Shown here: piece after piece, positions 1 to 64,000 of the stretch
Layout of the letters: each line of letters starts with the position of its first letter
How positions within the stretch are numbered: the stretch's first letter is position 1
Assembly (NCBI RefSeq): GCF_020215645.1
Contig: NZ_CP084058.1
Location: 2,790,001 to 2,854,000 of the forward strand
Direction of reading: 5' to 3'
DNA: 64,000 nucleotides
From: Nonomuraea gerenzanensis
GTDB taxonomy: Bacteria > Actinomycetota > Actinomycetes > Streptosporangiales > Streptosporangiaceae
The notes under the pieces: model-generated
What the model was told of the DNA's origin: nothing
What the model saw: the letters and a program-made list of their open reading frames with translations, nothing else
Databases searched by the model: none
Made by a program: the position numbers and the translations under genes

Positions 1-906
1 GTGGGGGTGCCCAAGCTGCTGGTCTCCACCATGGCGAGCGGCGACGTGACCCCCTACGTCGGGCAGAGCGACGTGACGCTCATGTACAGCGTCGTCGACG
101 TCGCCGGGATCAACGCGATCTCCCGCCCGATCCTCGGCAACGCGGCGGCGGCGATCGCCGCGATGGCCGCCGCCTACGACGGGCGCCGCCGCGAGACCCC
201 TGCCGAGGACAGGCCCCTGGTCGCCGCCACCATGTTCGGCGTGACCACCCCCGCCGTGAACGCCGCCAGGGCCCGCCTAGAGGAGCTGGGCTACGAGGTG
301 GTCGTCTTCCACGCCACCGGCGCGGGCGGCCGCGCCATGGAGGCGCTGGTCAGGGACGGCTACTTCGCGGGCGTCCTCGACCTCACCACCACCGAGCTGG
401 CCGACGAGCTGGTGGGCGGCGTCCTGTCGGCGGGCCCCGAGCGGCTGACCGCCGCGGGAGCCGCCGGGGTGCCGCAGGTCGTCAGCCTGGGCGCGGTCGA
501 CATGGTGAACTTCGGGCCGGTGGAGACCGTGCCGGAGAGGTTCAGGCAGCGGCGCCTGCTGGTGCACAACCCGACCGTGACGCTGATGCGTACCACGGCA
601 GAGGAGTGCGCCGGGATCGGCAGGGAGATCGGCACGAAGCTGGCCGCGGCCACCGGGCCCGTGGCGCTGTTCGTGCCGCGCGGCGGCGTCTCGGCCGTGG
701 ACGTCGAGGGCGGGCCGTTCCACGACCCCGGCGCCGACGCCGCCTGCTTCGCGGCCGTGCTGGCGGCGGTGACGGGCGCCGCCGAGGCCGGCGGTCCAGG
801 GGCGGACGTCCAGGTGGTGGAGAGCGAGGACGACATCAACCAGCCCCGGTTCGCGGTCGCCGCCGCCGACCGGTTGCACGAGCTGATCCAGAAGGGGGCG
901 GCATGA
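1..906 (+). CDS. Tm-1-like / UPF0261 family protein (5' truncated by window edge)
   Basis: The frame is open from base 1, so the N-terminus lies outside the window; 301 residues are visible, against roughly 400 usual for UPF0261. Recognisable family segments include MFGVTTPAVNAARARLEELGYEVVVFHATG (split here only by its length: MFGVTTPAV then ARARLEELGYEVVVFHATG), the GAVDMVNFGP stretch and the late VPRGGVSAVD segment. The family is named after the plant Tm-1 ATP-binding N-domain, and its bacterial function is not established. Its TGA overlaps the next ATG (ATGA), so it is translationally coupled to the PEP-hydrolase-like gene, a pairing that often recurs. Family assignment is firm. The role is unknown; a catabolic one is inferred from the neighbouring ring-cleavage operon. 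Confidence 0.85.
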   Translation: MGVPKLLVSTMASGDVTPYVGQSDVTLMYSVVDVAGINAISRPILGNAAAAIAAMAAAYDGRRRETPAEDRPLVAATMFGVTTPAVNAARARLEELGYEVVVFHATGAGGRAMEALVRDGYFAGVLDLTTTELADELVGGVLSAGPERLTAAGAAGVPQVVSLGAVDMVNFGPVETVPERFRQRRLLVHNPTVTLMRTTAEECAGIGREIGTKLAAATGPVALFVPRGGVSAVDVEGGPFHDPGADAACFAAVLAAVTGAAEAGGPGADVQVVESEDDINQPRFAVAAADRLHELIQKGAA

Positions 907-1718
907 ACCGCGACGAGGCACTCGCCAGGCTCAGGGCCGAGCAGAAGTCCGGCAGGCTCGTCATCGGGGCGGGCGCGGGCACCGGGCTGTCCGCCAAGGC
1001 GGCCGAGGCCGGCGGCGTGGACCTGATCATCATCTACAACTCGGGCCGGTTCAGGATGGCCGGGCGCGGCTCGCTGGCGGGGCTGATGCCGTACGGGGAC
1101 GCCAACGCGATCGTGGTCGAGATGGCCGGCGAGGTGCTGCCGGTCGTCGAGGACACCCCGGTGCTGGCCGGGGTCTGCGGCACCGACCCGTTCCGGCTCA
1201 TGCCGCACTTCCTCGACCAGCTCAAGGCCATGGGCTTCACCGGCGTCCAGAACTTCCCCACCGTCGGCCTCATCGACGGCGTCTTCCGGGCGAACCTGGA
1301 GGAGACCGGCATGGGCTTCGACCTGGAGGTCGAGCTGATCCGGCTGGCCGCCGAGCGCGGCCTGCTCACCGCCCCGTACGTCTTCACCATCGAGCAGGCC
1401 ACGGCCATGGCCAGGGCGGGCGCCGACATCGTCGTGCCGCACATGGGCCTGACCACCAAGGGCAGCATCGGCGCCAGGACCGCGCTCACCCTGGACGAGT
1501 CGGCCGTCCGCGTCCAGGAGCTGCGTGACGCCGCCGTGGCGGTGAACCCGGAGATCATCGTGCTGTGCCACGGCGGCCCCATCGCCGAGCCCGACGACGT
1601 CGCCTACATCCAGGCGCGCACCACCGGCGTCGCGGGCTTCTTCGGCGCCTCCTCCATGGAGCGCCTGCCCGCCGAGCGGGCCATCGCCGACCAGTTGCGT
1701 GCCTTCAAGAGCCTGTAG
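903..1718 (+). CDS. Phosphoenolpyruvate hydrolase-like TIM-barrel protein
   Basis: This 271-residue protein starts at the ATG inside the ATGA overlap with the upstream gene. The longer upstream extension of the frame is a shadow of UPF0261. Characteristic pieces are GAGAGTGLSAKAAEAGGVD near the N-terminus, IYNSGRFRMAGRGSLAGL, PVLAGVCGTDP, GVQNFPTVGLIDG and the C-terminal LCHGGPIAEPDD and FFGASSMERLP. These define the PEP_hydrolase family, a TIM barrel related to isocitrate lyase/PEP mutase folds. The family name is historical and the substrate of most members is unproven. Coupling to UPF0261 and a cupin suggests the three act together on one small organic acid. Family is confident, reaction is not. 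Confidence 0.85.
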   Translation: MNRDEALARLRAEQKSGRLVIGAGAGTGLSAKAAEAGGVDLIIIYNSGRFRMAGRGSLAGLMPYGDANAIVVEMAGEVLPVVEDTPVLAGVCGTDPFRLMPHFLDQLKAMGFTGVQNFPTVGLIDGVFRANLEETGMGFDLEVELIRLAAERGLLTAPYVFTIEQATAMARAGADIVVPHMGLTTKGSIGARTALTLDESAVRVQELRDAAVAVNPEIIVLCHGGPIAEPDDVAYIQARTTGVAGFFGASSMERLPAERAIADQLRAFKSL

Positions 1719-1727
1719 GGAGAACTC

Positions 1728-2144
1728 ATGCACCGCAGACCGGACGACGTGCCGACCATGGTGTTCGGCTGGGGCTCGATCAAGTGGCACGTGACGCCCG
1801 GAAGCGTGCCGGGCGCCTCGTCCACGTTCGGCGAGGTCGTGATCAACCCCGGCCAGGGGCACGACCGCCACCAGCATCCCTTCTCCGACGAGGTGCTCTA
1901 CCTCATCGAGGGGGAGGGGCGGCAGACAGTCGGCGACGGGCCCGAGTTCGCGGTCACGGCCGGGGACGCGGTCTACATCCCGATGGGCACGCTGCACTCG
2001 ACGTTCAACACCGGGTGGCGTCCCCTGCGGATCATCGCCACGTACACGCCGGGCGGCGCCGAGGAGGCGCTGCGCGACCTGCCCGACTTCGCCGAGCTGG
2101 CGCCCGGCGAGCATCCCGCCTGGGAGGCCGTCAAGCCGGGGTGA
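1728..2144 (+). CDS. Cupin-domain protein
   Basis: This is a single-cupin protein of 138 residues. Motif 1 reads HDRHQHPFSDEVLYLIEGEG, giving the HxH and E metal ligands; motif 2 lies around GDAVYIPMGTLHSTFNTG and supplies a further His. It starts 9 bp after the previous stop behind GGGAGAAC, so it is the third gene of the UPF0261/PEP-hydrolase operon. Small cupins of this kind act as metal-dependent isomerases, dioxygenases or binding proteins; the sequence does not decide which. Its 3' end overlaps the convergent dioxygenase gene by 14 bp, so the two operons meet tail to tail with no room for a terminator. Confidence 0.85.
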   Translation: MHRRPDDVPTMVFGWGSIKWHVTPGSVPGASSTFGEVVINPGQGHDRHQHPFSDEVLYLIEGEGRQTVGDGPEFAVTAGDAVYIPMGTLHSTFNTGWRPLRIIATYTPGGAEEALRDLPDFAELAPGEHPAWEAVKPG

Positions 2145-3087
2145 CCGGCGGCGTCCCGTGGGTGTGGAAGGAGGCGATCGTCTTCAGGCCCCACGCCTGG
2201 CCCTTGGCGCGCTCGGCCTCCGTCCACGTGATGGTCCGCCAGTCGGGGGCCAGGATGAGCCTGGTCAGCGGGTTGCACAGCTCGACGCGGTTGCCGCCGG
2301 GCTCGTAGACGTACAGGAAGAACGTCTGCTGGATGGCGTGCTTGTGCGGGCCCGTCTCGATGAAGACGTCGTTCTCCAGGCAGATGTCGGCCGCCCGCAG
2401 GATGTCCTCGCGCGCGTTCGTGGCGAAGGCGAGGTGGTGCAGCCGGCCCGAGTCGCCCGACCAGTCGTCGGTGTAGACGAGGTCGTAGGACTTGTTGCCG
2501 AAGTGCAGCCACTGGGCCGAGATCCGGCCGGTGTCGAGCCTGATCTGCTCGGTGACGCGGGCGCCGAGCACGTCACGCACGAACGCGCCGTTCGCCGCGG
2601 CCTCGGCGGCCAGGAAGTTGACGTGGTCCAGCCGGCGCACGCCGACGCCGTGGCCGGGGAAGGCCTGCGGCTGGTTCTTCAGCGCCGGGCGCAGCTCCTC
2701 GGGGGCCTCGTACCACTCCGACTCCCAGTACAGCCGCAGCTCGTGGCCGTCCGGGTCGTGGAAGGCGTACGTCGGGCCGCGGCCCGGCTCGCCGTCGCGC
2801 CAGCCGATGCCGAGCCCCGCCTCCTCGATCGCCAGCACCCGGCGGTCGAGCGCCTCCTGGCTGCTCGCGCGCAGGCCGGTCGCGCGGATGCCCGAGGTGT
2901 GGTGCGCGGTCAGTGTCAGGCTGTGGTGCTCGTAGTCGTCGTACGTGCGCAGGTGGACCGAGTCGCCGTCCTGGCTCGCGGCCGTCATGCCGAGGATCTC
3001 GGTGAAGAACCACAGGCTCCGCTCGGGCCGGGGGGTGAGCAGTTCGACGTGGCCGAGGTGGGCGACGTCGTGCAGCAGGGCGTTCAC
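2131..3087 (-). CDS. Extradiol ring-cleavage dioxygenase, vicinal-oxygen-chelate (catechol 2,3-dioxygenase) family
   Basis: This 318-residue protein has two VOC repeats. The GTG start lies in a GTGA overlap with the upstream tautomerase gene and has a strong GGAAGGAGA ribosome site; the longer frame upstream is a shadow. In the catalytic C-terminal repeat the Fe(II) ligands are visible as H155 (LDHVNF), H217 or H218 (RLHHLAF) and E269 (GGNRVELC). H250 and Y259/Y261 sit where the second-shell His and Tyr of catechol 2,3-dioxygenases lie, and the spacing matches that family. As last gene of an operon with tautomerase, aldolase and hydratase, it probably opens a di- or trihydroxybenzoate ring to give 4-oxalomesaconate or a close relative. 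Substrate is inferred; the family and metal site are seen. Confidence 0.85.
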   Translation of the reverse strand: MNALLHDVAHLGHVELLTPRPERSLWFFTEILGMTAASQDGDSVHLRTYDDYEHHSLTLTAHHTSGIRATGLRASSQEALDRRVLAIEEAGLGIGWRDGEPGRGPTYAFHDPDGHELRLYWESEWYEAPEELRPALKNQPQAFPGHGVGVRRLDHVNFLAAEAAANGAFVRDVLGARVTEQIRLDTGRISAQWLHFGNKSYDLVYTDDWSGDSGRLHHLAFATNAREDILRAADICLENDVFIETGPHKHAIQQTFFLYVYEPGGNRVELCNPLTRLILAPDWRTITWTEAERAKGQAWGLKTIASFHTHGTPPVTPA

Positions 3088-4160
3088 GGTTCTCCTTCCC
3101 GCGGGTAGACCGTTCCGTCGAAGAGCTTGCGCGCGGTGCGCACGTTGGCCGCCCGCAGCGCGGTCGGCGGATCGGTGGACAGGTCGAGCTCCACCTCCAC
3201 CTCCAGGTGGCCGGTGGGGTGCTCGACGTCGAAGCGGCTGCCCCCGGCCAGGCGGGCGTGCCGCCGCGCCACGCCGCCCGGCAGCAGCGCGGCCGTGACG
3301 GCGCTGACGGCGCCCAGCACGCCGATCGCCGCGTGCGGGCGGACCGGGATGAACGTGCGGGTGCACAGCGCCCCGCCGTCCCTGGGCGGGGCGACGAGCG
3401 TGGTCTTGGGCACCGGCTCCTCCCGTACGTCGCCGAGCCCCATCAGCTCGCCGGCCCGGAGCCGCAGCGCCTGCACCCGGTCGAGCAGGGCGCGGTCGCC
3501 GGCCAGCTCGTGGTGGGTCTCGTAGCCGGTGATCCCCAGGTCGGTGGCCGCCGCGACGACGACCGGCATGCCGTTGTCGACGCAGGTCACCTCGATGCCG
3601 TCGATCACGTCCAGCACGCGCCCCGTCGGCAGCAGCCGGCCGGTCGTGGAGCCGGCCGTGTCCGCGAAGCCGAGCACGACGGCGGCGGCCGTGCCCGGCA
3701 CGCCCGAGATGGCGGTGCCGCCCCGGTAGTCCACCCTTCCGCCGGGGGTGGGGAAGCTCGCGGTGGCCATGCCGCCGGTGTTGACCAGGCGGATGCGTAC
3801 CTCGGTGTGCTCGTCCCCGGCCGTGACGAGCCCGCGCTCGACGGCGAACGGGCCCACGCCCGCCAGCAGGTTGCCGCAGTTCTGGCGGCTGGAGACGGCC
3901 GGCTCGTCCACGGCGACCTGGAGGAAGAGGTAGTCCACGTCGGCGGACGGGTCGGCGCTCGCCGAGACGACCGCGACCTTGCTGGTCAGCGGGTGCGCGC
4001 CGCCGATGCCGTCGATCTGTCGCGGGTCGGGGCTGCCCAGGGTGCGCAGCAGCAGGTCGTCGCGCTCCGCCGGGTCGCCGGGCAGGTCGCCGGCCAGGAA
4101 GTAGGCGCCCTTCGAGGTGCCGCCGCGCATGAGCATGCAGCGCACCCCGTCATCGCTCAC
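3084..4160 (-). CDS. PrpF/GalD-family tautomerase (4-oxalomesaconate tautomerase-like)
   Basis: This 358-residue PrpF protein has the diaminopimelate-epimerase fold. The N-terminal MRGGTSKGAYF and the RQNCGNLLAG segment, with the Cys expected in the active site, are typical; GGxAHPLTSKVAVV and the late RTFIPVRPH stretch also fit. In proteobacterial gallate catabolism GalD, of this family, interconverts the keto and enol forms of 4-oxalomesaconate. The gene overlaps the aldolase by 11 bp upstream and the dioxygenase by 4 bp downstream, so it sits in the middle of a tightly coupled operon. PrpF-type aconitate isomerase is the alternative, but no methylcitrate gene is nearby and the neighbours favour oxalomesaconate. 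Confidence 0.85.
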   Translation of the reverse strand: MSDDGVRCMLMRGGTSKGAYFLAGDLPGDPAERDDLLLRTLGSPDPRQIDGIGGAHPLTSKVAVVSASADPSADVDYLFLQVAVDEPAVSSRQNCGNLLAGVGPFAVERGLVTAGDEHTEVRIRLVNTGGMATASFPTPGGRVDYRGGTAISGVPGTAAAVVLGFADTAGSTTGRLLPTGRVLDVIDGIEVTCVDNGMPVVVAAATDLGITGYETHHELAGDRALLDRVQALRLRAGELMGLGDVREEPVPKTTLVAPPRDGGALCTRTFIPVRPHAAIGVLGAVSAVTAALLPGGVARRHARLAGGSRFDVEHPTGHLEVEVELDLSTDPPTALRAANVRTARKLFDGTVYPREGEP

Positions 4161-4842
4161 CGTCGTACTCCTCGTAGGTGATGCCCAGGCCGGGCAGGCG
4201 CTCGCGCAGGCCGTACCGGTCGAGGCCGAGCTCGCCCTTCAGGAAGGCGGCGCGCGTGGTGGCCTCCTTGTCGGCGCGGGCGGCGGAGGCGGTGATGGCC
4301 CGGTCGAGGTCCGCGCGGGGGCACACGAGCACGCCGTCGTCGTCGGCCAGGATCGTGTCGCCTGGCCTGATGAGCTGCCCGCCGATCGTGATCGGCACGT
4401 TCACCGCGCCCGGGGTCGCCTTCACCGTGCCCTGCGCGCTGACCGCCGCGCTCCAGGCCGGGAAGCCCATCTCGCGCAGCTCGGCCACGTCGCGGACGCC
4501 CGCGTTGATCACCACGCCGCGTACGCCGCGATACCGCAGCGCGGTCGCGAACAGCTCCCCGAACATGCCGTCCGTGGACGGCGACGTCGTGGTGACGACC
4601 AGGATGTCGCCGATCTGGCACTGCTCGACCGCGACGTGGATCATCAGGTTGTCGCCCGGCCAGGACAGCACGGTGACGGCGTTGCCGCCCGTCCTGGCGC
4701 CCGGCCAGGCGGGGCGCAGGCCGGGGCCGAGGTAGCCGGTGCGGCCGAGCGCCTCGTGCACGGTCGCGACGCCGTACGCGGCCAGGGTGTCGATCCGGCC
4801 GAGGTCGGCGCGCGGGATGCCGGTGACGACCACGTTCCTCAC
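4150..4842 (-). CDS. RraA-like aldolase (4-carboxy-4-hydroxy-2-oxoadipate / HMG aldolase family)
   Basis: This 230-residue member of the RraA/HMG-aldolase family belongs to the class II, divalent-metal pyruvate aldolases. The family core is visible as GELFATALRYRGVRGVVINAGVRD (in two parts: GELFATALRYRGV and RGVVINAGVRD), with the Arg and Asp that position pyruvate and metal, followed by GFPAWSAAVSAQG and GDTILADDDGVLVCP. In protocatechuate 4,5- and gallate pathways this enzyme (LigK/GalC) splits 4-carboxy-4-hydroxy-2-oxoadipate into pyruvate and oxaloacetate and can decarboxylate oxaloacetate. It overlaps the PIG-L gene by 4 bp, which supports its placement immediately after the hydratase step. 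RraA proper, the RNase E regulator, is unlikely given this context. Confidence 0.87.
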   Translation of the reverse strand: MRNVVVTGIPRADLGRIDTLAAYGVATVHEALGRTGYLGPGLRPAWPGARTGGNAVTVLSWPGDNLMIHVAVEQCQIGDILVVTTTSPSTDGMFGELFATALRYRGVRGVVINAGVRDVAELREMGFPAWSAAVSAQGTVKATPGAVNVPITIGGQLIRPGDTILADDDGVLVCPRADLDRAITASAARADKEATTRAAFLKGELGLDRYGLRERLPGLGITYEEYDGER

Positions 4843-5570
4843 GACAGCACGTCCGTGACCTGCGGGTACAGCCGCATGTACGCCTCACCCACGGTGTCGT
4901 GCGCCAGCCCCAGGTTCGGGCCCGCGTTGCGCTTGAGCTGCACGCCGCGGCGCTTGGCCAGGTCGGTGTAGTAGTCCCACATGTGCTGCTGGGCCGGCAG
5001 GCACTCCATCGCCTTGCGCTTCCTGTCGAACACCGGGGTGATGTCGAGCAGCACCTCCGGCTTGAAGTCGCACTGCTCGGGCTGGTGCGGCTCGAAGAAG
5101 AACACGGGGGGCGCGCCGAGCGGCTCGCCGGGCGCCTCGTAGCCGATCGCCTGCGCCAGCACGCGCGCCTGCAGCGCCATGCGCGCCGCGGCCGGGTGGT
5201 CGCCGTTGTACGGGTCGGCCAGAGTGTGCGTCAGCACCACGTCGGGCACCACGTCGCGGTAGACGCGGACCAGCCGGTCGACCAGCTCCTGGCTCTCCAC
5301 CAGGGGGTAGTCGCCCGCGTCGAGGAACTCGATCTCGGCGCCCAGCTCCGCGGCGGCGTGCTCGGCCTCCTCGCGCCGGATCGCCTTGATCTCCTCCAGC
5401 GTCCTGCCCGCGCGCCACGCCTTCGCGGACTCGCCGCGCTCGCCGTAGCTGAGGCACACCACCTTGGCGCGCTCGCCGCGGCTCGTGGCCAGGGCTATCG
5501 CGCCGCCCGCGCGCCAGACGAAGTCGCCGGCGTGAGCACTGATCACCAACAGGGTACGAGAAGAGGTCAT
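4839..5570 (-). CDS. PIG-L/LmbE-fold protein, likely 4-oxalomesaconate hydratase (GalB-like)
   Basis: This protein has 243 residues from the ATG that follows GAGGTGACC by about 10 bases; an in-frame GTG 12 bases upstream lacks a ribosome site. The usual PIG-L motif AHPDD is changed to SAHAGDF near the N-terminus. The second metal His is in NGDHPAAARMAL. Proteobacterial GalB is a PIG-L-fold hydratase rather than a deacetylase, and similar N-terminal wording (SAHxxDF) fits that branch from memory. It is the promoter-proximal gene of the aldolase-tautomerase-dioxygenase operon, which makes hydration of 4-oxalomesaconate to 4-carboxy-4-hydroxy-2-oxoadipate the best guess. Plain N-acetylglucosaminyl deacetylase activity is the alternative. 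Confidence 0.82.
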   Translation of the reverse strand: MTSSRTLLVISAHAGDFVWRAGGAIALATSRGERAKVVCLSYGERGESAKAWRAGRTLEEIKAIRREEAEHAAAELGAEIEFLDAGDYPLVESQELVDRLVRVYRDVVPDVVLTHTLADPYNGDHPAAARMALQARVLAQAIGYEAPGEPLGAPPVFFFEPHQPEQCDFKPEVLLDITPVFDRKRKAMECLPAQQHMWDYYTDLAKRRGVQLKRNAGPNLGLAHDTVGEAYMRLYPQVTDVLS

Positions 5571-5611
5571 AGCCGGGGTCACCTCGCTGACGCTAGAAGT
5601 TTCACAACCAG

Positions 5612-5697
5612 ATTGTCAACAGTTTCATCGCCAATACGGGAGTGTTGGTCCGTTGAGTGGAGGTGTGGGCGGGACTTCACGCAATATTGTCAACGAT
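5612..5697. promoter_or_regulatory. Divergent promoter with two GntR-type operator sites
   Basis: This lies between the GalB-like gene (minus) and the DUF1932 oxidoreductase (plus). Two near-identical sites are visible: ATTGTCAACAG at 5612-5622 and ATTGTCAACGAT at 5686-5697. The second fits the FadR/FCD half-site rule TNGT-N2-ACNA. The same ATTGTC word recurs twice in front of the GntR gene at 7181-7203. The region is also locally AT-rich compared with its surroundings. I infer that the GntR protein controls both divergent transcripts from these sites. Confidence 0.65.
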
Positions 5698-5724
5698 TTG
5701 GTTCCGTTGGGAGAGGATGGCGTC

Positions 5725-6516
5725 ATGGACGCACCCCAGGTGGCGCTGCTCGGTCACGGCGAGGTCGGTCATATTCTCGCCGCTGGACTGGCGGACAAGG
5801 TACGGCTGCGCGTGTACGACCCCGCCCACCCTCCGGGGGACGTGCCATGGCTGGTCGCCCGCAACGCCGACGCCGTGCGCGGAGCCGACGTCGTCATCGC
5901 CGTGACGACCGGGGCCGACAGCCTCGCCGCCTGCGCCGAGTCCCGCCCGCACCTCGGGCCCGGCACCCTCTACGCCGACCTGTCCACAGGTGCGCCCGCC
6001 GACAAGCGGCGCATCGCCGAGCTGCTGGAGCCCTCGGGGGCGGCGGTCGTGGACGGCGCGATCATGGCACCGGTCCCGCTGCGCGGCCTGGCCACCCCGA
6101 TCCTGGCCAGCGGGGCGCAGGCGGACCGCTTCGCCGCCCTCGCCGGCGGGCTGGGCCTGTCCGTGACGCCGATCGGGGGCTCGGCCGGCGACGCCGCCGC
6201 CCGGAAGCTGCTGCGCAGCGTGCTGGTCAAGGGGCTGAGCGCGCTCGTCATCGAGTCGCAGCGGGCGGCGATCGAGGCCGGGCTGGGGGAATGGTTCTGG
6301 GGGCATCTGCTGGAGACGGTCCGCGCCGCCGACGAGGAGTTCGTGGTGCGGCTGCTGCGTGGTGCGGGGCAGCACGGGGTGCGGCGGGTGCACGAGATGG
6401 AGGCGGCCACGCGCATGCTGGAGGAGCTGGGCGTGGTCGGCACCATGACGCGGGCCACGACCGCCACGCTCGACGAGGTCACCCGCACCGGCATCCCGCC
6501 CGTGCCGGAGGCGTGA
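5725..6516 (+). CDS. NAD(P)-dependent oxidoreductase, 6-phosphogluconate-dehydrogenase-like with DUF1932 C-terminal domain
   Basis: This 263-residue protein starts at the ATG preceded by GGGAGAGG; the in-frame TTG at 5653 would put the operator inside the gene. The Rossmann motif is LLGHGEVGHILAAGL (residues 9-22), giving GxGxxG. The beta-hydroxyacid dehydrogenase pattern continues with DLSTGAPADKRRIAELL and VDGAIMAPVP. The C-terminal helices (KLLRSVLVKGLSALVIESQ, then GLGEWFWGHLLET) are those of the DUF1932 group, which has the conserved Lys in the substrate loop. It is divergent from the ring-cleavage operon, shares its operators and ends 2 bp from the convergent regulator. It probably oxidises or reduces an intermediate or side product of that pathway; the substrate is unknown. 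Confidence 0.8.
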   Translation: MDAPQVALLGHGEVGHILAAGLADKVRLRVYDPAHPPGDVPWLVARNADAVRGADVVIAVTTGADSLAACAESRPHLGPGTLYADLSTGAPADKRRIAELLEPSGAAVVDGAIMAPVPLRGLATPILASGAQADRFAALAGGLGLSVTPIGGSAGDAAARKLLRSVLVKGLSALVIESQRAAIEAGLGEWFWGHLLETVRAADEEFVVRLLRGAGQHGVRRVHEMEAATRMLEELGVVGTMTRATTATLDEVTRTGIPPVPEA

Positions 6517-6518
6517 CG

Positions 6519-7160
6519 TCAGTCCGGGGTCGCCTCCAGTGCCTTGGCGACGCTGCGCAGGTGCTGCTGCATGGCCGTCTGGGCCGCCTCCGGGTCGCGG
6601 GCCACGATGGCCGCCACGATCAGCTCGTGCTGCGGCAGCGACACCGCCGCCCGTCCCGGCTGCCTGGCCAGGCGGAACTTGTGCCGCACCACCTGCGCCC
6701 CGAGCCGCTCGATGATCGCCGCGGACGTCCGGTGCCCGGCGATGCGGCGGATGTCGGCGTGCAGTGCGGCGTTCAGCTCCGAATACCGGTCCAGGTCGTT
6801 GCGCTCCACCGCCGCCCGCATGCCGGCGACGGTCTCGCGCAGCTGTTCGGCCTGCTCGGGCGTCACCCGTTCCGCGGCCTTGGCGGCCGACAGGCCCTCC
6901 AGCACCATCCGCACCTCCGTGATCTCGATGGCCTCCGCCTTCGAGATCGCCCGGACACGGGCGCCCTTGTTGCGTAGGATCTCGACGAGCCCCTCCCCGG
7001 CGAGCTCCTTGAACGTCTCGCGCACCGCGGCCCGCGGGGCGCCGAACTGCTCGCACACGTCCGCTTCGACCAGCCGCTGGTTGGGCACGAAGTCGCCGCC
7101 GAGGATGGCCGCCCTGACCCGGTCGGTCAGCGTCTCCGCGTGCGGGGGCCCTGAGCTCAC
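6519..7160 (-). CDS. GntR-family regulator with FCD domain
   Basis: This 213-residue regulator starts at a GTG. The frame extends to a TTG at 7202, but the GTG at 7160 has an ideal GGAGGAGG site five bases upstream, and using it leaves the operator sequence in the leader. The N-terminal winged helix (LTDRVRAAILGGDFVPNQRL, then VCEQFGAPRAAVRETFKELAGEGLV) is typical. The C-terminal FCD domain retains candidate metal/ligand His residues in LHADIRRIAGH, PQHELIV and MQQHL. FCD regulators usually sense small carboxylates and repress adjacent catabolic genes. Sites matching its presumed operator occur in its own leader and in the divergent catabolic promoter, implying autoregulation. Confidence 0.88.
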   Translation of the reverse strand: MSSGPPHAETLTDRVRAAILGGDFVPNQRLVEADVCEQFGAPRAAVRETFKELAGEGLVEILRNKGARVRAISKAEAIEITEVRMVLEGLSAAKAAERVTPEQAEQLRETVAGMRAAVERNDLDRYSELNAALHADIRRIAGHRTSAAIIERLGAQVVRHKFRLARQPGRAAVSLPQHELIVAAIVARDPEAAQTAMQQHLRSVAKALEATPD

Positions 7161-7180
7161 GCGATCCTCCTCCGGTGTCT

Positions 7181-7203
7181 TGGTAGACAATATTATGGAC
7201 AAT
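7181..7203. promoter_or_regulatory. GntR autoregulatory operator candidate
   Basis: Read on the minus strand this segment carries ATTGTCCATA followed at once by ATATTGTCTACCA. TTGTCTACCA fits TNGT-N2-ACNA, the FadR/FCD operator rule, and ATTGTC recurs at 5612 and 5686. It lies 20-45 bases upstream of the preferred GTG start of the regulator. Seen: the repeats. Inferred: binding by this GntR protein. Confidence 0.55.
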
Positions 7204-7287
7204 CACCTCCGGATGGCGCGCGTCCCTGCCCGCCGGGCGCTTTGATCATTTGCCCCGGATCTGTCGGTGGGCTCCGGTAAGTTCCCG

Positions 7288-7299
7288 GATCAATTGATC
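7288..7299. promoter_or_regulatory. 12-bp perfect palindrome upstream of the SWIM/MoxR operon
   Basis: GATCAATTGATC is a perfect palindrome in the 207-bp gap between the GntR start and the first gene of the SWIM/VWA/MoxR operon. An additional TTGATCAT lies at about 7242-7249. It is the only low-GC island in this gap and lies about 70 bp before the GTG start of the SWIM gene, a position suited to an operator. No regulator gene is attached to the operon, so the binder is unknown. Confidence 0.4.
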
Positions 7300-7367
7300 A
7301 GCCGGCCGCGTGGGCGCGGGCACTTCCGCCTGCGCCGCGAGCCGGCGGGGCGGGAGGTTTCAGGGTC

Positions 7368-7859
7368 GTGGACGCGGACAGAACCGCGTGGGAGCGGCGC
7401 AGCGTGGTGCGGGTGGTGCCACCCGTGGAGCCACGCAAACTGGCGAAGGTGCCCTTCGTCGAGCTGGCCGACGGCCGGCTGCAGGGGGTCGTGTCGAGCG
7501 GATCCGACATCGAACGGGTCTACGTCTCCTCGATCACCGCGGGCACACACGCGCTGAGCTGCAGCACCAACAACAACCGGCCGTGCGGCGCGCTGCACGG
7601 CTACGCGTGCAAACACATCCGCATGCTGGCCGACGAGGCCGTCGTGCAGTACGGGCTGGACCGGGTGGCCCGCTACCTGCGGGTCGAGGTGCCCGAGGGC
7701 GGCCAGCTGATGCACGAGATCACGGGGCACGTCGAGCGCACCCCGGCGGCCGTGGTGTTCAGCCGGTTCCTGCGGCACCTGGCCTACCTGGAGGTGCCCG
7801 ACAGCAACGAGCCGATGGCCGAGCTGCACTGGTTCCCCGCGACGGGGGCGGTGCGCTGA
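7368..7859 (+). CDS. SWIM-like zinc-finger protein (YehQ N-terminal-like), first gene of MoxR operon
   Basis: This 163-residue protein begins at a GTG about 11 bases after GGGAGGT. A Cys/His cluster reads C65-x7-C73-x7-C81-K-H83 (around SCSTNNNRPC and YACKHI), resembling the SWIM pattern ending CxH, although the first CxC is C65-S-T here. SWIM motifs bind nucleic acid or protein. In E. coli the yehLMPQ cluster pairs a SWIM protein with a VWA protein, a MoxR ATPase and a large unknown, which is the gene content here. It probably supplies a recognition module to the complex. The fold call is moderate, the operon link strong. Confidence 0.7.
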   Translation: MDADRTAWERRSVVRVVPPVEPRKLAKVPFVELADGRLQGVVSSGSDIERVYVSSITAGTHALSCSTNNNRPCGALHGYACKHIRMLADEAVVQYGLDRVARYLRVEVPEGGQLMHEITGHVERTPAAVVFSRFLRHLAYLEVPDSNEPMAELHWFPATGAVR

Positions 7860-7896
7860 TGCCGATCACGTACGTCTCAGACAAGGCGGTGTGCTG

Positions 7897-9285
7897 ATGC
7901 TCGACGTACAGCTGAGCGAGCTGCTCGGCGACGCCCCCGAGGGGGTCGACCAGGCGCTCGACCTGGTGGCGGGCTTCGACGGCGCGCTCACCCTCGGGCT
8001 GGCCAGGCTCGGCGAGGAGCCCGCCGCGGCGCTGGCCGCCCTGGCGGGCGCGCTGGCCGGCAGCCCCCTCGGCGACCGGGTGGGCGAGGCGGTGGAGAAG
8101 GTGGCCGCGGGCTCCGTGGCCGACGAGCACCTCGCGGCGCTGGCCGGCGGCAGGGCCGCGCTGTTCGGCGCGGTGCACGACGCGCTGCTCGCCCGTCTCG
8201 ACGGGGCGCTGGGCCGCACGCGCGCCGCCTGGCAACCCGCCGAGAGCGAGCCGGAGGTGGCGGAGAACCTGCTGGCCGGCTGCCGGGTGTGGCTGCGCGA
8301 GCTGGCCATCGTCGGCTGGCGCGGGGTCGATCACGACCTGGTGTCCTCGGCCGACCAGACGATCGAGGCGCTGCTGGCCGTGCCCGAGCTGCGCGGGCTG
8401 GCGGTGCTGCTCGACGGGCTGGCGGCGGAGCTGCGGGCCTCCAGCCCGGTGGCCACGATGGAGCGGCTGCCCGCCCGCCGGTGGGCCGACCTGTGGACGC
8501 GGGCCATGCTGCTGGCGCAGCACGGGCCGTGGCACGGGGGCGGCGCCGAGCCGGTGTCGGGCCGGATGCTGATCCTGGGCGCCGACGTGCACGAGCACGC
8601 CACCGTCGTACGCGTCCAGATCCACGCCGTCCTGGAGCCGGCCGGCGGCGGGCCCGCCAGGCTGGTCCGCACGAGCATGGCGGCGGCCAAGGTCGACACC
8701 ATCGTCGGGCCCACCGTGTGGAAGCTGCTGCGCGACCAGCCGGTGCTGCTGTCCGCGCTGGCGCAGCACCGCAGCGTGGAGATCACCGACATGCCGCTGC
8801 TGCCCGGCGGCGACCTGGTGTGGGAGAACCACCGGGCCCGCGCGGGCGACGACGCCGACCCGTTCGCCACGGCCAGGCTGCAGCTCGCCGCCGCGACGCC
8901 GCCGGCGGTCACGCCGCTCGACCGGCATCCCGTCCGCATCGCCGAGCCCGTCTTCGTCGAGGCGTACAAGTGCGACGGGCAGACCATCGACCTGGGGGGC
9001 AACAAGCTCGCCCTCGACCTCGACCGGCTGCCGTCCGCCGGCCCGCTCACCCCGGGGCTGGTCAAGGCGTCCACGGCCTGCATCGGGCTGGTGCGCTGGG
9101 ACGGCGGGCAGTGGATGCTGCAGCCGCTCGCCGTCCAGGCGGCGGTCAAGAAGCAGCCCGTCGCCGCGCACAACGGCGACTGGGCCCTGGGCCCCACCGA
9201 CCCCAAGGTGGCCAAGGCCGAGACCAAGAACGGTGACGTGGTCGCGGTGCTGCGCGAGCGCGCGGGACGGCTGTTGCGGAAATGA
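7897..9285 (+). CDS. Uncharacterised 462-aa protein of the SWIM/VWA/MoxR operon
   Basis: I do not recognise a named domain. The ATG at 7897 overlaps the stop of a 12-codon frame and follows AAGGCGG by 7 bases; an in-frame GTG at 7891 is possible. The first about 190 residues are helical and Ala/Leu-rich (repeats of LAALAGAL and LARLDGAL type). The C-terminal half looks beta-rich with conserved-looking stretches such as RMLILGADVHEHATVVRVQ, KCDGQTIDLGG and LVRWDGGQWMLQPLAVQ. No signal peptide or membrane segment is seen. Its stop overlaps the VWA start (ATGA). By position it may be the remainder of a YehQ-like protein whose SWIM part is the separate upstream gene; that is inference. Confidence 0.75.
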   Translation: MLDVQLSELLGDAPEGVDQALDLVAGFDGALTLGLARLGEEPAAALAALAGALAGSPLGDRVGEAVEKVAAGSVADEHLAALAGGRAALFGAVHDALLARLDGALGRTRAAWQPAESEPEVAENLLAGCRVWLRELAIVGWRGVDHDLVSSADQTIEALLAVPELRGLAVLLDGLAAELRASSPVATMERLPARRWADLWTRAMLLAQHGPWHGGGAEPVSGRMLILGADVHEHATVVRVQIHAVLEPAGGGPARLVRTSMAAAKVDTIVGPTVWKLLRDQPVLLSALAQHRSVEITDMPLLPGGDLVWENHRARAGDDADPFATARLQLAAATPPAVTPLDRHPVRIAEPVFVEAYKCDGQTIDLGGNKLALDLDRLPSAGPLTPGLVKASTACIGLVRWDGGQWMLQPLAVQAAVKKQPVAAHNGDWALGPTDPKVAKAETKNGDVVAVLRERAGRLLRK

Positions 9286-10643
9286 CGGACATGACCGCCG
9301 ATACCACTGCCGGCCCGGTTACAGCCCCGGCCTCCGACACCGTGGGGCAGAGCGCCGACCAGACCCGGCGGCAGGTGCTCTACTGGCGCCTGATGTCGCG
9401 GCTGTTCAGCCCCGACGAGCAGCCCGCGCTGGAGACCGCCAGCCTGGGCATCGTCGGCGACCTCGACCTGCCGCTCGCGCTGCTCGACCCCGGGGTGTCG
9501 GTCGACAACCTGGTGCAGCGCTTCCCCGACCTGGCCGCCGAGTTCGACGGCCTGATGGCCGACAAGGAGCACGAGGCGGGCGACGAGGTGCGCCGCGCCG
9601 CCCTGGTCTCCAAGCTGCTGCTGAACGTGTTCGCGACCGGCTCGGGCAACGTCACCGCCGGCCAGCTGGAGAGCTGGAAGCAGGACGCGGCCTGGTTCGA
9701 GCGCGGCATGGGCTGCGAGCCGGGCGGCCTGCGCCACAGCCCCGGCAACGAGGAGCTGGCCAAGGTGCTCGCCGGCCTGGAGGGCGACCTGGTCAAGCGC
9801 ATGCACCTGCGCGAGGTGCTCGCCGACCCGGCCCTGGCCGCGCAGCTCACGCCCAGCATGTCGCTCATCGAGCAGCTCCTGCGCGACAAGTCGAACCTGT
9901 CGGGCGTGGCGCTGGCCAACGCCAAGGCGCTGATCCGCAAGTACGTCGACGAGGTCGCCGAGGTGCTGCGTACCCAGGTGGAGAAGACCAGCTCCGGCGT
10001 CATCGACCGGTCGGTGCCGCCCAAGCGGGTCTTTCGCAACCTCGACGTCGAGCGCACGATCTGGAAGAACCTCACCAACTGGAGCCCGGAAGACCAGCGG
10101 CTCTACGTGGACCGGCTCTACTACAAGCAGACGGCCCACCGCACCACCCCGGCCCGCCTGATCGTGGTCGTCGACCAGTCGGGCTCGATGACGGACTCGA
10201 TGGTCAACTGCACCATCCTGGCCTCCATCTTCGCCGGGCTGCCGAAGGTGGACGTGCACCTGATCGCCTACGACACCCGGGCGATCGACCTGACGCCGTG
10301 GGTGCACGACCCGTTCGAGGTGCTGATGCGCACCAACCTCGGCGGCGGCAACAACGGGCCGGTGGCGATGGCCATGGCCCGCCCGAAGATCAGCGACCCG
10401 CGCAACACCGTGATGGTGTGGATCTCCGACTTCTACGAGTTCGGCGCCTCCCAGCCGCTCTACGAGGGCATCGAGGCCGTCTACCGGTCGGGCGTGAAGT
10501 TCATCCCCGTCGGCTCGGTCAACAGCTCCGGCGTGCAGAGCGTCGATCCGTGGTTCCGCAAGAAATTCAAGGACCTGGGCACCCCCGTGATCTCGGGTCA
10601 CATCCACAAGCTCGTCTTCGAGCTCAAGAACTTCCTCACCTAG
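9282..10643 (+). CDS. VWA-domain protein (YehP/CoxE-like) of MoxR operon
   Basis: In this 453-residue protein, residues 1-290 form a helical region specific to this family. The C-terminal von Willebrand A domain has an intact MIDAS: DQSGS at 298-302, T351 in RTNLGGG, and D383 in WISDFYEFG. VWA proteins paired with MoxR ATPases act as metal-dependent adaptors that bring a client to the AAA ring, as in CoxE/CoxD, CbbO/CbbQ and ViaA/RavA. The start ATG overlaps the upstream stop, and the MoxR gene follows 11 bp after the stop, as expected for a two-part machine. It lacks a signal sequence, so it works in the cytoplasm. Confidence 0.9.
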   Translation: MTDMTADTTAGPVTAPASDTVGQSADQTRRQVLYWRLMSRLFSPDEQPALETASLGIVGDLDLPLALLDPGVSVDNLVQRFPDLAAEFDGLMADKEHEAGDEVRRAALVSKLLLNVFATGSGNVTAGQLESWKQDAAWFERGMGCEPGGLRHSPGNEELAKVLAGLEGDLVKRMHLREVLADPALAAQLTPSMSLIEQLLRDKSNLSGVALANAKALIRKYVDEVAEVLRTQVEKTSSGVIDRSVPPKRVFRNLDVERTIWKNLTNWSPEDQRLYVDRLYYKQTAHRTTPARLIVVVDQSGSMTDSMVNCTILASIFAGLPKVDVHLIAYDTRAIDLTPWVHDPFEVLMRTNLGGGNNGPVAMAMARPKISDPRNTVMVWISDFYEFGASQPLYEGIEAVYRSGVKFIPVGSVNSSGVQSVDPWFRKKFKDLGTPVISGHIHKLVFELKNFLT

Positions 10644-10654
10644 GAGACTGGCGA

Positions 10655-11770
10655 ATGAGTGACGACATGCTGCGCGCCCCCGCAGAGGTCAAGTACGCCG
10701 AGGAGCTCGACTACCTGGAGTCGATCGACGACGCGCCCAAGCCGTTCTCGTGGCGGCTCAGCCCGCGCATGATCCGGGTGTTCATCCTGGGCTCCGAGCG
10801 CTCCGACGGGATCGAGCGCGAGATCCCGCAGAAGTGGTTCGGCGACCGCAGTTTCGTCGAGCGCGCCATCGTGACGCTGGCCTCCGACCGGGGCCTGCTG
10901 CTGATCGGCGACCCGGGCACCGGCAAGAGCTGGCTGGCCGAGCTGCTCGCGGCGGCGATCTGCCGCAACTCCACCCTCGTGGTGCAGGGCACGGCGGGCA
11001 CCACCGAGGACCACATCAAGTACTCGTGGAACGTCTCCATGGTCATCGCCAAGGGGCAGTCCCGCGCGTCCATGATCCCCTCGCCGATCATGACGGCGAT
11101 GGAGCGCGGCGTGATCGGCCGCTTCGAGGAGCTGACCCGCTCCACCAGCGACGTGCAGGACGCGCTCATCTCGATCCTGTCGGAGAAGTACGTCTCCATC
11201 CCCGAGCTCGACGACGACAACATCGTCTTCGCCCAGCCCGGCTTCTCCATCATCGCCACCGCCAACAGCCGGGACCGGGGCGTCAACGACCTGTCCTCGG
11301 CGCTCAAGCGGCGCTTCAACTTCGTCCGCATCCCGGTCGTGACGAACAAGAAGAGCGAGGCGGAGATCGTCCGCTTCCGCACCGAGGAGCTGCTGCGCAG
11401 GCACCGGATCGAGCTGGACCTGCCGCCGACGCTGCTCGACATCCTGCTGCAGAGCTTCGCCGACCTGCGCTCGGCGGCGGCCTCGGCCACCAGCGACGAC
11501 GAGAAGCTGGAGTCGGCGCTGTCCACAGCCGAGCAGATCGGCGTGCTGGAGGACGCCATCCTGCACAGCCACTTCTTCGGCGACCGCGTGCTGCGCGCCC
11601 AGACGCTGGCCGGGTCGCTGGTCGGCTCGCTGGCCCGGCGCAGCCCCGAGGACCTGGCCATCCTCAACAAGTACTGGCACGGTGTCGTCGAGCCCCGCAG
11701 CAAGAAGCAGGGCGGGGAGTGGCCGGAGTTCCTCGAGGGCGGCCGCGAGGCCATCGCCACCCTGTCATGA
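10655..11770 (+). CDS. MoxR-family AAA+ ATPase (YehL-like)
   Basis: This ATPase has 371 residues from the ATG after TAGGAGACTGGCGA. Walker A is GDPGTGKS (85-92). The Walker B region reads GRFEELT (155-161), so the usual Asp-Glu is Glu-Glu; the presumed catalytic Glu is kept. Sensor 1 is ATANSRD (201-207) and the arginine finger region is KRRF (218-221). The DDHIKY/STSDVQDALISILSEK stretch is the MoxR helix-2 insert region. MoxR proteins are hexameric chaperone-like ATPases that activate or assemble metalloenzymes with VWA partners. The ATGA overlap with the DUF5682 gene indicates that the large downstream protein is a stoichiometric partner or client. Confidence 0.92.
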   Translation: MSDDMLRAPAEVKYAEELDYLESIDDAPKPFSWRLSPRMIRVFILGSERSDGIEREIPQKWFGDRSFVERAIVTLASDRGLLLIGDPGTGKSWLAELLAAAICRNSTLVVQGTAGTTEDHIKYSWNVSMVIAKGQSRASMIPSPIMTAMERGVIGRFEELTRSTSDVQDALISILSEKYVSIPELDDDNIVFAQPGFSIIATANSRDRGVNDLSSALKRRFNFVRIPVVTNKKSEAEIVRFRTEELLRRHRIELDLPPTLLDILLQSFADLRSAAASATSDDEKLESALSTAEQIGVLEDAILHSHFFGDRVLRAQTLAGSLVGSLARRSPEDLAILNKYWHGVVEPRSKKQGGEWPEFLEGGREAIATLS

Positions 11771-14526
11771 GCAGCCCGTTCAGTGCGCTGCGCGAGCAGC
11801 TCCTCGACGCCGCCGAGCAGTTCGCCGGCAGCCCCGTCGCCGTGTCCGGCATCCTGTCGGGCCTGGTGGAGGACGTGGACCGGGCGCTGCGCGAAGAGCT
11901 GGAGATCTTCCCCGTCTGCCACCACTCGCCGGCCTCCGCGCTGGCGATGGTGCGCAGGCTGCGCGAGAAGCAGCCGAAGGTCATCTACCTGGAGCTGTGC
12001 GAGGACCTCCAGCCGCTGCTGACCGAGCTGCGCAACTGCCGCCTGCCGGTGGCGCTGCAGGCGTTCGCGACGGACCTCGACGGCTTCCCCAAGGAGTCGG
12101 CGCCGCTCAGCGTGGTGGCGCCCATCACGGAGGCGTCGGCCGAGTACCAGGCCATCTCGTACGCGCTGGAGACCCCCGGCGTGGAGCTGGTGCTGGTGGA
12201 CCGCTCGACCGACCACGTCTTCCAGTGGGAGCCCAAGCAGGAGCAGCCCGCCACCCCGAAGGACGAGGAGGCGGCCCTGCACGGCGACGCCGTGGGCGTC
12301 GAGATCGGCGACCTGCGCCCCGGCTTCGCCGAGCTGGAGGAGCACCTGCTGCACCACGGCAAGGTGCGCCACTGGTCGGAGTGGTGGGACCAGTACGTCG
12401 AGCAGCCCCTGTCCGGCGCAGACTACGAGACCTACCGCCAGGTCATGGTGCTGATCGGCAGCCTGTTCCGCCGGCTGCGCCCCGACAGCGGCCGGCTGAC
12501 CATGGACGAGGAGCGCGAGCGCTACATGTGGACCAGGATGCGCGAGCACCTGGCCGCCTCCGGCGCCGACCCGGCCGACTGCCTGTACGTGTGCGGCGCC
12601 TTCCACGCCGCCAGCCACGTCGAGCAGTTCGGCCTCGGCTCCACGGCGCCCTACGAGATCAGCCCGCGCACCGGCACGAAATGGCTGTACGGCCTCATCC
12701 CGTCCAGCTACTCCGCCATCGAGGCGCAGTTCGGGCTGGCCTCCGGCTCGGTGTCGATCGCGGCGGCGACCTGGACCAAGGCGCTCACCCGCAACAAACT
12801 GACCCCGTTCCAGCTCGAAGGGCAGAAGGGCACGCGCAAGCGCGCGGCCAAGCTGCCCGCGCCCGCCGCGCCGCAGGCGGAGGTGTCCGACAAGCTGACC
12901 GGGTTCCTGTCCAGGCCGCCGGCGCTGGACCCGCTCGACGACGCCGAGCTGGTCGGCTGGTCGGTGGACATCGTCCGGCTGGCCCGGCGCAACGGCTACC
13001 TGGCCAGCACCGCCGACGCGATCGCGGTCTACGAGACCTCGATCCTGCTGGCCGGCATGCGCAACCGCGCCAGGCCCACCCCGTACGACTTCCAGGACGC
13101 CGCCGTCACGTGCATCGAGAAGGACGCGGTGCCGGGCAGGCGCGACATCCGGCGGCTGTGCGAGATCCTGCTCGGCGGCGACCGCGTCGGCGAGGTCGGC
13201 TACGACGCGATGCCCCCGCTGGCCAGGAACGTCTACGACCGGCTCAAGCCGCTCGGGCTGGACCTGGAGAAGCGGACGATCCAGCGGGCGCTGCTCGACC
13301 TGAACGCCGAGCCCGAGCTGGTGCCCTGCTCCGACCTGCTGTGGATGCTGCGGTACCTGCTGCCGTCCGACGCGGTGCGGCCCATCATGGGCGAGCGCAG
13401 GCTGGGCGAGCGCTCCATCCAGGAGAGCTGGGACCTGGCGTTCGGCAAGCACCAGCGCTCGATCATCGAGCTGGGCTACGAGGGCGTCACCATCGAGCAG
13501 GTGCTGGAGCAGCGGCTGCGGCGCTCGGTGCACGACCCCAAGGCCACGGCGGCGGTCGCGCTGGCGGCGGTCGAGGACTCCATCCTGTTCCTCGGCAGCC
13601 GGCGCTTCGCCGACGAGCTGGGGGCGCGGGCGGTGGAGCTGCTGTCCGCCGAGCGCACCGTGGACGACGCGCCCGAGGTGCTGCGCCGCATCCGGCGGCT
13701 GCTCGCCTACTACCGGGCCAACGAGCCGGAGCTGCCCGCCTGGTGCGAGTCGTTCGTGACGACCGGGTACGCGCACTACTGCACGCTGCTGCCGACGGCC
13801 TTCGTGGACGGCGACACCGGCGTGCGGCAGGTGGCGGCCATGCTGGGCTTCCTGTTCACGATGGAGAGCCTGGCGCTGGCGCTCGGTTGCGACCGGGCGC
13901 AGCTCGAGCTGGCGGTGCAGCAGTCACACCCGGAGGCGCCCGACAAGGTGGCGCTGCTGTGGGCGGCCCACCACCAGCTCGGCCTGCTGCCGATCGCCGA
14001 CCTGCGGGCCCGCTGCGACGAGCTGCTCGCCAACCCGCTGGTCGTCCCGTCCTTCCCGCTGTACATCATGGGGTTCGTGCAGGCCATGGAGCCCGCTCCC
14101 GGGTTGTCGGGGTTCGTGGTGGAGGTGATCTCGAAGGCGTTCGGGCGGCTGCCCGACAACGTGCTGCTGCCGTGGCTGCCCAAACTGATCACCACGCTGC
14201 GCGACGGGGCGGCGGAGCTGGTGCCGGTGCTCATCCGGGAGGCCGGGCGCACGTTCCCCGGCTCGCTGACGGCCGTGGACTCCTGGGTGCCGCCGTGGAC
14301 GCCCCGGCCCAAGCCCGCCACCGTCACGTCCGCTCCTGTGGCCGCCGGGCCGGTGGCGTCGCTGCTCAGGGCGCATCCGGACACGTGCGACGCGGTGGCG
14401 GGGGTGCTCGGGTGCGAGGGTGAGTGGAGTGTGGCCGGCGCCGGGGAGAACCCGCATCGGGAGGTGAGCGCCCTGCTGGCCGAGCATCCGGAGCCGGTGC
14501 TGGCGGTGGCGGGCCTGTTCCGCTGA
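11767..14526 (+). CDS. DUF5682-family 919-aa protein (YehM-like), terminal gene of MoxR operon
   Basis: This is a large cytoplasmic protein of unknown function. The N-terminal about 290 residues carry FPVCHHSPASA (CHHSP 51-55), YLELCEDL (74-81), VELVLVDRS, DEERERYMWTRM (248-258) and CGAFHAASH (276-284). The order of an early HHxP, an ERxxxM and a late GAxHxxxH resembles the TraB/EreA/ChaN (TIKI-like) hydrolase superfamily; that fold comparison is mine from memory. The remaining 600 residues are largely helical with several Leu-rich repeats-like stretches and no clear domain. It is coupled to the MoxR ATPase by ATGA and followed by a strong hairpin terminator, so it ends the operon. It is either the client remodelled by the MoxR/VWA pair or the effector of the system. 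Confidence 0.82.
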   Translation: MSSPFSALREQLLDAAEQFAGSPVAVSGILSGLVEDVDRALREELEIFPVCHHSPASALAMVRRLREKQPKVIYLELCEDLQPLLTELRNCRLPVALQAFATDLDGFPKESAPLSVVAPITEASAEYQAISYALETPGVELVLVDRSTDHVFQWEPKQEQPATPKDEEAALHGDAVGVEIGDLRPGFAELEEHLLHHGKVRHWSEWWDQYVEQPLSGADYETYRQVMVLIGSLFRRLRPDSGRLTMDEERERYMWTRMREHLAASGADPADCLYVCGAFHAASHVEQFGLGSTAPYEISPRTGTKWLYGLIPSSYSAIEAQFGLASGSVSIAAATWTKALTRNKLTPFQLEGQKGTRKRAAKLPAPAAPQAEVSDKLTGFLSRPPALDPLDDAELVGWSVDIVRLARRNGYLASTADAIAVYETSILLAGMRNRARPTPYDFQDAAVTCIEKDAVPGRRDIRRLCEILLGGDRVGEVGYDAMPPLARNVYDRLKPLGLDLEKRTIQRALLDLNAEPELVPCSDLLWMLRYLLPSDAVRPIMGERRLGERSIQESWDLAFGKHQRSIIELGYEGVTIEQVLEQRLRRSVHDPKATAAVALAAVEDSILFLGSRRFADELGARAVELLSAERTVDDAPEVLRRIRRLLAYYRANEPELPAWCESFVTTGYAHYCTLLPTAFVDGDTGVRQVAAMLGFLFTMESLALALGCDRAQLELAVQQSHPEAPDKVALLWAAHHQLGLLPIADLRARCDELLANPLVVPSFPLYIMGFVQAMEPAPGLSGFVVEVISKAFGRLPDNVLLPWLPKLITTLRDGAAELVPVLIREAGRTFPGSLTAVDSWVPPWTPRPKPATVTSAPVAAGPVASLLRAHPDTCDAVAGVLGCEGEWSVAGAGENPHREVSALLAEHPEPVLAVAGLFR

Positions 14527-14530
14527 GTGC

Positions 14531-14566
14531 GCCACCGGTCGGGTCACCCGTGGCCCGACCGGTGGC
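14531..14566 (+). terminator. Hairpin terminator of the MoxR operon
   Basis: A perfect 13-bp stem (GCCACCGGTCGGG at 14531-14543 with CCCGACCGGTGGC at 14554-14566) encloses a 10-base loop, 4 bases after the DUF5682 stop. There is no T-tract, as is common in actinomycetes. The hairpin also lies beyond the convergent alpha/beta hydrolase stop at 14642 and could serve both strands. Confidence 0.85.
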
Positions 14567-14641
14567 AGTCGGCAGGATGGATCTCGGCATGCGATTCGAC
14601 GACCCGGCCGGCATGCTGCGTACCTGTGTCGAACGGGTCGC

Positions 14642-16069
14642 TCAACCGGTCGCCGTTGCGGGCCGGCAGGTCGTGCCGGGCGGGGGCAGGCGCAGGTCCG
14701 TCAGGTACGCGTTGGCGTGCGCGATCGTGCACGCGTCGCCCGAGAGGTACAGCCCGTGGCCGTGCCCCTCGTAGCGCACCGTCGCCGAGCCGGGCACCCG
14801 GCGTACGATGTCGGCCGTGTTCGCGTGGTCCTCCCACGTGCCGGCGCCGAGGAACGGCGGCAGGCCGGCGGGCAGGGGGCCGGCGGGGTTCGTCACGGGG
14901 ATCGGCCAGCCGACGCAGCCGAGCCGGTGCCACACCCCGGCTCCGGCGAAGTTCGGCGACAGCTTCTCGCCCAGCGCGCGCACGGCCTGGTACTCACCGT
15001 AGTCGCGGTAGCGCAGGCCGTCGGCGCAGTGCGTCATGTTCATGCCTACCAGCGACATCAGCTTCGGGCTGCCGGTGCCCGCCTTGATGTACTTCGCGAA
15101 CCCGCCCGCGTCCCCGGCCTCGGCCTGCTTGATCGCCTGGGCGAGCTGCCGCCAGCGCGGGTACTCGGGCGCGGGGCCTGGCGTGCGCACATTCGGCATC
15201 GCCGCCGTCTGCAGGTCGAACCCGGTGTACGTGGCCGCATCACCGTCGATGGGGATCGGCGTGCGGTCGGCGGCGGCCACCAGCTTCCGCCAGCGTGCGC
15301 CCATGCCGTCGCCGCAGACGTCCCGCGCCGACTCGCACCACTCCAGGAACCGCCCGAACTGCTCCTCGGCCTGGTGGTACCGCGCCCGGGCGTCCGCCAT
15401 GGTGTCGCGGAGCTGGTTGGTCACCCCGTCCAGGTACATGGTCCGGATCCGCTGGGGGAACAGGCGGGCGTACGTGACGCCGGTCACGCCGCCGTACGAG
15501 GTGGCCAGGATGTTCAGCCGCCGCTCGCCGAGCGCGGCCCTGATCGCGTCGATGTCCCGCGCCACGGACGCCGAGTTGAAGCCGTCGAAGAACGCGGGAT
15601 CGGCGTTCCTGCACTTCTGCGCGCCCTTGCGGATCGTCGCGCCGAGCTGGGCGTACTCGCTCCTGGTGCGGGGCGGGGTGATCCACGGGCCGGTGGTGAA
15701 GCACTCGAGGGGCAGCAGTCCGTACGTGGCGGCGTTGCGCGGCTCGAGACTGACCACGTCGAACCGCTCACGCAGCTTGGCGAAGTCGTCGCGGTCATAG
15801 GCGAGGTCGTCGATCCCGGACACGCCGGGGCCGCCGGGGACGTTGAACACCATGCCCTCGGACCTGCCGGTGGCGGGCAGCCGGGCCAGCTTGATCGTGA
15901 TCTTGCGGCCGTCCGGCTTCGTCCAGTCCACCGGCACCTGGACGGTGGAGCACTGCAGGTCCTTCGGCCGCTCGGCGCCCTCGCACGGGCCCCAGCGGAG
16001 GGTGTCCGCCGCCGGGGAGGGGGCGGTCGCGAGCGCGCCGATCATCGCGGTGATCGCTATCAACTTCAT
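14642..16069 (-). CDS. Secreted alpha/beta hydrolase (tripeptidyl aminopeptidase / SlpD-like family)
   Basis: This 475-residue protein has a signal peptide (MKLIAITAMIGALATAPSPA, cleaved near residue 20). The early LQCSTVQVPVDW and VFNVPGGPGVSG (oxyanion-hole HG-like loop) are typical of the secreted Streptomyces proline/tripeptidyl aminopeptidases. The nucleophile elbow is ATSYGGVTG, with Ala in place of the first Gly. The Asp is probably in GTWEDHANTADI and the His in GHGHGLY. Several paired Cys residues (CEG/LQCS, CFTTG/CRNAD, CADGL, CVGWP, DACT/TTC) suggest extracellular disulfides. It stands alone, with a tandem-repeat-bearing 157-bp region upstream. Exact substrate (peptide or ester) is not decided. 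Confidence 0.85.
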   Translation of the reverse strand: MKLIAITAMIGALATAPSPAADTLRWGPCEGAERPKDLQCSTVQVPVDWTKPDGRKITIKLARLPATGRSEGMVFNVPGGPGVSGIDDLAYDRDDFAKLRERFDVVSLEPRNAATYGLLPLECFTTGPWITPPRTRSEYAQLGATIRKGAQKCRNADPAFFDGFNSASVARDIDAIRAALGERRLNILATSYGGVTGVTYARLFPQRIRTMYLDGVTNQLRDTMADARARYHQAEEQFGRFLEWCESARDVCGDGMGARWRKLVAAADRTPIPIDGDAATYTGFDLQTAAMPNVRTPGPAPEYPRWRQLAQAIKQAEAGDAGGFAKYIKAGTGSPKLMSLVGMNMTHCADGLRYRDYGEYQAVRALGEKLSPNFAGAGVWHRLGCVGWPIPVTNPAGPLPAGLPPFLGAGTWEDHANTADIVRRVPGSATVRYEGHGHGLYLSGDACTIAHANAYLTDLRLPPPGTTCRPATATG

Positions 16070-16164
16070 GCCCTCTACGCTCGCCGTTCCGGGGCCGGAT
16101 CACGATCGTGGTACGTCCCGTCTTCGAGGTAGTGCCAGGGCTAGTGTCTTCACGTCTTTCGCGT

Positions 16165-16221
16165 TGCGTCGGTCGGCATTACGCCGGTCGAGTTACGCCG
16201 GTCGCGCTGCGTCGGTCGCGT
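16165..16221. repeat. Four tandem 14-15-bp repeats in intergenic DNA
   Basis: Copies start at 16165, 16180, 16194 and 16208 with consensus T(G/A)CG(T/C)CGGTCG plus 3-4 variable bases. They fill the gap between the start of the alpha/beta hydrolase (minus, 16069) and the stop of the LolA-like gene (16227). They do not lie in a credible coding frame. They could be operator iterons for the hydrolase promoter or a transcript-end structure of the LolA-like gene. Confidence 0.7.
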
Positions 16222-16226
16222 GGCGC

Positions 16227-17036
16227 TCAGAAGGGGCCGCTCTCCGGATACCCCGCCTTGATGACGGCCTTGCGGGTCTTCGCGTCGAGCTTCTTCTCGC
16301 TGATGACCTTCCCGGCCGCCGGCGGCGTGATCTTCACCTTGACGCCCCACCCCGAATACTTCGTGTCGGTGTGGAAGGCCATCTGGTCATAGGCAGTGGA
16401 GTCGTCGTCCGGGGAGGTCGTCGAGTCGATGACCGTGCGGGTGAGCAGGTTGCGCTTGTCGAAGTACAGCCGGAATTCCACGTTTCCCTCTCCCGCCGAC
16501 TTGTCGCGCCGGAATTCGGCGAGCGTGGCGGTGCCCGCATATTCACCGGCCGCCACCTGCGAGGAGTTGTCCAGCATGAATTGCAGGTCCGCCGGCGTGA
16601 TGCCCAGGTCGAGGAGGGGGTTCCTGCGCTCGCTGGTCCTCGCCTGGACCCAGGAACGGCCCTGCGGCAGCGCCCTGGCGATGCCCGAATTGGTCACGTA
16701 GGCATTTCTGCCCTCGGCGATGACCCGGTAGGGAGGGTCGGCCTTTTGCTGGCGGGTGGACATGGCGACACGGAGGTCGGCACTGCGGACGCTGCCCTTG
16801 CCGAAGGCGAGGGTGCCTACTGTGCGGGTGTTCACCTGGACCTGCATGGATTGGTCGTCGACGGTGAAATCGAGGGTGACGCTGCTCGATTGGGTGAGCT
16901 TGACGCCTTTGCCGGGGATCAGCTGGGCTTTGAGTGCCTTCACCGGGGGTGTTGCGGTGGTTGTTCGGGCGGAGGCTGTCTGGGTGGGTAATGCGATCGC
17001 ACATACGGTGGCGAGTCCTGCGAGGAAAAGTTTCAT
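16227..17036 (-). CDS. Secreted LolA/LppX-LprG-like protein
   Basis: This protein has 269 residues from the ATG after GGTGA (5-base spacing); upstream GTG and ATG codons in frame give a poorer signal peptide. The signal sequence MKLFLAGLATVCAIALP precedes a QTASA cleavage site, and there is no lipobox Cys, unlike most LppX/LprG relatives. The middle shows the family look: NAYVTNSGIARALPQGRSWVQ, LLDLGITPADLQFMLD and FRLYFDKRNLLTRTVID. That pattern belongs to the LolA-like half-barrel that binds a lipid or hydrophobic ligand. No partner gene is adjacent apart from the PepSY protein upstream. Ligand and role are unknown; family assignment is by overall pattern rather than a sharp motif. Confidence 0.7.
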   Translation of the reverse strand: MKLFLAGLATVCAIALPTQTASARTTTATPPVKALKAQLIPGKGVKLTQSSSVTLDFTVDDQSMQVQVNTRTVGTLAFGKGSVRSADLRVAMSTRQQKADPPYRVIAEGRNAYVTNSGIARALPQGRSWVQARTSERRNPLLDLGITPADLQFMLDNSSQVAAGEYAGTATLAEFRRDKSAGEGNVEFRLYFDKRNLLTRTVIDSTTSPDDDSTAYDQMAFHTDTKYSGWGVKVKITPPAAGKVISEKKLDAKTRKAVIKAGYPESGPF

Positions 17037-17089
17037 TATGTTCACCCACGGCATCGCAGTCCAGGCGCAGGGTGCCGCGCCAGGCGTTG

Positions 17090-17126
17090 GCGGCCGGCCC
17101 TGGCAGGGGTCGCCAGGGCCGGCCGC
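17090..17126 (-). terminator. Hairpin terminator downstream of the PepSY gene
   Basis: A perfect 15-bp stem (17090-17104 with 17112-17126, arm GCGGCCGGCCCTGGC) has a 7-base loop, 20 bases beyond the PepSY stop on the minus strand and before the LolA-like start. It separates the PepSY operon from the LolA-like gene. Confidence 0.85.
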
Positions 17127-17145
17127 TGGGCCGGGCGGGTCGGTG

Positions 17146-18588
17146 TCAGCCGAACACGCGCGCCAACCGCGGCATCCGCCGCACCACGAACCGATCCACC
17201 ATCAGCACCGCCACCATGGTCACCCCCGCCAACGGAAACGCCACCCCCAACACCGCCATGACCACGATCACCCCATAGGTGGTGCGCCGATCCGTGGACC
17301 GGGCGGGAGCGCCGGCGCGCCCCCGGGGACGGCGCTTCCACCACATCCACACCCCCGTGACCACGAGCGTGACGATGGTCAGGCAGGCGCCCAGCATCAC
17401 GATCAGGTTCGCGGTCCCGTACCGCCGCCCTTCGTGCAGGGCGACCCCCTGCTCCACGGCCTTGGCCAGCACCCCGTACTCCGCCCAGCCGTAGGACACG
17501 AGCACCCGGCCGCTGTACTGGTCGACGTGGAGGGTCTGGGCGGCCGAGGGGTCGCGGCGCGGGTCGGTGACGATGGTGTAGACGCCTTGGGGGCCGTCCG
17601 GGAGGAGGACCTTGAGGTCGCATTCGCTCGGCGGGCAGGATCGGATGGCCGGTCGGGCGGCGGCCAGGGCGTTCTCGACGGGCAGGGCGCCGGGTTGGAG
17701 GACGCCGTGTGCGGTGTGGTGGCCGGCGTGCCCGTCCTGGGAGGGGGGTACGGGCAGGCGTTCGGCCGCCCAGGGGACCTTGGCGTCCGGGTTGGTGGAC
17801 AGGTCGCCGGACAGGGGCGGGTTCGAGGTGTGCGGGAAGTCGCCGGCGCTGGGGTAGGTCGAGCCCGTACGTTCCTGGACGCGTTGCAGGGCGTCACCCC
17901 AGACGCCCGACCACGGCAGGCCGGACAGCACGAGGAAGACGACCACCGCGCCACCGCCGAGGCCCGTCAGGATGTGCAGGCGGCGCAGGCGTCCGCGTCC
18001 CGGGCGGGCGGGCTTCCGGCGGGTGCGCCGGCCGCGCCACCACAGGTACGCGCCGGTGGCGACGAGGATCAGGGCCCAGCAGGCGGCGGTCTCCACGACC
18101 CGGTCGCCGACCGCGCCGGACATCAGCTCGCCGTGGATCGTACGGACGACGCGCATGAACGTGGCCCCGTCGTCGATCTGCCCGACCACGGCGGCGGTAC
18201 CCGGATCGACGTACACCGAGATGCCCTGCGCCCACGGGCCCGTGTCGGCGCCCTGGAGGATGACGCGGGTGGTGCGGTCGGCGGACGTGGGCGGGATGAC
18301 GGACATGACGGGAGCACCCGGGCGTGCCTGCTGGGCGGCGGCGATCTGCTCCGACAGCGGGCGGGCCGTGGTGACGGGTGCGGCGAGCGTGCGAACGTCC
18401 TGGTAGCGCCACTCCTCGAAGGGCTCCTTGAACAGGTAGATGGCGCCGGTGACGGCCAGGACGAGCAGGACGGGGGCGACGAAGAGGCCGGCGTAGAAGT
18501 GCCAGCGCCATACGGCCCGGTAGCGCTGCGACGGGCTCTTCGGCGGGGCGGGCAGGGTGGTTTCCGGGCGTGTTTCCACAGAGGTCAT
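17146..18588 (-). CDS. PepSY-associated transmembrane protein with His-rich loop
   Basis: This 480-residue inner-membrane protein is of the PepSY_TM type (iron-regulated membrane protein family). Four or five membrane segments are visible: WRWHFYAGLFVAPVLLVLAVTGAIYLF near residue 25, VVETAACWALILVATGAYLWW, LTGLGGGAVVVFLVLSGLPW, ANLIVMLGACLTIVTLVVTGVWMWW and a C-terminal pair. The signature WGDALQRVQ / GLPWSGVWG and the PepSY-like VYTIVTDPRR domain lie outside. An extracytoplasmic loop reads DGHAGHHTAHG, a likely metal-binding patch. Such proteins accompany siderophore or copper systems. The upstream membrane gene also carries His clusters, so a copper or other metal role is inferred; proof is lacking. 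Confidence 0.85.
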   Translation of the reverse strand: MTSVETRPETTLPAPPKSPSQRYRAVWRWHFYAGLFVAPVLLVLAVTGAIYLFKEPFEEWRYQDVRTLAAPVTTARPLSEQIAAAQQARPGAPVMSVIPPTSADRTTRVILQGADTGPWAQGISVYVDPGTAAVVGQIDDGATFMRVVRTIHGELMSGAVGDRVVETAACWALILVATGAYLWWRGRRTRRKPARPGRGRLRRLHILTGLGGGAVVVFLVLSGLPWSGVWGDALQRVQERTGSTYPSAGDFPHTSNPPLSGDLSTNPDAKVPWAAERLPVPPSQDGHAGHHTAHGVLQPGALPVENALAAARPAIRSCPPSECDLKVLLPDGPQGVYTIVTDPRRDPSAAQTLHVDQYSGRVLVSYGWAEYGVLAKAVEQGVALHEGRRYGTANLIVMLGACLTIVTLVVTGVWMWWKRRPRGRAGAPARSTDRRTTYGVIVVMAVLGVAFPLAGVTMVAVLMVDRFVVRRMPRLARVFG

Positions 18589-18613
18589 GGGGGGCTCCGT
18601 TCCGGAGGTGCCG

Positions 18614-18675
18614 CGTTCGGGCAGGGGGAACGTTCGGGTAGGCGAACGCTCCGGGGAACGTTCGGGCAGGGGGAA
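18614..18675. repeat. Direct repeats CGTTCGGGCAGGGGGAA in front of the PepSY gene
   Basis: Two perfect 17-bp copies lie at 18614-18630 and 18659-18675, with a partial third (CGTTCGGGTAGG) at 18631-18642 and an inverted CGAACG at about 18643-18648. They occupy the 160-bp gap between the membrane protein stop and the PepSY start, 26-87 bp before the ATG. Spacing of 17 and 28 bp between copies fits binding sites on a promoter; a simple slippage product is also possible. Confidence 0.65.
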
Positions 18676-18748
18676 GCGGACGTGCGACGGGCGGAGGTTC
18701 GCACGCCTCGCCGCACGTTTCGTGAACACGAGATGCCGAGTTCGTCCC

Positions 18749-19435
18749 CTACAGGGGTGGCCCCCGACGGCACAGAGCCCAGGCCAGCACCTGCGAGGCT
18801 GGAACGCCTCCGGTGCCCGCGACCACCGCCGGCATCCGCAACGTGGGTGCGCAGGGTGGGGTGGCGCGGGTGGTGAGCAGGTTCCACAGGTCGTGGAGTG
18901 AGAAGGCCAGCAGCCGCAGCAGCATGGCCAGCGCGGTCTCGCCGCGATGCAGCCACCACGCCGAGATGGCCGCCACCAGTACGTGCGCCAGCAACATGCC
19001 GAGCCCGCCGTAGAGGCCGCCGCCGTGGTGATCGACGAGGGCGGTGGGGTCCGCGCCGGGCGAATGGTGGTGGGCGGACGCGGCAGAAGAGCCCGCCTCG
19101 GCGGCAGTGGCGGTGGTGGTGAAGAGCTGGAGCAGGCCGTACGGGGCGGTGAAGAGCTGGTGCATGCCGTACTGGGCGGCGAACGCGGCGGCGAGGAGCG
19201 TGCCCGCGGATCGCCGCCGCCGGGCCAGCACGAACGCGCCCGCCCCCGTCGCGAAAGTCGCCGCGACCACCGTGACCAGCCCGGCGATCGGCCCCCCGGC
19301 CAGCACATGCATGCCCAGGGCCGCGAGCACGCACACGACCGCGAACACCGACGCCCGCAGGCCGCGCAGGCCGGGCCGCCCGGCCTGCGCGGTGTCCCTG
19401 CTGCCGGTGCCGCGTCCTTTCTGGTCGGGGTTCAT
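18749..19435 (-). CDS. His-rich integral membrane protein, function unknown
   Basis: This 228-residue protein has no named domain that I recognise. A polar N-terminus is followed by membrane helices at about residues 28-46 (ASVFAVVCVLAALGMHVLAG), 50-70, 80-105 and 145-165. Between helices lies SAHHHSPG and, later, VDHHGGGLYGGLG, giving five His residues in a short extracytoplasmic stretch. The gene lies 160 bp upstream of the PepSY protein on the same strand, and both carry His-rich loops. That suggests joint handling of a metal ion such as copper. The C-terminus (VLAWALCRRGPPL) is unusual for a membrane protein and may be soluble. Existence of the gene is likely, function unproven. Confidence 0.7.
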   Translation of the reverse strand: MNPDQKGRGTGSRDTAQAGRPGLRGLRASVFAVVCVLAALGMHVLAGGPIAGLVTVVAATFATGAGAFVLARRRRSAGTLLAAAFAAQYGMHQLFTAPYGLLQLFTTTATAAEAGSSAASAHHHSPGADPTALVDHHGGGLYGGLGMLLAHVLVAAISAWWLHRGETALAMLLRLLAFSLHDLWNLLTTRATPPCAPTLRMPAVVAGTGGVPASQVLAWALCRRGPPL

Positions 19436-19515
19436 GCGCGATCACCGCTCACACGACCAGATACGGCGGTCCGGCGGGCCGGGTTCAACGGACGCGAGGG
19501 AAGTTCGCGAGCCGG

Positions 19516-20370
19516 TCAGCCCCGGCTGTAGACCACCCGTGGCGGGTCGCCGCCGAAGAGCCGGCTGACGGTGACGAACCGGTAGCCGCGCTTGGACAGG
19601 GCCTTCAGCACCTTCGGGATGGCCCGCACCGTGGAGGGGTGGATGTCGTGGAAGAGGATGACGCTGCCCGGGCGCACCGCCTTGAGCGCCTTGCGGGCCA
19701 CCTTGGCGCTGTTGCGGTAGCGCCAGTCCAGGGTGTCCACGCTCCACATGACCACCGGCCGGCCCGCCTGCCGCCGCACCGTCGCGTCGAACGCGCCGTA
19801 CGGCGGGCGGACCAGCTTCGGCCGTACGCCGATGGCCGCCTTGATCGCCCGGTCGGTACGGGAGAACTGCGCGCGCACCGATGCGGCGGACAGCCTGGTC
19901 AGGTCCGGGTGCGACCAGCTGTGGTTGCCGATCTCGTGGCCCGCCGCGTACGTCCGGTGCAGGATGCCCGGGTTGGCGGCCACGTTCTGCCCGACGACGA
20001 AGAACGTGGCCCGCGCGTCGTAGGCCGCCAGGCTGCGCAGCAGCGCGCCCGTGTGCTCGCCCGGGCCGTCGTCGAAGGTCAGCGCCACGCACTTGACGCG
20101 GCGGCAGTCGATCGGCTTGGCTGCGGACGCCTCCGCCTCCGCCTCCGCCTCCGCCTCCGCCTCCGCCTCCGCCTCCGCCTCCGCCTCCGCCTCCGCCACC
20201 GCGGAATCGCTGGTCGGGGATAACACAACCGCCTGTGCCGCCCCCGTGGTGGTGACGAGCGTGCCCGCCCCACCCACCCCTGCCGCCAGAACGACCGCCG
20301 CGAGCACCCTCGCGGCCCCCCGCCCCACGCCGGCCCGCCCAGGCCCGCGCGACATCGCGCCGATGTCCAT
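19516..20370 (-). CDS. Secreted polysaccharide deacetylase (NodB domain, CE4) with Ala-Glu linker
   Basis: This protein has 284 residues from the ATG after AGGGGGATTC. A signal/anchor segment (VLAAVVLAAGVGGAGTLV) is followed by a 23-residue Ala-Glu alternation encoded by a hexanucleotide repeat, then the NodB domain. CE4 motifs are intact: TFDDGPGEHT (motif 1, catalytic and metal Asp), HEIGNHSWSHPD (motif 2, HxxxH metal ligands), RPPYGAFD (motif 3), VDTLDWRYR (motif 4) and ILFHDIH (motif 5). The enzyme removes acetyl groups from peptidoglycan, chitin or similar glycans outside the cell. It is monocistronic, with no obvious functional partner nearby. Confidence 0.92.
   Translation of the reverse strand: MDIGAMSRGPGRAGVGRGAARVLAAVVLAAGVGGAGTLVTTTGAAQAVVLSPTSDSAVAEAEAEAEAEAEAEAEAEAEAEASAAKPIDCRRVKCVALTFDDGPGEHTGALLRSLAAYDARATFFVVGQNVAANPGILHRTYAAGHEIGNHSWSHPDLTRLSAASVRAQFSRTDRAIKAAIGVRPKLVRPPYGAFDATVRRQAGRPVVMWSVDTLDWRYRNSAKVARKALKAVRPGSVILFHDIHPSTVRAIPKVLKALSKRGYRFVTVSRLFGGDPPRVVYSRG
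20131..20196. repeat. Hexanucleotide tandem repeat (CTCCGC)11 inside the deacetylase gene
   Basis: Eleven perfect CTCCGC units run from 20131 to 20196, with degenerate units at both ends. On the coding strand each unit is GCGGAG, Ala-Glu. The unit length is a multiple of three, so copy-number change would lengthen or shorten the linker without a frameshift. It sits exactly between the secretion signal and the catalytic domain. Confidence 0.95.
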
Positions 20371-20504
20371 GAATCCCCCTGTACGAAGCACCGCCCCCGG
20401 TGCAAGTCCCCTATGGACCGACCCCAGCCAGGATCGTTCCAAATGGTTGGACTCCTAGGCACCGCTCCTGGTTCGCACCGGATAGCCCCCGGGATGACAG
20501 GGAT

Positions 20505-21398
20505 TCAGGCGTGCCCGACCGACCGCAGCCCCGCCAGCGCCGCCTCGGCGAACGCGCCGACCACCTCCCCGCCCTGCACGGGCGGCCACACGGCGGAGGT
20601 GGACCAGGTCAGCCGGGGCTCGTCGATCGGCCGCCACACCAGCCCGGACGGCAGCTCGTCGTACGGCTCCTCGTTGAGGTGCGCCCCGAGCCCGGACATG
20701 ACCAGGCCGTGGACGAAATGCGGGTTGCGGGCGTGCCGGATCGCGCTGGGCAGGAAGCCGTGGTCGCGGCACGCCTCCAGCACGTGGTCGTAGAGCTGCG
20801 GCGCCATCTCCCTGGGGAAGATCACCAGTGCCGAGCCGTCGAGCGTGCGCAGCCGTACCACGTCCTGGTCGGCGGCGCGGTGGCCGGCGGGGAGCACCAC
20901 GCCCAGCCGCCGGTGCACGACCTCGCTGGACTCCAGGCCGACCGTGTCGCAGGGGTGCCGTACCAGGCCCGCGTCCAGCTCCTCGGCGCGTAGCTTGGCG
21001 AGCTGGCTGGCGGTGGTCAGCTCGTGCAGCTCCAGCAGCACGTCGGGGACGCGCTCGGTGAAGCGGGCCACCAGCGTGCGCAGCGCCATCGGGGTCGTGT
21101 CCGGCGGCACGCCCGCGCGCAGCACCCCCGACGCGCCGGGACGGATGCGGCGCATGGCCTCGCGGGCGGCGTCGGCGCGGTCGAGCACGCCGCGCGCGTG
21201 CTCCAGGAGCAGCGCCCCCGCCTCGGTCAGCGAGACGCGGTGCGGGTTGCGGTCGAACAGCCGCACGCCCAGCTCCCGCTCCAGATCGCGGATCCGCTGG
21301 GACAGCGGTGGCTGGGCCATGTGCAGCCGCTCCGCCGCCCGGCCGAAGTGCAGCTCCTCGGCCACGGCGACGAAATAACGCAGGTGACGCAGCTCCAT
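20505..21398 (-). CDS. LysR-family regulator
   Basis: In this 297-residue regulator the HTH occupies MELRHLRYFVAVAEELHFG to about residue 60, with the typical AERLHMAQPPLSQRIRDLE recognition region. The substrate domain resembles the CatM/BenM-type group (PLSQ... DVLLELHEL, AGLVRHP, VLPAGHR). A start 12 bases upstream (MVRP) is possible. It is divergent from the enoyl-CoA hydratase/ligase/transporter operon, and a 15-bp palindrome lies in the 111-bp gap. The usual LysR arrangement predicts activation of that operon by its substrate or CoA ester, with autorepression. Confidence 0.9.
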   Translation of the reverse strand: MELRHLRYFVAVAEELHFGRAAERLHMAQPPLSQRIRDLERELGVRLFDRNPHRVSLTEAGALLLEHARGVLDRADAAREAMRRIRPGASGVLRAGVPPDTTPMALRTLVARFTERVPDVLLELHELTTASQLAKLRAEELDAGLVRHPCDTVGLESSEVVHRRLGVVLPAGHRAADQDVVRLRTLDGSALVIFPREMAPQLYDHVLEACRDHGFLPSAIRHARNPHFVHGLVMSGLGAHLNEEPYDELPSGLVWRPIDEPRLTWSTSAVWPPVQGGEVVGAFAEAALAGLRSVGHA

Positions 21399-21408
21399 CG
21401 GCCTCACC

Positions 21409-21423
21409 ATATCGCTTCGATAT
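21409..21423. promoter_or_regulatory. LysR operator candidate, ATATCG-N3-CGATAT
   Basis: This is a perfect inverted repeat of 6-bp arms spaced by 3 bases in the divergent LysR / enoyl-CoA hydratase gap. It fits the T-N11-A dyad style of LysR sites and is AT-rich relative to its surroundings. The regulator start is 11 bp away, so binding would block it. Confidence 0.6.
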
Positions 21424-21509
21424 CGCCAAGGGACTTCATTGATGTTGGCCACGGCCCCGTCACACCTGGTTGTATCCCGGCAAGCCCGTTGACCTGCGAA
21501 GGGACGCTT

Positions 21510-22271
21510 GTGACTGTGCTGCTGGACCGTGACGGACCTGTCGCGGTGATCACCCTGAACCGGCCGGAGAAGCTCAACGCCTGGACCGCCGAGATGCGCG
21601 AGCGGCTGATCGGGCTGCTGCGCGAGGCGGGGGCGGATCCCGAGGTGGGCGCGGTCGTCCTCACCGGCGCGGGGCGGGCCTTCTGCGCCGGGCAGGACCT
21701 GGGCGAGACCGCCACGATCGACCCCGACGACCACGCCGCCTCCGACGCCTGGATCGACGGTTTCGACCGCCTCTACCGGGCGGTGCTCGACCTGGACAAG
21801 CCGGTCGTGGCGGCGGTGAACGGGGTGGCGGCCGGGTCGGGCTTCCAGTACGCGCTGCTGGCCGACCTGCGCATCGGCCACCCCGGCGTGCGGATGGGGC
21901 AGCCCGAGGTGCTCTCCGGCATCCCCAGCATCACCGGCATCTGGGCCATGTGGAACATCCTCGGCCGCGCCAGGACCACCGAGTTCGCGCTGACCGGGCG
22001 CCTGGTGTACGGGGCGGAGGCGGAGCGGCTGGGCCTGCTGACCAGGCTCGTGGGCGACGGCGAGGTGCTGGCGGAGGCCGTCAGGCAGGCCAAGGAGCTG
22101 TCGGCGCTGCCGCCCGGCGCCGTGGCGCTGACCAAGGGCCGGCTGCGCGAGCTGGAGAGCCAGGCGCTGGCCGAGGCCGTGACCGCCGCCAAGAAGGTGC
22201 ACGCCGCCGCGTACGCCTCCGGCGAGCCGCAGCGCGAGATGAACCGCTTCCTCAACAGGAGTGCCACATGA
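21510..22271 (+). CDS. Enoyl-CoA hydratase/isomerase (crotonase family)
   Basis: This protein has 253 residues from the GTG five bases after GAAGGGA; the longer upstream frame is a shadow of LysR. Crotonase features are in place: TLNRPEKLNAW, the oxyanion-hole loops AGQDLGE and GVAAGSGFQYAL, the acidic residue in GQPEVLSGIPS (Glu144-equivalent) and the second in RTTEFALTG (Glu164-equivalent). Both hydratase acids are therefore present. It heads an operon with an acyl-CoA ligase (ATGA overlap) and an MHS transporter, so it likely hydrates the enoyl-CoA made from an imported unsaturated or aromatic acid. Chain length and substrate are unknown. Confidence 0.9.
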   Translation: MTVLLDRDGPVAVITLNRPEKLNAWTAEMRERLIGLLREAGADPEVGAVVLTGAGRAFCAGQDLGETATIDPDDHAASDAWIDGFDRLYRAVLDLDKPVVAAVNGVAAGSGFQYALLADLRIGHPGVRMGQPEVLSGIPSITGIWAMWNILGRARTTEFALTGRLVYGAEAERLGLLTRLVGDGEVLAEAVRQAKELSALPPGAVALTKGRLRELESQALAEAVTAAKKVHAAAYASGEPQREMNRFLNRSAT

Positions 22272-23785
22272 CAGGCTGGAGCGTTCCCGAGCGCTACAAC
22301 ATGGCCGTGGACGTGGCGGACCGCCACCCGCGCGAGAACCTGGCCCTGATCTTCGAGGACCACACCGGCGCCCACGAGGAGGTCCGCTGGGGCGAGATCC
22401 AGGACCGCTCCCGCCGGATCGCGGCCTGCCTCCAGGGCGCCGGCGTGCGCCCGGGCGACCGCGTCGCCGTCATGCTGCCGCAACGCACCGACACGCCCGC
22501 CACCTACCTCGGCGTGCTGCGCACCGGCGCCGTCCTGGTGACGATGTCGCTGCTGTGGGCCGACGACCAGATCGCCTACCGGCTGGCGGACTCCGGCGCG
22601 TCGGTGCTGGTCACCGAGGCCGGCGCGGTCCCCAGGGCGGGCGGTTACCAGGGCATCGTGGTGGACGTGGACGACCCGGTGATCGCGCGGTTCGAGCCGG
22701 AGTTCGCGGACGCGGACACGGCCGCCGACGACCCGGCGCTGATCTTCTACACCTCCGGCACGACCGGCCCCGCCAAGGGCATCGTGCACGCGCACCGCAC
22801 GCTGCTCGGCCACAACGAGTTCGAGGTCTGCCACGACCTGCGCCCCGGCGACATCTTCTACGGCGCGGGGGAGTGGGCCTGGTCGATGGCCAAGCTCATG
22901 GGCCCGCTGCGGGCCGGCGCCGTGCACTACGTGTACCGGCCGGCCGGCGGGTTCGACCCGGAGGGGCTGCTGGAGGGCATGGCCCGCAACGGGGTTACCA
23001 CCGGGCTGGTCAATCCGACGTTCCTGCGCAAGATGCGCGAGCAGGTGCCGGACGCGGGCACCCGCCACCCGCAGCGGCTGCGCACGGTCTGCTGCGCCAA
23101 CGAGCCGCTCACCGCGGACCTGATCCGGTGGTTCCGCGACCAGTTCGGCGTCACGCTGCTCGACTACTACGGCTCCACCGAGTCGTACCCGCTGATCGGG
23201 AACTTCCCCGGCGAGCCGGTCAAGGAGGGCTCCATGGGGCGCCCGCTGCCCGGCTGGGACGTGGCGCTGCTCGACGAGCACGAGCGGCCGGTGCCGCAGG
23301 GCGAGGTCGGCGAGATCTGCCTGCGGGCGCGGAGCAACCCGCAGTTCCCGCTCGGCTACTGGAACCGCCCCGAGGCGTCGCGGGAGACGTTCGGCGGCGA
23401 GTGGTTCCACACCAAGGACCACGCGCGCGTGGACGAGGACGGCTACTACTGGTTCCTCGGCCGCGTGGACGACGTGATCAAGACCTCCGGCTACCGCGTG
23501 GGCCCCGACGAGATCGAGGAGGCGCTGCGCGCCCACCCGGCCGTCGCGGACGTGGGCGTGGCCGGGGTGCCGGACCCCGTACGCGGCCAGGCCGTCAAGG
23601 CGTGGGTCCTGCTCTCGCCCGGCTACCGGGCGGGCGAGGAGCTGGCACGGGAGATCCGCGAGTTCGCCAAGACCACGCATTCGCGGTTCGCCTACCCGAG
23701 GGAGATCGAGTTCGTCGCCGAGCTGCCCCGCTCGGCGACAGGCAAGATCCAGCGCGCCCAGCTCCGCAGCCGGCACACCAAGTAA
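22268..23785 (+). CDS. Acyl-CoA synthetase (AMP-forming, acetyl/medium-chain type)
   Basis: This 505-residue member of the ANL superfamily shows the P-loop A3 motif FYTSGTTGPAKGIVHAH, A5 DYYGSTESYPLIGNF, A7-A8 HTKDHARVDEDGYYWFLGR and VDDVIKTSGYRVGPDEIE, and A10 LPRSATGKIQR with the adenylation Lys. N-terminal wording (SVPERYNMAVDVADRHP) resembles the medium-chain/benzoate-CoA ligase branch. It activates a carboxylic acid with ATP and CoA in the cytoplasm. Starts in an ATGA overlap with the hydratase and is followed 9 bp later by a transporter, forming an import-activate-hydrate module under the divergent LysR. Confidence 0.92.
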   Translation: MTGWSVPERYNMAVDVADRHPRENLALIFEDHTGAHEEVRWGEIQDRSRRIAACLQGAGVRPGDRVAVMLPQRTDTPATYLGVLRTGAVLVTMSLLWADDQIAYRLADSGASVLVTEAGAVPRAGGYQGIVVDVDDPVIARFEPEFADADTAADDPALIFYTSGTTGPAKGIVHAHRTLLGHNEFEVCHDLRPGDIFYGAGEWAWSMAKLMGPLRAGAVHYVYRPAGGFDPEGLLEGMARNGVTTGLVNPTFLRKMREQVPDAGTRHPQRLRTVCCANEPLTADLIRWFRDQFGVTLLDYYGSTESYPLIGNFPGEPVKEGSMGRPLPGWDVALLDEHERPVPQGEVGEICLRARSNPQFPLGYWNRPEASRETFGGEWFHTKDHARVDEDGYYWFLGRVDDVIKTSGYRVGPDEIEEALRAHPAVADVGVAGVPDPVRGQAVKAWVLLSPGYRAGEELAREIREFAKTTHSRFAYPREIEFVAELPRSATGKIQRAQLRSRHTK

Positions 23786-23794
23786 GGAGCACCC

Positions 23795-25111
23795 ATGACC
23801 CCCCAGGATTCCGCCGCCGTACGGCGCAAGGTCTCGCTGGCCTCCGCGATCGGCAACTTCGTCGAGTGGTTCGACTCGGCGGCCTACGCCGTGATGTCCG
23901 CGACCATCGCGGCGCTGTTCTTCCCCGACTACGACAGGTCGGCCGCGCTGCTCGCCACCTGGGCGATCTTCGCGGGCGGGTTCGTCGCCCGGCCGCTCGG
24001 CGCGGCCTTCTTCGGCCGGTACGGCGATCGCCTCGGCCGCAACAGGATGCTGGCCCTGACCGTCCTGACGATGAGCGGCGCCACGTTCCTCATCGGGATC
24101 CTGCCGACCTACGCCTCCTGGGGCATGGCCGCGCCGATCCTGCTGTTCCTGCTGCGCTGCGCCCAGGGCTTCTCCACGGGCGGCGAGTACACGGGCGCGT
24201 CGGCGTTCATCGTCGAGTACGCCCCGGAGGGCCGCAGGGCCCGCTTCGCCGCCGCCGTGCCCGTGACCGTGGGGCTGGCCAGCGTGGCGGGCTCCGGCGT
24301 CGGCTTCCTGATCACGGCGTCGCTGTCCGCGGAGGCGCTGCAGAGCTGGGGGTGGCGGGTGCCGTTCCTGCTGGCGGCGCCGCTCGGCCTCATCGGGCTC
24401 TACCTGCGCTCCAAGGTCGAGGACACGCCCGTGTTCCGGTCGCTGGAGCAGCACGACGCGGTGGAGCCGGCGCCGCTGCGGGAGGCCGTGCGGCGGTGCG
24501 GGCGGCAGATCGCCACGCTGTTCGGCTACAGCATCACCAACGCCGTCGGGTACTACCTGATGAGCAGTTACATGATCACGTACATGTCGGAGGAGCTGGG
24601 CTACACCAAGAGCGAGTCGCAGCTCACGAACGTCGTGTCGATGCTGGCGTACAGCGTCGCGTGCGTCTTCGCGGCCATGGCGAGCGACCGGTTCGGGCGC
24701 CGGCCGATGCTCATCGTGGCGTGCGCCGGGTTCGTGCTGCTGCCGCTGCCCGCGTTCTGGCTGATGGGGTCGGGGCTGGCGGGAGCGATGCTGGGCACCT
24801 CGCTGCTGGCCATGCTGGTGTCGGTGATCGGCACCTCGAACGTGCCCGCGCTGGTGGAGATGTTCCCCGCGAAGGTGCGGGCGAGCGGCTCGGCCATCGG
24901 CTACACCGCCGCGTACGTGCTGTTCGGCGGCACCGCGCCGTTCGTCGCCACCGGGCTGGTGTCGGTGTCGGGCAGCGCCGTCGCCCCCGCGTTCTACATG
25001 ATCGTGATCGCGGTGGTGTCGCTGGTCGTGGTGCTGACGTCGTTCAGGGAGACGCGCGGCTTGCGCCTGGACCGGGGCGTGGACGCCACGGTTCCCGCCG
25101 CGCGGGGTTGA
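23795..25111 (+). CDS. MFS transporter, metabolite:H+ symporter (MHS) family
   Basis: This 438-residue transporter has about 12 membrane segments. Start ATG follows AAGGAGCACCC. The MHS signature is clear: ASAIGNFVEWFDSAAYAV at the N-terminus, FGRYGDRLGRNRML in the first cytoplasmic loop and LLRCAQGFSTGGEYTGAS in helix 4. This family (ShiA, ProP, KgtP, CitA relatives) moves small carboxylates or betaines with protons. Being last in the ligase operon, it most likely imports the acid that the ligase activates. The final tail (RLDRGVDATVPAARG) is short and cytoplasmic. Confidence 0.92.
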   Translation: MTPQDSAAVRRKVSLASAIGNFVEWFDSAAYAVMSATIAALFFPDYDRSAALLATWAIFAGGFVARPLGAAFFGRYGDRLGRNRMLALTVLTMSGATFLIGILPTYASWGMAAPILLFLLRCAQGFSTGGEYTGASAFIVEYAPEGRRARFAAAVPVTVGLASVAGSGVGFLITASLSAEALQSWGWRVPFLLAAPLGLIGLYLRSKVEDTPVFRSLEQHDAVEPAPLREAVRRCGRQIATLFGYSITNAVGYYLMSSYMITYMSEELGYTKSESQLTNVVSMLAYSVACVFAAMASDRFGRRPMLIVACAGFVLLPLPAFWLMGSGLAGAMLGTSLLAMLVSVIGTSNVPALVEMFPAKVRASGSAIGYTAAYVLFGGTAPFVATGLVSVSGSAVAPAFYMIVIAVVSLVVVLTSFRETRGLRLDRGVDATVPAARG

Positions 25112-25167
25112 CAGCGGGGTGGGGCTGGTCTTCTCTCGACCCATCGGGGTAGGGAGGGGAGCCCCGC

Positions 25168-28100
25168 ATGAACGCGATCCGCCGATCCGTGCTGGCCTTG
25201 ATCGTCATCGTCGCGCTCATCACCGTTCCCCGTGACCCGGTGCTCGCCCGGACCCCCGCGCCGGGCGGGCCCGGCCTCCCGTCGCACTTCGGCCTGGCCC
25301 GCAAGGACTGCGTCGGCACCGCGACGTCCCGCACGTCGAAGGTCTGGTACACGGTGGCGGGCGGCGTCCTGTCCGACGTATACGAGCCCACGATCGACAA
25401 CACGAACGTCGAGACCATGCAGTTCGCCGTCACCGACGGCCGGACGTTCACCGAGCTGCAGGCCCGCGACACCACCTACCAGGTGAGCACCGACCGCTCG
25501 GGCATGACCTGCACGATCACCTCCGCGAGCAGGGCGGGCCGCTACCGCCTGACCACCACCTACCTGACTGACCCCGACAGGAACGCGGTGGTCGTCCGCG
25601 CCCGCCTCCAGCCGCCCACCCTGCGCCTGTACGCCCGGCTGGACGCGAGCGTGAACGGCAACGGCGGCGGCGGGACGCCCAACGGCGGCCCCGACAGCGG
25701 CGTGGTGGACCCGCGGACCGGCGCCCCCGTCGTCTGGGACGGCAACACCCGGACCTCGGCCCCGGCCCGCGACTACGCCGTCCCCACCCACCTGGCGCTG
25801 CGCGCGGAGCGGCGCCTGCCGCAGGCGAGCGTGGGCTACGCCGGCACGCCCAGTGACGGCGCCGCCCAGCTCGACGCCGCCCGCGAGCTGACCCCCTACA
25901 CCGAGGCGCCCGCGGGCAACGTGGTGGCCACCGCCCGGCTGCCGATCGACGCCAGGGGCGAGGTCACGTTCGCGCTGGGCTTCGGCCGCGACAGGGCCGC
26001 CGCGCTGCGGACCGCCGCGGACGCCGCCGCCCGCCCGTTCGAGGTCACCAGGGCCCGCTACGAGGCCGGCTGGGCCGCCTACGACGCGAGCCTGCGCAAG
26101 CCTCCGGCGGCGCTGGGCGACCTCTACCGGCTCTCGGCCAACGTGCTCAAGGCCAGCGAGGACAAGACGTTCCCCGGCGCGGTCGTGGCCTCCCTGGCCA
26201 GCCCGTGGGGGCAGGCGGTCGGCGCGGGCGAGCTGGCCGGCGGCGAGGCCGTCTACTTCGGCTCCTACCGCGAGATCTTCGCCCGCGACCTGTACGAGGC
26301 GTTCACCGGCTTCCTAGCGGCCGGGGACCTGGCCACCGCCCGGGCCACGGCCCGCTTCCTGCTCGAACGCCAGCAACTGCCCGACGGCCGGATGCCCCGC
26401 AACTCCCTGCTGAACGGCAGGCTCGCCCCCGACTCGGGCGGCGACCAGCTCGACGAGACCGCGTACCCGATCCTGATGGCCTACCAGTCGGGGCTCACCG
26501 GCGTCTGGGACGACGTGCGCGAGGCGGCCGACTTCCTCCTCTCGCACGGGCCGGCGTTCGGCGTGGAGCGGTGGGAGGAGCAGTCGGGCCACTCGCCGTC
26601 CACGATCGCGGCCCAGATCGCCGGGCTGGTCGCGGCGGGCGAACTCGCCGCGCGGCACGGCGACCAGGCGCGCGCCAGGCTCTACCGGGCCACGGCCGAC
26701 CACTTCGCCCGCTCGATCAGGACGTGGACGGTCACCACGACCGGCCCGTACGCGCCCCGCTACTTCCTGCGCCTGTCACGCACCGGCGACCCCGACGCGG
26801 CCGCCTCCTACAACCTCGGCAACGGCGGCCCCACCGAGGACCAGCGCCGCGTGGTGGACGCCGGCTTCCTGGAGCTGACCAGGCTCGGCATCCTGCCGCC
26901 GGACGACCCCGACGTGCTGGCCAGCCTCCCCGTCGTGGACCGGGTGATCAGGCGGGAGACGGCGAGCGGCCCCGGCTGGTATCGCTACGGCTCCGACACC
27001 GCCGGCACCGAGGACGGCTACGGCGACTGCCACGAGCCCGACCCCACGTCCTGCGCGCCGTCGGGCAAGCCGTGGCCCACCGGCAACAACGGCTCGGGGC
27101 ACCTGTGGCCGGTGCTGGCGGGCGAGCGGGCCGAGCAGGCGCTGCAGAACGGCGACCAGGCCGGCGCCACCGCGCTGCTGTCGGCGATGCGGGCCATGGC
27201 GTCGGGCACCGGGCTGATCCCTGAGCAGGCGTGGGAGAACCCGGATCTGCCCGCCTCCCCGTACGGCGCCGACCCGGCCACCGCCTCCATCGGCTTCCGC
27301 GACGGCGGCCCGGCAGGCTCGGCCTCGCCGCTGACGTGGGCGCAGGCCCAGGTCGTGCGGCTCATCCTGTCGCTCGGCGGCACCAGGCCGGTCGAGCAGC
27401 CCGAGATCGTGCGCCGCCGCTACGCCGACCCGCCCCAGGCCGCGCCGCTCACCGTCACCGCCCCGGCCGACGGCACCGCCGTGCCCGGCACGTCCGTGAC
27501 CGTCACGGGCAGCACCGCGCCGGGGGCGCGCGTGGACGTCGCCGCCACGCCCGTCGACACCGGCGCCGCCACCCAGGTCGTCCCGGTACGGGCCGGCGCG
27601 GACGGCGCCTTCACCGCCTCCGCCCCGGTGTCGTTCGGCGAGGTGGTGATCACCGTGACGGCCACCACCTCCGACGGCCGCACCGGGTACGCGCGGCGCG
27701 CGGTCGTCGGCGACATCGTGGACGCCACGACCGTGCTCGACGTCGAGGACCCGGAGGGCGACGACGACGGGCCGGGCACGTACGCGTACCCGACCGCCGC
27801 CGACTTCCACGACGGGGCCTTCGACCTGCGCAGGTTCCAGGTGATCACGGACGCGAGCACCGTCTACCTGCGGGCCGTCCTGCGCGACCTCACCCCCACC
27901 TTCGGCAACCAGCTCGGCGCCCAGCTCCTCGACGTGTACGTCCGGGACCCGGCGGTGGCCACGACCTCGACACAGGCGGCCTTCCCGCAGCGCAACCACC
28001 GGATCGCCGAGCAGGACGCGTGGTCGCAGCGGGTGGAGGCGCAGGGCTTCGCCGCCCCGGTCTGGGTGACGGCGGGCGGCGCGGCGCAGGCGGGAGCCGT

Positions 28101-28425
28101 GGTGCGCGCGTCCGGCACCACCCGGACGATCACGATCGCCCTGCCCAGGGCCACCTTCGGCACGCCCGGGCCCGGGTGGCGCTTCGCCGTGGTGCTGACC
28201 GGGCAGGACGGGTTCAGCGCCGACCAGGCCAGGACGTTCGCCGCGACGCCGCAGCCGTACCAGTTCGGGGTGTGCGCCGAGGGCGGCACGGCGCCGCTGT
28301 GCGCCGTGGACCCGGGCACCGTGCCCAAGGCCCTCGACGTGCTCCTCCCGCCCGGCCTGTCCCAGGCCGACGTGCTGAACCCGCTGCTCGGCCCGGTCAC
28401 CGTCCCAGCGGTCCGGGTCCCGTGA
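25168..28425 (+). CDS. Secreted GH15 glucodextranase/glucoamylase-like enzyme with C-terminal Ig-like and DOMON-like domains
   Basis: This protein has 1085 residues, with GGAGGGGAGCC before the ATG and a signal peptide ending near ARTP. Residues about 35-310 match the glucodextranase N-domain (super-beta-sandwich), about 315-750 the GH15 (alpha/alpha)6 barrel. Candidate catalytic acid is E470 or E471 in ERWEEQSGHSPS and base E686 in GLIPEQAWEN; GHLWPVLAGERA is also typical. After residue 760 comes an Ig-like domain (PADGTAVPGTSVTVTGS) and then a glucodextranase C-domain-like region (VLDVEDPEGDDDGPG, FDLRRFQV). It releases glucose from alpha-glucans or dextran outside the cell. The GH87 enzyme 11 kb away could supply related oligosaccharides. 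Confidence 0.9.
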   Translation: MNAIRRSVLALIVIVALITVPRDPVLARTPAPGGPGLPSHFGLARKDCVGTATSRTSKVWYTVAGGVLSDVYEPTIDNTNVETMQFAVTDGRTFTELQARDTTYQVSTDRSGMTCTITSASRAGRYRLTTTYLTDPDRNAVVVRARLQPPTLRLYARLDASVNGNGGGGTPNGGPDSGVVDPRTGAPVVWDGNTRTSAPARDYAVPTHLALRAERRLPQASVGYAGTPSDGAAQLDAARELTPYTEAPAGNVVATARLPIDARGEVTFALGFGRDRAAALRTAADAAARPFEVTRARYEAGWAAYDASLRKPPAALGDLYRLSANVLKASEDKTFPGAVVASLASPWGQAVGAGELAGGEAVYFGSYREIFARDLYEAFTGFLAAGDLATARATARFLLERQQLPDGRMPRNSLLNGRLAPDSGGDQLDETAYPILMAYQSGLTGVWDDVREAADFLLSHGPAFGVERWEEQSGHSPSTIAAQIAGLVAAGELAARHGDQARARLYRATADHFARSIRTWTVTTTGPYAPRYFLRLSRTGDPDAAASYNLGNGGPTEDQRRVVDAGFLELTRLGILPPDDPDVLASLPVVDRVIRRETASGPGWYRYGSDTAGTEDGYGDCHEPDPTSCAPSGKPWPTGNNGSGHLWPVLAGERAEQALQNGDQAGATALLSAMRAMASGTGLIPEQAWENPDLPASPYGADPATASIGFRDGGPAGSASPLTWAQAQVVRLILSLGGTRPVEQPEIVRRRYADPPQAAPLTVTAPADGTAVPGTSVTVTGSTAPGARVDVAATPVDTGAATQVVPVRAGADGAFTASAPVSFGEVVITVTATTSDGRTGYARRAVVGDIVDATTVLDVEDPEGDDDGPGTYAYPTAADFHDGAFDLRRFQVITDASTVYLRAVLRDLTPTFGNQLGAQLLDVYVRDPAVATTSTQAAFPQRNHRIAEQDAWSQRVEAQGFAAPVWVTAGGAAQAGAVVRASGTTRTITIALPRATFGTPGPGWRFAVVLTGQDGFSADQARTFAATPQPYQFGVCAEGGTAPLCAVDPGTVPKALDVLLPPGLSQADVLNPLLGPVTVPAVRVP

Positions 28426-28431
28426 CGGCGG

Positions 28432-29949
28432 TCAGCTGTGCCAGGTGCGCTGGAGCGTGTCCTGGAGCCGTCGCTTGGCCGGCGGCGGCACGTCGCCGCC
28501 CGCCGGTGCGGGCAGCTCGGGCCGCGCGGGCGGCACCAGCACCGCCGTCTCCTCCTCGTCGGCCGGTCGCTCCACCTCGGTGTACCCGCCCTCGACCGAG
28601 CGCACGATCACCCCGGTCTCCACGCCGTGCGCCACCGTGTGCCGGTCGCGGGCCCGCAGCCCCAGGCAGATCCGCCGGGTGATGACGAACCCCAGCACCG
28701 GCCCCGCCACCACCGCGACCCGGAAGATCCACGTCGTCGCGTACAGCGAGATGTGGAAGGTGGTGGCGATCAGGTCGTTGCCCCCGGCCGCCCACAGCAC
28801 CCCGTAGTACACCACCCCGGCGACGCCGAGCCCGGCCCGCACCGGCACGTCGCGCGGCCGGTCGAGCAGGTGGTGCACGGCCCGGTCACGGGTGACCCAC
28901 CGCTCGACGAACGGGTAGCCGGCCAGCGCCACGAACAGCAGCCCCGGCGCGGCCAGCGCCGGCAGCACCACGCTCATGGCCACCGTCTGGCCGAACACCG
29001 TGAACTCCCACGGCGGCATGATCCGCAGCGCGCCCTCCAGGAAGCCCATGTACCAGTCCGGCTGGGAGCCCGCGCTGACGTGGCCCGGCATGTACGGCCC
29101 GTACAGCCAGATCGGGTTGATCTGGAACACGGTGGCCAGCAGCGCGACCACCCCGGTCACCCACAGGAAGAACACCGTCGTCTTGGCCAGGAACGCCGGG
29201 TAGAACGGCGCCCCGCGCACCACCCGCTCGTTCAGCCCCTTGGCCCGGAACTGCGTGTGCGTCTGCCGCCAGGTCAGCACGATCGCGTGCAGCGGCAGGA
29301 GCACGAGCAGGATGCCGGGGATCAGCAGCACGTGGATGCTGAAGAGCCGGGCGATGATGTCCTCGCCGGGGAACTCGCCGCCGAACAGGAACATCGCCAG
29401 GTACGTCCCCACCAGCGGGATCGAGATCGTCACGCCGTGCAGGATGCGCAGCCCGGCCCCGGACAGCAGATCGTCGGGCAACGAGTAGCCGAACAGCCCG
29501 TTGAACATCACCAGCACGAACAGCAGCACGCCGATCAGCCAGTTCAGGTCGCGCGGCTTGCGGAAGGCGCCGGTGAAGAAGTTGCGCAGCGCGTGCACCA
29601 CGATGGCGGCCAGGAAGATCAGCGTGGCCCAGTGGTGCATCTGCCGCATCAGCAGGCCGCCGCGCACCTCGAAGCTGATCTCCAGCGACGAGGCGTACGC
29701 CTCGCTCATCATCACGCCGCGCAGCGGCACGTACGCGCCGTCGTAGACGACCTCCTTCATGCTCGGCTTGAAGAACAACGTCAGGAAGACGCCGGTGAGC
29801 AGGATCACCACGAAGGCGTATAGGGCGATCTCCCCGAGCAGGAACGTCCAGTGGTCGGGAAAGATCTTCCGCATCGCCTTCTTCAGGAACCCGGCGCCAC
29901 CTATCCGGTCGTCCAGTGCCCCGGCCAGTGAGCTGCCCTTCATCGCCAC
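28432..29949 (-). CDS. qcrB: Cytochrome bc1 cytochrome b subunit, paralogue 1
   Basis: This 505-residue polytopic protein carries four haem-ligand His in the expected pairs: in RQMHHWATLIF and IVVHALRNFF, then IHVLLIPG and LPLHAIVL. The Qo-site motif appears as SQPDWYMGF, the actinobacterial PDWY form. The long C-terminal tail beyond residue 420, with acidic stretch ADEEETAVL, is actinobacterial. The frame opens with GTG but the ATG three codons... that is, two codons later sits behind GGGGTG; the start is ambiguous. QcrA and QcrC are absent on either side, so this is not the main bc1 operon. It converges with the GH15 gene with 6 bp between stops. A close paralogue lies upstream. Confidence 0.93.
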   Translation of the reverse strand: MAMKGSSLAGALDDRIGGAGFLKKAMRKIFPDHWTFLLGEIALYAFVVILLTGVFLTLFFKPSMKEVVYDGAYVPLRGVMMSEAYASSLEISFEVRGGLLMRQMHHWATLIFLAAIVVHALRNFFTGAFRKPRDLNWLIGVLLFVLVMFNGLFGYSLPDDLLSGAGLRILHGVTISIPLVGTYLAMFLFGGEFPGEDIIARLFSIHVLLIPGILLVLLPLHAIVLTWRQTHTQFRAKGLNERVVRGAPFYPAFLAKTTVFFLWVTGVVALLATVFQINPIWLYGPYMPGHVSAGSQPDWYMGFLEGALRIMPPWEFTVFGQTVAMSVVLPALAAPGLLFVALAGYPFVERWVTRDRAVHHLLDRPRDVPVRAGLGVAGVVYYGVLWAAGGNDLIATTFHISLYATTWIFRVAVVAGPVLGFVITRRICLGLRARDRHTVAHGVETGVIVRSVEGGYTEVERPADEEETAVLVPPARPELPAPAGGDVPPPAKRRLQDTLQRTWHS

Positions 29950-29976
29950 CCCGCATACGGCTCGGTTGTCTCGTCA
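29947..29976 (-). promoter_or_regulatory. Conserved leader of qcrB paralogue 1
   Basis: The 30 bases immediately upstream of and overlapping the start match the leader of paralogue 2 (31464-31493) at 28 of 30 positions. The core on the plus strand is CGGCTCGGTTGTCTCGTCA. On the coding strand it ends in the GGGGTG ribosome-site-like run. It may be a retained control element or a relic of duplication. Confidence 0.6.
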
Positions 29977-30011
29977 CCACGAAGACGTCGCAGGATGGTG
30001 ATTTGTGACAC

Positions 30012-31466
30012 TCACCGGTCGATGAGTTTCGGCTCCGGGCCGGCGGGCGGCGCGAGCCTCTCCCTCTCCTCCTCGGTCAGCGGGCGCTCGACCTCGGTGT
30101 AGCGGCCCTCGGGCGAGCGTACGAGCCGGCCGGTCTCCACGCCGTGCTCGGCCATCCGCCGGTCGTGCGCCTGCAGCCCCAGGCAGATCCACGTGGTCAC
30201 CACGTACGCCAGCACCGGCCCGATCAGGACCGCCACCCGGAAGATCCAGGTCGTCGCGTTCAGCGAGATGTGGAAGTTGGCGGCGATCACGTCGTTGCCG
30301 CCGGCCGTCCACAACACCCCGTAGTACACGACGCCCGCGACCCCGATCCCCGTCCGCCTCGGCACGTCACGCGGGCGGTCGAGCAGGTTGTGCACGGCCC
30401 TGTCACGGGTGAGCCACCGCTCCGCGAACGGGTACAGCGCCAGCCCGGCGAACAGCAGCCCCGGTGCCAGCAGCGCCGGGATCAGCACGCTCATGGTCAC
30501 CGTGTGGCCGAACAGGGTGAACTCCCACGGCGGCATGAGCCGCAGTGCCCCCTCCAGGAAGCCCATGTACCAGTCGGGCTGGGAGCCGGCGCTGACCGTG
30601 CTGGGCACGTACGGCCCGTACAGCCAGATCGGGTTGATCTGGAACACGGTGGCCAGCAGCGCGACCACCCCCGCCACCCACAGCAGGTACGCCGCCGTCT
30701 TGGCGATGAACGCGGGGAAGAACGGCGCCCCGCTCACCTGGTGGTTGCGCACCCCGCGCTCACGGAACTGCGTGTGCGTCTGCCGCCAGGTCAGCACCAC
30801 CGCGTGCAGCGGCACCAGCACCAGCAGCAGGCCGGGCACGAGCAGCACGTGCAGGCTGTACAGGCGCGGGACGATGTCGCCGCCGGGGAACTCGCCGCCG
30901 AACAGGAACATCGCCAGGTACGTCCCCACCAGCGGCACCGACACCAGCACCCCGTGCAGGATGCGCAGCCCGGCCCCGGACAGCAGGTCGTCGGGCAGCG
31001 AGTAGCCGAACAGCCCGTTGAGCATGACCAGGCCGAACAGGGCCACGCCGATCAGCCAGTTCAGCTCGCGCGGCTTGCGGAAGGAGCCGGTGAAGAAGTT
31101 GCGCAGCAGGTGCACCACGATGCCGCCGAGGAAGATCAGCGTGGACCAGTGGTGCATCTGCCGCATCAGCAGGCCGCCGCGCACGTCGAAGCTGATCTCC
31201 AGGGACGAGGCGTACGCCTCGCTCATCATGACCCCGCGCAGCGGCACGTAGGCGCCGTCGTAGACGACCTCCTTCATGCTCGGCTTGAAGAAGAACGTCA
31301 GGAAGACCCCGGTGACCAGCACGACCACGAACGCGTACAGGGCGATCTCGCCCAGCAGGAACGACCAGTGGTTGTTGAAGGCCTTGCGCATCGCCCTGTC
31401 CAGGAAGCGGGCGCCGCCGACCCGATCGTCCAGAGCCCTGACCAGTGAGCTCGCCTTCATCGTCAC
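30012..31466 (-). CDS. qcrB: Cytochrome bc1 cytochrome b subunit, paralogue 2
   Basis: This protein has 484 residues, roughly 80% identical to paralogue 1 by eye over the membrane core, with near-complete identity in the segment from FFKPSMKEVVYDG to the first haem region. All four haem His and SQPDWYMGF are conserved, so both copies look functional. Differences concentrate at the N-terminus, in loops and in the C-terminal tail, which is shorter here (ending KLIDR). Like copy 1 it starts at GTG or at an ATG two codons later behind GGGGTG. The 62-bp gap between copies holds no terminator, so they may be co-transcribed with this copy first. Confidence 0.93.
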   Translation of the reverse strand: MTMKASSLVRALDDRVGGARFLDRAMRKAFNNHWSFLLGEIALYAFVVVLVTGVFLTFFFKPSMKEVVYDGAYVPLRGVMMSEAYASSLEISFDVRGGLLMRQMHHWSTLIFLGGIVVHLLRNFFTGSFRKPRELNWLIGVALFGLVMLNGLFGYSLPDDLLSGAGLRILHGVLVSVPLVGTYLAMFLFGGEFPGGDIVPRLYSLHVLLVPGLLLVLVPLHAVVLTWRQTHTQFRERGVRNHQVSGAPFFPAFIAKTAAYLLWVAGVVALLATVFQINPIWLYGPYVPSTVSAGSQPDWYMGFLEGALRLMPPWEFTLFGHTVTMSVLIPALLAPGLLFAGLALYPFAERWLTRDRAVHNLLDRPRDVPRRTGIGVAGVVYYGVLWTAGGNDVIAANFHISLNATTWIFRVAVLIGPVLAYVVTTWICLGLQAHDRRMAEHGVETGRLVRSPEGRYTEVERPLTEEERERLAPPAGPEPKLIDR

Positions 31467-31493
31467 CCCGCACCCGGCTCGGTTGTCTCGTCA
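31464..31493 (-). promoter_or_regulatory. Conserved leader of qcrB paralogue 2
   Basis: Counterpart of 29947-29976, differing at two adjacent bases only. It lies upstream of the first gene of the tandem pair, so it is the better candidate for a true promoter or leader element. Confidence 0.6.
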
Positions 31494-31529
31494 TACGAGG
31501 GACCGGGCAGGGGTGGCGAGTCGTGACAG

Positions 31530-32183
31530 TCAGGCGAAGCGCTCCACGGTGACGGGGATGAGACCCTGCTCGCGGACGGCCTGGCGGTGGTGGTGCAGCA
31601 GCGCCCCGAGCGCCGTGATCGGGCCGGAGCCCAGGCGTGCGGTCACGTCCACGCACCAGGCGATGCCCGCGCCGATCCGGCGCAGCTCCCAGCTGAAGCC
31701 GTGGCCGCCTGCGCTGGCGGAGGCCGTGCCGACCACGCGCGGGTCGCCGGTGGGCTCCAGGCGCAGCGCCGTGCTGGCGTTGGCCAGCCCGGTCTCACCC
31801 AGCTCCCCGGCGAACAGGATGCGGTAGCGGCGGGCCTTGGCGGAGCCGTTGCCCAGGTGCAGCGGGGCCGTGGTGGGCAGCGCGCGGCGCTCCTGGAAGA
31901 GCGTGCGCAGCCCGGCCTCCTCCGGCAGCCCGCCGCCGCCGAGCACCTTGAACGCGCGCACCGCCTCCTGCCTGCTGACGGGCGTCACCCGGGAGCGCAG
32001 CTCGGTGTCGGCGCGGATGGCCCTGCTCAGCTCGGCCGAGGCGGACCAGGCCCCGATCTCCGCCACCCACTCGGCGCCGTCGATGCCGGCCGCCGTGTAG
32101 TCGTCGCACAGGACGAACTCCTCCACCAGGAGCCCTGCGGGCGATCGATCGCCCGCCGTCGCGGAGATCAGGTAGTAGTCCAC
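31530..32183 (-). CDS. Uncharacterised 217-aa cytoplasmic protein
   Basis: I do not recognise this family. It starts at a GTG without a clear ribosome site. There is no signal peptide or membrane segment. Visible features are an acidic N-terminal half (LLVEEFVLCDDYTAAGIDGAEWVAEI, in parts), a mid-region GGGGLPEEAGLRTLF, and a C-terminal half that reads like a beta-sheet domain (ARRYRILFAGELG, HGFSWELRRIGAGIAWCVDVT, LHHHRQAVREQGLIPVTVERF). Good codon usage and a clean 165-bp divergent gap to the transpeptidase support a real gene. Nothing in the context assigns a role. Confidence 0.65.
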   Translation of the reverse strand: MDYYLISATAGDRSPAGLLVEEFVLCDDYTAAGIDGAEWVAEIGAWSASAELSRAIRADTELRSRVTPVSRQEAVRAFKVLGGGGLPEEAGLRTLFQERRALPTTAPLHLGNGSAKARRYRILFAGELGETGLANASTALRLEPTGDPRVVGTASASAGGHGFSWELRRIGAGIAWCVDVTARLGSGPITALGALLHHHRQAVREQGLIPVTVERFA

Positions 32184-32348
32184 CGGCCCATGATTGTGGG
32201 CGGTGGAACGTCAGATCAAGATCATCGCAACGCGCCGCGCCGCCGTGTTCGCATGGGTTCGGTCAATACGGGAAGGAGTCCGCCGGATCGCCGATAACCG
32301 GTCTAATCTCAATGGTTGCCAATATGTCAGGCGCGGGAGGCATCGCTG

Positions 32349-33551
32349 ATGCAGAACGGCCGGACCAACAGAACTCTCATCACCCTCTGCGCGGCGGCAC
32401 TGGCCGTGGCCGCCGGATGCAGCTCGACAGGCGGCGCAGGAGGCGGTGGCGCGGCACCGGGCGGGCCGTCGCAGCAGCAGGCCCCGGTGGCCAAGCTGTC
32501 CATCACCCCCGCCGACGGCACCAAGAAGGTCGCCCCCGACACCGGCATCACCGTCGCGGCCACCGGCGGCCAGGTCACCAAGGTGACCGTGGCCGACGCC
32601 GAGGGCCGGGCCGTGCGGGGCGCCGTGGGCGCCGACGGGCAGTGGCGGCCCCGGTGGCCGTTGCGGCCCTCGACCGCGTACACGGTCAGCGCCGAGGCCA
32701 AGGGCACGGACGGCAAGGCGGTCACCGGCACCGCCACGTTCACCACGCTCAAACCCAAGAGGGTGCTGGAGAGCGGCATGTCGCCCCTGGACGGCGAGAA
32801 GGTGGGCGTCGGCATGCCCGTCCAGCTCCTGCTCTCCCACCCGATCACCGCGCAGCGGGCCAGGGCCGCGATCGAGCGGTCGCTGGTGGTGCGCATGTCG
32901 CAGCCGGTCGAGGGCGCGTGGAGCTGGGTGAGCGACCGCGAGGTGCAGTTCAGGCCGCGCGAGTACTGGCCGGTGGGGGAGCGGGTCACGGTGGACGCGC
33001 ACCTGACGGGCCTGCGCGCCGGCTCCGGGCTGTGGGGGACGAAGGACCGGCGCGTGTCCTTCACCGTCGGGGACGAGCACATCACCAAGGTCAGCGCCAG
33101 GACGCACAAGGCGGTCGTCCGCGAGAACGGCGAGGTCGTCAAGACCATCCCGGTCAGCCTCGGCAAGCCAGGCGACGACAGCTACTCCGGCGTCATGATC
33201 GCCCAGGAGAAGTCCGCCGACATGGTCATGGACTCCGCCACGATCGGGGAGCCAGGCGAGTACCGCATCCGCACGAAGTGGAACGTCCGCATGACCTACA
33301 GCGGCACCTTCTTCCACGCCGCCCCCTGGTCGACCGGCGCGCAGGGCAGCTCCAACGTCAGCCACGGCTGCGTGAACGCCAGCCCCGCCAACGCGCGCTG
33401 GTTCTACGAATTCACCCAGCGCGGGGACATCATCGAGGTGACGGGCACGTCGAGGCGGCTGCAGTTCGGCAACGGGCCCACGCCGTGGGCGAAGCCGTGG
33501 GAGGAGTGGCTGGCGGGCAGCGCGCTGGGCAAGCCCGTCAACGGCGGCTGA
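32349..33551 (+). CDS. L,D-transpeptidase lipoprotein (YkuD domain)
   Basis: This protein has 400 residues from the ATG nine bases after GGGAGG. A signal peptide with lipobox AVAAGC gives a membrane-anchored lipoprotein. Two Ig-like/BIG domains (about 45-130 and 135-245) precede the YkuD catalytic domain, as in mycobacterial LdtMt2-type enzymes. The catalytic motif SNVSHGCVNAS has H339 and C341, with the family's conserved Ser/Gly/Arg-like surroundings (NARWFYEF). It forms 3-3 cross-links in peptidoglycan on the outer face of the membrane and is a target of carbapenems. Monocistronic with its own promoter region. Confidence 0.94.
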   Translation: MQNGRTNRTLITLCAAALAVAAGCSSTGGAGGGGAAPGGPSQQQAPVAKLSITPADGTKKVAPDTGITVAATGGQVTKVTVADAEGRAVRGAVGADGQWRPRWPLRPSTAYTVSAEAKGTDGKAVTGTATFTTLKPKRVLESGMSPLDGEKVGVGMPVQLLLSHPITAQRARAAIERSLVVRMSQPVEGAWSWVSDREVQFRPREYWPVGERVTVDAHLTGLRAGSGLWGTKDRRVSFTVGDEHITKVSARTHKAVVRENGEVVKTIPVSLGKPGDDSYSGVMIAQEKSADMVMDSATIGEPGEYRIRTKWNVRMTYSGTFFHAAPWSTGAQGSSNVSHGCVNASPANARWFYEFTQRGDIIEVTGTSRRLQFGNGPTPWAKPWEEWLAGSALGKPVNGG

Positions 33552-33632
33552 GAGGCCGGTCGCGGCGGCCCCGGCCGACTTACCATGGAGGAAACAGGGG
33601 TACCGTCGCGGGGGAAGGTGACGTGATAGCGG

Positions 33633-33737
33633 GTGCCTGGTGAAGGAGCCTGGCGAGGGCTGTACCGGCTCCCCGCCATCGCTCTGTGGCTGCTGGTGTG
33701 GGTGCTGAACACCTACGAGTTCCTGCTGGCCATCTAG
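33633..33737 (+). CDS. Possible 34-aa single-span membrane peptide
   Basis: GTG-initiated frame of 34 codons ending in TAG, coding a basic N-terminus (MPGEGAWRGLYR) and a hydrophobic helix (LPAIALWLLVWVLNTYEF) long enough to span a membrane. A GGGGGAAGGTGA run lies about 12-20 bases upstream, rather far for a ribosome site. Its stop overlaps the convergent response regulator by 4 bases. Composition is suggestive, but conservation would be needed; no function is proposed. Confidence 0.35.
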   Translation: MPGEGAWRGLYRLPAIALWLLVWVLNTYEFLLAI

Positions 33738-34411
33738 GGAGCGGTGCCGGGGACCACCAGGCCCGACTCGTACGCGAAGACCACGAGCTGGGCCCGGTCA
33801 CGCACGCCCAGCTTGGTCATCGACCGGCTGACGTGGGTCTTGGCCGTGGCGGCGCTGATCACCAGGTGCCCGGCGATCTCCTCGTTCGACAGGCCCCTGG
33901 CCACCAGGGCGACGATCTCCCGCTCACGGCCGGTCAGCCTGTCCTGCCCGGGGACGGGGGTCGGGCGGGGCGGGGTGCTGACGTACTCCTCGATCAGGCG
34001 GCGCGTCACCGAGGGCGACAGCAGCGCGTCGCCGCGCGCCGCCACCCTGACCGACTGCAGCAGGTCGGCCGGTTCGATGTCCTTGAGCAGGAAGCCGCTG
34101 GCGCCGGCCCTGAGTGCGGCGAAGACGTACTCGTCGAGGGCGTAGTTGGTGAGGATCACCACGCGGACGGCGTTCAGCTCGGGGGTGGCGCCGATGCGGC
34201 GGGTGGCCTGGATGCCGTCCAGCAGGGGCATCCTCACGTCCAGCAGTGCTACGTCGGGGAGCAGCCGGGTGGCCAGCTCCACGGCCTGGGCGCCGTCGCC
34301 GGCCTCGGCCACCACGGTGATGTCGTCGGTGAGCTCCAGGAGGGCTTTGAAGCCGGCGCGGATCAGTGGCTGGTCGTCGGCCAGGAGCACTCTGATGGGC
34401 TGGGCCGTCAC
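33734..34411 (-). CDS. NarL/FixJ-type response regulator
   Basis: This 225-residue regulator starts at a GTG in a GTGA overlap with the histidine kinase; the upstream extension of the frame is a shadow. The receiver domain shows DD12-13, phospho-acceptor D58 (ALLDVRMP) and the conserved Lys in FLLKDIEP. The LuxR-type HTH is LTGREREIVALVARGLSNEE through TAKTHVSRSMTKLGV. It is the output half of the adjacent two-component pair. No target is evident; the divergent membrane protein/multicopper oxidase operon is the nearest candidate. Confidence 0.94.
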   Translation of the reverse strand: MTAQPIRVLLADDQPLIRAGFKALLELTDDITVVAEAGDGAQAVELATRLLPDVALLDVRMPLLDGIQATRRIGATPELNAVRVVILTNYALDEYVFAALRAGASGFLLKDIEPADLLQSVRVAARGDALLSPSVTRRLIEEYVSTPPRPTPVPGQDRLTGREREIVALVARGLSNEEIAGHLVISAATAKTHVSRSMTKLGVRDRAQLVVFAYESGLVVPGTAP

Positions 34412-35655
34412 GCCGCCGCTCCTGCCGGTCCTGGCGTGTCGGCCGCTCTGGTTGTTCCGGCCGCTCCGGCCGCGTCGGCCGCTTGCGCCGTTCCGGCCGG
34501 GAGCTCTGCGCGGACCGTGAAGCCGCCGTGCGTGCCGGGGCCGGCCGTGAGGGAGCCGCCGACGGCGACCGCGCGTTCGCGCATCCCGATCAACCCCATC
34601 CCCGGCCCGGCCGTGCCCGGCTCGCCGTCGTTCTCCACCCGCAGCACGACCTTCGAGCGATCGTAGTCCACGGCCACCGTCACCACCGCGGCACCCGCGT
34701 GCCGCAGCACGTTGGTGAGCGCCTCCTGCGCGATCCGGTACGCCGCCCTGTCCACCTCGGCAGGCAGCCCGTACGGGTCGCCCGAGACCGTGTGCACCAC
34801 CCGCAGCCCCGCCCCCTCGGCCCTGGCCACCAGGCGAGGCAGCCCGGACAGCCCCGCCTCGGCCCCCTCCGGCTCGCCCTGCCGCAGCACGCCGAGGGTG
34901 GCGCGCAGCTCGTTCATCGCCTCGTGGCCCGACTCCTTGATCGCGGCCAGCGCCTCCCTGACGCGCTCCGGCTTCCTGTCCAGCAGCTCCATGGCCAGCG
35001 CCGCCTGCACGTTGACCACCGAGATGGTGTGGGTGAGCGAGTCGTGCAGCTCCTGCGCGATCCACAGCCGCTCCTCGCCGGCCCGCCGCAGCGCGGCCTC
35101 CTCCCTGGTCCGCTCCGCCTCCCGCGCCCGCTCAGCCTCCGCCTCAGCCCGCTGCGCCTGCGCTTCGGCCCGCTGCTCCACGGCATGCAGGTACGCGCGT
35201 CGGCTCCGGGTCATCTCGCCGATCACCACCATGGCCACCAGCCAGCCGCTCAGCAGCGCCATCCAGTTGCCCGCCGCCGGGTCGTCGGACGACAGCGCCA
35301 TCAGCCCGTACACCGGCACCGCCAGCCCGATCGCCAGCCAGATCGCGTCGGCGCGCCGGCCCAGCGCCGCCAGGGTGTAGATGGCGGCCAGCGCCGGCGC
35401 GGCGGCGAACACGCCCGGGTAGTGGGCGGCGTAGTACACCACACCGCAGGCCGCCGCGACGATCCCGGCGGTCAGCGGGGTGGTGCGGCGGAAGGCGAGC
35501 GACAGGGCCGCGATCGTGATCAGCGTCAGGCCCGCGGCGTCGAGCGGGCGTTCGTAGGGGCCCGTCCACGACAGGTTCGCGTACGTGCCCGCCATGATCG
35601 CCACCAGGCTGCCCGCTGCGATGAGCGTGTCCGTTCTGCGGCTGTACATGCCCAT
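34408..35655 (-). CDS. Membrane sensor histidine kinase (HisKA_3 type)
   Basis: In this 415-residue kinase, five or six membrane helices span residues about 10-150 with only short loops, so sensing is probably within the membrane. A coiled coil (about 157-192, repeats of QRAEA/ERAREAE) connects to the HisKA_3 dimerisation domain, with phospho-acceptor H204 in AQELHDSLTHT. The HATPase domain has the N-box-like AYRIAQEALTNVLRHA and G-box GPGMGLIGMRERA. The C-terminus is Ala-rich. A start at the second ATG (MYSRR) is possible. It forms an operon with the response regulator that it overlaps. Confidence 0.93.
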   Translation of the reverse strand: MGMYSRRTDTLIAAGSLVAIMAGTYANLSWTGPYERPLDAAGLTLITIAALSLAFRRTTPLTAGIVAAACGVVYYAAHYPGVFAAAPALAAIYTLAALGRRADAIWLAIGLAVPVYGLMALSSDDPAAGNWMALLSGWLVAMVVIGEMTRSRRAYLHAVEQRAEAQAQRAEAEAERAREAERTREEAALRRAGEERLWIAQELHDSLTHTISVVNVQAALAMELLDRKPERVREALAAIKESGHEAMNELRATLGVLRQGEPEGAEAGLSGLPRLVARAEGAGLRVVHTVSGDPYGLPAEVDRAAYRIAQEALTNVLRHAGAAVVTVAVDYDRSKVVLRVENDGEPGTAGPGMGLIGMRERAVAVGGSLTAGPGTHGGFTVRAELPAGTAQAADAAGAAGTTRAADTPGPAGAAA

Positions 35656-35803
35656 AAAGGTAGCGATCGTCCATCGCGGCGGGCGTCATCCCGGGGGCGT
35701 ACGTTTCCTGGCCCGTACGCGGCGCGTACGACCCCGGGAGTACGGCGCGGTGCCGTCCCGCGTGGGATGTGGGCGGGTGGCTCGTCCGGCGAGCATTCCT
35801 GGC

Positions 35804-36223
35804 ATGACCTCCTTGAACTCCACACCGGCGCCGCGGCGCTGGATCGTCTGGTCGCTGCGGGTGACGGCCACGGGGCACCTGGCGGGCGTGCTCGCGCAGG
35901 CCGCGTTGGCCGGGCTGTTCGTCACCGGTGACGTCGATCTGCTGACCTGGCATCGCAACAACGGCGGTGTCACGCACAGCCTGCTGTACCTGCAGTTGGT
36001 GGCTTCCGTCCTGCTGTGGCGGCCGGGCGGGGGAGCGTGGTGGCCGGCGGTGGCCGGGGTGGGGCTGGTGCTCTTGGAGACGGTGCAGGTGGTGCTGGGG
36101 CAGAACCGCGTCATCGCGGGGCACTTCCCGCTCGGGATGGCGATCTTCGGGCTGTCGGCCGTGTTCACGGCGTGGGCGTGGCTGGGCTTCCGGCGCGCGG
36201 GTGCGGAAGCGGGTGCGGCATGA
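35804..36223 (+). CDS. Small four-helix membrane protein coupled to multicopper oxidase
   Basis: This 139-residue protein starts at the ATG near the 148-bp divergent gap with the kinase. Helices are visible at about 18-40 (VTATGHLAGVLAQAALAGLFV), 55-72, 80-98 and 108-128. Polar conserved-looking positions are H26, H50 and the GDVDLLTWHRNN loop, which could bind haem or copper. Its stop overlaps the multicopper oxidase start (ATGA), so the two proteins probably act together. No named family recognised. Confidence 0.8.
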   Translation: MTSLNSTPAPRRWIVWSLRVTATGHLAGVLAQAALAGLFVTGDVDLLTWHRNNGGVTHSLLYLQLVASVLLWRPGGGAWWPAVAGVGLVLLETVQVVLGQNRVIAGHFPLGMAIFGLSAVFTAWAWLGFRRAGAEAGAA

Positions 36224-37833
36224 GGCGGGGATCGGGCGGAGGCATGCTCGGAGGCGGGTGGCTCGGCGGTGGCTCAGGCGGGCGGTCCGGTGGAGGTGCG
36301 CGCCGGCGGTCCGGCGAGAGTGCGGGCGAGCGGGCGGCCGATGTCTCGCGGCGGGCGTTCCTCGGCGTGCTCGGTGGGGCCGGGCTGGCCGTCGCGGGGT
36401 GTGGTGGCGGGTCGGAGACGGCGGGGGAGCTGCTGGCCAGCGGGGCGCGCCTGCCCGAGCCGTTCACCGTGCCGTTGCCGATCCCCGAGGTGGCCAGGCC
36501 GGTAAGTCCCGGCCGGTACGAGGTGACGCAGCGGGTGGCGGCCGTCGAGATCCTGCCCGGACTGCGTACCGAGGTGTGGGGTTACGGCGGCACCTTCCCC
36601 GGGCCCACGTTCGAGCTGCGGCGCGGCACCCCCGCCGTGATCCGGGTGCGCAACGAGCTGCCCGTGCCGACCTCCACCCACCTGCACGGGGGCGTCACCC
36701 CGCCCGACTCGGACGGCTACCCGACCGACCTCGTCGTCCCCGCCGGCCACGCCGCCGCGCACGGGCACCCCGGCGAGGTGCATCACCAGGTCGTCAAGGA
36801 CTACCGCTACCCGATGGAGCAGCGGGCCGCCACGCTCTGGTACCACGATCACCGCATGGACTACACCGCGCCGCAGGTGTGGCGGGGGCTGGCGGGGATG
36901 GTGCTGGTGCGGGACGAGGAGGAGGACGCGCTGCCGCTGCCCCGGGGCGAGCGGGAGCTGCCGCTGATGATCTGTGACCGGGCCTTCGAGGAGGACGGCT
37001 CCTTCAGCTACCCCCACGCCGCCCACGGCCCGTCCGGGCACGGCACCGGCACGCACGCCCTCCACACCGACTACCTGGAAGGCGTGGAGGGCGACGTGAT
37101 CCTGGTCAACGGCGCCCCCTGGCCCCTGGCCGAGGTGTCGGCCACGCGCTACCGGCTGCGGCTGGTGAACGCCTCCAACGCCCGCAGGTACCGCCTGGCC
37201 CTCTCCCCGGCAGGCCGCTTCACCCAGATGGGCAGCGACTCGGGCCTCCTGGCCGCGCCGATCGCGCACGACGCGATCACGATGGCCCCCGGCGAGCGCT
37301 ACGACGTCGTCGTGGACTTCTCCGCCTACCCGGTCGGCACGCAGGTGACCCTGCTCAACACCCTGGCCGACGGCCCGGCGGGCCAGGTCATGCGCTTCGT
37401 CGTCACCCGGCGGGAGCGCGACGACACCGCCGTGCCCACCACCCTGTCGCGCCCGCCCCGCCGCCCGCGCCCCGTGACCACCCGTATGTTCGACTTCCGC
37501 AGGACGGGCGGCTCCTGGACCATCAACGGCCACCCCTACAGGCCCGGCGTCCCGCTGGCCCGCCCGCGCCTCGGCACCGCCGAGGTCTGGCGGCTGACCA
37601 GCGACTTCCACCATCCCGTGCACGTGCACCTGGCCCACTTCCAGGTGCTCGCGAGGAACGGCAGGCAACCGGCCGCCACCGACGCCGGGTGGAAGGACAC
37701 GGTGGACGTGCGCCCGTACGAGGTGGTGGACGTGCTGGCCCGCTTCGACGGCTACCGTGGCCGCTACATGCTCCACTGCCACAACCTCGAACACGAGGAC
37801 ATGGCGATGATGGCCGATTTCGAGGTGGTCTGA
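36220..37833 (+). CDS. Secreted multicopper oxidase (laccase/CotA-SufI-like)
   Basis: This 537-residue oxidase starts in an ATGA overlap. An unusual Gly-rich N-terminus (GGGMLGGGWLGGGSGG) precedes a Tat-like SRRAFLGVLGGAGLAVAGC, which also contains a lipobox Cys, so export folded and lipid anchoring are both plausible. All copper motifs are present: HLHGG, WYHDHRMD, HPVHVHLAHFQVL and MLHCHNLEHEDMAMM, giving T1, T2 and T3 ligands with a Met axial ligand to T1. It oxidises phenols, bilirubin-like compounds or metal ions such as Cu(I)/Mn(II). The coupled small membrane protein may be an electron or copper partner. Confidence 0.92.
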   Translation: MRRGSGGGMLGGGWLGGGSGGRSGGGARRRSGESAGERAADVSRRAFLGVLGGAGLAVAGCGGGSETAGELLASGARLPEPFTVPLPIPEVARPVSPGRYEVTQRVAAVEILPGLRTEVWGYGGTFPGPTFELRRGTPAVIRVRNELPVPTSTHLHGGVTPPDSDGYPTDLVVPAGHAAAHGHPGEVHHQVVKDYRYPMEQRAATLWYHDHRMDYTAPQVWRGLAGMVLVRDEEEDALPLPRGERELPLMICDRAFEEDGSFSYPHAAHGPSGHGTGTHALHTDYLEGVEGDVILVNGAPWPLAEVSATRYRLRLVNASNARRYRLALSPAGRFTQMGSDSGLLAAPIAHDAITMAPGERYDVVVDFSAYPVGTQVTLLNTLADGPAGQVMRFVVTRRERDDTAVPTTLSRPPRRPRPVTTRMFDFRRTGGSWTINGHPYRPGVPLARPRLGTAEVWRLTSDFHHPVHVHLAHFQVLARNGRQPAATDAGWKDTVDVRPYEVVDVLARFDGYRGRYMLHCHNLEHEDMAMMADFEVV

Positions 37834-37874
37834 GCCCTCCCGATCAGCCCGGCGAGCTACTAAGTTGATCCCAT

Positions 37875-37906
37875 AGGGGACATTCATCGGATGACAGGTG
37901 TCCCCT
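37875..37906. promoter_or_regulatory. Nested inverted repeat upstream of the FAH-family gene
   Basis: Outer arms AGGGGACA (37875-37882) and TGTCCCCT (37899-37906) are perfect inverted repeats. Almost concentric with them is TCATC-G-GATGA (37884-37894). The element ends 24 bp before the ATG. It could be a dimer operator with two half-sites about two helical turns apart, or a hairpin in the 5' UTR. Confidence 0.6.
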
Positions 37907-37930
37907 CGTCTGATGGAGCTAGGAGCAGGC

Positions 37931-38794
37931 ATGCAGATCGTACGGTTCACCAGCCCTATGACCAGCGCCGATGCGGTGGGTGTCGATGACGGTGAGCAGG
38001 TGGTGGAGCTGTCGGGCGTCACCAGCGTGGGCGAGCTGCTCCGGTTGTCCTCCGATGAGCTGCGGGAGCGCTGCGCGTCCGCCGACGGGACGCGGCACCC
38101 GTCCGGATCCGTGCCGCTGCTGCCGCCCGTGGACGGGCGCATGGAGGTGTGGGCGGCCGGCGTGACCTACCGGCGCTCGCGGGAGGCGCGGGTGCTGGAG
38201 AGCGAGCGCGCCGCCGACGTGTACGAGCTGGTGTACGACGCCGAGCGGCCCGAGCTGTTCTTCAAGTCGGTGGCGTGGAAGGTCGCCGGGCACGGCGGCC
38301 GCATCGCGGTGCGCGAGGACTCCGAGATCGACGTGCCGGAGCCGGAGCTGGGCCTGGTGCTGAACACGGCCGGCGAGATCGTCGGCTACACGGTCGTGGA
38401 CGACGTCAGCTCGCGCACCATCGAGGGCGTCAACCCGCTCTACCTGCCGCAGGCCAAGATCTACCTGGGCGGCTGCGCGGTCGGCCCGGCGATCAGGCCC
38501 GCGTGGGAGGTCGCCGACCCGTACGCGCTGGACATCTCCCTCAGCATCGCCAGGGCGGGCGAGACGGTGTGGGACGGCAAGGCCAGCACCTCCCAGCTCA
38601 ACCGGCGCCTGGACGACCTGGCCGGCTACCTCTACCGCGCCGACGTCTTCCCCGACGGCGCCGTGCTGGCCACCGGCACGTGCCTGGTGCCCGACCTGCC
38701 GTTCACGCTGCAGGACGGCGACACGGTGACGATCGGCATCGGCGAGATCGGCACCCTGTCGACCACGGTGGTCAGGGGCGTGCCCAGCCTATGA
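37931..38794 (+). CDS. Fumarylacetoacetate hydrolase (FAH) family protein
   Basis: This protein has 287 residues from the ATG behind AGGAGC. The FAH C-domain metal ligands are seen as the two Glu of EPELGLVL and the Asp of VVDDVSSRTIEG; the FFKSVAWKV and NPLYLPQAKIY stretches are characteristic. The AAGVTYRRSREAR segment resembles the 2-keto-3-deoxy-acid dehydratase branch (for example 2-dehydro-3-deoxy-D-arabinonate dehydratase) more than classical FAH, by memory. It acts on a 2-keto or acylpyruvate-type sugar acid in the cytoplasm with Mg2+. A LysR gene follows 27 bp downstream on the same strand. Exact reaction is unproven. Confidence 0.88.
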   Translation: MQIVRFTSPMTSADAVGVDDGEQVVELSGVTSVGELLRLSSDELRERCASADGTRHPSGSVPLLPPVDGRMEVWAAGVTYRRSREARVLESERAADVYELVYDAERPELFFKSVAWKVAGHGGRIAVREDSEIDVPEPELGLVLNTAGEIVGYTVVDDVSSRTIEGVNPLYLPQAKIYLGGCAVGPAIRPAWEVADPYALDISLSIARAGETVWDGKASTSQLNRRLDDLAGYLYRADVFPDGAVLATGTCLVPDLPFTLQDGDTVTIGIGEIGTLSTTVVRGVPSL

Positions 38795-38821
38795 ATGCGA
38801 CGCCGTTGATATAACCGGCGT

Positions 38822-39706
38822 ATGAATCTCCAGCAGCTCCGCTACGCCGTGGCGCTGGCCGAGGAGCTCAACTTCGGCCGCGCCGCCCTGCGCGAGGGCG
38901 TCCGGCAGCCGCCGTTCAGCCAGCAGATCGGCAAGCTGGAGGAGGAGCTGGGCGTGCGGCTGTTCGAGCGCACGACCAGGCAGGTGCGGCTCACCGCGGC
39001 GGGCGAGGCGTTCGTCGCCGAGGCACGCACCAGTCTGGCGCACGCCGAGCTGGCGGCCGAGGCGGCCAGGCGGGCGGGCCGGGGCGAGGCGGGGCGGCTG
39101 GCGATCGGGTTCGTCGGCTCGGCCACGAACCTCACGCTGCCGCGCGTGCTGCGCCGCTTCCGCGCCCGCTACCCGGGCGTCCAGGTCGAGCTGCGCGAGC
39201 TGACCACCGCGCAGCAGGCGGAGGAGCTGCGGCAGGGGCTGCTGGACGTGGGGCTGCTGCACGCGCCGCTGGCCGGGCCCGCCGCCGAGGTGCTGTCCAC
39301 CCGCACGGTGGCGCGCGAGCTGCTGCTCGCCGCGCTGCCCACCGGGCATCCCCTCGCCGGCCGCACGCCGCTGCCCGCGTCGGCGCTGGCGGGGGAGGCG
39401 TTCGTGCTGTTCCCCCGGCGGTACGGGAGCGGGCTCTACGACCAGATCATGGCCGTGGCCAGGGCGGCCGGGTTCGAGCCCGTGGTGGTGCAGGAGGCCG
39501 TGCAGATGCAGACGATCGTGGGGCTGGTGGCGGCGGGGATCGGGGTGTCGGTCGTGCCCGAGTCGGTGGCCCGGCTGCGGCGCGGCGATGTGGTGTTCCG
39601 GCCGTTGTCGCCGGCGACCAGGGTCGTCACGCTGGACGTCACCTGGCGCACCGGCGACCCCAACCCGGTGGTGCGCAACTTCCGCGACCTGTTCCCCGCC
39701 ACCTGA
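38822..39706 (+). CDS. LysR-family regulator
   Basis: In this 294-residue regulator the winged HTH begins MNLQQLRYAVALAEELNFG, with ALREGVRQPPFSQQIGKLEEE as recognition part. The effector domain shows LRELTTAQQAEELRQGLLDVG and AALPTGHPLAG, of the BenM/CatR kind. It lies just downstream of, and in line with, the FAH gene, unlike the usual divergent layout, so it may be co-transcribed with it. The nested inverted repeat at 37875-37906 is a candidate target. Confidence 0.9.
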   Translation: MNLQQLRYAVALAEELNFGRAALREGVRQPPFSQQIGKLEEELGVRLFERTTRQVRLTAAGEAFVAEARTSLAHAELAAEAARRAGRGEAGRLAIGFVGSATNLTLPRVLRRFRARYPGVQVELRELTTAQQAEELRQGLLDVGLLHAPLAGPAAEVLSTRTVARELLLAALPTGHPLAGRTPLPASALAGEAFVLFPRRYGSGLYDQIMAVARAAGFEPVVVQEAVQMQTIVGLVAAGIGVSVVPESVARLRRGDVVFRPLSPATRVVTLDVTWRTGDPNPVVRNFRDLFPAT

Positions 39707-39709
39707 CCG

Positions 39710-41707
39710 CTACCAGGGCGACGGGGCCGGGGGCGGCACGACCGGCGGGCGGTCGTCGCAGGTGATGGTGTTGGGCAGCAGCCAGGGCGCCAGCCAGCCG
39801 CCGTCGTTCCCGCCGCGATCCACCACCGTGAACTCCGAGCCGGTGGCGGGGAAGCCGAAGGAGCCGCAGTTGTTCACCCCGACCGCGCCGACGTTGCGCG
39901 CGTCGACGTTCTCGAACGTGGCCGAGCCCTTCACCCGGGCGCTGACCACCGACGTGCCGGTGCCGTCCACCCGGATGTCCTTGAAGTGCACGTTCGTGAT
40001 CGCGTACAGGTCCTTCACCGACCACTCGCTGACCAGCATGATCGCGTTGTAGGTGTTGTCGAGGAAGTCGTTGCCGGTCACCCTGATGTCGGCGGAGATG
40101 TCCCGCTCCAGGGCGTAGAACCAGATGGCGCCCAGCCCGATGTTCCAGTTCAGCTCGTAGGTGCCGGAGCGCACGGTGGTGTTGCCGGTGATGTCCAGCC
40201 GGCCGGCGAACGGCTCGGCGCCGAAGCGGGAGCCGACCTGGAGCGCGCTGCCCTCCCTGATCGGGTCGGCGACGAGGTTGTGGGAGATCGTGTTGTCGGT
40301 GCCGCCGTAGATCGCGATGCCGTTGGCCAGCACGGGCGTCTGCACGGTGTTGTGGTCGAAGGTGTTGCCGGTGTTGGCGCTCTTCTCCGACCACATGGCC
40401 AGGGCGTCGTCGCCGGTGTTGCGGATGAAGTTGTGCGAGACGACGGAGCCGGAGACGCCCGTGTGGAAGTTGATGGCGTCGGCGATCTGGTCGACGATGA
40501 TGTTGCCGGTGATCCGCAGGTTCGACATCGGGCCGTCGAACCACATGCCGACCTTGGTGTGCCGGATGTGCAGGCGCTCGATGGTGGAGTCGCTCATCGC
40601 GCCGCCGACGCCGTTGACCTGGTCGGTGTCGATGCGCTCGCGCACGTCGCCGTCGATCGCGAAGTCCGACAGGTGCACGTTGCGGCTGCCGCCCTCGGCG
40701 GCCGGCCTGCCGTAGAAGCCGACGCCCGTGTGCACGGAGCCGTCCGGTGCCGGGCTCGGCAGGGCGACCTCGCGGCCCTTGACGATCGTGTACCAGTTGC
40801 CCGCGCCGGTGATCGTCACGTCGTCCACGACGATGTGCCGGTTCACCTGGTAGGTCCCCGGCGGCAGGTACACCTTCAGCCGCTTGCGCTTGGCGTAGGC
40901 GATGGCCCGGTCGATCGCTCCGGCGGAGTCACGCCGCCCGGTCGGATCCGCGCCGAACGCCAGCACGTCGGCCGCCCGCGGCTCGACCTTGGGCGGGCCG
41001 ACCAGCTCGGAGTCGAGCAGGTCGACGACCGTCCACGCGGCCTTGCTACCGGTGGGGACCGTCAGCCGCAGCCGGTCGCCGGCCCGGTACGTGCGGCCGA
41101 GGAGCAGGCGCTGCTCGTCGTAGAAGTGGCTCGGCCGGAACGGCTTGGCGATCACCGGCGGGGGTGTGGTCGCGCTGGGCACGCACGCGCACTCCGTGAT
41201 CCACCAGTCGGGGTGCAGCAGGTCGGCGCCCGGGTCGTTGGAGAACGGATACTGGTTGTACAGCCAGGCGTACTGCGAGGTCAGCGTCATCGTGGTGCGC
41301 CGCCCGCCGTTGACGGTGACGTCGAGCGGCGCGGTGATGCCGCCCCCGCCCGGCGCGTCGGGGATGCTGTAGCGCACGGTGATCGCGTTCGTCCTGGCCG
41401 GCAGCGTGAACTCGACGTGCTGCCCAGGGGTCAGCCGCACCGCCCTGCGCCCCGACGCCTCGGCGGGCAGCGTGTACGCGCTGCGGTCCGGCCCGATGAC
41501 CGTGCCGTCGGTCGAGGCGTTCTCCGCCTCCTGCTCGGCGAAGGCCACGGTGGCGCCCCGGCCCGCGACCAGCGCCGGATCCAGTGCCGCCCGCGTCACG
41601 ACCGGCGGGGGCGACCCGGCGGGGGAGTGTGCCGAGGCGGGCGGGGCCAGGAGGCCGCAGGCCACGGCGGCGGCCAGCAACGCCGCGGTGAAGGTGGTGC
41701 GGGGCAT
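39710..41707 (-). CDS. Secreted GH87-like alpha-1,3-glucanase (mycodextranase)
   Basis: This 665-residue protein has a signal peptide (TFTAALLAAAVACGLLAPPASA). Residues about 45-240 form a carbohydrate-binding beta-sandwich; residues 245-620 a right-handed parallel beta-helix (DVLAFGADPTGRRDSAGAID opening). The segment IADAINFHTGV followed by RNTGDDALAMWS puts Asp residues at 410, 433 and 434. The 23-residue spacing between the first and the DD pair equals that of the catalytic triad I recall for GH87 alpha-1,3-glucanases. It would degrade alpha-1,3-glucan of fungal walls or nigeran/mutan. The gene is monocistronic, with an 18-bp inverted repeat 54 bp upstream. Confidence 0.82.
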   Translation of the reverse strand: MPRTTFTAALLAAAVACGLLAPPASAHSPAGSPPPVVTRAALDPALVAGRGATVAFAEQEAENASTDGTVIGPDRSAYTLPAEASGRRAVRLTPGQHVEFTLPARTNAITVRYSIPDAPGGGGITAPLDVTVNGGRRTTMTLTSQYAWLYNQYPFSNDPGADLLHPDWWITECACVPSATTPPPVIAKPFRPSHFYDEQRLLLGRTYRAGDRLRLTVPTGSKAAWTVVDLLDSELVGPPKVEPRAADVLAFGADPTGRRDSAGAIDRAIAYAKRKRLKVYLPPGTYQVNRHIVVDDVTITGAGNWYTIVKGREVALPSPAPDGSVHTGVGFYGRPAAEGGSRNVHLSDFAIDGDVRERIDTDQVNGVGGAMSDSTIERLHIRHTKVGMWFDGPMSNLRITGNIIVDQIADAINFHTGVSGSVVSHNFIRNTGDDALAMWSEKSANTGNTFDHNTVQTPVLANGIAIYGGTDNTISHNLVADPIREGSALQVGSRFGAEPFAGRLDITGNTTVRSGTYELNWNIGLGAIWFYALERDISADIRVTGNDFLDNTYNAIMLVSEWSVKDLYAITNVHFKDIRVDGTGTSVVSARVKGSATFENVDARNVGAVGVNNCGSFGFPATGSEFTVVDRGGNDGGWLAPWLLPNTITCDDRPPVVPPPAPSPW

Positions 41708-41760
41708 GCGTGCTCGATTCTCTCGGGGGGTGAGCCGACATTAGGTCCCCCGCACACCGC

Positions 41761-41778
41761 TTCACAAGGGCCTGTGAA
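41761..41778. promoter_or_regulatory. Inverted repeat upstream of the GH87-like gene
   Basis: TTCACA-N6-TGTGAA is a perfect 6-bp dyad in the 101-bp gap between the GH87-like start (41707) and the stop of the Cache protein (41809), 54 bp upstream of the glucanase start. It is a candidate operator. The nearby CGCAAGC-C-GCTTGCG palindrome (41816-41830) overlaps the end of the Cache gene and may be its terminator stem. Confidence 0.45.
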
Positions 41779-41808
41779 CTACTTTCAGTGATACCTCAAA
41801 TTCTTGCG

Positions 41809-42576
41809 TTACAAGCGCAAGCCGCTTGCGGAGCTTGCGGCGACGACCGACAGCGGCACCCCGTCGCACGGATGCACGCCGAACCCCGCCTCCCCACGGA
41901 ACACCGAGCCCCCGATCCACCTGGCCGTGTTCGACGCCACGATCCGCCCGGCCGCGCTGATCACGAACGCCGGCACCGGCACCTCGCGCAGCACCGGCCC
42001 GACCGCGCCCTCGAACCGCCGTACGAACACGTCGGCCGCCGCCACCCCCACGAACGCGCCCCCGGCCGTCACCGGCACCGACAGCGTGAGGCTGTACTCG
42101 TCGGTGCACAGGTAGTCCACGTACGGGCCGCAGATCGTCCGCTCGGCCCCCTCGCTCGGCCCCGCGTACCACTCCCAGTGCGTGTAGTCGTAGAACGCGC
42201 TGCTGGCCGGGTCCAGGTTGCGCAGGAGCTGCACCGGCGTGCCCGAGGGGTCGTCCTGCCACCACTCCAGGTACCACGGCGCGTCCACCAGCAGCCCGGG
42301 CGCGGCGATGAAGCCGAGGCCCGCGATCAGCCCGCCGAGGTGGCGGAAGAGGGCGGGCCGCAGCGCCGCCAGGTCCCCCTTGGCCAGGTCCCCCTTGGCC
42401 AGGTCCCCCTTGGCCAGGTCCCCCTTGGCCAGGGGCCGCCGCGCGCCGGCGAGCGCCGCCGTGCGGTCGCGGACCTCGTCCAGGACGGTGAAGACGCTCC
42501 GCATCGTCTCGCCGACCAGGGAGACGGCCCGGCCGATGCCGGCGGCGGTGGTGGTGGAAGTCGAGGGCTGGGGCAT
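41809..42576 (-). CDS. Cache-like sensor domain protein
   Basis: This 255-residue protein has no clear signal peptide or membrane helix. Residues about 70-230 look like a single Cache/PAS-like ligand pocket: LLVDAPWYLEWWQDD, SAFYDYTHWEWYAGP, RTICGPYVDYLCTDEYSLTLSVPV and AFVGVAAADVFVRRFE. Near residue 50 it carries four AKGDL pentapeptides encoded by a 15-bp repeat. It sits 64 bp downstream of a FadR-type regulator on the same strand and next to a divergent Pot-type importer. It probably binds the amine or amino acid that the importer carries and informs the regulator. A second-messenger or kinase output domain is missing. Confidence 0.72.
   Translation of the reverse strand: MPQPSTSTTTAAGIGRAVSLVGETMRSVFTVLDEVRDRTAALAGARRPLAKGDLAKGDLAKGDLAKGDLAALRPALFRHLGGLIAGLGFIAAPGLLVDAPWYLEWWQDDPSGTPVQLLRNLDPASSAFYDYTHWEWYAGPSEGAERTICGPYVDYLCTDEYSLTLSVPVTAGGAFVGVAAADVFVRRFEGAVGPVLREVPVPAFVISAAGRIVASNTARWIGGSVFRGEAGFGVHPCDGVPLSVVAASSASGLRL
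42371..42430. repeat. 15-bp tandem repeat, four perfect copies, in the Cache-like gene
   Basis: Four identical AGGTCCCCCTTGGCC units follow one another without interruption, coding four AKGDL pentapeptides (one frame-keeping unit is five residues). Perfect identity implies recent expansion. It lies in the linker between an N-terminal helix and the Cache domain. Confidence 0.95.
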
Positions 42577-42640
42577 CGCGCGCTACCTCCGTGCCTGTGG
42601 TCGTGCCCGCACGGCCGGAGGCTGCCGGGCCGCCGCGCGG

Positions 42641-43444
42641 TCAGGCGTCCGCCAGCCGCAACCGCAGCTCGATCAGCCGTTCGATCGCGTCGAGCACATG
42701 CTGTTCGGCCAGGTCGCGGGCCTGACCGGGGTCTCCTTCGCGGATGGCCTCGGCGATGGCGCGATGCTGGGCCGTGGCCTCATCGTGCCCGCCCGGCTCG
42801 TCGTACGGAAGCCAGAGCAACGGCCCGATGTCGGCCTGTAACCGGATCTCCTCCTGAGTGAGTCGTGCCGACTGCGAGGCCGCCGCCACCTCGATGTGGA
42901 AACGCCCGTCCAAGCGGCGCAGCACCGCTCTCGTCTGGAGGTCGGGCCCGCCACCGCCATTGTCACCGCCACCGTCACCGCCACCGCCACCGTCACTGCC
43001 TGCGGCGGCGGCGCGGGCCATCGCGTCCAGCGTCCGCCACAGCGGTGCCAGGTCTCCCGGCAGCGCACGAAGGGCCGCCAGCCGGGCCGCCGCGCCGGCG
43101 ATGGCCGCGTAGTGGTCGCCCAGGTCGCGCAGCTCGTCCACGGTGAACGCGCGCAGCCGCGCCCCCAGCTCGGGCGGCTCGCTGGGCGTGCGGACGAAGC
43201 TGCCGCCGCCCCGCCCGCGCCGCGTCTCGACCAGCCCCTGCTGCCGCAGCGCCATGAGCGCCTCCCGCAGCGTGACCGTGGAGACGCCGAGCAACGCGGC
43301 CAGCTCCGCCTCGCTGGGTAGCTGCTCCCCGTCGGCCAGCAGGCCGAGCGCGATGGCGTCGGAGAGCCGGCGCACGACCGCGTCCACCCGGCCGGCGCCC
43401 CCCACGGGTGCGAACACGGCCAGGCGGGATCCCCTCGTCGCCAT
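42641..43444 (-). CDS. FadR-subfamily GntR regulator
   Basis: This regulator has 267 residues from the ATG preceded by GGGGAGGGTGAGC; upstream in-frame codons belong to the divergent promoter. The winged helix (VDAVVRRLSDAIALGLLADGEQLPSEAEL, in parts, then GVSTVTLREALMALRQQGLVETRRG) is followed by an FCD domain with HYAAIAG, FHIEVA and QHRAIAEAI. The FCD is interrupted near residue 160 by GSDGGGGGDGGGDNGGGGP, a Gly/Asp-rich insertion from a triplet-type repeat. It is divergent from the Pot-type ABC operon and upstream of the Cache protein, so it likely represses import in the absence of ligand. Confidence 0.88.
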   Translation of the reverse strand: MATRGSRLAVFAPVGGAGRVDAVVRRLSDAIALGLLADGEQLPSEAELAALLGVSTVTLREALMALRQQGLVETRRGRGGGSFVRTPSEPPELGARLRAFTVDELRDLGDHYAAIAGAAARLAALRALPGDLAPLWRTLDAMARAAAAGSDGGGGGDGGGDNGGGGPDLQTRAVLRRLDGRFHIEVAAASQSARLTQEEIRLQADIGPLLWLPYDEPGGHDEATAQHRAIAEAIREGDPGQARDLAEQHVLDAIERLIELRLRLADA

Positions 43445-43503
43445 GCTCACCCTCCCCAGCGTCAACGACATTGATACAGGAACCACCCTTGTCGGAAAAC
43501 CTT

Positions 43504-43520
43504 TGAAATCATATGTTTCA
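43504..43520. promoter_or_regulatory. Possible FadR-type operator at the importer promoter
   Basis: TGAAA-N7-TTTCA inverted repeat in an AT-rich patch between the regulator and the ATPase gene. It overlaps the first of two possible ATG starts of the ATPase (43513), which favours the second (43525) as the real start. Weak evidence; a single copy only. Confidence 0.35.
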
Positions 43521-43524
43521 GGTT

Positions 43525-44607
43525 ATGTCGGGCAGCGAGACAGCCGTCGGCTTACGCGGGCTGCGCAAGGAGTTCGGGCCAGTCACGGCCGTCGACGGGA
43601 TCGATCTGGAGGTCCGCGACGGCGAGTTCTTCGCGATGCTGGGGCCGTCGGGATCGGGCAAGACCACGGTGCTGCGCATGATCGCCGGCTTCGAGCCGCC
43701 CACCGCCGGCACGGTCGAGCTGGGCGGCAGGGACGTCACCCGGCTGGCCCCGTTCGAGCGCGACGTCAACACCGTCTTCCAGGACTACGCGCTGTTCCCG
43801 CACATGAACGTGCTGGCCAACGTCGAGTACGGCCTGCGCGTCAAGAAGGTCCCCAGGGCCGGGCGGCGCGAGCGGGCCCTGGCCGCGCTGCGCTCGGTGC
43901 GTCTGGAAGGCTTCGAGGACCGCCGCCCCGCCCAGCTCTCCGGAGGCCAGCGGCAGCGGGTGGCGCTGGCCAGGGCGCTGGTGAACCGTCCCCGCGTGCT
44001 GCTGCTCGACGAGCCGCTCGGGGCGCTCGACCTCAAGCTGCGCGAGGAGATGCAGGTCGAGCTGAAGGAGCTGCAGCGCGAGGTCGGCATCACGTTCCTG
44101 TTCGTCACGCACGACCAGGAGGAGGCGCTGACGATGAGCGACCGGGTGGCGGTGTTCGACCGGGGCCGGATCGAGCAGGTCGGCACGCCGGCCGAGGTGT
44201 ACGAGCGGCCCGCCACCGCGTTCGTGGCCGGCTTCGTGGGCACCTCCAACCTCATCTCGGGCGCCGCCGCGGAGAAGCTCCTCGGCCGCTCCGGCACGTA
44301 CAGCGTGCGCCCGGAAAAGCTCCGCGTCGTGTTCGGGGACCTGGACGGAGGGGAGCTCGCCGTGGCCGACGCGGCAGGGCCCGGCGGGCTCGCCGCGGCC
44401 GGTCCCGGCGAGCACTCCGCCACGGGGACGGTCGCGGAGGTCGTGTACGCCGGCGCGGCCACCAGGTTCGTCGTGGACCTCGACGCCGGCGGCCGGCTGA
44501 TCGCCCTCCAGCAGAACCTCCAGGTCTCCTCCATGGAGGTGACGGGCCTGAGAGGCGCCCGCGTCCGGCTCGTGTGGCAGCGGCGGCACGAGTTCGCGAT
44601 CACCTAG
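43525..44607 (+). CDS. ABC transporter ATP-binding protein, PotA type
   Basis: This protein has 360 residues from the second ATG; 364 if the ATG at 43513 is used. Walker [11 protein letters not shown]-loop [12 protein letters not shown], signature [15 protein letters not shown], Walker [12 protein letters not shown] and H-loop VTHDQEE are all canonical. A C-terminal TOBE domain (about 270-360) is typical of the carbohydrate/polyamine importer class, where it senses or stabilises. It powers the downstream permeases. Operon order is ATPase, binding protein, permease, permease, all close or overlapping. Confidence 0.93.
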
Positions 44608-44628
44608 CGACACCTGGGAGAGAAGGCA

Positions 44629-45831
44629 ATGCGACGCATCGGAACAGCCTTCGCAGCGGCGGCCCTCGCGCTCGCCACCGCCTGCGGCGGCTCCACCCCC
44701 ACGCAGCCGGGCGCCCCCGCCCCCGGCCAGAGCGGCTTCGTGCCGCCGGCGCTCCAGGCCCAGCGGGCCGTCGGCACCGGCGAGGGCCAGGTGAACCTCG
44801 TCGCCTGGGCCGGCTACGTCGAGGACGGCAGCAACGACCCCAAGGTGGACTGGGTCACCCCGTTCGAGCAGGAGACCGGCTGCCAGGTGAACACCAAGGT
44901 CGCCGGCACCTCCGACGAGATGGTCACGCTCATGCGGACCGGCCAGTACGACGCGGTCTCCGCCTCGGGCGACGCCTCGCTGCGCCTGATCGCGGCCGGC
45001 ACCGTGGCCCCCGTCAACACCAGCCTGATCCCCAACTACGCCGACGTGTTCGACGGCCTGAAGAGCAAGCCGTGGAACTCCGTGAACGGCGTCCCGTACG
45101 GGGTCCCGCACGGCCGCGGCGCCAACCTGCTCATGTGGCGCACCGACACGGTCAAGCCCGCCCCCGACTCGTGGAGCGTCGTCTTCGACCCGAACTCGCC
45201 GTACAAGGGCAAGGTCACCGCGTACGACTCGCCCATCTACATCGCCGACGCCGCCGTCTACCTCATGGCCACCAAGCCCGACCTCGGCATCAAGAACCCG
45301 TACGCGCTGGACGACAAGCAGTTCCAGGCCGCCGTGGACCTGCTCAAGCAGCAGAAGCAGATCATCGGCGAGTACTGGTCCGACTACACCAAGGAGATCC
45401 AGGCGTTCAAGAGCGGCGACTCCGTCGTGGGCACCACCTGGCAGGTGATCGTGAACGTGGCCAAGAGCGAGCAGGCCCCCGTGGAGGCCGTGCTGCCCAA
45501 GGAGGGCGCGACCGGCTGGTCCGACACGTGGATGGTGGCCGCCAAGGCCGCGCACCCGAACTGCGCCTACCGGTGGCTCGACTGGATCATCTCGCCGACC
45601 GCCAACGCGCAGGTCGCCGAGTACTTCGGCGAGGCCCCGTCCAACGCGAAGGCGTGCGCGGAGACCGCCGACCCGAAGCACTGCGAGACCTTCCACGCCA
45701 CCGACGAGACCTACTTCTCCAAGGTCCACTACTGGACCACCCCGATCGCCCAGTGCCTCGACGGCCGCACCGACGTCACGTGCAAGGACTACGCCAAGTG
45801 GACGCGGGCCTGGACGGAGATCAAGGGTTGA
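44629..45831 (+). CDS. Spermidine/putrescine-type ABC substrate-binding lipoprotein (PotD family)
   Basis: This 400-residue protein has a signal peptide with lipobox LATAC. The mature protein is a two-lobed binding protein with PotD-like features: LVAWAGYVEDGSNDPKVDW, DAVSASGDASLRL, GVPYGVPHGRGANLLMW, IGEYWSDYTKEIQAFKSGD and the C-terminal WLDWIISPTANAQVAEYFG. Four C-terminal Cys (ACAET, HCETF, QCLDG, TCKDY) suggest two disulfides, a regional feature of actinobacterial members. Ligand is probably a polyamine or related cation such as GABA or a betaine; the sequence does not decide. Confidence 0.9.
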   Translation: MRRIGTAFAAAALALATACGGSTPTQPGAPAPGQSGFVPPALQAQRAVGTGEGQVNLVAWAGYVEDGSNDPKVDWVTPFEQETGCQVNTKVAGTSDEMVTLMRTGQYDAVSASGDASLRLIAAGTVAPVNTSLIPNYADVFDGLKSKPWNSVNGVPYGVPHGRGANLLMWRTDTVKPAPDSWSVVFDPNSPYKGKVTAYDSPIYIADAAVYLMATKPDLGIKNPYALDDKQFQAAVDLLKQQKQIIGEYWSDYTKEIQAFKSGDSVVGTTWQVIVNVAKSEQAPVEAVLPKEGATGWSDTWMVAAKAAHPNCAYRWLDWIISPTANAQVAEYFGEAPSNAKACAETADPKHCETFHATDETYFSKVHYWTTPIAQCLDGRTDVTCKDYAKWTRAWTEIKG

Positions 45832-46658
45832 CCCGCGTCGCCGCCTTCCTGCACCGCAGGGCGGGGGTACGCCTGTCACTGCTGCTGTCGGCGCCGCTGG
45901 CGTGGCTGGGGCTGGCGTACCTGGGGGCGCTGGCGGCGCTGTTCGTCACCGCGTTCTACTCCGTGGACACCTTCACCGGGGAGCTGGTCAGGACCTTCAC
46001 CTGGGCCAACTTCCGCGACCTGGTCACGGGGGAGGTCTACCGCACGATCGTGCTGCGCTCCGTCGGGGTGGCGCTCGCGGTGACGGTCATCGACCTGGTG
46101 GTGGCCTTCCCCATGGCGTTCGCGATGGCCAAGCTGGCCTCGCCGCGGGCGCGGCGCTGGCTGGTGATCGCGGTGCTGACGCCACTGTGGGCGAGCTACC
46201 TGGTCAAGGCGTACGCGTGGCGGGTGATGTTGTCGTCGGGCGGGCTGCTGGGCTGGGGCTTCGGGCTGACCGCCACGGTGCTGACCCTGGCCTACCTGTG
46301 GCTGCCGTACATGATCCTGCCCATCTACGCGGGGCTGGAGCGGCTGCCGAACTCGATGCTGGAGGCGGCGGGGGACCTCGGGGCCAGGGCCTGGCGGGTG
46401 TTCCGCACGATCGTGTGGCCGCTGACGTTCCCGGCCGTCATCGCCGGGTCGATCTTCACGTTCTCGCTGTCGCTCGGCGACTACATCGCCGTCAAGATCG
46501 TCGGCGGGCGCGGCCAGCTCATCGGGAACGTCGTCTACGACAACATCGGCGCGGCCAACAACCTGCCGTTCGCCGCCGCCGTGGCCACCGTGCCCGTCGT
46601 CGTCATGCTCGGTTACCTCGCGGCCGTGCGCCGCACCGGCGCACTGGAGAACCTGTGA
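45828..46658 (+). CDS. ABC transporter permease (PotB type)
   Basis: This 276-residue permease has about six membrane helices. The start is a TTG inside a TTGA overlap with the binding-protein stop, supported by GGAGATCAAGGG upstream; no in-frame ATG or GTG lies close enough. The EAA loop reads EAAGDLGARAWRVFRTIVWPL, contacting the ATPase. It forms a heterodimer with the next permease. Confidence 0.9.
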   Translation: MTRVAAFLHRRAGVRLSLLLSAPLAWLGLAYLGALAALFVTAFYSVDTFTGELVRTFTWANFRDLVTGEVYRTIVLRSVGVALAVTVIDLVVAFPMAFAMAKLASPRARRWLVIAVLTPLWASYLVKAYAWRVMLSSGGLLGWGFGLTATVLTLAYLWLPYMILPIYAGLERLPNSMLEAAGDLGARAWRVFRTIVWPLTFPAVIAGSIFTFSLSLGDYIAVKIVGGRGQLIGNVVYDNIGAANNLPFAAAVATVPVVVMLGYLAAVRRTGALENL

Positions 46659-47461
46659 GACTGTCCCGCCCGGCCAGGCTGCTGCTCCGGCTCGCGCTCG
46701 CGGCCGGCCTGGCCGTCATCTACGTGCCGCTGGCCGTCGTGCTGCTCAACTCCGTCAACGCCGACCGCACCTTCGGCTGGCCGCCGTCCGGGCTGACGCT
46801 GCGCTGGTGGGGCGCGGCCTGGGCCTCCTCGGGGGTACGGGACGCGCTGTGGACCTCGGTGCGGGCCGGGCTCGGAGCCACGGCGATCGCGCTGGTGCTC
46901 GGCACGATGGCGGCCTTCGCCGTGCAGCGGTACCGCTTCTTCGGACGGCAGACCGTGTCGCTGGTGATCATCCTGCCCATCGCGCTGCCGGGCATCGTCA
47001 CCGGGATCGCGCTCAACAACGCCTTCCGCACGGTGCTGGAGCCGTTCGGGGTGGGGCTCGGGCTGTTCACGGTGGTGGTCGGGCACGCCACGTTCTGCGT
47101 GGTGACCGTCTACAACAACGTGCTGGCGCGGCTGCGGCGTACCGGGACGAGCCTGGAGGAGGCGTCGGCCGATCTCGGCGCGGGGCCGTTCACCACGTTC
47201 CGGCTGGTGACGTTCCCGATGATGCGGTCGGCGCTGCTGGCGGGCGGGCTGCTGGCGTTCGCCCTGTCGTTCGACGAGATCATCGTGACCACGTTCACCG
47301 CGGGGGCCGGGGTGCGGACGCTGCCCATCTGGATCTTCGAGAACCTCTTCCGGCCGAATCAGGCGCCGGTGGTGAACGTGGTGGCCGCCGCGCTCATCGT
47401 GGCCTCGGTGGTGCCCATCTACCTCGCCCAGCGGCTGTCGTCCGACGTGGGCGCCCACTGA
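46655..47461 (+). CDS. ABC transporter permease (PotC type)
   Basis: This 268-residue permease has about six helices. GTG start in a GTGA overlap with the first permease. The EAA motif is EEASADLGAGPFTTFRLVTFP. ALSFDEIIVTTFTAG is typical of PotC-type permeases. It ends the importer operon, 3 bp before the convergent small gene, leaving no visible terminator. Confidence 0.91.
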   Translation: MRLSRPARLLLRLALAAGLAVIYVPLAVVLLNSVNADRTFGWPPSGLTLRWWGAAWASSGVRDALWTSVRAGLGATAIALVLGTMAAFAVQRYRFFGRQTVSLVIILPIALPGIVTGIALNNAFRTVLEPFGVGLGLFTVVVGHATFCVVTVYNNVLARLRRTGTSLEEASADLGAGPFTTFRLVTFPMMRSALLAGGLLAFALSFDEIIVTTFTAGAGVRTLPIWIFENLFRPNQAPVVNVVAAALIVASVVPIYLAQRLSSDVGAH

Positions 47462-47464
47462 CCT

Positions 47465-47758
47465 CTATGCGGGGTCGGGGACCTGGGCCGCCTGCTCGCG
47501 CAGCCGCCTGGCGCGGCGGCGCAGGCTCTCGGCGGTGGCCAGGCAGTCGTCCTCCAGGTCGTCCAGCTCCCGCCGCAGCCTGAGCACCTGCGTGAGGAAG
47601 CGCTGGGCGGCGGGGCCGCGCCAGAACGGCTCGCAGTCGGACGGGCGTGAGGGGAGGGTGTCGAACGTCTCCGGGAGAGATCTGGCGTAACGCAGGAAGG
47701 TGACGGCGAGGGCCTCCTTGTCGGCGGCCTCGCGGAGCAACTGGTCCTTGGTGGGCAT
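47465..47758 (-). CDS. Small helical protein (97 aa), partner of WXG-like gene
   Basis: The sequence is almost entirely helical and charged: QLLREAADKEALAVTFLRYAR, a middle CEPFWRGPAAQRFLTQVLRL and a C-terminal coiled coil LDDLEDDCLATAESLRRRARRLREQ. FWRGP near residue 46 fits the W-x-G turn of ESX-like four-helix proteins of about 100 residues. It starts 2 bp after the upstream stop, so it is translationally coupled to it. It could be an ESX-type dimer partner. No secretion genes are nearby. Confidence 0.7.
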   Translation of the reverse strand: MPTKDQLLREAADKEALAVTFLRYARSLPETFDTLPSRPSDCEPFWRGPAAQRFLTQVLRLRRELDDLEDDCLATAESLRRRARRLREQAAQVPDPA

Positions 47759-47760
47759 GG

Positions 47761-48819
47761 TCAGCCGCCGAGACCCTGGACGTTCGACCACGCCCGCTCC
47801 CGCAGGCCGTCGGCTCCGACGCCCGGCTTGAGCGCCTCGTCCAGTGCCGGTTTCAGGGCGGGGTCGGCGGTGGCGAGGAGTTTTGCTGTCTCGTGCGGGT
47901 GCTCGGCCAGGAACTGCTGGAACGCGAGGGGGTTGGTGGTGTAGGCGGTGATGAGGGCGTGGAGGCGGGGTGGTGGGGTGGGGTGATTGAGGAGCGTGAC
48001 GGCCACGTGGTTGAGCACCGTGCCTGACTGGGGGGTCAGTGTGACCAGGGCGGTGAGGGTCTGGGGTGGGGCCGACTCCAGCATGGCGCGCCACTCGTCG
48101 CCTAGCCTGCCGGTGCGCTCGGCGCTGGCGAACGCCTTGGTCAGCAGCGCAGCCTCGCCCGCGCCCGCCGCCGTCGCGCCCGCCGCCGCGTTCCCCGCGT
48201 CGGCGGTGCTGCCGTGTGCGTCGGCTGTGTCCGACGGCGCGTCCGGTGCGCCGGTCAGGATGCCCAGGACACGCGTGAAGGCGCCCGGTCCGAGCGCCGC
48301 CAGCAGCGCCGCCGCGTAGGCGGGGTCGCCCACCTTGCCGGCGACCGCCGAGACGGCGCGCGCCACCGCCGCGGCGGCCGGCTGGCCGACCTCGGCGGCG
48401 GTCCCTGCGGCGGCGGCCCCTCCGACGGCGGCGGTCCCGGAGGCGGCGGCGGTCCCGGAGGCGGCGGCGGGCGGGTCGGCGAGAGCCGCGCGGATGGCGC
48501 CCGCCGCCTCTTCGGCCGAGCGCCGCGCCTCGACCTCGGCGCCGAACGGAAAGACCGCCGTCAACATCCCCCGCTCCCGCACCGGTACCAACTGCTCAAC
48601 CGTGTCGATCCGCCAAGCCAACTCCCGCTGGACCTCATCCAGAAACGCCCAGGCCCGACGCAACGCCGCCCCACCCTGCCGCCCCGCCCAGTCCGGCCCG
48701 GCCTCGGCGATCGCCGCGTCGAGCCCTGGCCGTGTCCTGCCCAGGGCCGCCTTCACCGCCTCCATCCGGCGGATGAGGTCATGAGCACCGCGGGGGTCGA
48801 TCCCCACCAACTCCCCCAT
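47761..48819 (-). CDS. WXG-like N-terminal protein, 352 aa
   Basis: Starts at an ATG after GGGAGGGTTC. The first about 95 residues form a helical hairpin with PDWAGRQGGAALRRAW, matching the W-x-G turn of WXG100-type proteins. A low-complexity region follows (repeats of AASGTAA type, about 120-150). The C-terminal 180 residues consist of short helical repeats (AGEAALLTKAFASAERTGRLGDEW; LTALVTLTPQSGTVLNHVAV). No toxin domain or Cys/His cluster is seen. It is coupled with the 97-residue gene. The ESX relation is inferred from the pattern only; no EccC, EccD or mycosin is present in the window. Confidence 0.7.
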   Translation of the reverse strand: MGELVGIDPRGAHDLIRRMEAVKAALGRTRPGLDAAIAEAGPDWAGRQGGAALRRAWAFLDEVQRELAWRIDTVEQLVPVRERGMLTAVFPFGAEVEARRSAEEAAGAIRAALADPPAAASGTAAASGTAAVGGAAAAGTAAEVGQPAAAAVARAVSAVAGKVGDPAYAAALLAALGPGAFTRVLGILTGAPDAPSDTADAHGSTADAGNAAAGATAAGAGEAALLTKAFASAERTGRLGDEWRAMLESAPPQTLTALVTLTPQSGTVLNHVAVTLLNHPTPPPRLHALITAYTTNPLAFQQFLAEHPHETAKLLATADPALKPALDEALKPGVGADGLRERAWSNVQGLGG

Positions 48820-48897
48820 GAACCCTCCCAGAGGTCACCAGGCGGGAGTCAAGCACACCAGGCGTACCGGAGGAGACACGTTTCGCAGAACGGGAAT

Positions 48898-48927
48898 CGC
48901 CCCCGGCGACAGAAGCCACCGGGGGCG
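48898..48927 (-). terminator. Hairpin terminator of the ROK/ABC/sulfatase/GH43 operon
   Basis: A 9-bp perfect stem (CGCCCCCGG 48898-48906, CCGGGGGCG 48919-48927) with a 12-base loop lies 6 bp beyond the GH43 stop on the minus strand. It marks the end of the operon and separates it from the WXG-like pair. Confidence 0.75.
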
Positions 48928-48932
48928 GAGCA

Positions 48933-51203
48933 TCAGTCGCGATAAGTCCGTACGTAGTCGAACTCGGCGACCGCCCCCGACCGATTCATGGACACCAGGC
49001 CGATCCTGAGTCTGCCCTCGGCGGGCAGCGTCCAGACCCCGTTGCGCACCCACCGCTCACCGTCCCGGCTGGTCGCCGCGCGCACCTCGTTCTCCTGGTT
49101 GGCCGCGTCGTAGTGGTACGACAGCCGCAACCACATGGTCTCCGCCGCGGGCCCGCCGAACATCGGCCCGTTGGCGACCGCGATCGGCGGCGTGGTCGTC
49201 GGCCGCTCGCCCTCCTTGCCGAACTCGCTCATCCGCAGCACGGCCCCGCCGCCCCGCTGCAGCGGCAGCGCGGAGTGGGCCAGCTTGAAGTAGCGGTCGT
49301 CGTGCTCGTACAGCAGCAGCCCCGCCTGCTGGGCGGCCTGCGTGGGCGCGAACCTGAGCTTCGTCTCGACCGTGTAGTCGCCCTCCGGCGCCGCCCGCCA
49401 CAACACCGAGGCCGTGTTGTTGGCCAGGTGCAGCTCGGCGTTCTGAGTCGGCCAGGACAGCTTGCCGCCCGCGACGGACACCCCGGCGGCCGGGCCGCGC
49501 ACCCACTGCCACGGCGCGCCCACGGCGGTGCCGTCGAACTCGTCGCTGAACTCCGGCAGCAGCTCGCCCGGCTCAGGCTCCGGCACCCGCTCGGTGACCG
49601 GCCGGTACAGCTCGGCGGCGCCCACGTTGTCGGCGTCGGCCCGCCCGCGCGCCACCACGCCCACCGAGCCGTGCCGGGCGGCGGCGCGCGGCAGCGTGCG
49701 CCGCTGCTCGGCCACCGGGTCGCCGAGCTGGTCGGCGCTCACCTGCACGGTCAGCTCGGTGCCGCGCAGCTCGGCGACCACGTTGTGCCAGGTGCCGAAG
49801 CCGAACCCGGCCGGCAGCGGGGTGACCTGCTCGCCCCGGCTCCGGCCGCCGATCACGACGTCGGTGACCAGCGCGTCGCGGTCCTCGTCCAGCCAGGCCG
49901 CCACGTGGTTGTCGCGGTTGACGTGGGCGAGCGTCAGCCCGGCCGCGCCGTTGGCCACCCGCAGGTCGGCCTGGGCGCGCACGTCCGCCGCAGCCGTCTT
50001 GCGGACCGTCGTCAGGTACGACAGCCCGCCGGTGCGGGAGGCGTAGCCGTGCGCGTCCTGCTCCGTCCGCGCCGTCCAGGCGCCGCCCTCGGCTCGCCAG
50101 CCGGCCAGCGAGCCCTCGCCGAACGTGCCGCCCACCTCGTACGAGGCCACAGGCGCGGGCTGGGCCCCCTCGGACGGCCCGGCACCGGCCCGCACCACCG
50201 GCCAGCCGTCGATCCAGTCGAGCCGGTCGATCAGCAGCGGCCGCTTGCTCAGCGCGGTCAGCCGCCCGCCGCCGACCGGCGGGAAGTCCGGGTCGGCGGT
50301 CGGGATGGCGTGGTAGACGAGCCAGTCCTGGCCGGACAGGTCGGTCGTGAAGCCGCTGTGGCCCGGCCCGGCCCACTTGTTGCCGTTGGCGCCCACGACG
50401 ATGGCGCCCTTGCTGGTCAGCGCCATCAGGTCCACGCCCTCGTCGTCCTCGAACGGGCCGAGCGGGCTGGTGGAGCGGCCCACCTTGACCTGGTAGCCGC
50501 TGTAGGCGCCGTCGCAGCAGCCGGCGTCGGAGTAGAACAGGTAGTAGTAGCCGTCGCGGCGGACGACGTACCCGCCCTCCATCCGGCGGCCCCTGGCGAG
50601 CTGGGTCGCGCTGCCCTCGACGAGGGTGGCGTCGGCGTTCATCCGGGCCACGCAGATGACGTCGTAGCTGCCCCAGTACATGTAGTGGGTGCCGTCGACG
50701 TCCGTGAACTGGGCCTGGTCGATGTGCCCGGTCGGGCAGCTCGCCTGGGTGGCGGCCGGCAGCACGTCACCGTGGTCGGTCCACGGGCCTGTGGGCGTCG
50801 GCGCGGTGGCCAGGCCGAGGTCGCCGCTGGCCAGCGAGTAGTAGAGGTAGTACTGGCCGCCGATGTACCTGATGTCCGGTGCCCACAGGCGGGCGCCGGC
50901 GTGCCAGTCGGGCTTGGTCTCCGGGGTGAACACCTCGCCGGCGTACTCCCAGGTCACCATGTCCGTGGAGCGCAGGATCGGCAGGATGCGCTCGCCGTCC
51001 TCGCCCTTGCTGTTGAAGACCGGGTTCTGGGTGCCGTAGGCGTACCAGAGGCCGTCCTGGGCGTGGATCATCGTGGGGTCGGGGAAGGTGTCCACGACCC
51101 CGGCCGAGACGGGGTTGGAGTAGGCGGGGGCCGCCTGCGCGGCGGCGGGAAGGGGGGTGATCAGCCCCGCCACGAGGGCGGCGAGGCCGACGACGGTACG
51201 CAT
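48933..51203 (-). CDS. Secreted GH43 glycosidase with C-terminal domains
   Basis: This protein has 756 residues from the ATG in a TGATG overlap with the sulfatase. A signal peptide precedes the five-bladed propeller. Catalytic residues of GH43 are visible: base D42 in FPDPTMI, pKa modulator D162 in TGHIDQAQF and acid E209 in GRRMEGGYVV. After residue 350 come a concanavalin-like domain (GSLAGWRAEGGAWTART; ADLRVANGAAGLTLAHVN) and a second beta-sandwich (LLPEFSDEFDGTAVGAPWQWVRG), the DUF1349/XynB C-domain type. It cleaves arabino- or xylo-oligosaccharides outside the cell. Its position in an operon with a sulfatase and importer suggests a substituted plant or algal glycan. Confidence 0.9.
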   Translation of the reverse strand: MRTVVGLAALVAGLITPLPAAAQAAPAYSNPVSAGVVDTFPDPTMIHAQDGLWYAYGTQNPVFNSKGEDGERILPILRSTDMVTWEYAGEVFTPETKPDWHAGARLWAPDIRYIGGQYYLYYSLASGDLGLATAPTPTGPWTDHGDVLPAATQASCPTGHIDQAQFTDVDGTHYMYWGSYDVICVARMNADATLVEGSATQLARGRRMEGGYVVRRDGYYYLFYSDAGCCDGAYSGYQVKVGRSTSPLGPFEDDEGVDLMALTSKGAIVVGANGNKWAGPGHSGFTTDLSGQDWLVYHAIPTADPDFPPVGGGRLTALSKRPLLIDRLDWIDGWPVVRAGAGPSEGAQPAPVASYEVGGTFGEGSLAGWRAEGGAWTARTEQDAHGYASRTGGLSYLTTVRKTAAADVRAQADLRVANGAAGLTLAHVNRDNHVAAWLDEDRDALVTDVVIGGRSRGEQVTPLPAGFGFGTWHNVVAELRGTELTVQVSADQLGDPVAEQRRTLPRAAARHGSVGVVARGRADADNVGAAELYRPVTERVPEPEPGELLPEFSDEFDGTAVGAPWQWVRGPAAGVSVAGGKLSWPTQNAELHLANNTASVLWRAAPEGDYTVETKLRFAPTQAAQQAGLLLYEHDDRYFKLAHSALPLQRGGGAVLRMSEFGKEGERPTTTPPIAVANGPMFGGPAAETMWLRLSYHYDAANQENEVRAATSRDGERWVRNGVWTLPAEGRLRIGLVSMNRSGAVAEFDYVRTYRD

Positions 51204-52669
51204 CAACCGGCGGTCTCTTTCTCGAAAGAGCTCAGTGTGGGGTCGTAGTCCAGCTCGCCGATGTCGTACATCGGCGTCATCCAGTGGTAGAAGTTGTCGC
51301 CGCGCTCGCGCAGCAGGTCGTACAGCCTGCGCATGAGGCGGCGCCGGACGGGTGCCATCTCCGGATGGGTGTACCGGTTGCTCAGCTCGTGCGGGTCGGC
51401 GTGCAGGTCGTACAGCTCGTTGACCGACTCCGGGTTGACGACCAGCTTGTAGCGGTCGTCGCGGATCATGCGCTGCGGGTAGGGGAAGTGGTGGCCGTGG
51501 AACTCCGCGAGCAGCTCGCCCGGCCACTCGGGGTGCTCGCCGCGCACCAGCGGCACCAGGCTGCGGCTGTCCACCGCCGGCTTCGGGTCGCAGCCCGCCA
51601 GCTCCAGGATCGTCGCCGTGCAGTCGGTGAGCGTCACGAACTCGTTCCTGACCTTCGGCGGCGCGCCGGGGATCCGGACGAGGCCGCAGATGCGGTAGAT
51701 GTCCTCGTACATCGCCGGGCCCTTGTCGTGCAGCCGGTGGGCGCCGGTGAACTCGCCGTGGTCGGAGGTGAAGAACACCGACGTCCGATCCGTCAGGCCC
51801 AGCTCGTCCATGCGATCGAGGATCCGGCCGATCTGCTGGTCGATCAGCGTGACGTAACCCCAGTAGACCGCGATGAGCTTGCGGGTGACCTCGATCGGGA
51901 TCGTGTCGAACGTCCAGTGCTCGCTGTAGTTGCGCTGCACCGGCGGCTTGCCCTCGAACGTCTCCGCGATCGACGGCGGCAGCTCGACCAGGCTCGGGTC
52001 GTACATGTCGAAGTACTCGTCAGGCAGCAGGTACGGCAGGTGCGGCCCGAAGAAGTGGGTGGCCAGGAAGAACGGCTTGCCCTCCGCCGCGTACCGCTCC
52101 ATCAGCTCGATCGCCCGGTCCGCCAGGTAGTGCTCGAACGTGGCCTCGACCGGCTGGTGCAGCCGCGCGGCCAGCAGGTTGCCCTGGTTGCCGTTCGGCG
52201 TGGTGCCCCGGATCAGGTCCGAGATCCTGTACGGCGGCAGCCCCCGCTCCTCCAGGTAGGCCACGTAGTCGGGGTGGTCCACCGGGTTGTGCCAGCCGGG
52301 CAGGTCGGGCCCGTCGAAGCCGTAGGAGGCGGCGTTGCGGCTGGTGCCGCCGTGCCACTTGCCGATCAGCCCCAGGTTGTAGCCGCGCTCCTTCAGCGCC
52401 TCGGGGAAGGTGAACGCGTCCTCGCGCAGGTCCTCCAGATATCCGACGTTGCGCTCGTAGTTCGCCAGCAGCCGGTGCCTGAACGGGGCCTGCCCGGTGA
52501 GCAGGCTCGCCCGCGCGGGCGTGCAGATGGCCGTAGGCGTGTAGAACCGATCGAACCGCGTGCCGGTGGCGGCCAGCCTGTCCAGGTTGGGCGTGGCCAC
52601 GTGCGGGTTGCCGTAGCAGCCCAGGGTGTCGACGCGGTGCTGGTCGGTCATCAGGAACAGCAGGTTCAC
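51203..52669 (-). CDS. Type I sulfatase, apparently cytoplasmic
   Basis: This 488-residue protein starts at a GTG in a GTGA overlap with the binding-protein stop; the longer frame is a shadow. The sequence begins directly with MNLLFLMTDQHRVDTLGC, so there is no signal peptide. The formylglycine site is CTPARAS with C49 and R53, the Cys form that needs an FGE enzyme encoded elsewhere. Metal ligands are D9 and the later FFTSDHGEFTG. Homology is to choline- and aryl-sulfatase-like enzymes. As a cytoplasmic enzyme behind a sulfonate/taurine-type importer, it probably desulfates an imported sulfate ester. Confidence 0.9.
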   Translation of the reverse strand: MNLLFLMTDQHRVDTLGCYGNPHVATPNLDRLAATGTRFDRFYTPTAICTPARASLLTGQAPFRHRLLANYERNVGYLEDLREDAFTFPEALKERGYNLGLIGKWHGGTSRNAASYGFDGPDLPGWHNPVDHPDYVAYLEERGLPPYRISDLIRGTTPNGNQGNLLAARLHQPVEATFEHYLADRAIELMERYAAEGKPFFLATHFFGPHLPYLLPDEYFDMYDPSLVELPPSIAETFEGKPPVQRNYSEHWTFDTIPIEVTRKLIAVYWGYVTLIDQQIGRILDRMDELGLTDRTSVFFTSDHGEFTGAHRLHDKGPAMYEDIYRICGLVRIPGAPPKVRNEFVTLTDCTATILELAGCDPKPAVDSRSLVPLVRGEHPEWPGELLAEFHGHHFPYPQRMIRDDRYKLVVNPESVNELYDLHADPHELSNRYTHPEMAPVRRRLMRRLYDLLRERGDNFYHWMTPMYDIGELDYDPTLSSFEKETAG

Positions 52670-53634
52670 TTGGTGAAGGCCTTCGTGTAGAGATCGCCGG
52701 TGTAGTACGTCGCGGGCTCCGGCCGGGTCTTGAGCTTGCCGGTGCTGACGAAGAAGTCGCCGAGGCTGTTGAGCCACTTGGCCACGGTGCCGTCCTTGGT
52801 CTTGTTGACCAGGTCCTGCGTGGTCATCACGGTGACGTTCGCCGCGTCGGCCTTGACCTTGGCCGCGTCCAGCTTGAGCAGCGACGCCGCCTCCGTGATC
52901 GACTCCTCGTGGTGCGCCGCCCGCCAGTCGTTGGCCTCCTGCAGCACCTTGATGACCTTGTCGGTGAGCTCGTCACTCACCTTCGTGCCGCCCACGAAGG
53001 CGGTGGGGAACGAGTTGTCCGGCCACTCCTTGGTGCTGGCCAGCTCCGTCAGGTCCGGCACCTTCTGCTTGATGTTGTCGATCAGCGGGTACCAGATGCC
53101 GGCGCCGTCGATCTGCCCGGCGACGAAGGCGGAGACGACCGTGGCCGGGTCCATCGGCACCTTCTCGATGTCCGCGGGGCTCATGCCGGCCTTCTGCAGG
53201 GCCAGGTTGAGCACCATCTCGCCGGACGTGCCCTCCGGCACGCCGACCTTCTTGCCCTTGAGGTCGGCGATGCTCTTGATCCCGGGCCGGCCGATGACGC
53301 GGTCGGCGTAGGCGAGCGTGTTGATCGCGACGACCTTGGCCTTGCCGGTCGCGGGCAGCCACATGGCGCCCGGGCCGATGTAGCCGAAGTCCAGGTCACC
53401 GGCGCCGAGCGCCTGGATCTGGAGCGGGCCGTTGGTGAAGACCTTGATCTCGGGGGTGAGACCCTGCTTCTCCCACAGGCCCTGATTCTCGGCGATCGCG
53501 AGCAGGCTGGCGCCGTTGTAGTCGCTGATGTAGCCGAACCGGACCGTGGAGCCGTCGTCGGAGCAGGCGGTCACGGAGAGTGCGAGCAGGCTCACCGCCG
53601 TGGCGGCCGTCAGGGCGCGGCGAAGAGAACGCAT
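52666..53634 (-). CDS. ABC substrate-binding lipoprotein, nitrate/sulfonate/taurine (SsuA/TauA) family
   Basis: This 322-residue protein has a lipobox LSVTAC. Family features are VRFGYISDYNGASLLAIAENQGLW, DLDFGYIGPGAMWLPATGKAKVV, VGVPEGTSGEMVLNLAL and FVAGQIDGAGIWYP. This class binds sulfonates, taurine, nitrate or thiamine-precursor-like molecules. Here it lies immediately upstream of a sulfatase and downstream of matching ATPase and permease genes, so a sulfated organic ligand is likely. Confidence 0.9.
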   Translation of the reverse strand: MRSLRRALTAATAVSLLALSVTACSDDGSTVRFGYISDYNGASLLAIAENQGLWEKQGLTPEIKVFTNGPLQIQALGAGDLDFGYIGPGAMWLPATGKAKVVAINTLAYADRVIGRPGIKSIADLKGKKVGVPEGTSGEMVLNLALQKAGMSPADIEKVPMDPATVVSAFVAGQIDGAGIWYPLIDNIKQKVPDLTELASTKEWPDNSFPTAFVGGTKVSDELTDKVIKVLQEANDWRAAHHEESITEAASLLKLDAAKVKADAANVTVMTTQDLVNKTKDGTVAKWLNSLGDFFVSTGKLKTRPEPATYYTGDLYTKAFTK

Positions 53635-53664
53635 GGCGGATCAGTCCTTTCTGGGAGGTGTTCG

Positions 53665-54444
53665 CTAGGCCGCGGGTACGGCCGGAGCCTGGTGGTAGAC
53701 GGCGTGCCAGACCTCGTTGCGGATCCGCCCGAACTCGGGCGACAACCGCATCTCCTCGGTCCTCGGGTACGGCAGGTCCACGTCGATGACCTTGTGCAGC
53801 CGGCCGGGCCTGGCGGCCATCACGATCACGCGGCTGGCCAGGTAGACGGCCTCGTCCACGTCGTGCGTGATGAACATGACCGTGCGCTGCTCCTGGCTCC
53901 ACGTGTCGAGGAGCTGGTCCTGCAGCTGCACCCGGGTCAGCGCGTCCAGCGCGCCGAACGGCTCGTCCATGAGCAGCACCTGCGGGTTGACCGCGTACGC
54001 GCGGGCGATGGCGCAGCGCTGCTTCATGCCGCCGGAGAGCATCTTGGGCAGCGCGTCGGCGAAGTCCGCCAGCCCGACCAGCTCGATCGCCCGCTGGGCG
54101 CGCTGCCTGCGCTCCTCGGCGGGCAGGTCCATGAGCTTGAGCCCGAACTCGACGTTCTTGCGCACGGTCAGCCAGGGGAACAGCGCGTACTGCTGGAAGA
54201 TCACGCCCCGGTCCGGGCCGGGGCCGCGCACCGGCGCGCCGTCCACCAGCACCTCGCCGGACGTGGGCTCGACCAGGCCCGCGGCCATGCTCATCAGCGT
54301 GCTCTTGCCGCAGCCCGACGGGCCCACGACGGTGACGAACTCGCGGTCGGCGATGTCCAGCGACACGTGGTCCAGGGCGGTGAAGGTGTCGTCCTTCATC
54401 GGGTAGGTCTTGACGACGTCCCTGAACGAGATCTTGGCGTTCAA
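53665..54444 (-). CDS. ABC transporter ATP-binding protein, SsuB/TauB type
   Basis: This 259-residue ATPase has Walker [10 protein letters not shown]-loop [12 protein letters not shown], signature [16 protein letters not shown], Walker [12 protein letters not shown] and H-loop ITHDVDEA. No TOBE domain, as usual for this class. The C-terminal extension mentions [19 protein letters not shown], typical of TauB/SsuB. It overlaps the permease gene by 4 bp and is followed 30 bp later by the binding protein. Confidence 0.93.
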
Positions 54445-55250
54445 CGGCGCTCCTGCCAGTCGGTGAGGCGGCGCTCGGCGAGCAGCAGCAGGCGGTCCAT
54501 CAGCAGGCCGAGCACGCCGATGGCGATCAGGCCCACGAAGATCGTGGACAGGTCGTAGTAGAGCTGGGCCTGCTGCATCCGGAAGCCCAGGCCCTCCTGG
54601 GCGGCGATCAGCTCGGCGGCGACCAGCGTGCCCCAGGCCGAGCCGAGCCCGACCCGCATCCCGACCAGGATGAACGGCGTCGAGGCCGGCACCACGACCT
54701 TGAGGAAGATGGTGCGGTCGGAGGCGCCGAGCACCCGGGCGGCGTTGATCAGCGTCTTGTCCACGTCCACGACGCCCTGGAAGGTCGAGACGACGCTGGA
54801 CAGGAACGACGCCAGGAAGATCACGAAGACCTTCGGCACTTCGCCGATGCCCATGAGCACGATGGCCAGCGGGATGATCGCCAGCGGCGGGATGGTGCGG
54901 AAGAACTGCACGTACGGCTCCAGCAGGCCGCGCGCGGTGGCGTACCAGCCCATCAGGAAGCCGACCGGGATGGCCAGCAGCGTGCCGAGCAGGAAGCCGA
55001 TGAGCACCCTGCGCAGGCTCGCCAGCGCGTCCGTGAACAGGGTGCCGTCGGCGATCAGCTCACCCGCCTTGGCCGCCACCTCCAGCGGGCCCGGCAGGCC
55101 CTGCACGCCGAGGGTGGCCAGCAACGTCCACACGACCAGGCCGATGACGACGGCGATCAGGTTGAGAGCGATGGCGCGCCGCGAGCGCCTGGGGGCCCGC
55201 CGGGCGGCCTGCGCCGCCGGCGGCTTGCCCAGCGCGGTGAGCTGGGTCAT
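54441..55250 (-). CDS. ABC transporter permease, SsuC/TauC type
   Basis: This permease has 269 residues from the ATG in an ATGA overlap with the ROK gene; the upstream extension is a shadow. Basic N-terminus RRAPRRSRR, then about six helices. The BPD loop [23 protein letters not shown] is the coupling helix that docks on the ATPase. [19 protein letters not shown] is characteristic of the sulfonate/nitrate class. Confidence 0.92.
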
Positions 55251-56557
55251 CGAGACTCCTTGTCGGGGATCGGGTCCTCCGCGAGATCCGGCCCGGCCGG
55301 ATAGCGGGAAAGCAGGGGGGATTCGTGCAGCACCAGGGCGATGCCGCCGAGGGCGCCGGCGACCTCGCCGAGCGTGGCGCGGCGCAGGCTCACCCGGTGC
55401 CGGGAGACCGGCATGACGTGGTCGTGCAGCGCCCGCTCGATCGGCTCGACGAGCGCGGCCCCGGTCTCGGCCAGCTCGCCGCCGACCACGATCACGCTCG
55501 GGCCGATGGCGTTGCACAGGGCCGCGAGCACCTCGCCGATCCTGGCGCCGACGCCGCCGAGCAGGGTGAGCGCGGCCCGGTCGCCCGCGCGGACGGCCTT
55601 GACCAGCTCCGGTACGTCCGCGGCCCGGCCGCCGGCGGCGCGGTAGGCGTCCAGCACGGCTCTTATCGAGGCGACGGTCTCCAGGCAGCCGGTGCCGCCG
55701 CAGTCGCAGCGCGCGCCGCCCGGATCGACCGTGATGTGGCCGAACTCGCCTGACAGCCCGTACGCGCCGCGGTGCAACGATCCGCCGACCACCAGCCCGC
55801 CACCGACACCGTGGGACAGGCGCAGGTAGAGCACGTCCTGCCCGCCCGCGGCGGCGCCCCAGATGGACTCGCCCAGTGCGGCGAGCCGGGTGTTGTTGTC
55901 CAGCAGCACCGGCACGCCGAACCGCTCACGCAGCAGCACCTGCGCGGGGTGCGGCGCGAGCGGGCCGTCCTGAGCGGCGGCGGGGTCACCTGGTCCGGCG
56001 GCGGGGTCACCTGGTCCGGCCGCGGAGTCGCCCGGTCCGGCCGCGGGATCGCCCGGTCCGGCCTCGGGGGAGCCGACCACGCCGACCACGCCGACGCCGA
56101 TCGCGTCGAGCGCGCCCAGCCGCAGCGTGCCGCCGCCGCTGCCGGCGCCGGTGAGCGAGCCGACGAGCCGTACAGCCAGCTCGACCCGCTGCTCCCACGG
56201 CAGGTCGGCGTCGTGCGGCTCGCTGGCCGAGCCGACGACCTCGTGGGCCAGGTTGACGGCGGCGACGTGCAGCGCGCGGCGGGCGAAGTCGATGCCGATG
56301 GCCTGGCCCGCGTCGGGGTTCAGGGTCAGCGTCTCGGCCGGCCTGCCACGGCCGCGCGGCCCCTCCTGGGAGGTGGCGGTGACCACGGCGCCGGAGGCGA
56401 CGAGCTCGGCGAGGATGTCGTAGAGGGTCGTACGGGACAACCCGCAACGCTTGCCCAGCTCGCCCCGGCTGAGCGGGCCGTGCTTGCGCAGCAGGCCCAG
56501 CACGAGCTCTTCGTGCCCGCGCCGGAGTTGTGACAGGGGGCCACGGGGTTGTGACAT
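55247..56557 (-). CDS. ROK-family transcriptional regulator with repeat insertion
   Basis: In this 436-residue regulator the N-terminal winged helix is [20 protein letters not shown] to [15 protein letters not shown]. The ROK sugar-kinase-like domain has [26 protein letters not shown], and the zinc motif region [21 protein letters not shown] with three Cys and the preceding His. Between residues about 165 and 197 it carries four AGPGDPA heptapeptides encoded by a 21-bp repeat, in a surface loop of the first lobe. It is the first gene of the sulfonate-type ABC/sulfatase/GH43 operon and presumably represses it until a sugar or sugar derivative binds. Confidence 0.92.
55980..56063. repeat. 21-bp tandem repeat (four copies) in the ROK gene
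   Basis: Units start at 55980, 56001, 56022 and 56043. The first two differ by one base; the last two have drifted by a few bases. Each codes a seven-residue AGPGDPA-like unit. The copies keep the frame and lie in a loop of the ROK domain. Confidence 0.92.
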
Positions 56558-56891
56558 GACGCAGAGTCTGCCGACGCCCGGTGTTTTTCGTCAATAACCC
56601 GGAAAAAAAGGTACCCATCCCGATATCGGGCCTGTGAGCTGCAAGAATAGGCGTACGCGGGGATTCGGGCCACTCGTAACGTTCCCGTAACGGGGTGCTG
56701 GTAGTAGGCTGCGGTGACCGGCGCCGTCCCGCGCCCGACCTCCTGACCGCACACCCACGCCGTGCGGCGCCGCGGAGGCAGAGGGGATCGATGTCCTCGG
56801 GGCGACGTCTCGATCGTGCCGGGTGTCTTCACGGCGGGGCCGTGCCGAAGGAGCGTGGGTCCGCGCACGGAGCCGCCGCGGGAGCACTGCC
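56558..56891. promoter_or_regulatory. 334-bp divergent intergenic region with 12-bp palindrome (56619-56630)
   Basis: The gap between the ROK start (minus) and the BtrH-like start (plus) is the longest non-coding stretch in the window. It is markedly AT-richer at 56581-56650 than the rest, with GTTTTTCGTCAATAACC and an A7 run. A perfect CCCGATATCGGG palindrome at 56619-56630 lies 62 bp upstream of the ROK start, where a repressor would act. Further right, GTAACG is repeated at about 56673 and 56685. No small gene or RNA is convincing between 56640 and 56891. Confidence 0.55.
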
Positions 56892-57914
56892 ATGACCGAT
56901 CACAAGCACCTCAAGCGCCGCGTACGCGAGCGCATGGCCAGGACCGGCGAGTCCTACACGACCGCGCTGCGTCACGTCGCGGGCCGCGCCCGCCGCCACC
57001 ACCACGAGTCGGCGCTGCTGCGCGACGTGCTCGGCGGCGGCCTGTCCGAGGCCATGCTGCTCGGGCTGGGCGGCGGCATCGGGTTCATGTACTTCGTCTT
57101 CGAGTACGCCGGCCACCCGCCCATGCTGACCATCGTCGCCCAGGCCCATCCCGAGCCGATGATTCCGCTCGCGCTCGCCAGGGCCGGCGTCCCGCACGAG
57201 ATCCGGCGGACCGGCTCGGCCAGGCTCGCCGAGCGCAGCCTCCGGGCCGCGCTCGACGCCGGGCGCCGGCCGATCTGCCGGGTCGGCCGCCACCTGCTGC
57301 CCTGGCGGGAGCCGCTGCCCTTCCCCGACCCCGTGGACGTGGTGGTGACGGGGCTGGACGGCGACACCGTGCGCGTGCGGGACGACGGCCCCGGCGAGCT
57401 GCCGCTGGCCGCCTTCATGGCCGCCTGGTCCGCCGTGCCCCAGGCCAAGCACCTGCTCGTCGAGGTCACCGGCCCGGCCGAAGGGAAGCCCGACGTGCGC
57501 GCGGCCATCACGGACACCGCCGCCAAGCTGACCGGGCCGGTGCTGGGCAACAACTTCGACGTCAACTTCGGGCTGTCGGGCATGCGCAAGCTGGCCGCTC
57601 AGCTCGCCGACACCACCGGCAAGCAGGGCTGGACCCGCAGGTTCGCCGACCTCGGGCCGGCGCTCGACCGGCTGGCGGAATGCCTGGAGGTCGACTACAC
57701 CTCGCCCGGCGCCACCAGGCCGCTCTACGCCGACTTCCTGGCCGAGGCCGGGCACGCCGAGGTGGCGGCGCTCTATCGCGAGTGCGGCCGGCAGTGGTCC
57801 CGGGTGGCCGCCGCAGCCTCGGCGCGGGAGCCACTGGCGCAGGTGGCGGCGCTCGTCGCCGAAGCCGTGCTGCTGGAGGAGCGGGGGGCCGGGGCGCTGG
57901 CCAAGATTTATTGA
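56892..57914 (+). CDS. BtrH-like (BtrH N-terminal/DUF4872) protein lacking the usual Cys
   Basis: This protein has 340 residues from the ATG after GGGAGCACTGCC; a longer frame from 56823 is not supported by a ribosome site. The N-terminal 25 residues (HLKRRVRERMARTGESYTTAL) form a basic helix. Then follows a BtrH-type domain: HHHESALLRDVLGGGLSEAML and GLGGGIGFMYFVFEY. In most members the segment starts with Cys (CxSxAL); here a His precedes ESALL, so the nucleophile may be lost. The C-terminal half resembles DUF4872 (GNNFDVNFGLSGMRKLAAQL). BtrH in butirosin synthesis transfers an acyl group, but this protein stands alone, upstream of a beta-galactosidase. Confidence 0.75.
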   Translation: MTDHKHLKRRVRERMARTGESYTTALRHVAGRARRHHHESALLRDVLGGGLSEAMLLGLGGGIGFMYFVFEYAGHPPMLTIVAQAHPEPMIPLALARAGVPHEIRRTGSARLAERSLRAALDAGRRPICRVGRHLLPWREPLPFPDPVDVVVTGLDGDTVRVRDDGPGELPLAAFMAAWSAVPQAKHLLVEVTGPAEGKPDVRAAITDTAAKLTGPVLGNNFDVNFGLSGMRKLAAQLADTTGKQGWTRRFADLGPALDRLAECLEVDYTSPGATRPLYADFLAEAGHAEVAALYRECGRQWSRVAAAASAREPLAQVAALVAEAVLLEERGAGALAKIY

Positions 57915-57940
57915 CTTTTGTTTGGATGGTCGCCAAATTA
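57911..57940 (+). promoter_or_regulatory. Promoter of the GH35 gene with operator-like dyad
   Basis: TTGACT (57911-57916), an ideal -35, overlaps the stop of the BtrH-like gene; 17-18 bases later come CAAATT/AAATTA as a weak -10. In the spacer TTTGG (57921-57925) and CCAAA (57933-57937) form an inverted repeat, a position where a repressor would exclude polymerase. The GH35 start is at 57984. Confidence 0.55.
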
Positions 57941-57983
57941 AGGAGCGCGCGTGCCGTTCTGAGCCCACCCCTGGAAGGCGACC

Positions 57984-60900
57984 ATGAGGCGCTTGCTCTC
58001 GGTGCTGCTGGCCCTGCTCCTGACCTCCGCGACGCTCGTCGCGCCCGCGCGGGCACGCACCGCGCCCGTGAGCACTGCGCTCGTGGGCACTGCGCCGGAG
58101 GTGACCTACGACAAGCACTCGCTCATGGTGGACGGGCGGCGGATCGTGCTCCAGTCGGCCGAGTTCCACTACTTCCGGCTGCCCAGCCAGGAGTTGTGGC
58201 GCGACGTGCTGGAGAAGTTCAGGGCGGCCGGGTTCAACGCCGTCTCGCTCTACTTCTCGTGGGCCTACCACTCGCCGGCGCCCGGCGTGTACGACTTCGG
58301 CGGCGTACGCGACGTGGACCGACTGCTGCGCACCGCCCGCGAGGCCGGCCTGTACGTGATCGCGCGGCCGGGCCCGTACATCAACGCCGAGAGCACCGGC
58401 GGCGGCTTCCCGGCCTGGCTGAAGACGGTGCCGGGCCGGGCCCGCAGCTTCGAGCCCGGCTACCGGGAGGCCTACCGCGAGTGGCTGCACCGGATCAACC
58501 CGATCATCGCTCGCCACCAGGTCACGAACGGCGGCCCGGTGATCCTCTACAACGCCGAGAACGAGTACCAGGTCAACACCGACGCCGCGTACATGCAGGA
58601 CATCCAGGATCAGGCCAGGGCCGACGGCATCACCGTGCCGATCACCACCAACGACTGCTGCGACGCGGGCAGCTGGACCTCGACCTGGGCGACCGGGTCC
58701 GGCGCCGTGCAGATCCCGGGCGTGGACGACTACCCGCAGTCCTTCGAGTGCGCCGACCCCGGCCTGTGGGGGCCCTGGGGCGAGGGCCTGACCGAGAAGC
58801 TGCGCGACGACATCCCCGTCTTCGCCGCCGAGTATCAGGCCGGAGCCATCGACCTGGGCAACGCCGGGTACGACGAGTGCCGGGAGCTGACCGGGCCGGC
58901 CTTCATGAAGTTCTTCTACAAGAACAACCTCATCCAGACCGGCGCCACGATGTTCTCGTACTACATGGGCTACGGCGGCACGAACTGGGGCTGGCTGGCC
59001 CAGCCGAACGACGTCTACACCTCCTACGACTACGGCGCCGCCATCACCGAGGCCAGGCGGCTGACGCCCAAGTACGACGAGTTCAAGCGCCAGGGCTACT
59101 TCCTGGAGGCGGTCGCCCCCCTCACCAGGACCGACGCCCTCGCCCCCGCACCGGCCGTCCCGGCCAACGCCGCCCTGACCACCGTCGCCCGCGCGAACCC
59201 CGACACCGGCACCCAGTTCGTCCTGGTCCGACACACCGACAGGGCAGCCACCGGCACCGACGCCGCCACCCTCGACTGGGCCGCGCCGGACGGGCGCTAC
59301 CAGGTGCCGGTGCAGGTCAAGGGGCGCGACGCGCACGTGCTGGTGGCCGGGTACGACCTGGGCGGGCAGCGGCTGGCCGTCTCCACCTCCGAGATCATGA
59401 CCCATGCCGCCATCGGCGGGCGCGACGTGGCCGTCCTGTACGGCACCGCGGGCTCGGCCGGCGCCACCGTGCTGCGGTACGCGTCGCAGCCGTCCGTCAA
59501 GGTGCTCGAAGGGGTGGTGCGGGCCGCGTACGGCGGGGGAGAGCTGCGGCTCGACTACGCGCACGACGGGCTGGCGCGCGTGCTCGTCACGGGCGGCGGG
59601 CGGCGGCCGCTGCTCCTGCTCATCGGCACGGACGAGGAGGCGGCCCGCTTCTGGCGCGCCTCGACGGCGGCGGGGCCCGTGCTGGTGCGCGGCACGGAGC
59701 TGGTCCGCTCGGCCACACTGCGCGGCGACGTGGTGCGGCTGGCGGCGGACACGGTGGCGGGGGAGGTGGAGGTCTTCGCACCACCGTCAGCCGGCCGCGT
59801 CGAGATCGGCCGCACCATCGGCCCGACATCCGCCCTGGCCGCCGTTCGCGACGGGACGGCCGACGCAGGCGGCGATCAGAACGCCGCTCGCGACGGGACG
59901 GCCGACGCGGGCAGCGCCCTGAACGCCGCTCACTACGCGACGGCCGACTCGGGCGGTGGTCAGGCTGCTGCTCGCGACCGGACGGCCGAGGCGGGCGCCG
60001 CTGGTGAGGAGGTGCGGGTCAGACGGACGGCGAGCGGTTCCCTGCTCGGCGTCACAAGAGCCCCGACCGCGGCGAAGCTGCCCGAGCTGACCGGCTGGCG
60101 TGCCCGCGCCGAGGCCCCCGAGGCCGCGCCCGGTTTCGACGACTCAAGCTGGAAGGCCGCCGACCACACCACGACGACCAGCCCGCACCCACCCAAGACC
60201 CTGCCCGTCCTGTACGCCGACGACTACGGCTTCCACCACGGCAACGTCTGGTATCGCGGCCACTTCACCGCCACCGGCACCGAGACCAGGATCGGCCTGA
60301 ACGCGATCACCGGCCTGCGCGGCAACTACCTGGTCTGGCTGAACGGACGCTACCTCGGCTCGGCGCCCGGCGGCGTGCAGGCGGACTCGGGCGACCAGTG
60401 GACCCCGCCGAACCCCGACCCGGGCCCGGGCCGCTTCGACATCCCGGCGGGCCTGCTCAAGCCGGGGGCGGACAACGTGCTGGCCGTCCTGGTCGCCACC
60501 ACGGGCCACAACGACGACTGGATCGCCGACGACCTGCGCTTCAAGCAGCCGCGCGGCCTGGTCGCCGCGTCCGTCGGCGGCACCCCGATCGCCTGGCGGA
60601 TCCAGGGCACCGCAGGGGTGGACAAGCTGCGCGGCCCGCTCAGCACCGGCGGCCTGTTCGGCGAACGCACCGGCTGGCATCTACCGAAATATCAGGACAA
60701 ATCGAAATATCAGGACAAATCGTGGAAGGAGGCCGCACCGGCCACCCCGCTGACCCCCGGCGTCACCTGGTACCGGACCTCGTTCCGGCTGGACCTGCCC
60801 CAAGGGCAGGACGTCCCCGTCGGGCTGCGCTTCGGCGGCGACCCCTCGCCCGCCCACCGCGTGCTGATCTTCCTGAACGGCTGGAACGTCGGCCAGTACG

Positions 60901-61061
60901 GCGCCGACATCGGCCCCCAGCGCGAGTTCTCGCTGCCCGCCGGGCTGCTGAACGAGCACGGGAGCAACACCCTCGCCCTGGCCGTGACCGCCGAGCAGCC
61001 GGCGGCCGGGCCGGGCCCGCTCAGCCTGTTCGCCTACGGGAACGTGCGCGGCGGGCCCTGA
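57984..61061 (+). CDS. Secreted GH35 beta-galactosidase
   Basis: This 1025-residue protein has a signal peptide (LLSVLLALLLTSATLVAPARA). The GH35 TIM barrel spans about 40-380 with acid/base E194 (NAENEYQ) and nucleophile E282 (VFAAEYQAGAID); FHYFRLP and ARPGPYINAE are also typical. Beta-sandwich domains follow, with jelly-roll galactose-binding-like modules near 750-870 (WYRGHFTATG; LVWLNGRYLGS) and at the C-terminus (WYRTSFRLDLPQG; FLNGWNVGQYG). Between them lies a four-fold 14-residue repeat. It removes terminal beta-galactose from extracellular glycans. It has its own promoter. Confidence 0.93.
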   Translation: MRRLLSVLLALLLTSATLVAPARARTAPVSTALVGTAPEVTYDKHSLMVDGRRIVLQSAEFHYFRLPSQELWRDVLEKFRAAGFNAVSLYFSWAYHSPAPGVYDFGGVRDVDRLLRTAREAGLYVIARPGPYINAESTGGGFPAWLKTVPGRARSFEPGYREAYREWLHRINPIIARHQVTNGGPVILYNAENEYQVNTDAAYMQDIQDQARADGITVPITTNDCCDAGSWTSTWATGSGAVQIPGVDDYPQSFECADPGLWGPWGEGLTEKLRDDIPVFAAEYQAGAIDLGNAGYDECRELTGPAFMKFFYKNNLIQTGATMFSYYMGYGGTNWGWLAQPNDVYTSYDYGAAITEARRLTPKYDEFKRQGYFLEAVAPLTRTDALAPAPAVPANAALTTVARANPDTGTQFVLVRHTDRAATGTDAATLDWAAPDGRYQVPVQVKGRDAHVLVAGYDLGGQRLAVSTSEIMTHAAIGGRDVAVLYGTAGSAGATVLRYASQPSVKVLEGVVRAAYGGGELRLDYAHDGLARVLVTGGGRRPLLLLIGTDEEAARFWRASTAAGPVLVRGTELVRSATLRGDVVRLAADTVAGEVEVFAPPSAGRVEIGRTIGPTSALAAVRDGTADAGGDQNAARDGTADAGSALNAAHYATADSGGGQAAARDRTAEAGAAGEEVRVRRTASGSLLGVTRAPTAAKLPELTGWRARAEAPEAAPGFDDSSWKAADHTTTTSPHPPKTLPVLYADDYGFHHGNVWYRGHFTATGTETRIGLNAITGLRGNYLVWLNGRYLGSAPGGVQADSGDQWTPPNPDPGPGRFDIPAGLLKPGADNVLAVLVATTGHNDDWIADDLRFKQPRGLVAASVGGTPIAWRIQGTAGVDKLRGPLSTGGLFGERTGWHLPKYQDKSKYQDKSWKEAAPATPLTPGVTWYRTSFRLDLPQGQDVPVGLRFGGDPSPAHRVLIFLNGWNVGQYGADIGPQREFSLPAGLLNEHGSNTLALAVTAEQPAAGPGPLSLFAYGNVRGGP
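59841..60008. repeat. 42-bp degenerate tandem repeat (four copies) in the GH35 gene
   Basis: Units start at 59841, 59883, 59925 and 59967. Each encodes a 14-residue AARDGTADAG-type unit; copies 1 and 2 are nearly identical over the first 30 bases, copies 3 and 4 have drifted. It forms a hydrophilic linker between barrel-side sandwiches and the later galactose-binding-like domains. Confidence 0.9.
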
Positions 61062-61074
61062 GCCGGCGGCTCGC

Positions 61075-61404
61075 TCAGCCCTTCGGCACGGCCATCTCGC
61101 CCAGCTCGGACCAGTCGTCCTGGTCGAGGGTGGTGTTGACGATGCGGGGCGTCTCGGCGAGGTAGGGCGGCAGCTCCTGCTGGGCCTGCTTGAAGTGGGC
61201 CGACTGCACGTGCGCGGCGCCCGCCTCGCCGTCCCTGAACGCCTCCACCAGGACGTACTCGTTCGGGTCGTCGAGGCTGCGCGACCAGTCGAACCACAGG
61301 CAGCCCGGCTCGGCGCGGGTGGCCGCGGTGAAGGCGGCGGTGATCTCGGGGAAGCGGTCGGCGTGCTCGGGCACGACGCGGAACTTCGCGGTAATGAAGA
61401 TCAT
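61075..61404 (-). CDS. ABM-family monooxygenase-like protein (quinol monooxygenase type)
   Basis: This 109-residue ferredoxin-like alpha+beta protein is of the antibiotic-biosynthesis-monooxygenase family: MIFITAKFRVVPEHADRF, EPGCLWFDWSRSLDDPNEYVLVEAF and AHVQSAHFKQAQQELPPYL. Members are dimeric, cofactor-free oxygenases or simple binding proteins, YgiN-like. It converges with the GH35 gene (13-bp gap) and is divergent from the ABC ATPase/FMN reductase operon, whose reductase could be functionally linked. Substrate unknown. Confidence 0.87.
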   Translation of the reverse strand: MIFITAKFRVVPEHADRFPEITAAFTAATRAEPGCLWFDWSRSLDDPNEYVLVEAFRDGEAGAAHVQSAHFKQAQQELPPYLAETPRIVNTTLDQDDWSELGEMAVPKG

Positions 61405-61482
61405 CTGAAACGCTCCTCTGCTGGTCGGCGGCCTTACGAGACGAGACTATCGGCCAATTCTCTAGTAATCCTGTAGGAAATG

Positions 61483-61512
61483 TTGACTTCATGGCGGGCA
61501 GGCTCGTACCTT
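61483..61512 (+). promoter_or_regulatory. Promoter giving a probably leaderless transcript
   Basis: TTGACT at 61483-61488 and TACCTT at 61507-61512 are spaced 18 bp. Transcription seven bases after the -10 would begin at or within one base of the ATG at 61520, and no ribosome site precedes that ATG. Leaderless genes are common in actinomycetes, so I infer one here. Confidence 0.55.
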
Positions 61513-61519
61513 CGTACGC

Positions 61520-62269
61520 ATGAGCCAGGGCCTCCATCTCAGCCTCAGGAACGTGACGAAGACGTTCCACGGCGGCGCGCCGTTCACCGCGCTGTCCGGC
61601 CTCCACCTCGACGTGCGCGCGGGCGAGCTGCTCACGCTCGTCGGCCCCAGCGGCTGCGGCAAGTCCACGCTCTTCGCCCTCGTCGCCGGCCTCACCCCGC
61701 CCACCACGGGGGAGATCCGCCTCGGCGGCGCCCCCGTCACCGGCCCCGCGCTGGGGCGGGGCGTGGTCGTCCAGCAGTACACCCTGTTCCCGTGGCGCAC
61801 GGCCCTGGGCAACGTGGAGTTCGGGCTGGAGGGCGAGGCCGGCGTCAGGCGGGAGCGGGCGCGTGAGTTGCTCTCGATCGTGGGGATGTCCCGGTACGAG
61901 GAGTGTTACCCGCACGAGCTGTCCAGCGGCAGGCGGGAGCTCGTGGCGCTGGCCCGCAGCCTGGCCTTCGAGCCCGGCGTGCTGCTGCTGGACGAGCCGT
62001 TCGCGGGGCTGGAGCGGCGCGTGCGCGAAGAGGTGGGGGATGAGCTCGTACGGGTCTGGGAACGCACCGGCACGACCATCTTGCTCGTCACGCACGACGT
62101 CGAGGAGGCCGTCCGGGTGGGGCGGCGGGTCGCCGTCATGACGTCGGGGCCGGGGCGGATCAAGGAGATCGTGGACGTGGGCTCCCGCACGGCGGGCGCC
62201 CGCAGGCACGTGGGACGGCTGCTGCGCGACGAGTTCGCGGCGGCACGGGGGCGGAAGGTGGCGGCCTGA
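61520..62269 (+). CDS. ABC transporter ATP-binding protein, SsuB/nitrate-type, without permease
   Basis: This 249-residue ATPase has Walker [10 protein letters not shown]-loop VQQYTLFPWRTALG, Walker B LLLDEPFAGLE and H-loop VTHDVEEA. The signature deviates: LSSGRRELVALARSLA in place of LSGGQ, with Ser for the second Gly and RRE for QQR. No permease or binding protein is adjacent, so it either serves a remote transporter or has lost its partners. A coupled acidic small protein and an SsuE-like reductase follow, pointing to sulfonate metabolism. Confidence 0.88.
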   Translation: MSQGLHLSLRNVTKTFHGGAPFTALSGLHLDVRAGELLTLVGPSGCGKSTLFALVAGLTPPTTGEIRLGGAPVTGPALGRGVVVQQYTLFPWRTALGNVEFGLEGEAGVRRERARELLSIVGMSRYEECYPHELSSGRRELVALARSLAFEPGVLLLDEPFAGLERRVREEVGDELVRVWERTGTTILLVTHDVEEAVRVGRRVAVMTSGPGRIKEIVDVGSRTAGARRHVGRLLRDEFAAARGRKVAA

Positions 62270-62270
62270 C

Positions 62271-62405
62271 GTGGCTGAGCTGCGCGAGTACGAAGGTGAC
62301 ATCCACTGGTACGACCTGCCCGACGACGAGGCGGAGGAGGACTGGATGCTGGACGAGGAGAGCGGGCAGCGCTGGGTGCGCGGCGAGCTGGGGGTGGCCC
62401 GGTGA
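62271..62405 (+). CDS. 44-aa acidic protein between ATPase and FMN reductase
   Basis: GTG start one base after the ATPase stop, with GGAAGGTGG about 10 bases upstream; its TGA overlaps the next GTG (GTGA). The peptide is strongly acidic and aromatic: LREYEGDIHWYDLPDDE, then EEDWMLDEESGQRWVRGEL. No membrane segment or Cys. Exact fit between two coupled genes makes it very likely to be translated. It may be a small adaptor or subunit for either neighbour. I know no family. Confidence 0.72.
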   Translation: MAELREYEGDIHWYDLPDDEAEEDWMLDEESGQRWVRGELGVAR

Positions 62406-62959
62406 GCGTCGTCGCGCTGGTGGGCAACCCGAGGGAGGGCTCCAGGACGCTGAGCGTGGCCGCCGAAGCCGCGCGCGCGATCGGCCGGCGGGTGCGCGGG
62501 TCGGAGTCGTACGAGGTGGTGGACCTGGCGGCGCTCGGGCCGCACCTGCTCGCACCCGGCGCGTCCGCCGGGGTGGAGGTGGCGCTGGAGCTGGTGGCGG
62601 AGGCGAGCGTGCTCGTCGTGGCCAGCCCCACCTACAAGGGCACCTACACGGGCCTGCTCAAGGCGTTCCTCGACCGCCTGCCGCCGCAGGCGCTGGCGGG
62701 CAGGCCGGCGCTGCCGCTGCTCGTGATGGGGGACGCCAGGCATGCGCTGGCGGTCGAGGTGCACCTGCGCCCGCTGCTGGTCGAGCTGGGCGCCACCGTG
62801 CCCACGCCCGGGCTGGCGATGCTGGAGTCCGATCTGCCGCGCCTGGAGGAGGTGGTGGCGGCCTGGGCGGACCGGGTCGCGCCGCAGGTGGCGGCGGCCT
62901 GGGCGGGTCGGGTCGCGCCGCAGCTCGCGGCCGGGGTCAGGGACACGGCGCTGAGCTGA
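62402..62959 (+). CDS. NAD(P)H-dependent FMN reductase (SsuE-like, flavodoxin fold)
   Basis: This 185-residue protein starts at a GTG in a GTGA overlap. Flavodoxin-like FMN-binding loops: VALVGNPREGSRT (phosphate loop) and VASPTYKGTYTGLLKAFLDRLP, typical of the NADPH-dependent FMN reductases that feed two-component monooxygenases such as SsuD. Near the C-terminus an AWADRVAPQVA unit is duplicated as AWAGRVAPQLA. It would supply reduced flavin for desulfonation; the monooxygenase itself is not in the window. Confidence 0.9.
   Translation: MSVVALVGNPREGSRTLSVAAEAARAIGRRVRGSESYEVVDLAALGPHLLAPGASAGVEVALELVAEASVLVVASPTYKGTYTGLLKAFLDRLPPQALAGRPALPLLVMGDARHALAVEVHLRPLLVELGATVPTPGLAMLESDLPRLEEVVAAWADRVAPQVAAAWAGRVAPQLAAGVRDTALS
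62855..62923. repeat. 33/36-bp duplication in the FMN reductase gene
   Basis: GTGGCG...GCGCCGCAG occurs as a 33-bp unit (62855-62887) and again as a 36-bp unit (62888-62923) with one extra Ala codon and two or three substitutions. It extends the C-terminal helix of the protein by about 12 residues. Confidence 0.85.
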
Positions 62960-63041
62960 GGCAGATCTTCACCCGGAGGTGGTGGTGCGCCGCCCCGCGA
63001 GGTGCCATGATCCGGCGCAGTCCCATCCGAGGGGAGATGCC

Positions 63042-64000
63042 GTGATCTTCCGTTGTGTCCTGGCCGCCGTCGTGGCGGCGGCGATCCTCACCCCGCTGCC
63101 GGCGAGCGCCACGAGCCGGGTCAGGTTCGCCACCTTCAACGCCTCGCTCAACCGGGCCGCCGAAGGGCAGCTCGTGAGCGACCTGTCCACCCCCGGCAAC
63201 ACGCAGGCCGCGGTCATCGCCGAGATCGTCCAGCGGTCCCGCCCCGACGTGCTGCTCATCAACGAGTTCGACTACGACGCCGCCGGCCAGGCCGCCCGCC
63301 TCTTCCAGGACAACTACCTGTCCGCCGGTCAGGGCGGCGCGCGGCCGATCAGTTACCCGTACCGCTACACCGCCCCCAGCAACACCGGCCTCGCCTCCGG
63401 CTTCGACCTCAACAACGACGGCACCGTGGTGACCACGCCAGGCGCGCCCGGCTACGGGGACGACGCGCTCGGCTTCGGCGCCTTCCCCGGCCAGTACGGC
63501 ATGGCCGTCTACTCGAAGTACCCGATCGACGTGCGCGGGATCCGGACGTTCCAGAACTTCCTGTGGAAGGACATGCCGGGCAACGTCATGCCCGCCGGCT
63601 GGTACTCGGCCGAGGAGCAGCAGGTGCTCCGCCTGTCCTCCAAGAGCCACTGGGACCTGCCCGTCCGGATCGGGCACCGCACCGTGCACTTCCTGGTCAG
63701 CCATCCGACGCCACCCACGTTCGACGGCGCGGAGGACCGCAACGGCCGCCGCAACCACGACGAGATCAGGCTCTGGGCCGACTACACCCGGCCGGGCAGG
63801 GGCGGCTACCTCTACGACGACCGGGGCAGGCGCGGCGGGCTCGACCCCGGGGCGGCCTTCGTGATCGCCGGTGACCAGAACGCCGACCCCCACGACGGCG
63901 ACAGCTACCAGGACGCCATCCACCAGCTCCTCGACCACCCGAGGATCGACGGCGGGAACGCCCCGTCCAGCGCGGGCGCGGCCGAGGCGGCGGCGCTGCA
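63042..64000 (+). CDS. Secreted endonuclease/exonuclease/phosphatase (EEP) family protein, 3' truncated
   Basis: GTG start after GAGGGGAGATGCC; the frame stays open to the window end, 319 residues visible. Signal peptide VLAAVVAAAILTPLPASA. EEP-fold motifs are FATFNASLNR near the mature N-terminus, LINEFDYD (catalytic Glu), LVSHPTPP and IAGDQNADP (Asp-Asn). The long insert with FDLNNDGTVVTT and GQYGMAVYSKYPID resembles secreted phytase-like or alkaline phosphodiesterase relatives in actinomycetes. It probably hydrolyses extracellular phosphoesters. No operon partner is visible in the window. Confidence 0.87.
   Translation, partial: MIFRCVLAAVVAAAILTPLPASATSRVRFATFNASLNRAAEGQLVSDLSTPGNTQAAVIAEIVQRSRPDVLLINEFDYDAAGQAARLFQDNYLSAGQGGARPISYPYRYTAPSNTGLASGFDLNNDGTVVTTPGAPGYGDDALGFGAFPGQYGMAVYSKYPIDVRGIRTFQNFLWKDMPGNVMPAGWYSAEEQQVLRLSSKSHWDLPVRIGHRTVHFLVSHPTPPTFDGAEDRNGRRNHDEIRLWADYTRPGRGGYLYDDRGRRGGLDPGAAFVIAGDQNADPHDGDSYQDAIHQLLDHPRIDGGNAPSSAGAAEAAAL

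Follow-up and report, generated by a model that had tools for sequence, protein, structure and literature searches.

In Escherichia coli, the yehLMPQ cluster encodes a MoxR ATPase, a DUF5682 protein, a CoxE-type VWA protein and a SWIM-type protein, in that order, in one gene run; seven MoxR subfamilies have been named, YehL among them (PMC3893208). In the literature that we searched, yehL, yehM, yehP and yehQ were mentioned in passing only, no paper on DUF5682 or DUF5691 was found, and neither was an established function for yehLMPQ or its relatives; this agrees with the original prediction that the locus described here belongs to an undescribed system. The actinobacterial class II cluster (SWIM-DUF5691-MoxR-DUF5682-VWA) also has the four core families and matches PF18934 strongly. 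A MoxR-VWA pair is further known from NorQ/NorD, CoxD/CoxE and RavA/ViaA, and in the vWA-MoxR ternary conflict systems it is joined by a dedicated third protein, namely VMAP, iSTAND, FtsH or a beta-propeller. In P. aeruginosa, a MoxR-like ATPase is encoded together with a VWF-domain protein in the region PA4317-23 (PMC8926400).

We analyzed a window of 64,000 nucleotides from Nonomuraea gerenzanensis, in which all five predicted open reading frames were confirmed on the plus strand as one operon (Table 1). ATGA overlaps of 4 bp join the genes at two junctions (9282-9285 and 11767-11770), and the remaining intergenic gaps are 11 bp and 37 bp, the latter being reduced to 31 bp if gene 2 starts at the alternative GTG. 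The hairpin downstream of the last stop codon is likely the transcription end of the operon; the hairpin had been predicted correctly, but as a terminator with a 13-bp stem, whereas the stem is 16 bp long and no U run follows. A sigma-70 scan found no promoter. We propose, with a probability of about one half, that DNA damage induces the operon and that the MoxR-VWA machine encoded by it acts on, or together with, the putative hydrolase DUF5682.

Table 1. Features of the five-gene operon, in window coordinates.
Feature	Position	Strand	Details
PafBC / recA-P1-type box	7261..7283	+	CTGTCGGTG-N8-TAAGTT; 84 bp 5' of first start codon
SWIM-like zinc finger protein (gene 1)	7368..7859	+	163 aa, GTG start; C65-x7-C73...C81-x-H83
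462-aa protein without family (gene 2)	7897..9285	+	alternative GTG start possible at 7891
CoxE-type VWA protein	9282..10643	+	453 aa; DQSGSM, GGGNN (Thr to Asn), WISDF; Pfam VWA_CoxE 6e-28
MoxR AAA+ ATPase	10655..11770	+	371 aa; GDPGTGKS / FEEL / ATANSRDRG / LKRRF; Pfam AAA_5 3e-36
DUF5682 protein	11767..14526	+	919 aa; Pfam DUF5682 (PF18934) 4e-34, 118 bits vs cut-off 26
Hairpin 3' of last stop codon	14531..14566	+	16-bp stem, no U run; z -4.1 vs shuffles

The host genome holds three DUF5682-MoxR-VWA clusters, of which the window operon represents a distant third class (class III). A cluster at 9.69 Mb in the same genome has the E. coli gene order and is 64% (MoxR), 59% (VWA) and 36% (DUF5682) identical to the E. 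coli proteins, whereas the values for the window proteins are 41% (over 341 aa, E 2e-74), 33% and 22%. The true yehLMPQ counterpart is therefore this closer cluster rather than the window operon, although the relationship that had been proposed is real: both gene runs encode MoxR, a CoxE-type VWA protein and DUF5682 together with a protein of SWIM or SWIM-like type, the window in the order SWIM-x-VWA-MoxR-DUF5682. The SWIM-like and 462-aa proteins gave no tblastn match in the E. coli yehLMPQ locus, and the hhalign probability of gene 1 against the SWIM protein YehQ was below 2, though the finger aligns. Class II differs in its gene order, in its large SWIM protein and in having DUF5691 in place of the 462-aa protein, to which it has no profile similarity (the 462-aa protein was ruled out as a form of DUF5691 at an hhalign probability of 0.7). 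A link to Mo-hydroxylases through E. coli molR was dropped, as only a neighborhood hint and literature passages lay behind it.

To survey gene neighborhoods, we used the best 80 of 537 loci that encode a relative. All five genes are collinear in 77 of the 80 loci, which represent 19 genera of soil actinobacteria; the other three end at contig ends, so that every untruncated locus (77/77) carries the complete five-gene order and the co-conservation expected for the operon is borne out. With our own crude gene finder, no flanking family was common to more than 4 of the 19 genera, and no neighboring metalloenzyme client was found. DUF5682 itself could be the client of the MoxR-VWA pair.

The pairing of MoxR with a VWA protein, also part of the original prediction, is supported by the Pfam matches. 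The MoxR motifs are kept in 79 of 80 loci, and the Walker B motif terminates in EE, not DE. In the VWA protein, DQSGSM is kept in 79/79 loci, and the Thr position of the GGGT motif holds Thr in 41, Asn in 35 (as in the window) and is not resolved in 3. The MIDAS, which had been described as intact, thus retains DQSGSM and WISDF in the window, but the Thr of GGGT is replaced by Asn. This replacement, together with DUF5682, two further proteins and the lack of a conserved client gene in the flanks, distinguishes the operon from NorQ/NorD, CoxD/CoxE and RavA/ViaA.

Genes 1 and 2 matched no Pfam, NCBIfam or PADLOC family, except for a sub-cut-off Pfam line for gene 1 (E 0.29). The Cys/His finger noted earlier in gene 1 is present in 77/77 loci, but as a C-x7-C...C-x-H variant that escapes the Pfam SWIM model. 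The 462-aa protein has a helical N-terminal half (1-210) followed by a beta-rich domain (213-416) similar to tandem OB folds. Tested as a candidate split-off C-terminal part of YehQ, it had an hhalign probability of 0.1-1.3 (0.65 with a deeper YehQ alignment), and in 77 loci there is no fusion of this protein to SWIM.

The N-terminal part of the DUF5682 protein (about 40-345) may be a TIKI/ChaN-type hydrolase domain, for which the fold match is modest, and the C-terminal part (about 380-840) may form a helical-repeat scaffold of about 500 residues. The hydrolase-like motifs that had been reported proved to be highly constrained: residues H52, H53, E76, R250, E251, G277 and H280 are invariant in 59/59 sequences. 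The motif set of TIKI/TraB/ChaN/Ere proteins consists of a His in the first motif, a Glu about 25 residues further on and the His of a second G-x2-H motif, and H52/H53, E76 and G277xxH280 supply all of these in the same 59 sequences. The His-Glu pair is reported to be essential (PMC6254334). DUF5682 shares with TIKI/TraB, ChaN and the erythromycin-esterase superfamily two G-x2-H-like motifs, the Glu after the first and R[ED]xxM before the second; it differs from them in its extra His, in the repeat scaffold and in the lack of a significant sequence match, and in class III the first motif has Pro in place of Gly (39/39). A 2His/2Glu set would also require a Glu at the second position before the first His; DUF5682 has C51 (class III) or R51 (other classes) there, and YbaP of the TraB family likewise lacks this Glu. 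In the structure search, ChaN (2g5g) was the sole match confined to the N-terminal domain among the 50 rows listed, and most VIA rows fell on the helical repeat. Foldseek with the whole model returned nothing at E <= 0.001, and by sequence the protein had no match among solved structures, its profile giving only weak coiled or helical lines. The TraB family was found in 0/118 genomes of the class and ChaN in 1/246 genomes of the phylum, weakly. As neither gave a close donor family, we used Ere-family ORFs for the profile comparison, which provided weak support.

The same residues bear on an alternative that we consider possible, though improbable, in which MoxR and VWA serve solely to mature DUF5682: they would open it and insert a metal, in the way that NorQ/NorD mature nitric oxide reductase. 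DUF5682 alone would then hydrolyze a peptide or small molecule whose level rises once DNA is damaged. The conserved His/Glu set appears suited to metal binding, the insertion of metals or metal clusters is the task of several MoxR-VWA pairs already known (PMC7159879), a twisting mechanism of NorQD drives metal insertion (PMC13036017), and yehM was mutated in copper-evolved E. coli (PMC12409786). However, the repeat of about 500 residues exceeds the needs of a simple maturation pair, as do the two further proteins that are constant in untruncated loci.

A doubtful alternative is a conflict system, that is, DNA-damage-triggered defense or abortive infection in which MoxR-VWA would act as a threshold switch and DUF5682 would be the effector. 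The ternary vWA-MoxR systems have been described for multicellular bacteria (PMC7159879), WYL regulators also co-localize with phage defense (PMC9122601), and PADLOC gave weak lines for MoxR (mad8, E 1e-5) and VWA (TerY, E 2e-4), lines that may reflect generic AAA+ and VWA similarity. On the other hand, the make-up of the loci examined is constant and includes no variable effector; a Pfam scan of the five proteins detected no VMAP, iSTAND, FtsH or beta-propeller partner, only a sub-cut-off bpMoxR line for MoxR (E 0.045); MoxR is 86-98% identical across the 80 loci (median 91%); by our reading of the search results, class III is present in 24 of 25 same-genus genomes; and the promoter box is of the type common to recA, uvrD and ligA. 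A phage origin of the operon was set aside: viral contigs queried with a single protein, which detects close relatives only, gave no match, and an unannotated fecal phage scaffold gave one weak match (E 2e-5, 24%).

The proposed DNA-damage-induced machine takes its regulation from that box, whose LexA-independent, PafBC/recA-P1-type consensus is tTGTCRgtg-N8-TannnT as printed in PMC5656591. The window box deviates from it at 1 of 12 positions, the lower-case first t (C-first form). Upstream regions of the cassette contain the box in 22/78 cases at <=1 mismatch and in 36/78 at <=2, where Markov shuffles predict 0.0 and 0.3; the controls at <=2 mismatches gave 2/75 (downstream) and 2/78 (reverse strand). 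Over the 80 loci, the 200 bp upstream hold 21 boxes at <=1 mismatch, compared with 2 at other places in 3.13 Mb of strand, and the reversed pattern has no match at this threshold. The core TGTCR-N11-TANNN[TC] occurs in 51/77 upstream regions versus 0.3 expected. Boxes also precede other classes of the machine: yehLMPQ-type clusters (7/7 at <=2 mismatches), same-genus class II clusters (7/8), class II clusters with a divergent arrangement in another genus (2/2, before both halves), and a fourth DUF5682 class (2/2). The host genome, which encodes a strong PafC match, has 13 perfect sites, and the genes 3' of them include those for RecA, UvrD, SbcD, NAD ligase (ligA), a RadA-like protein, a ResIII/DEAD helicase, a macro-domain protein and two WYL regulators. 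With one mismatch, the host has 54 sites, among them that of the window (about 10 in the reversed-pattern control), and therefore the case rests on cross-genus conservation. On this basis, the operon is predicted to belong to a PafBC-type DNA-damage regulon and to be induced by damage. In E. coli, no LexA box at <=1 mismatch lies within 1 kb 5' of yehL. Separately, a one-mismatch LexA box starts 25 bp before E. coli yehF, one of 11 such matches in a 30-kb stretch.

That the operon is an ordinary housekeeping chaperone operon whose box is a coincidence or the site of another regulator is very unlikely. In its favor, induction is a prediction, four genera lack the box, the C-first form was not seen before any host repair gene (these carry the T-first form) and class I boxes within the genus have 2 mismatches in 4/6 loci; against it, every one of several distinct machine classes has a box, perfect T-first boxes occur in Sphaerisporangium, Nocardia and a Streptomyces plasmid cassette, and boxes at <=1 mismatch outside upstream windows number only 2 per 3.1 Mb of strand.

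The output of the machine, previously regarded as unknown, need not stay wholly so, because the box conserved across genera points to DNA damage. From the co-conservation, the conserved DNA-damage-type box and the invariant motifs that we observed, we infer induction, complex formation, hydrolysis, DNA binding and a role in DNA-damage survival. In the proposed DNA-damage-induced machine, damage would turn on a self-contained operon through the PafBC-type promoter, and a MoxR-VWA remodelling machine would be dedicated to one partner, DUF5682, a predicted metal-dependent TIKI/TraB/ChaN-type hydrolase domain with a helical-repeat scaffold attached. The VWA protein would grip a peptide of its target and the MoxR hexamer would pull or twist it, so that the hydrolase activity of DUF5682 is activated, loaded or fed, while the zinc-finger and OB-like proteins may recruit the machine to where it acts, which could be single-stranded DNA. 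A much bolder version, which we regard as a long shot, is a bacterial DNA-damage-inducible AAA+-hydrolase machine of which yehLMPQ is one branch: the SWIM and OB-like proteins would find damaged or protein-blocked DNA, MoxR-VWA would unfold the blocker and the TIKI-type DUF5682 would cut it, as a counterpart of eukaryotic p97-SPRTN removal of DNA-protein crosslinks.

What is new here is the PafBC-type DNA-damage box before the window operon and before other DUF5682-MoxR-VWA classes. Since the box is of the type found before recA, uvrD, sbcD and ligA and precedes several classes of the machine, a DNA-damage role can be tested concretely and cheaply. If this role is true, the YehL branch of MoxR ATPases would join DNA repair or damage tolerance, DUF5682 would acquire an active site open to testing, and a number of unnamed proteins would become candidate repair factors.

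The window is from Nonomuraea gerenzanensis (host positions 2790001-2854000) and is 100% identical to NZ_LT559118. The original prediction had described a five-gene operon closed by a 13-bp stem terminator. The single strand of the operon stood, the overlapping junctions were two, of 4 bp each, and the hairpin found 3' of the final stop codon has a stem of 16 bp and lacks a U run. The SWIM-like and 462-aa proteins matched no family above cut-off in Pfam, NCBIfam or PADLOC. A promoter-like box lies between the cassette and a divergent ORF, which we take from its sequence to encode a GntR-type regulator.

Features of the cassette and DUF5682 cluster types
Feature	Position	Strand	Basis or remark
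Divergent ORF	window 6519-7202	-	ORF reading
Box CTGTCGGTG-N8-TAAGTT	window 7261-7283	+	84 bp 5' of first gene
SWIM-like finger protein, 163 aa	first gene, starts 7368	+	ORF reading
462-aa protein	second gene	+	ORF reading
CoxE-type VWA protein, 453 aa	third gene	+	family match
MoxR AAA+ ATPase, 371 aa	fourth gene	+	family match
DUF5682 protein, 919 aa	fifth gene, ends 14526	+	family match
Class I	L014, host 9.69 Mb		DUF4132-MoxR-DUF5682-VWA-SWIM
Class II	L013, host 8.66 Mb		SWIM-DUF5691-MoxR-DUF5682-VWA
Class III	window cassette
Class IV	L250		DUF4132-(1606 aa, no family)-MoxR-DUF5682-VWA

The five proteins were compared by tblastn with the best 80 of 537 loci encoding a relative. All five genes kept order and strand in 77 of these 80 loci; L066, L093 and L099 lack the upstream genes because their contigs end at that point. 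When the neighbours of the 77 complete loci (19 genera) were predicted with a crude gene finder, no flanking family was common to more than 4 genera, and six families, on mixed strands, were common to 3 or 4. The five genes are thus co-conserved in the loci compared. Over the 80 loci, median identity was 91% for MoxR (range 86-98), 77% for VWA, 76% for DUF5682, 73% for the SWIM-like protein and 67% for the second protein. A DUF5682 relative was found in 20 of 246 genomes of a class-wide sample (one match weak), and by our reading the class III type is present in 24 of 25 same-genus genomes. Five records of a plasmid collection matched, four of them Streptomyces or Embleya replicons and the fifth the host's own 11.85-Mb record, labelled plasmid. 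A weak DUF5682-like match (L027:1453-2199; 24%, E 2e-5) also turned up in a human faecal scaffold whose assignment to a phage is unverified.

The host genome contains three DUF5682 loci. MoxR, VWA and DUF5682 form the core common to all classes; a SWIM-type protein is additional in classes I-III, whereas neither class IV locus showed one. The class I cluster has the gene order of yehLMPQ, with identities of 64%, 36%, 59% and 24% to YehL, YehM, YehP and YehQ, and is, judged by these alignments, the real yehLMPQ counterpart. The window cassette differs: its MoxR, VWA and DUF5682 are 41%, 33% and 22% identical to the E. coli proteins, and its first two proteins gave no alignment with that locus. 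The proposed kinship to yehLMPQ holds for the three core proteins, whereas the closer counterpart is the host's class I cluster. In 41 related genomes, each of the 24 DUF5691 genes over cut-off adjoins a gene for DUF5682; the only exception is a single additional match that falls below cut-off.

An unbiased 8-mer count over 78 upstream regions ranked TTTTGTCG first, in 23 regions versus 0.7 expected. These sites resemble the LexA-independent mycobacterial DNA-damage promoter. PMC5656591 prints its consensus as tTGTCRgtg-8 nt-TannnT and describes PafBC as required for recA induction driven by P1. Within 200 bp upstream of the 77 loci and the window, the best site had 0 mismatches in 2 regions, 1 in 20, 2 in 14 and more in 42, versus 0.0 boxes expected from Markov-1 shuffles at <=1 mismatch and 0.3 at 2. 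Control counts at <=2 mismatches were 2/75 downstream and 2/78 on the reverse strand. Over all DNA of the 80 loci, 21 sites with <=1 mismatch lay in the upstream windows against 2 in the remaining 3.13 Mb of strand; for exactly 2 mismatches the counts were 14 and 71, and the reversed pattern had no match at <=1 mismatch. The core TGTCR-N11-TANNN[TC], a pattern relaxed after inspection of the sites, occurs in 51 of 77 upstream regions versus 0.3 expected. Core or box (<=2 mismatches) was present in at least one locus of 15 of the 19 genera; neither was found in Micromonospora (5 loci), Microtetraspora (4), Virgisporangium (2) or Spongiactinospora (1). The first base of the 35 boxes with <=2 mismatches in the 77 loci is C in 22, T in 12 and A in 1; 22 of the 35 are from Nonomuraea, and same-genus loci are not independent. 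In the Streptomyces plasmid cassette L026 the box at 5448 is exact and lies 44 bp 5' of the first gene.

If the first base may be either T or C, a choice made after the window's site was seen, the host genome has 20 sites and none of the reversed pattern; at 18 of them an ORF starts inside the box or <=97 bp after it. The 13 T-first (perfect) sites precede RecA, UvrD helicase, an SbcD-type nuclease, NAD-dependent DNA ligase, a ResIII/DEAD helicase, a macro domain, two WYL regulators (one with a PafC-type HTH), a probable RadA-like ATPase and three products without family; one has no ORF. The seven C-first sites precede the window's first gene, an integrase, a LacI regulator and three products without family, one has no ORF, and no repair gene was found downstream of these seven. 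At <=1 mismatch anywhere the host has 67 sites, of which 13 are perfect and 54 deviate at one base, against 10 for the reversed pattern. A strong PafC is encoded in the host. Taken by themselves, the host data make the window's box plausible without being decisive, and the argument rests on cross-genus conservation. Two similar-looking proteins of 507 and 487 aa without Pfam family follow perfect boxes (L224:1501-3021 and L226:1563-3023; host 5.32 and 6.32 Mb) and are candidate damage-response genes; a macro-domain protein (L227:1566-2234; host 7.27 Mb) lies 43 bp 3' of a perfect box.

The box also recurs at the other classes. Each of the seven class I clusters studied (L014, L235-L240) carries it at <=2 mismatches on the operon strand, 5' of the aligned portion of DUF4132, a gene whose start is unsure in L238 and L239 because the longest ORF spans the box. 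The site is exact in L240 (genus g16), has 1 mismatch in L235 and L236 and 2 in the other four; in L235 and L240 the boxed gene is WGR-DUF4132. In the g16 class II clusters L248 and L249, the SWIM-DUF5691 and MoxR-DUF5682-VWA halves are divergent, with one box per direction (one exact, one with 1 mismatch, in both clusters). Of eight class II clusters from the same genus, seven (L013, L241-L244, L246, L247) have a box that overlaps the apparent SWIM start codon; L245 has none. Conserved coding sequence could also account for this overlap. Because a GTG follows the -10 element by 7 nt in all seven, the arrangement suggests a leaderless SWIM mRNA with a misplaced start, the gene perhaps beginning at this GTG. 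Both class IV loci, L250 and L251, have a box at the head of the gene run, ~6 kb 5' of MoxR; one of the two boxes has 1 mismatch and the other is exact.

In E. coli, no LexA core at <=1 mismatch was found within 1 kb upstream of yehL. A LexA-like core with 1 mismatch (L025:4450-4465) starts 25 bp 5' of yehF, a WGR gene that lies upstream of yehLMPQ, a rate that can be attained by chance. According to PMC8533742, MolR has been described as LexA-regulated, and depletion of the DdrO repressor raises Deinococcus WGR and DUF4132 genes.

From the box, we propose that DNA damage would lead, through PafBC-type activation, to transcription of all five genes. The finger protein and the OB-like second protein would bind the site, and VWA may bind a peptide that MoxR remodels, by analogy with NorQD, for which both activities are known (PMC13036017). 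DUF5682 would be the dedicated partner, because it is present in every class, and may be activated, metal-loaded or fed substrate. Our boldest guess is that the output of the machine is protein removal from DNA.

The literature searched had no mention of DUF5682 or DUF5691 and only passing mentions of yehL/M/P/Q. No DNA-damage link for these clusters was found in it; the PafBC literature was covered in part, and a report may exist. The machine is of a known kind (MoxR-VWA) and, in its class III make-up, a new variant. The regulation of the cassette is the new, testable point.
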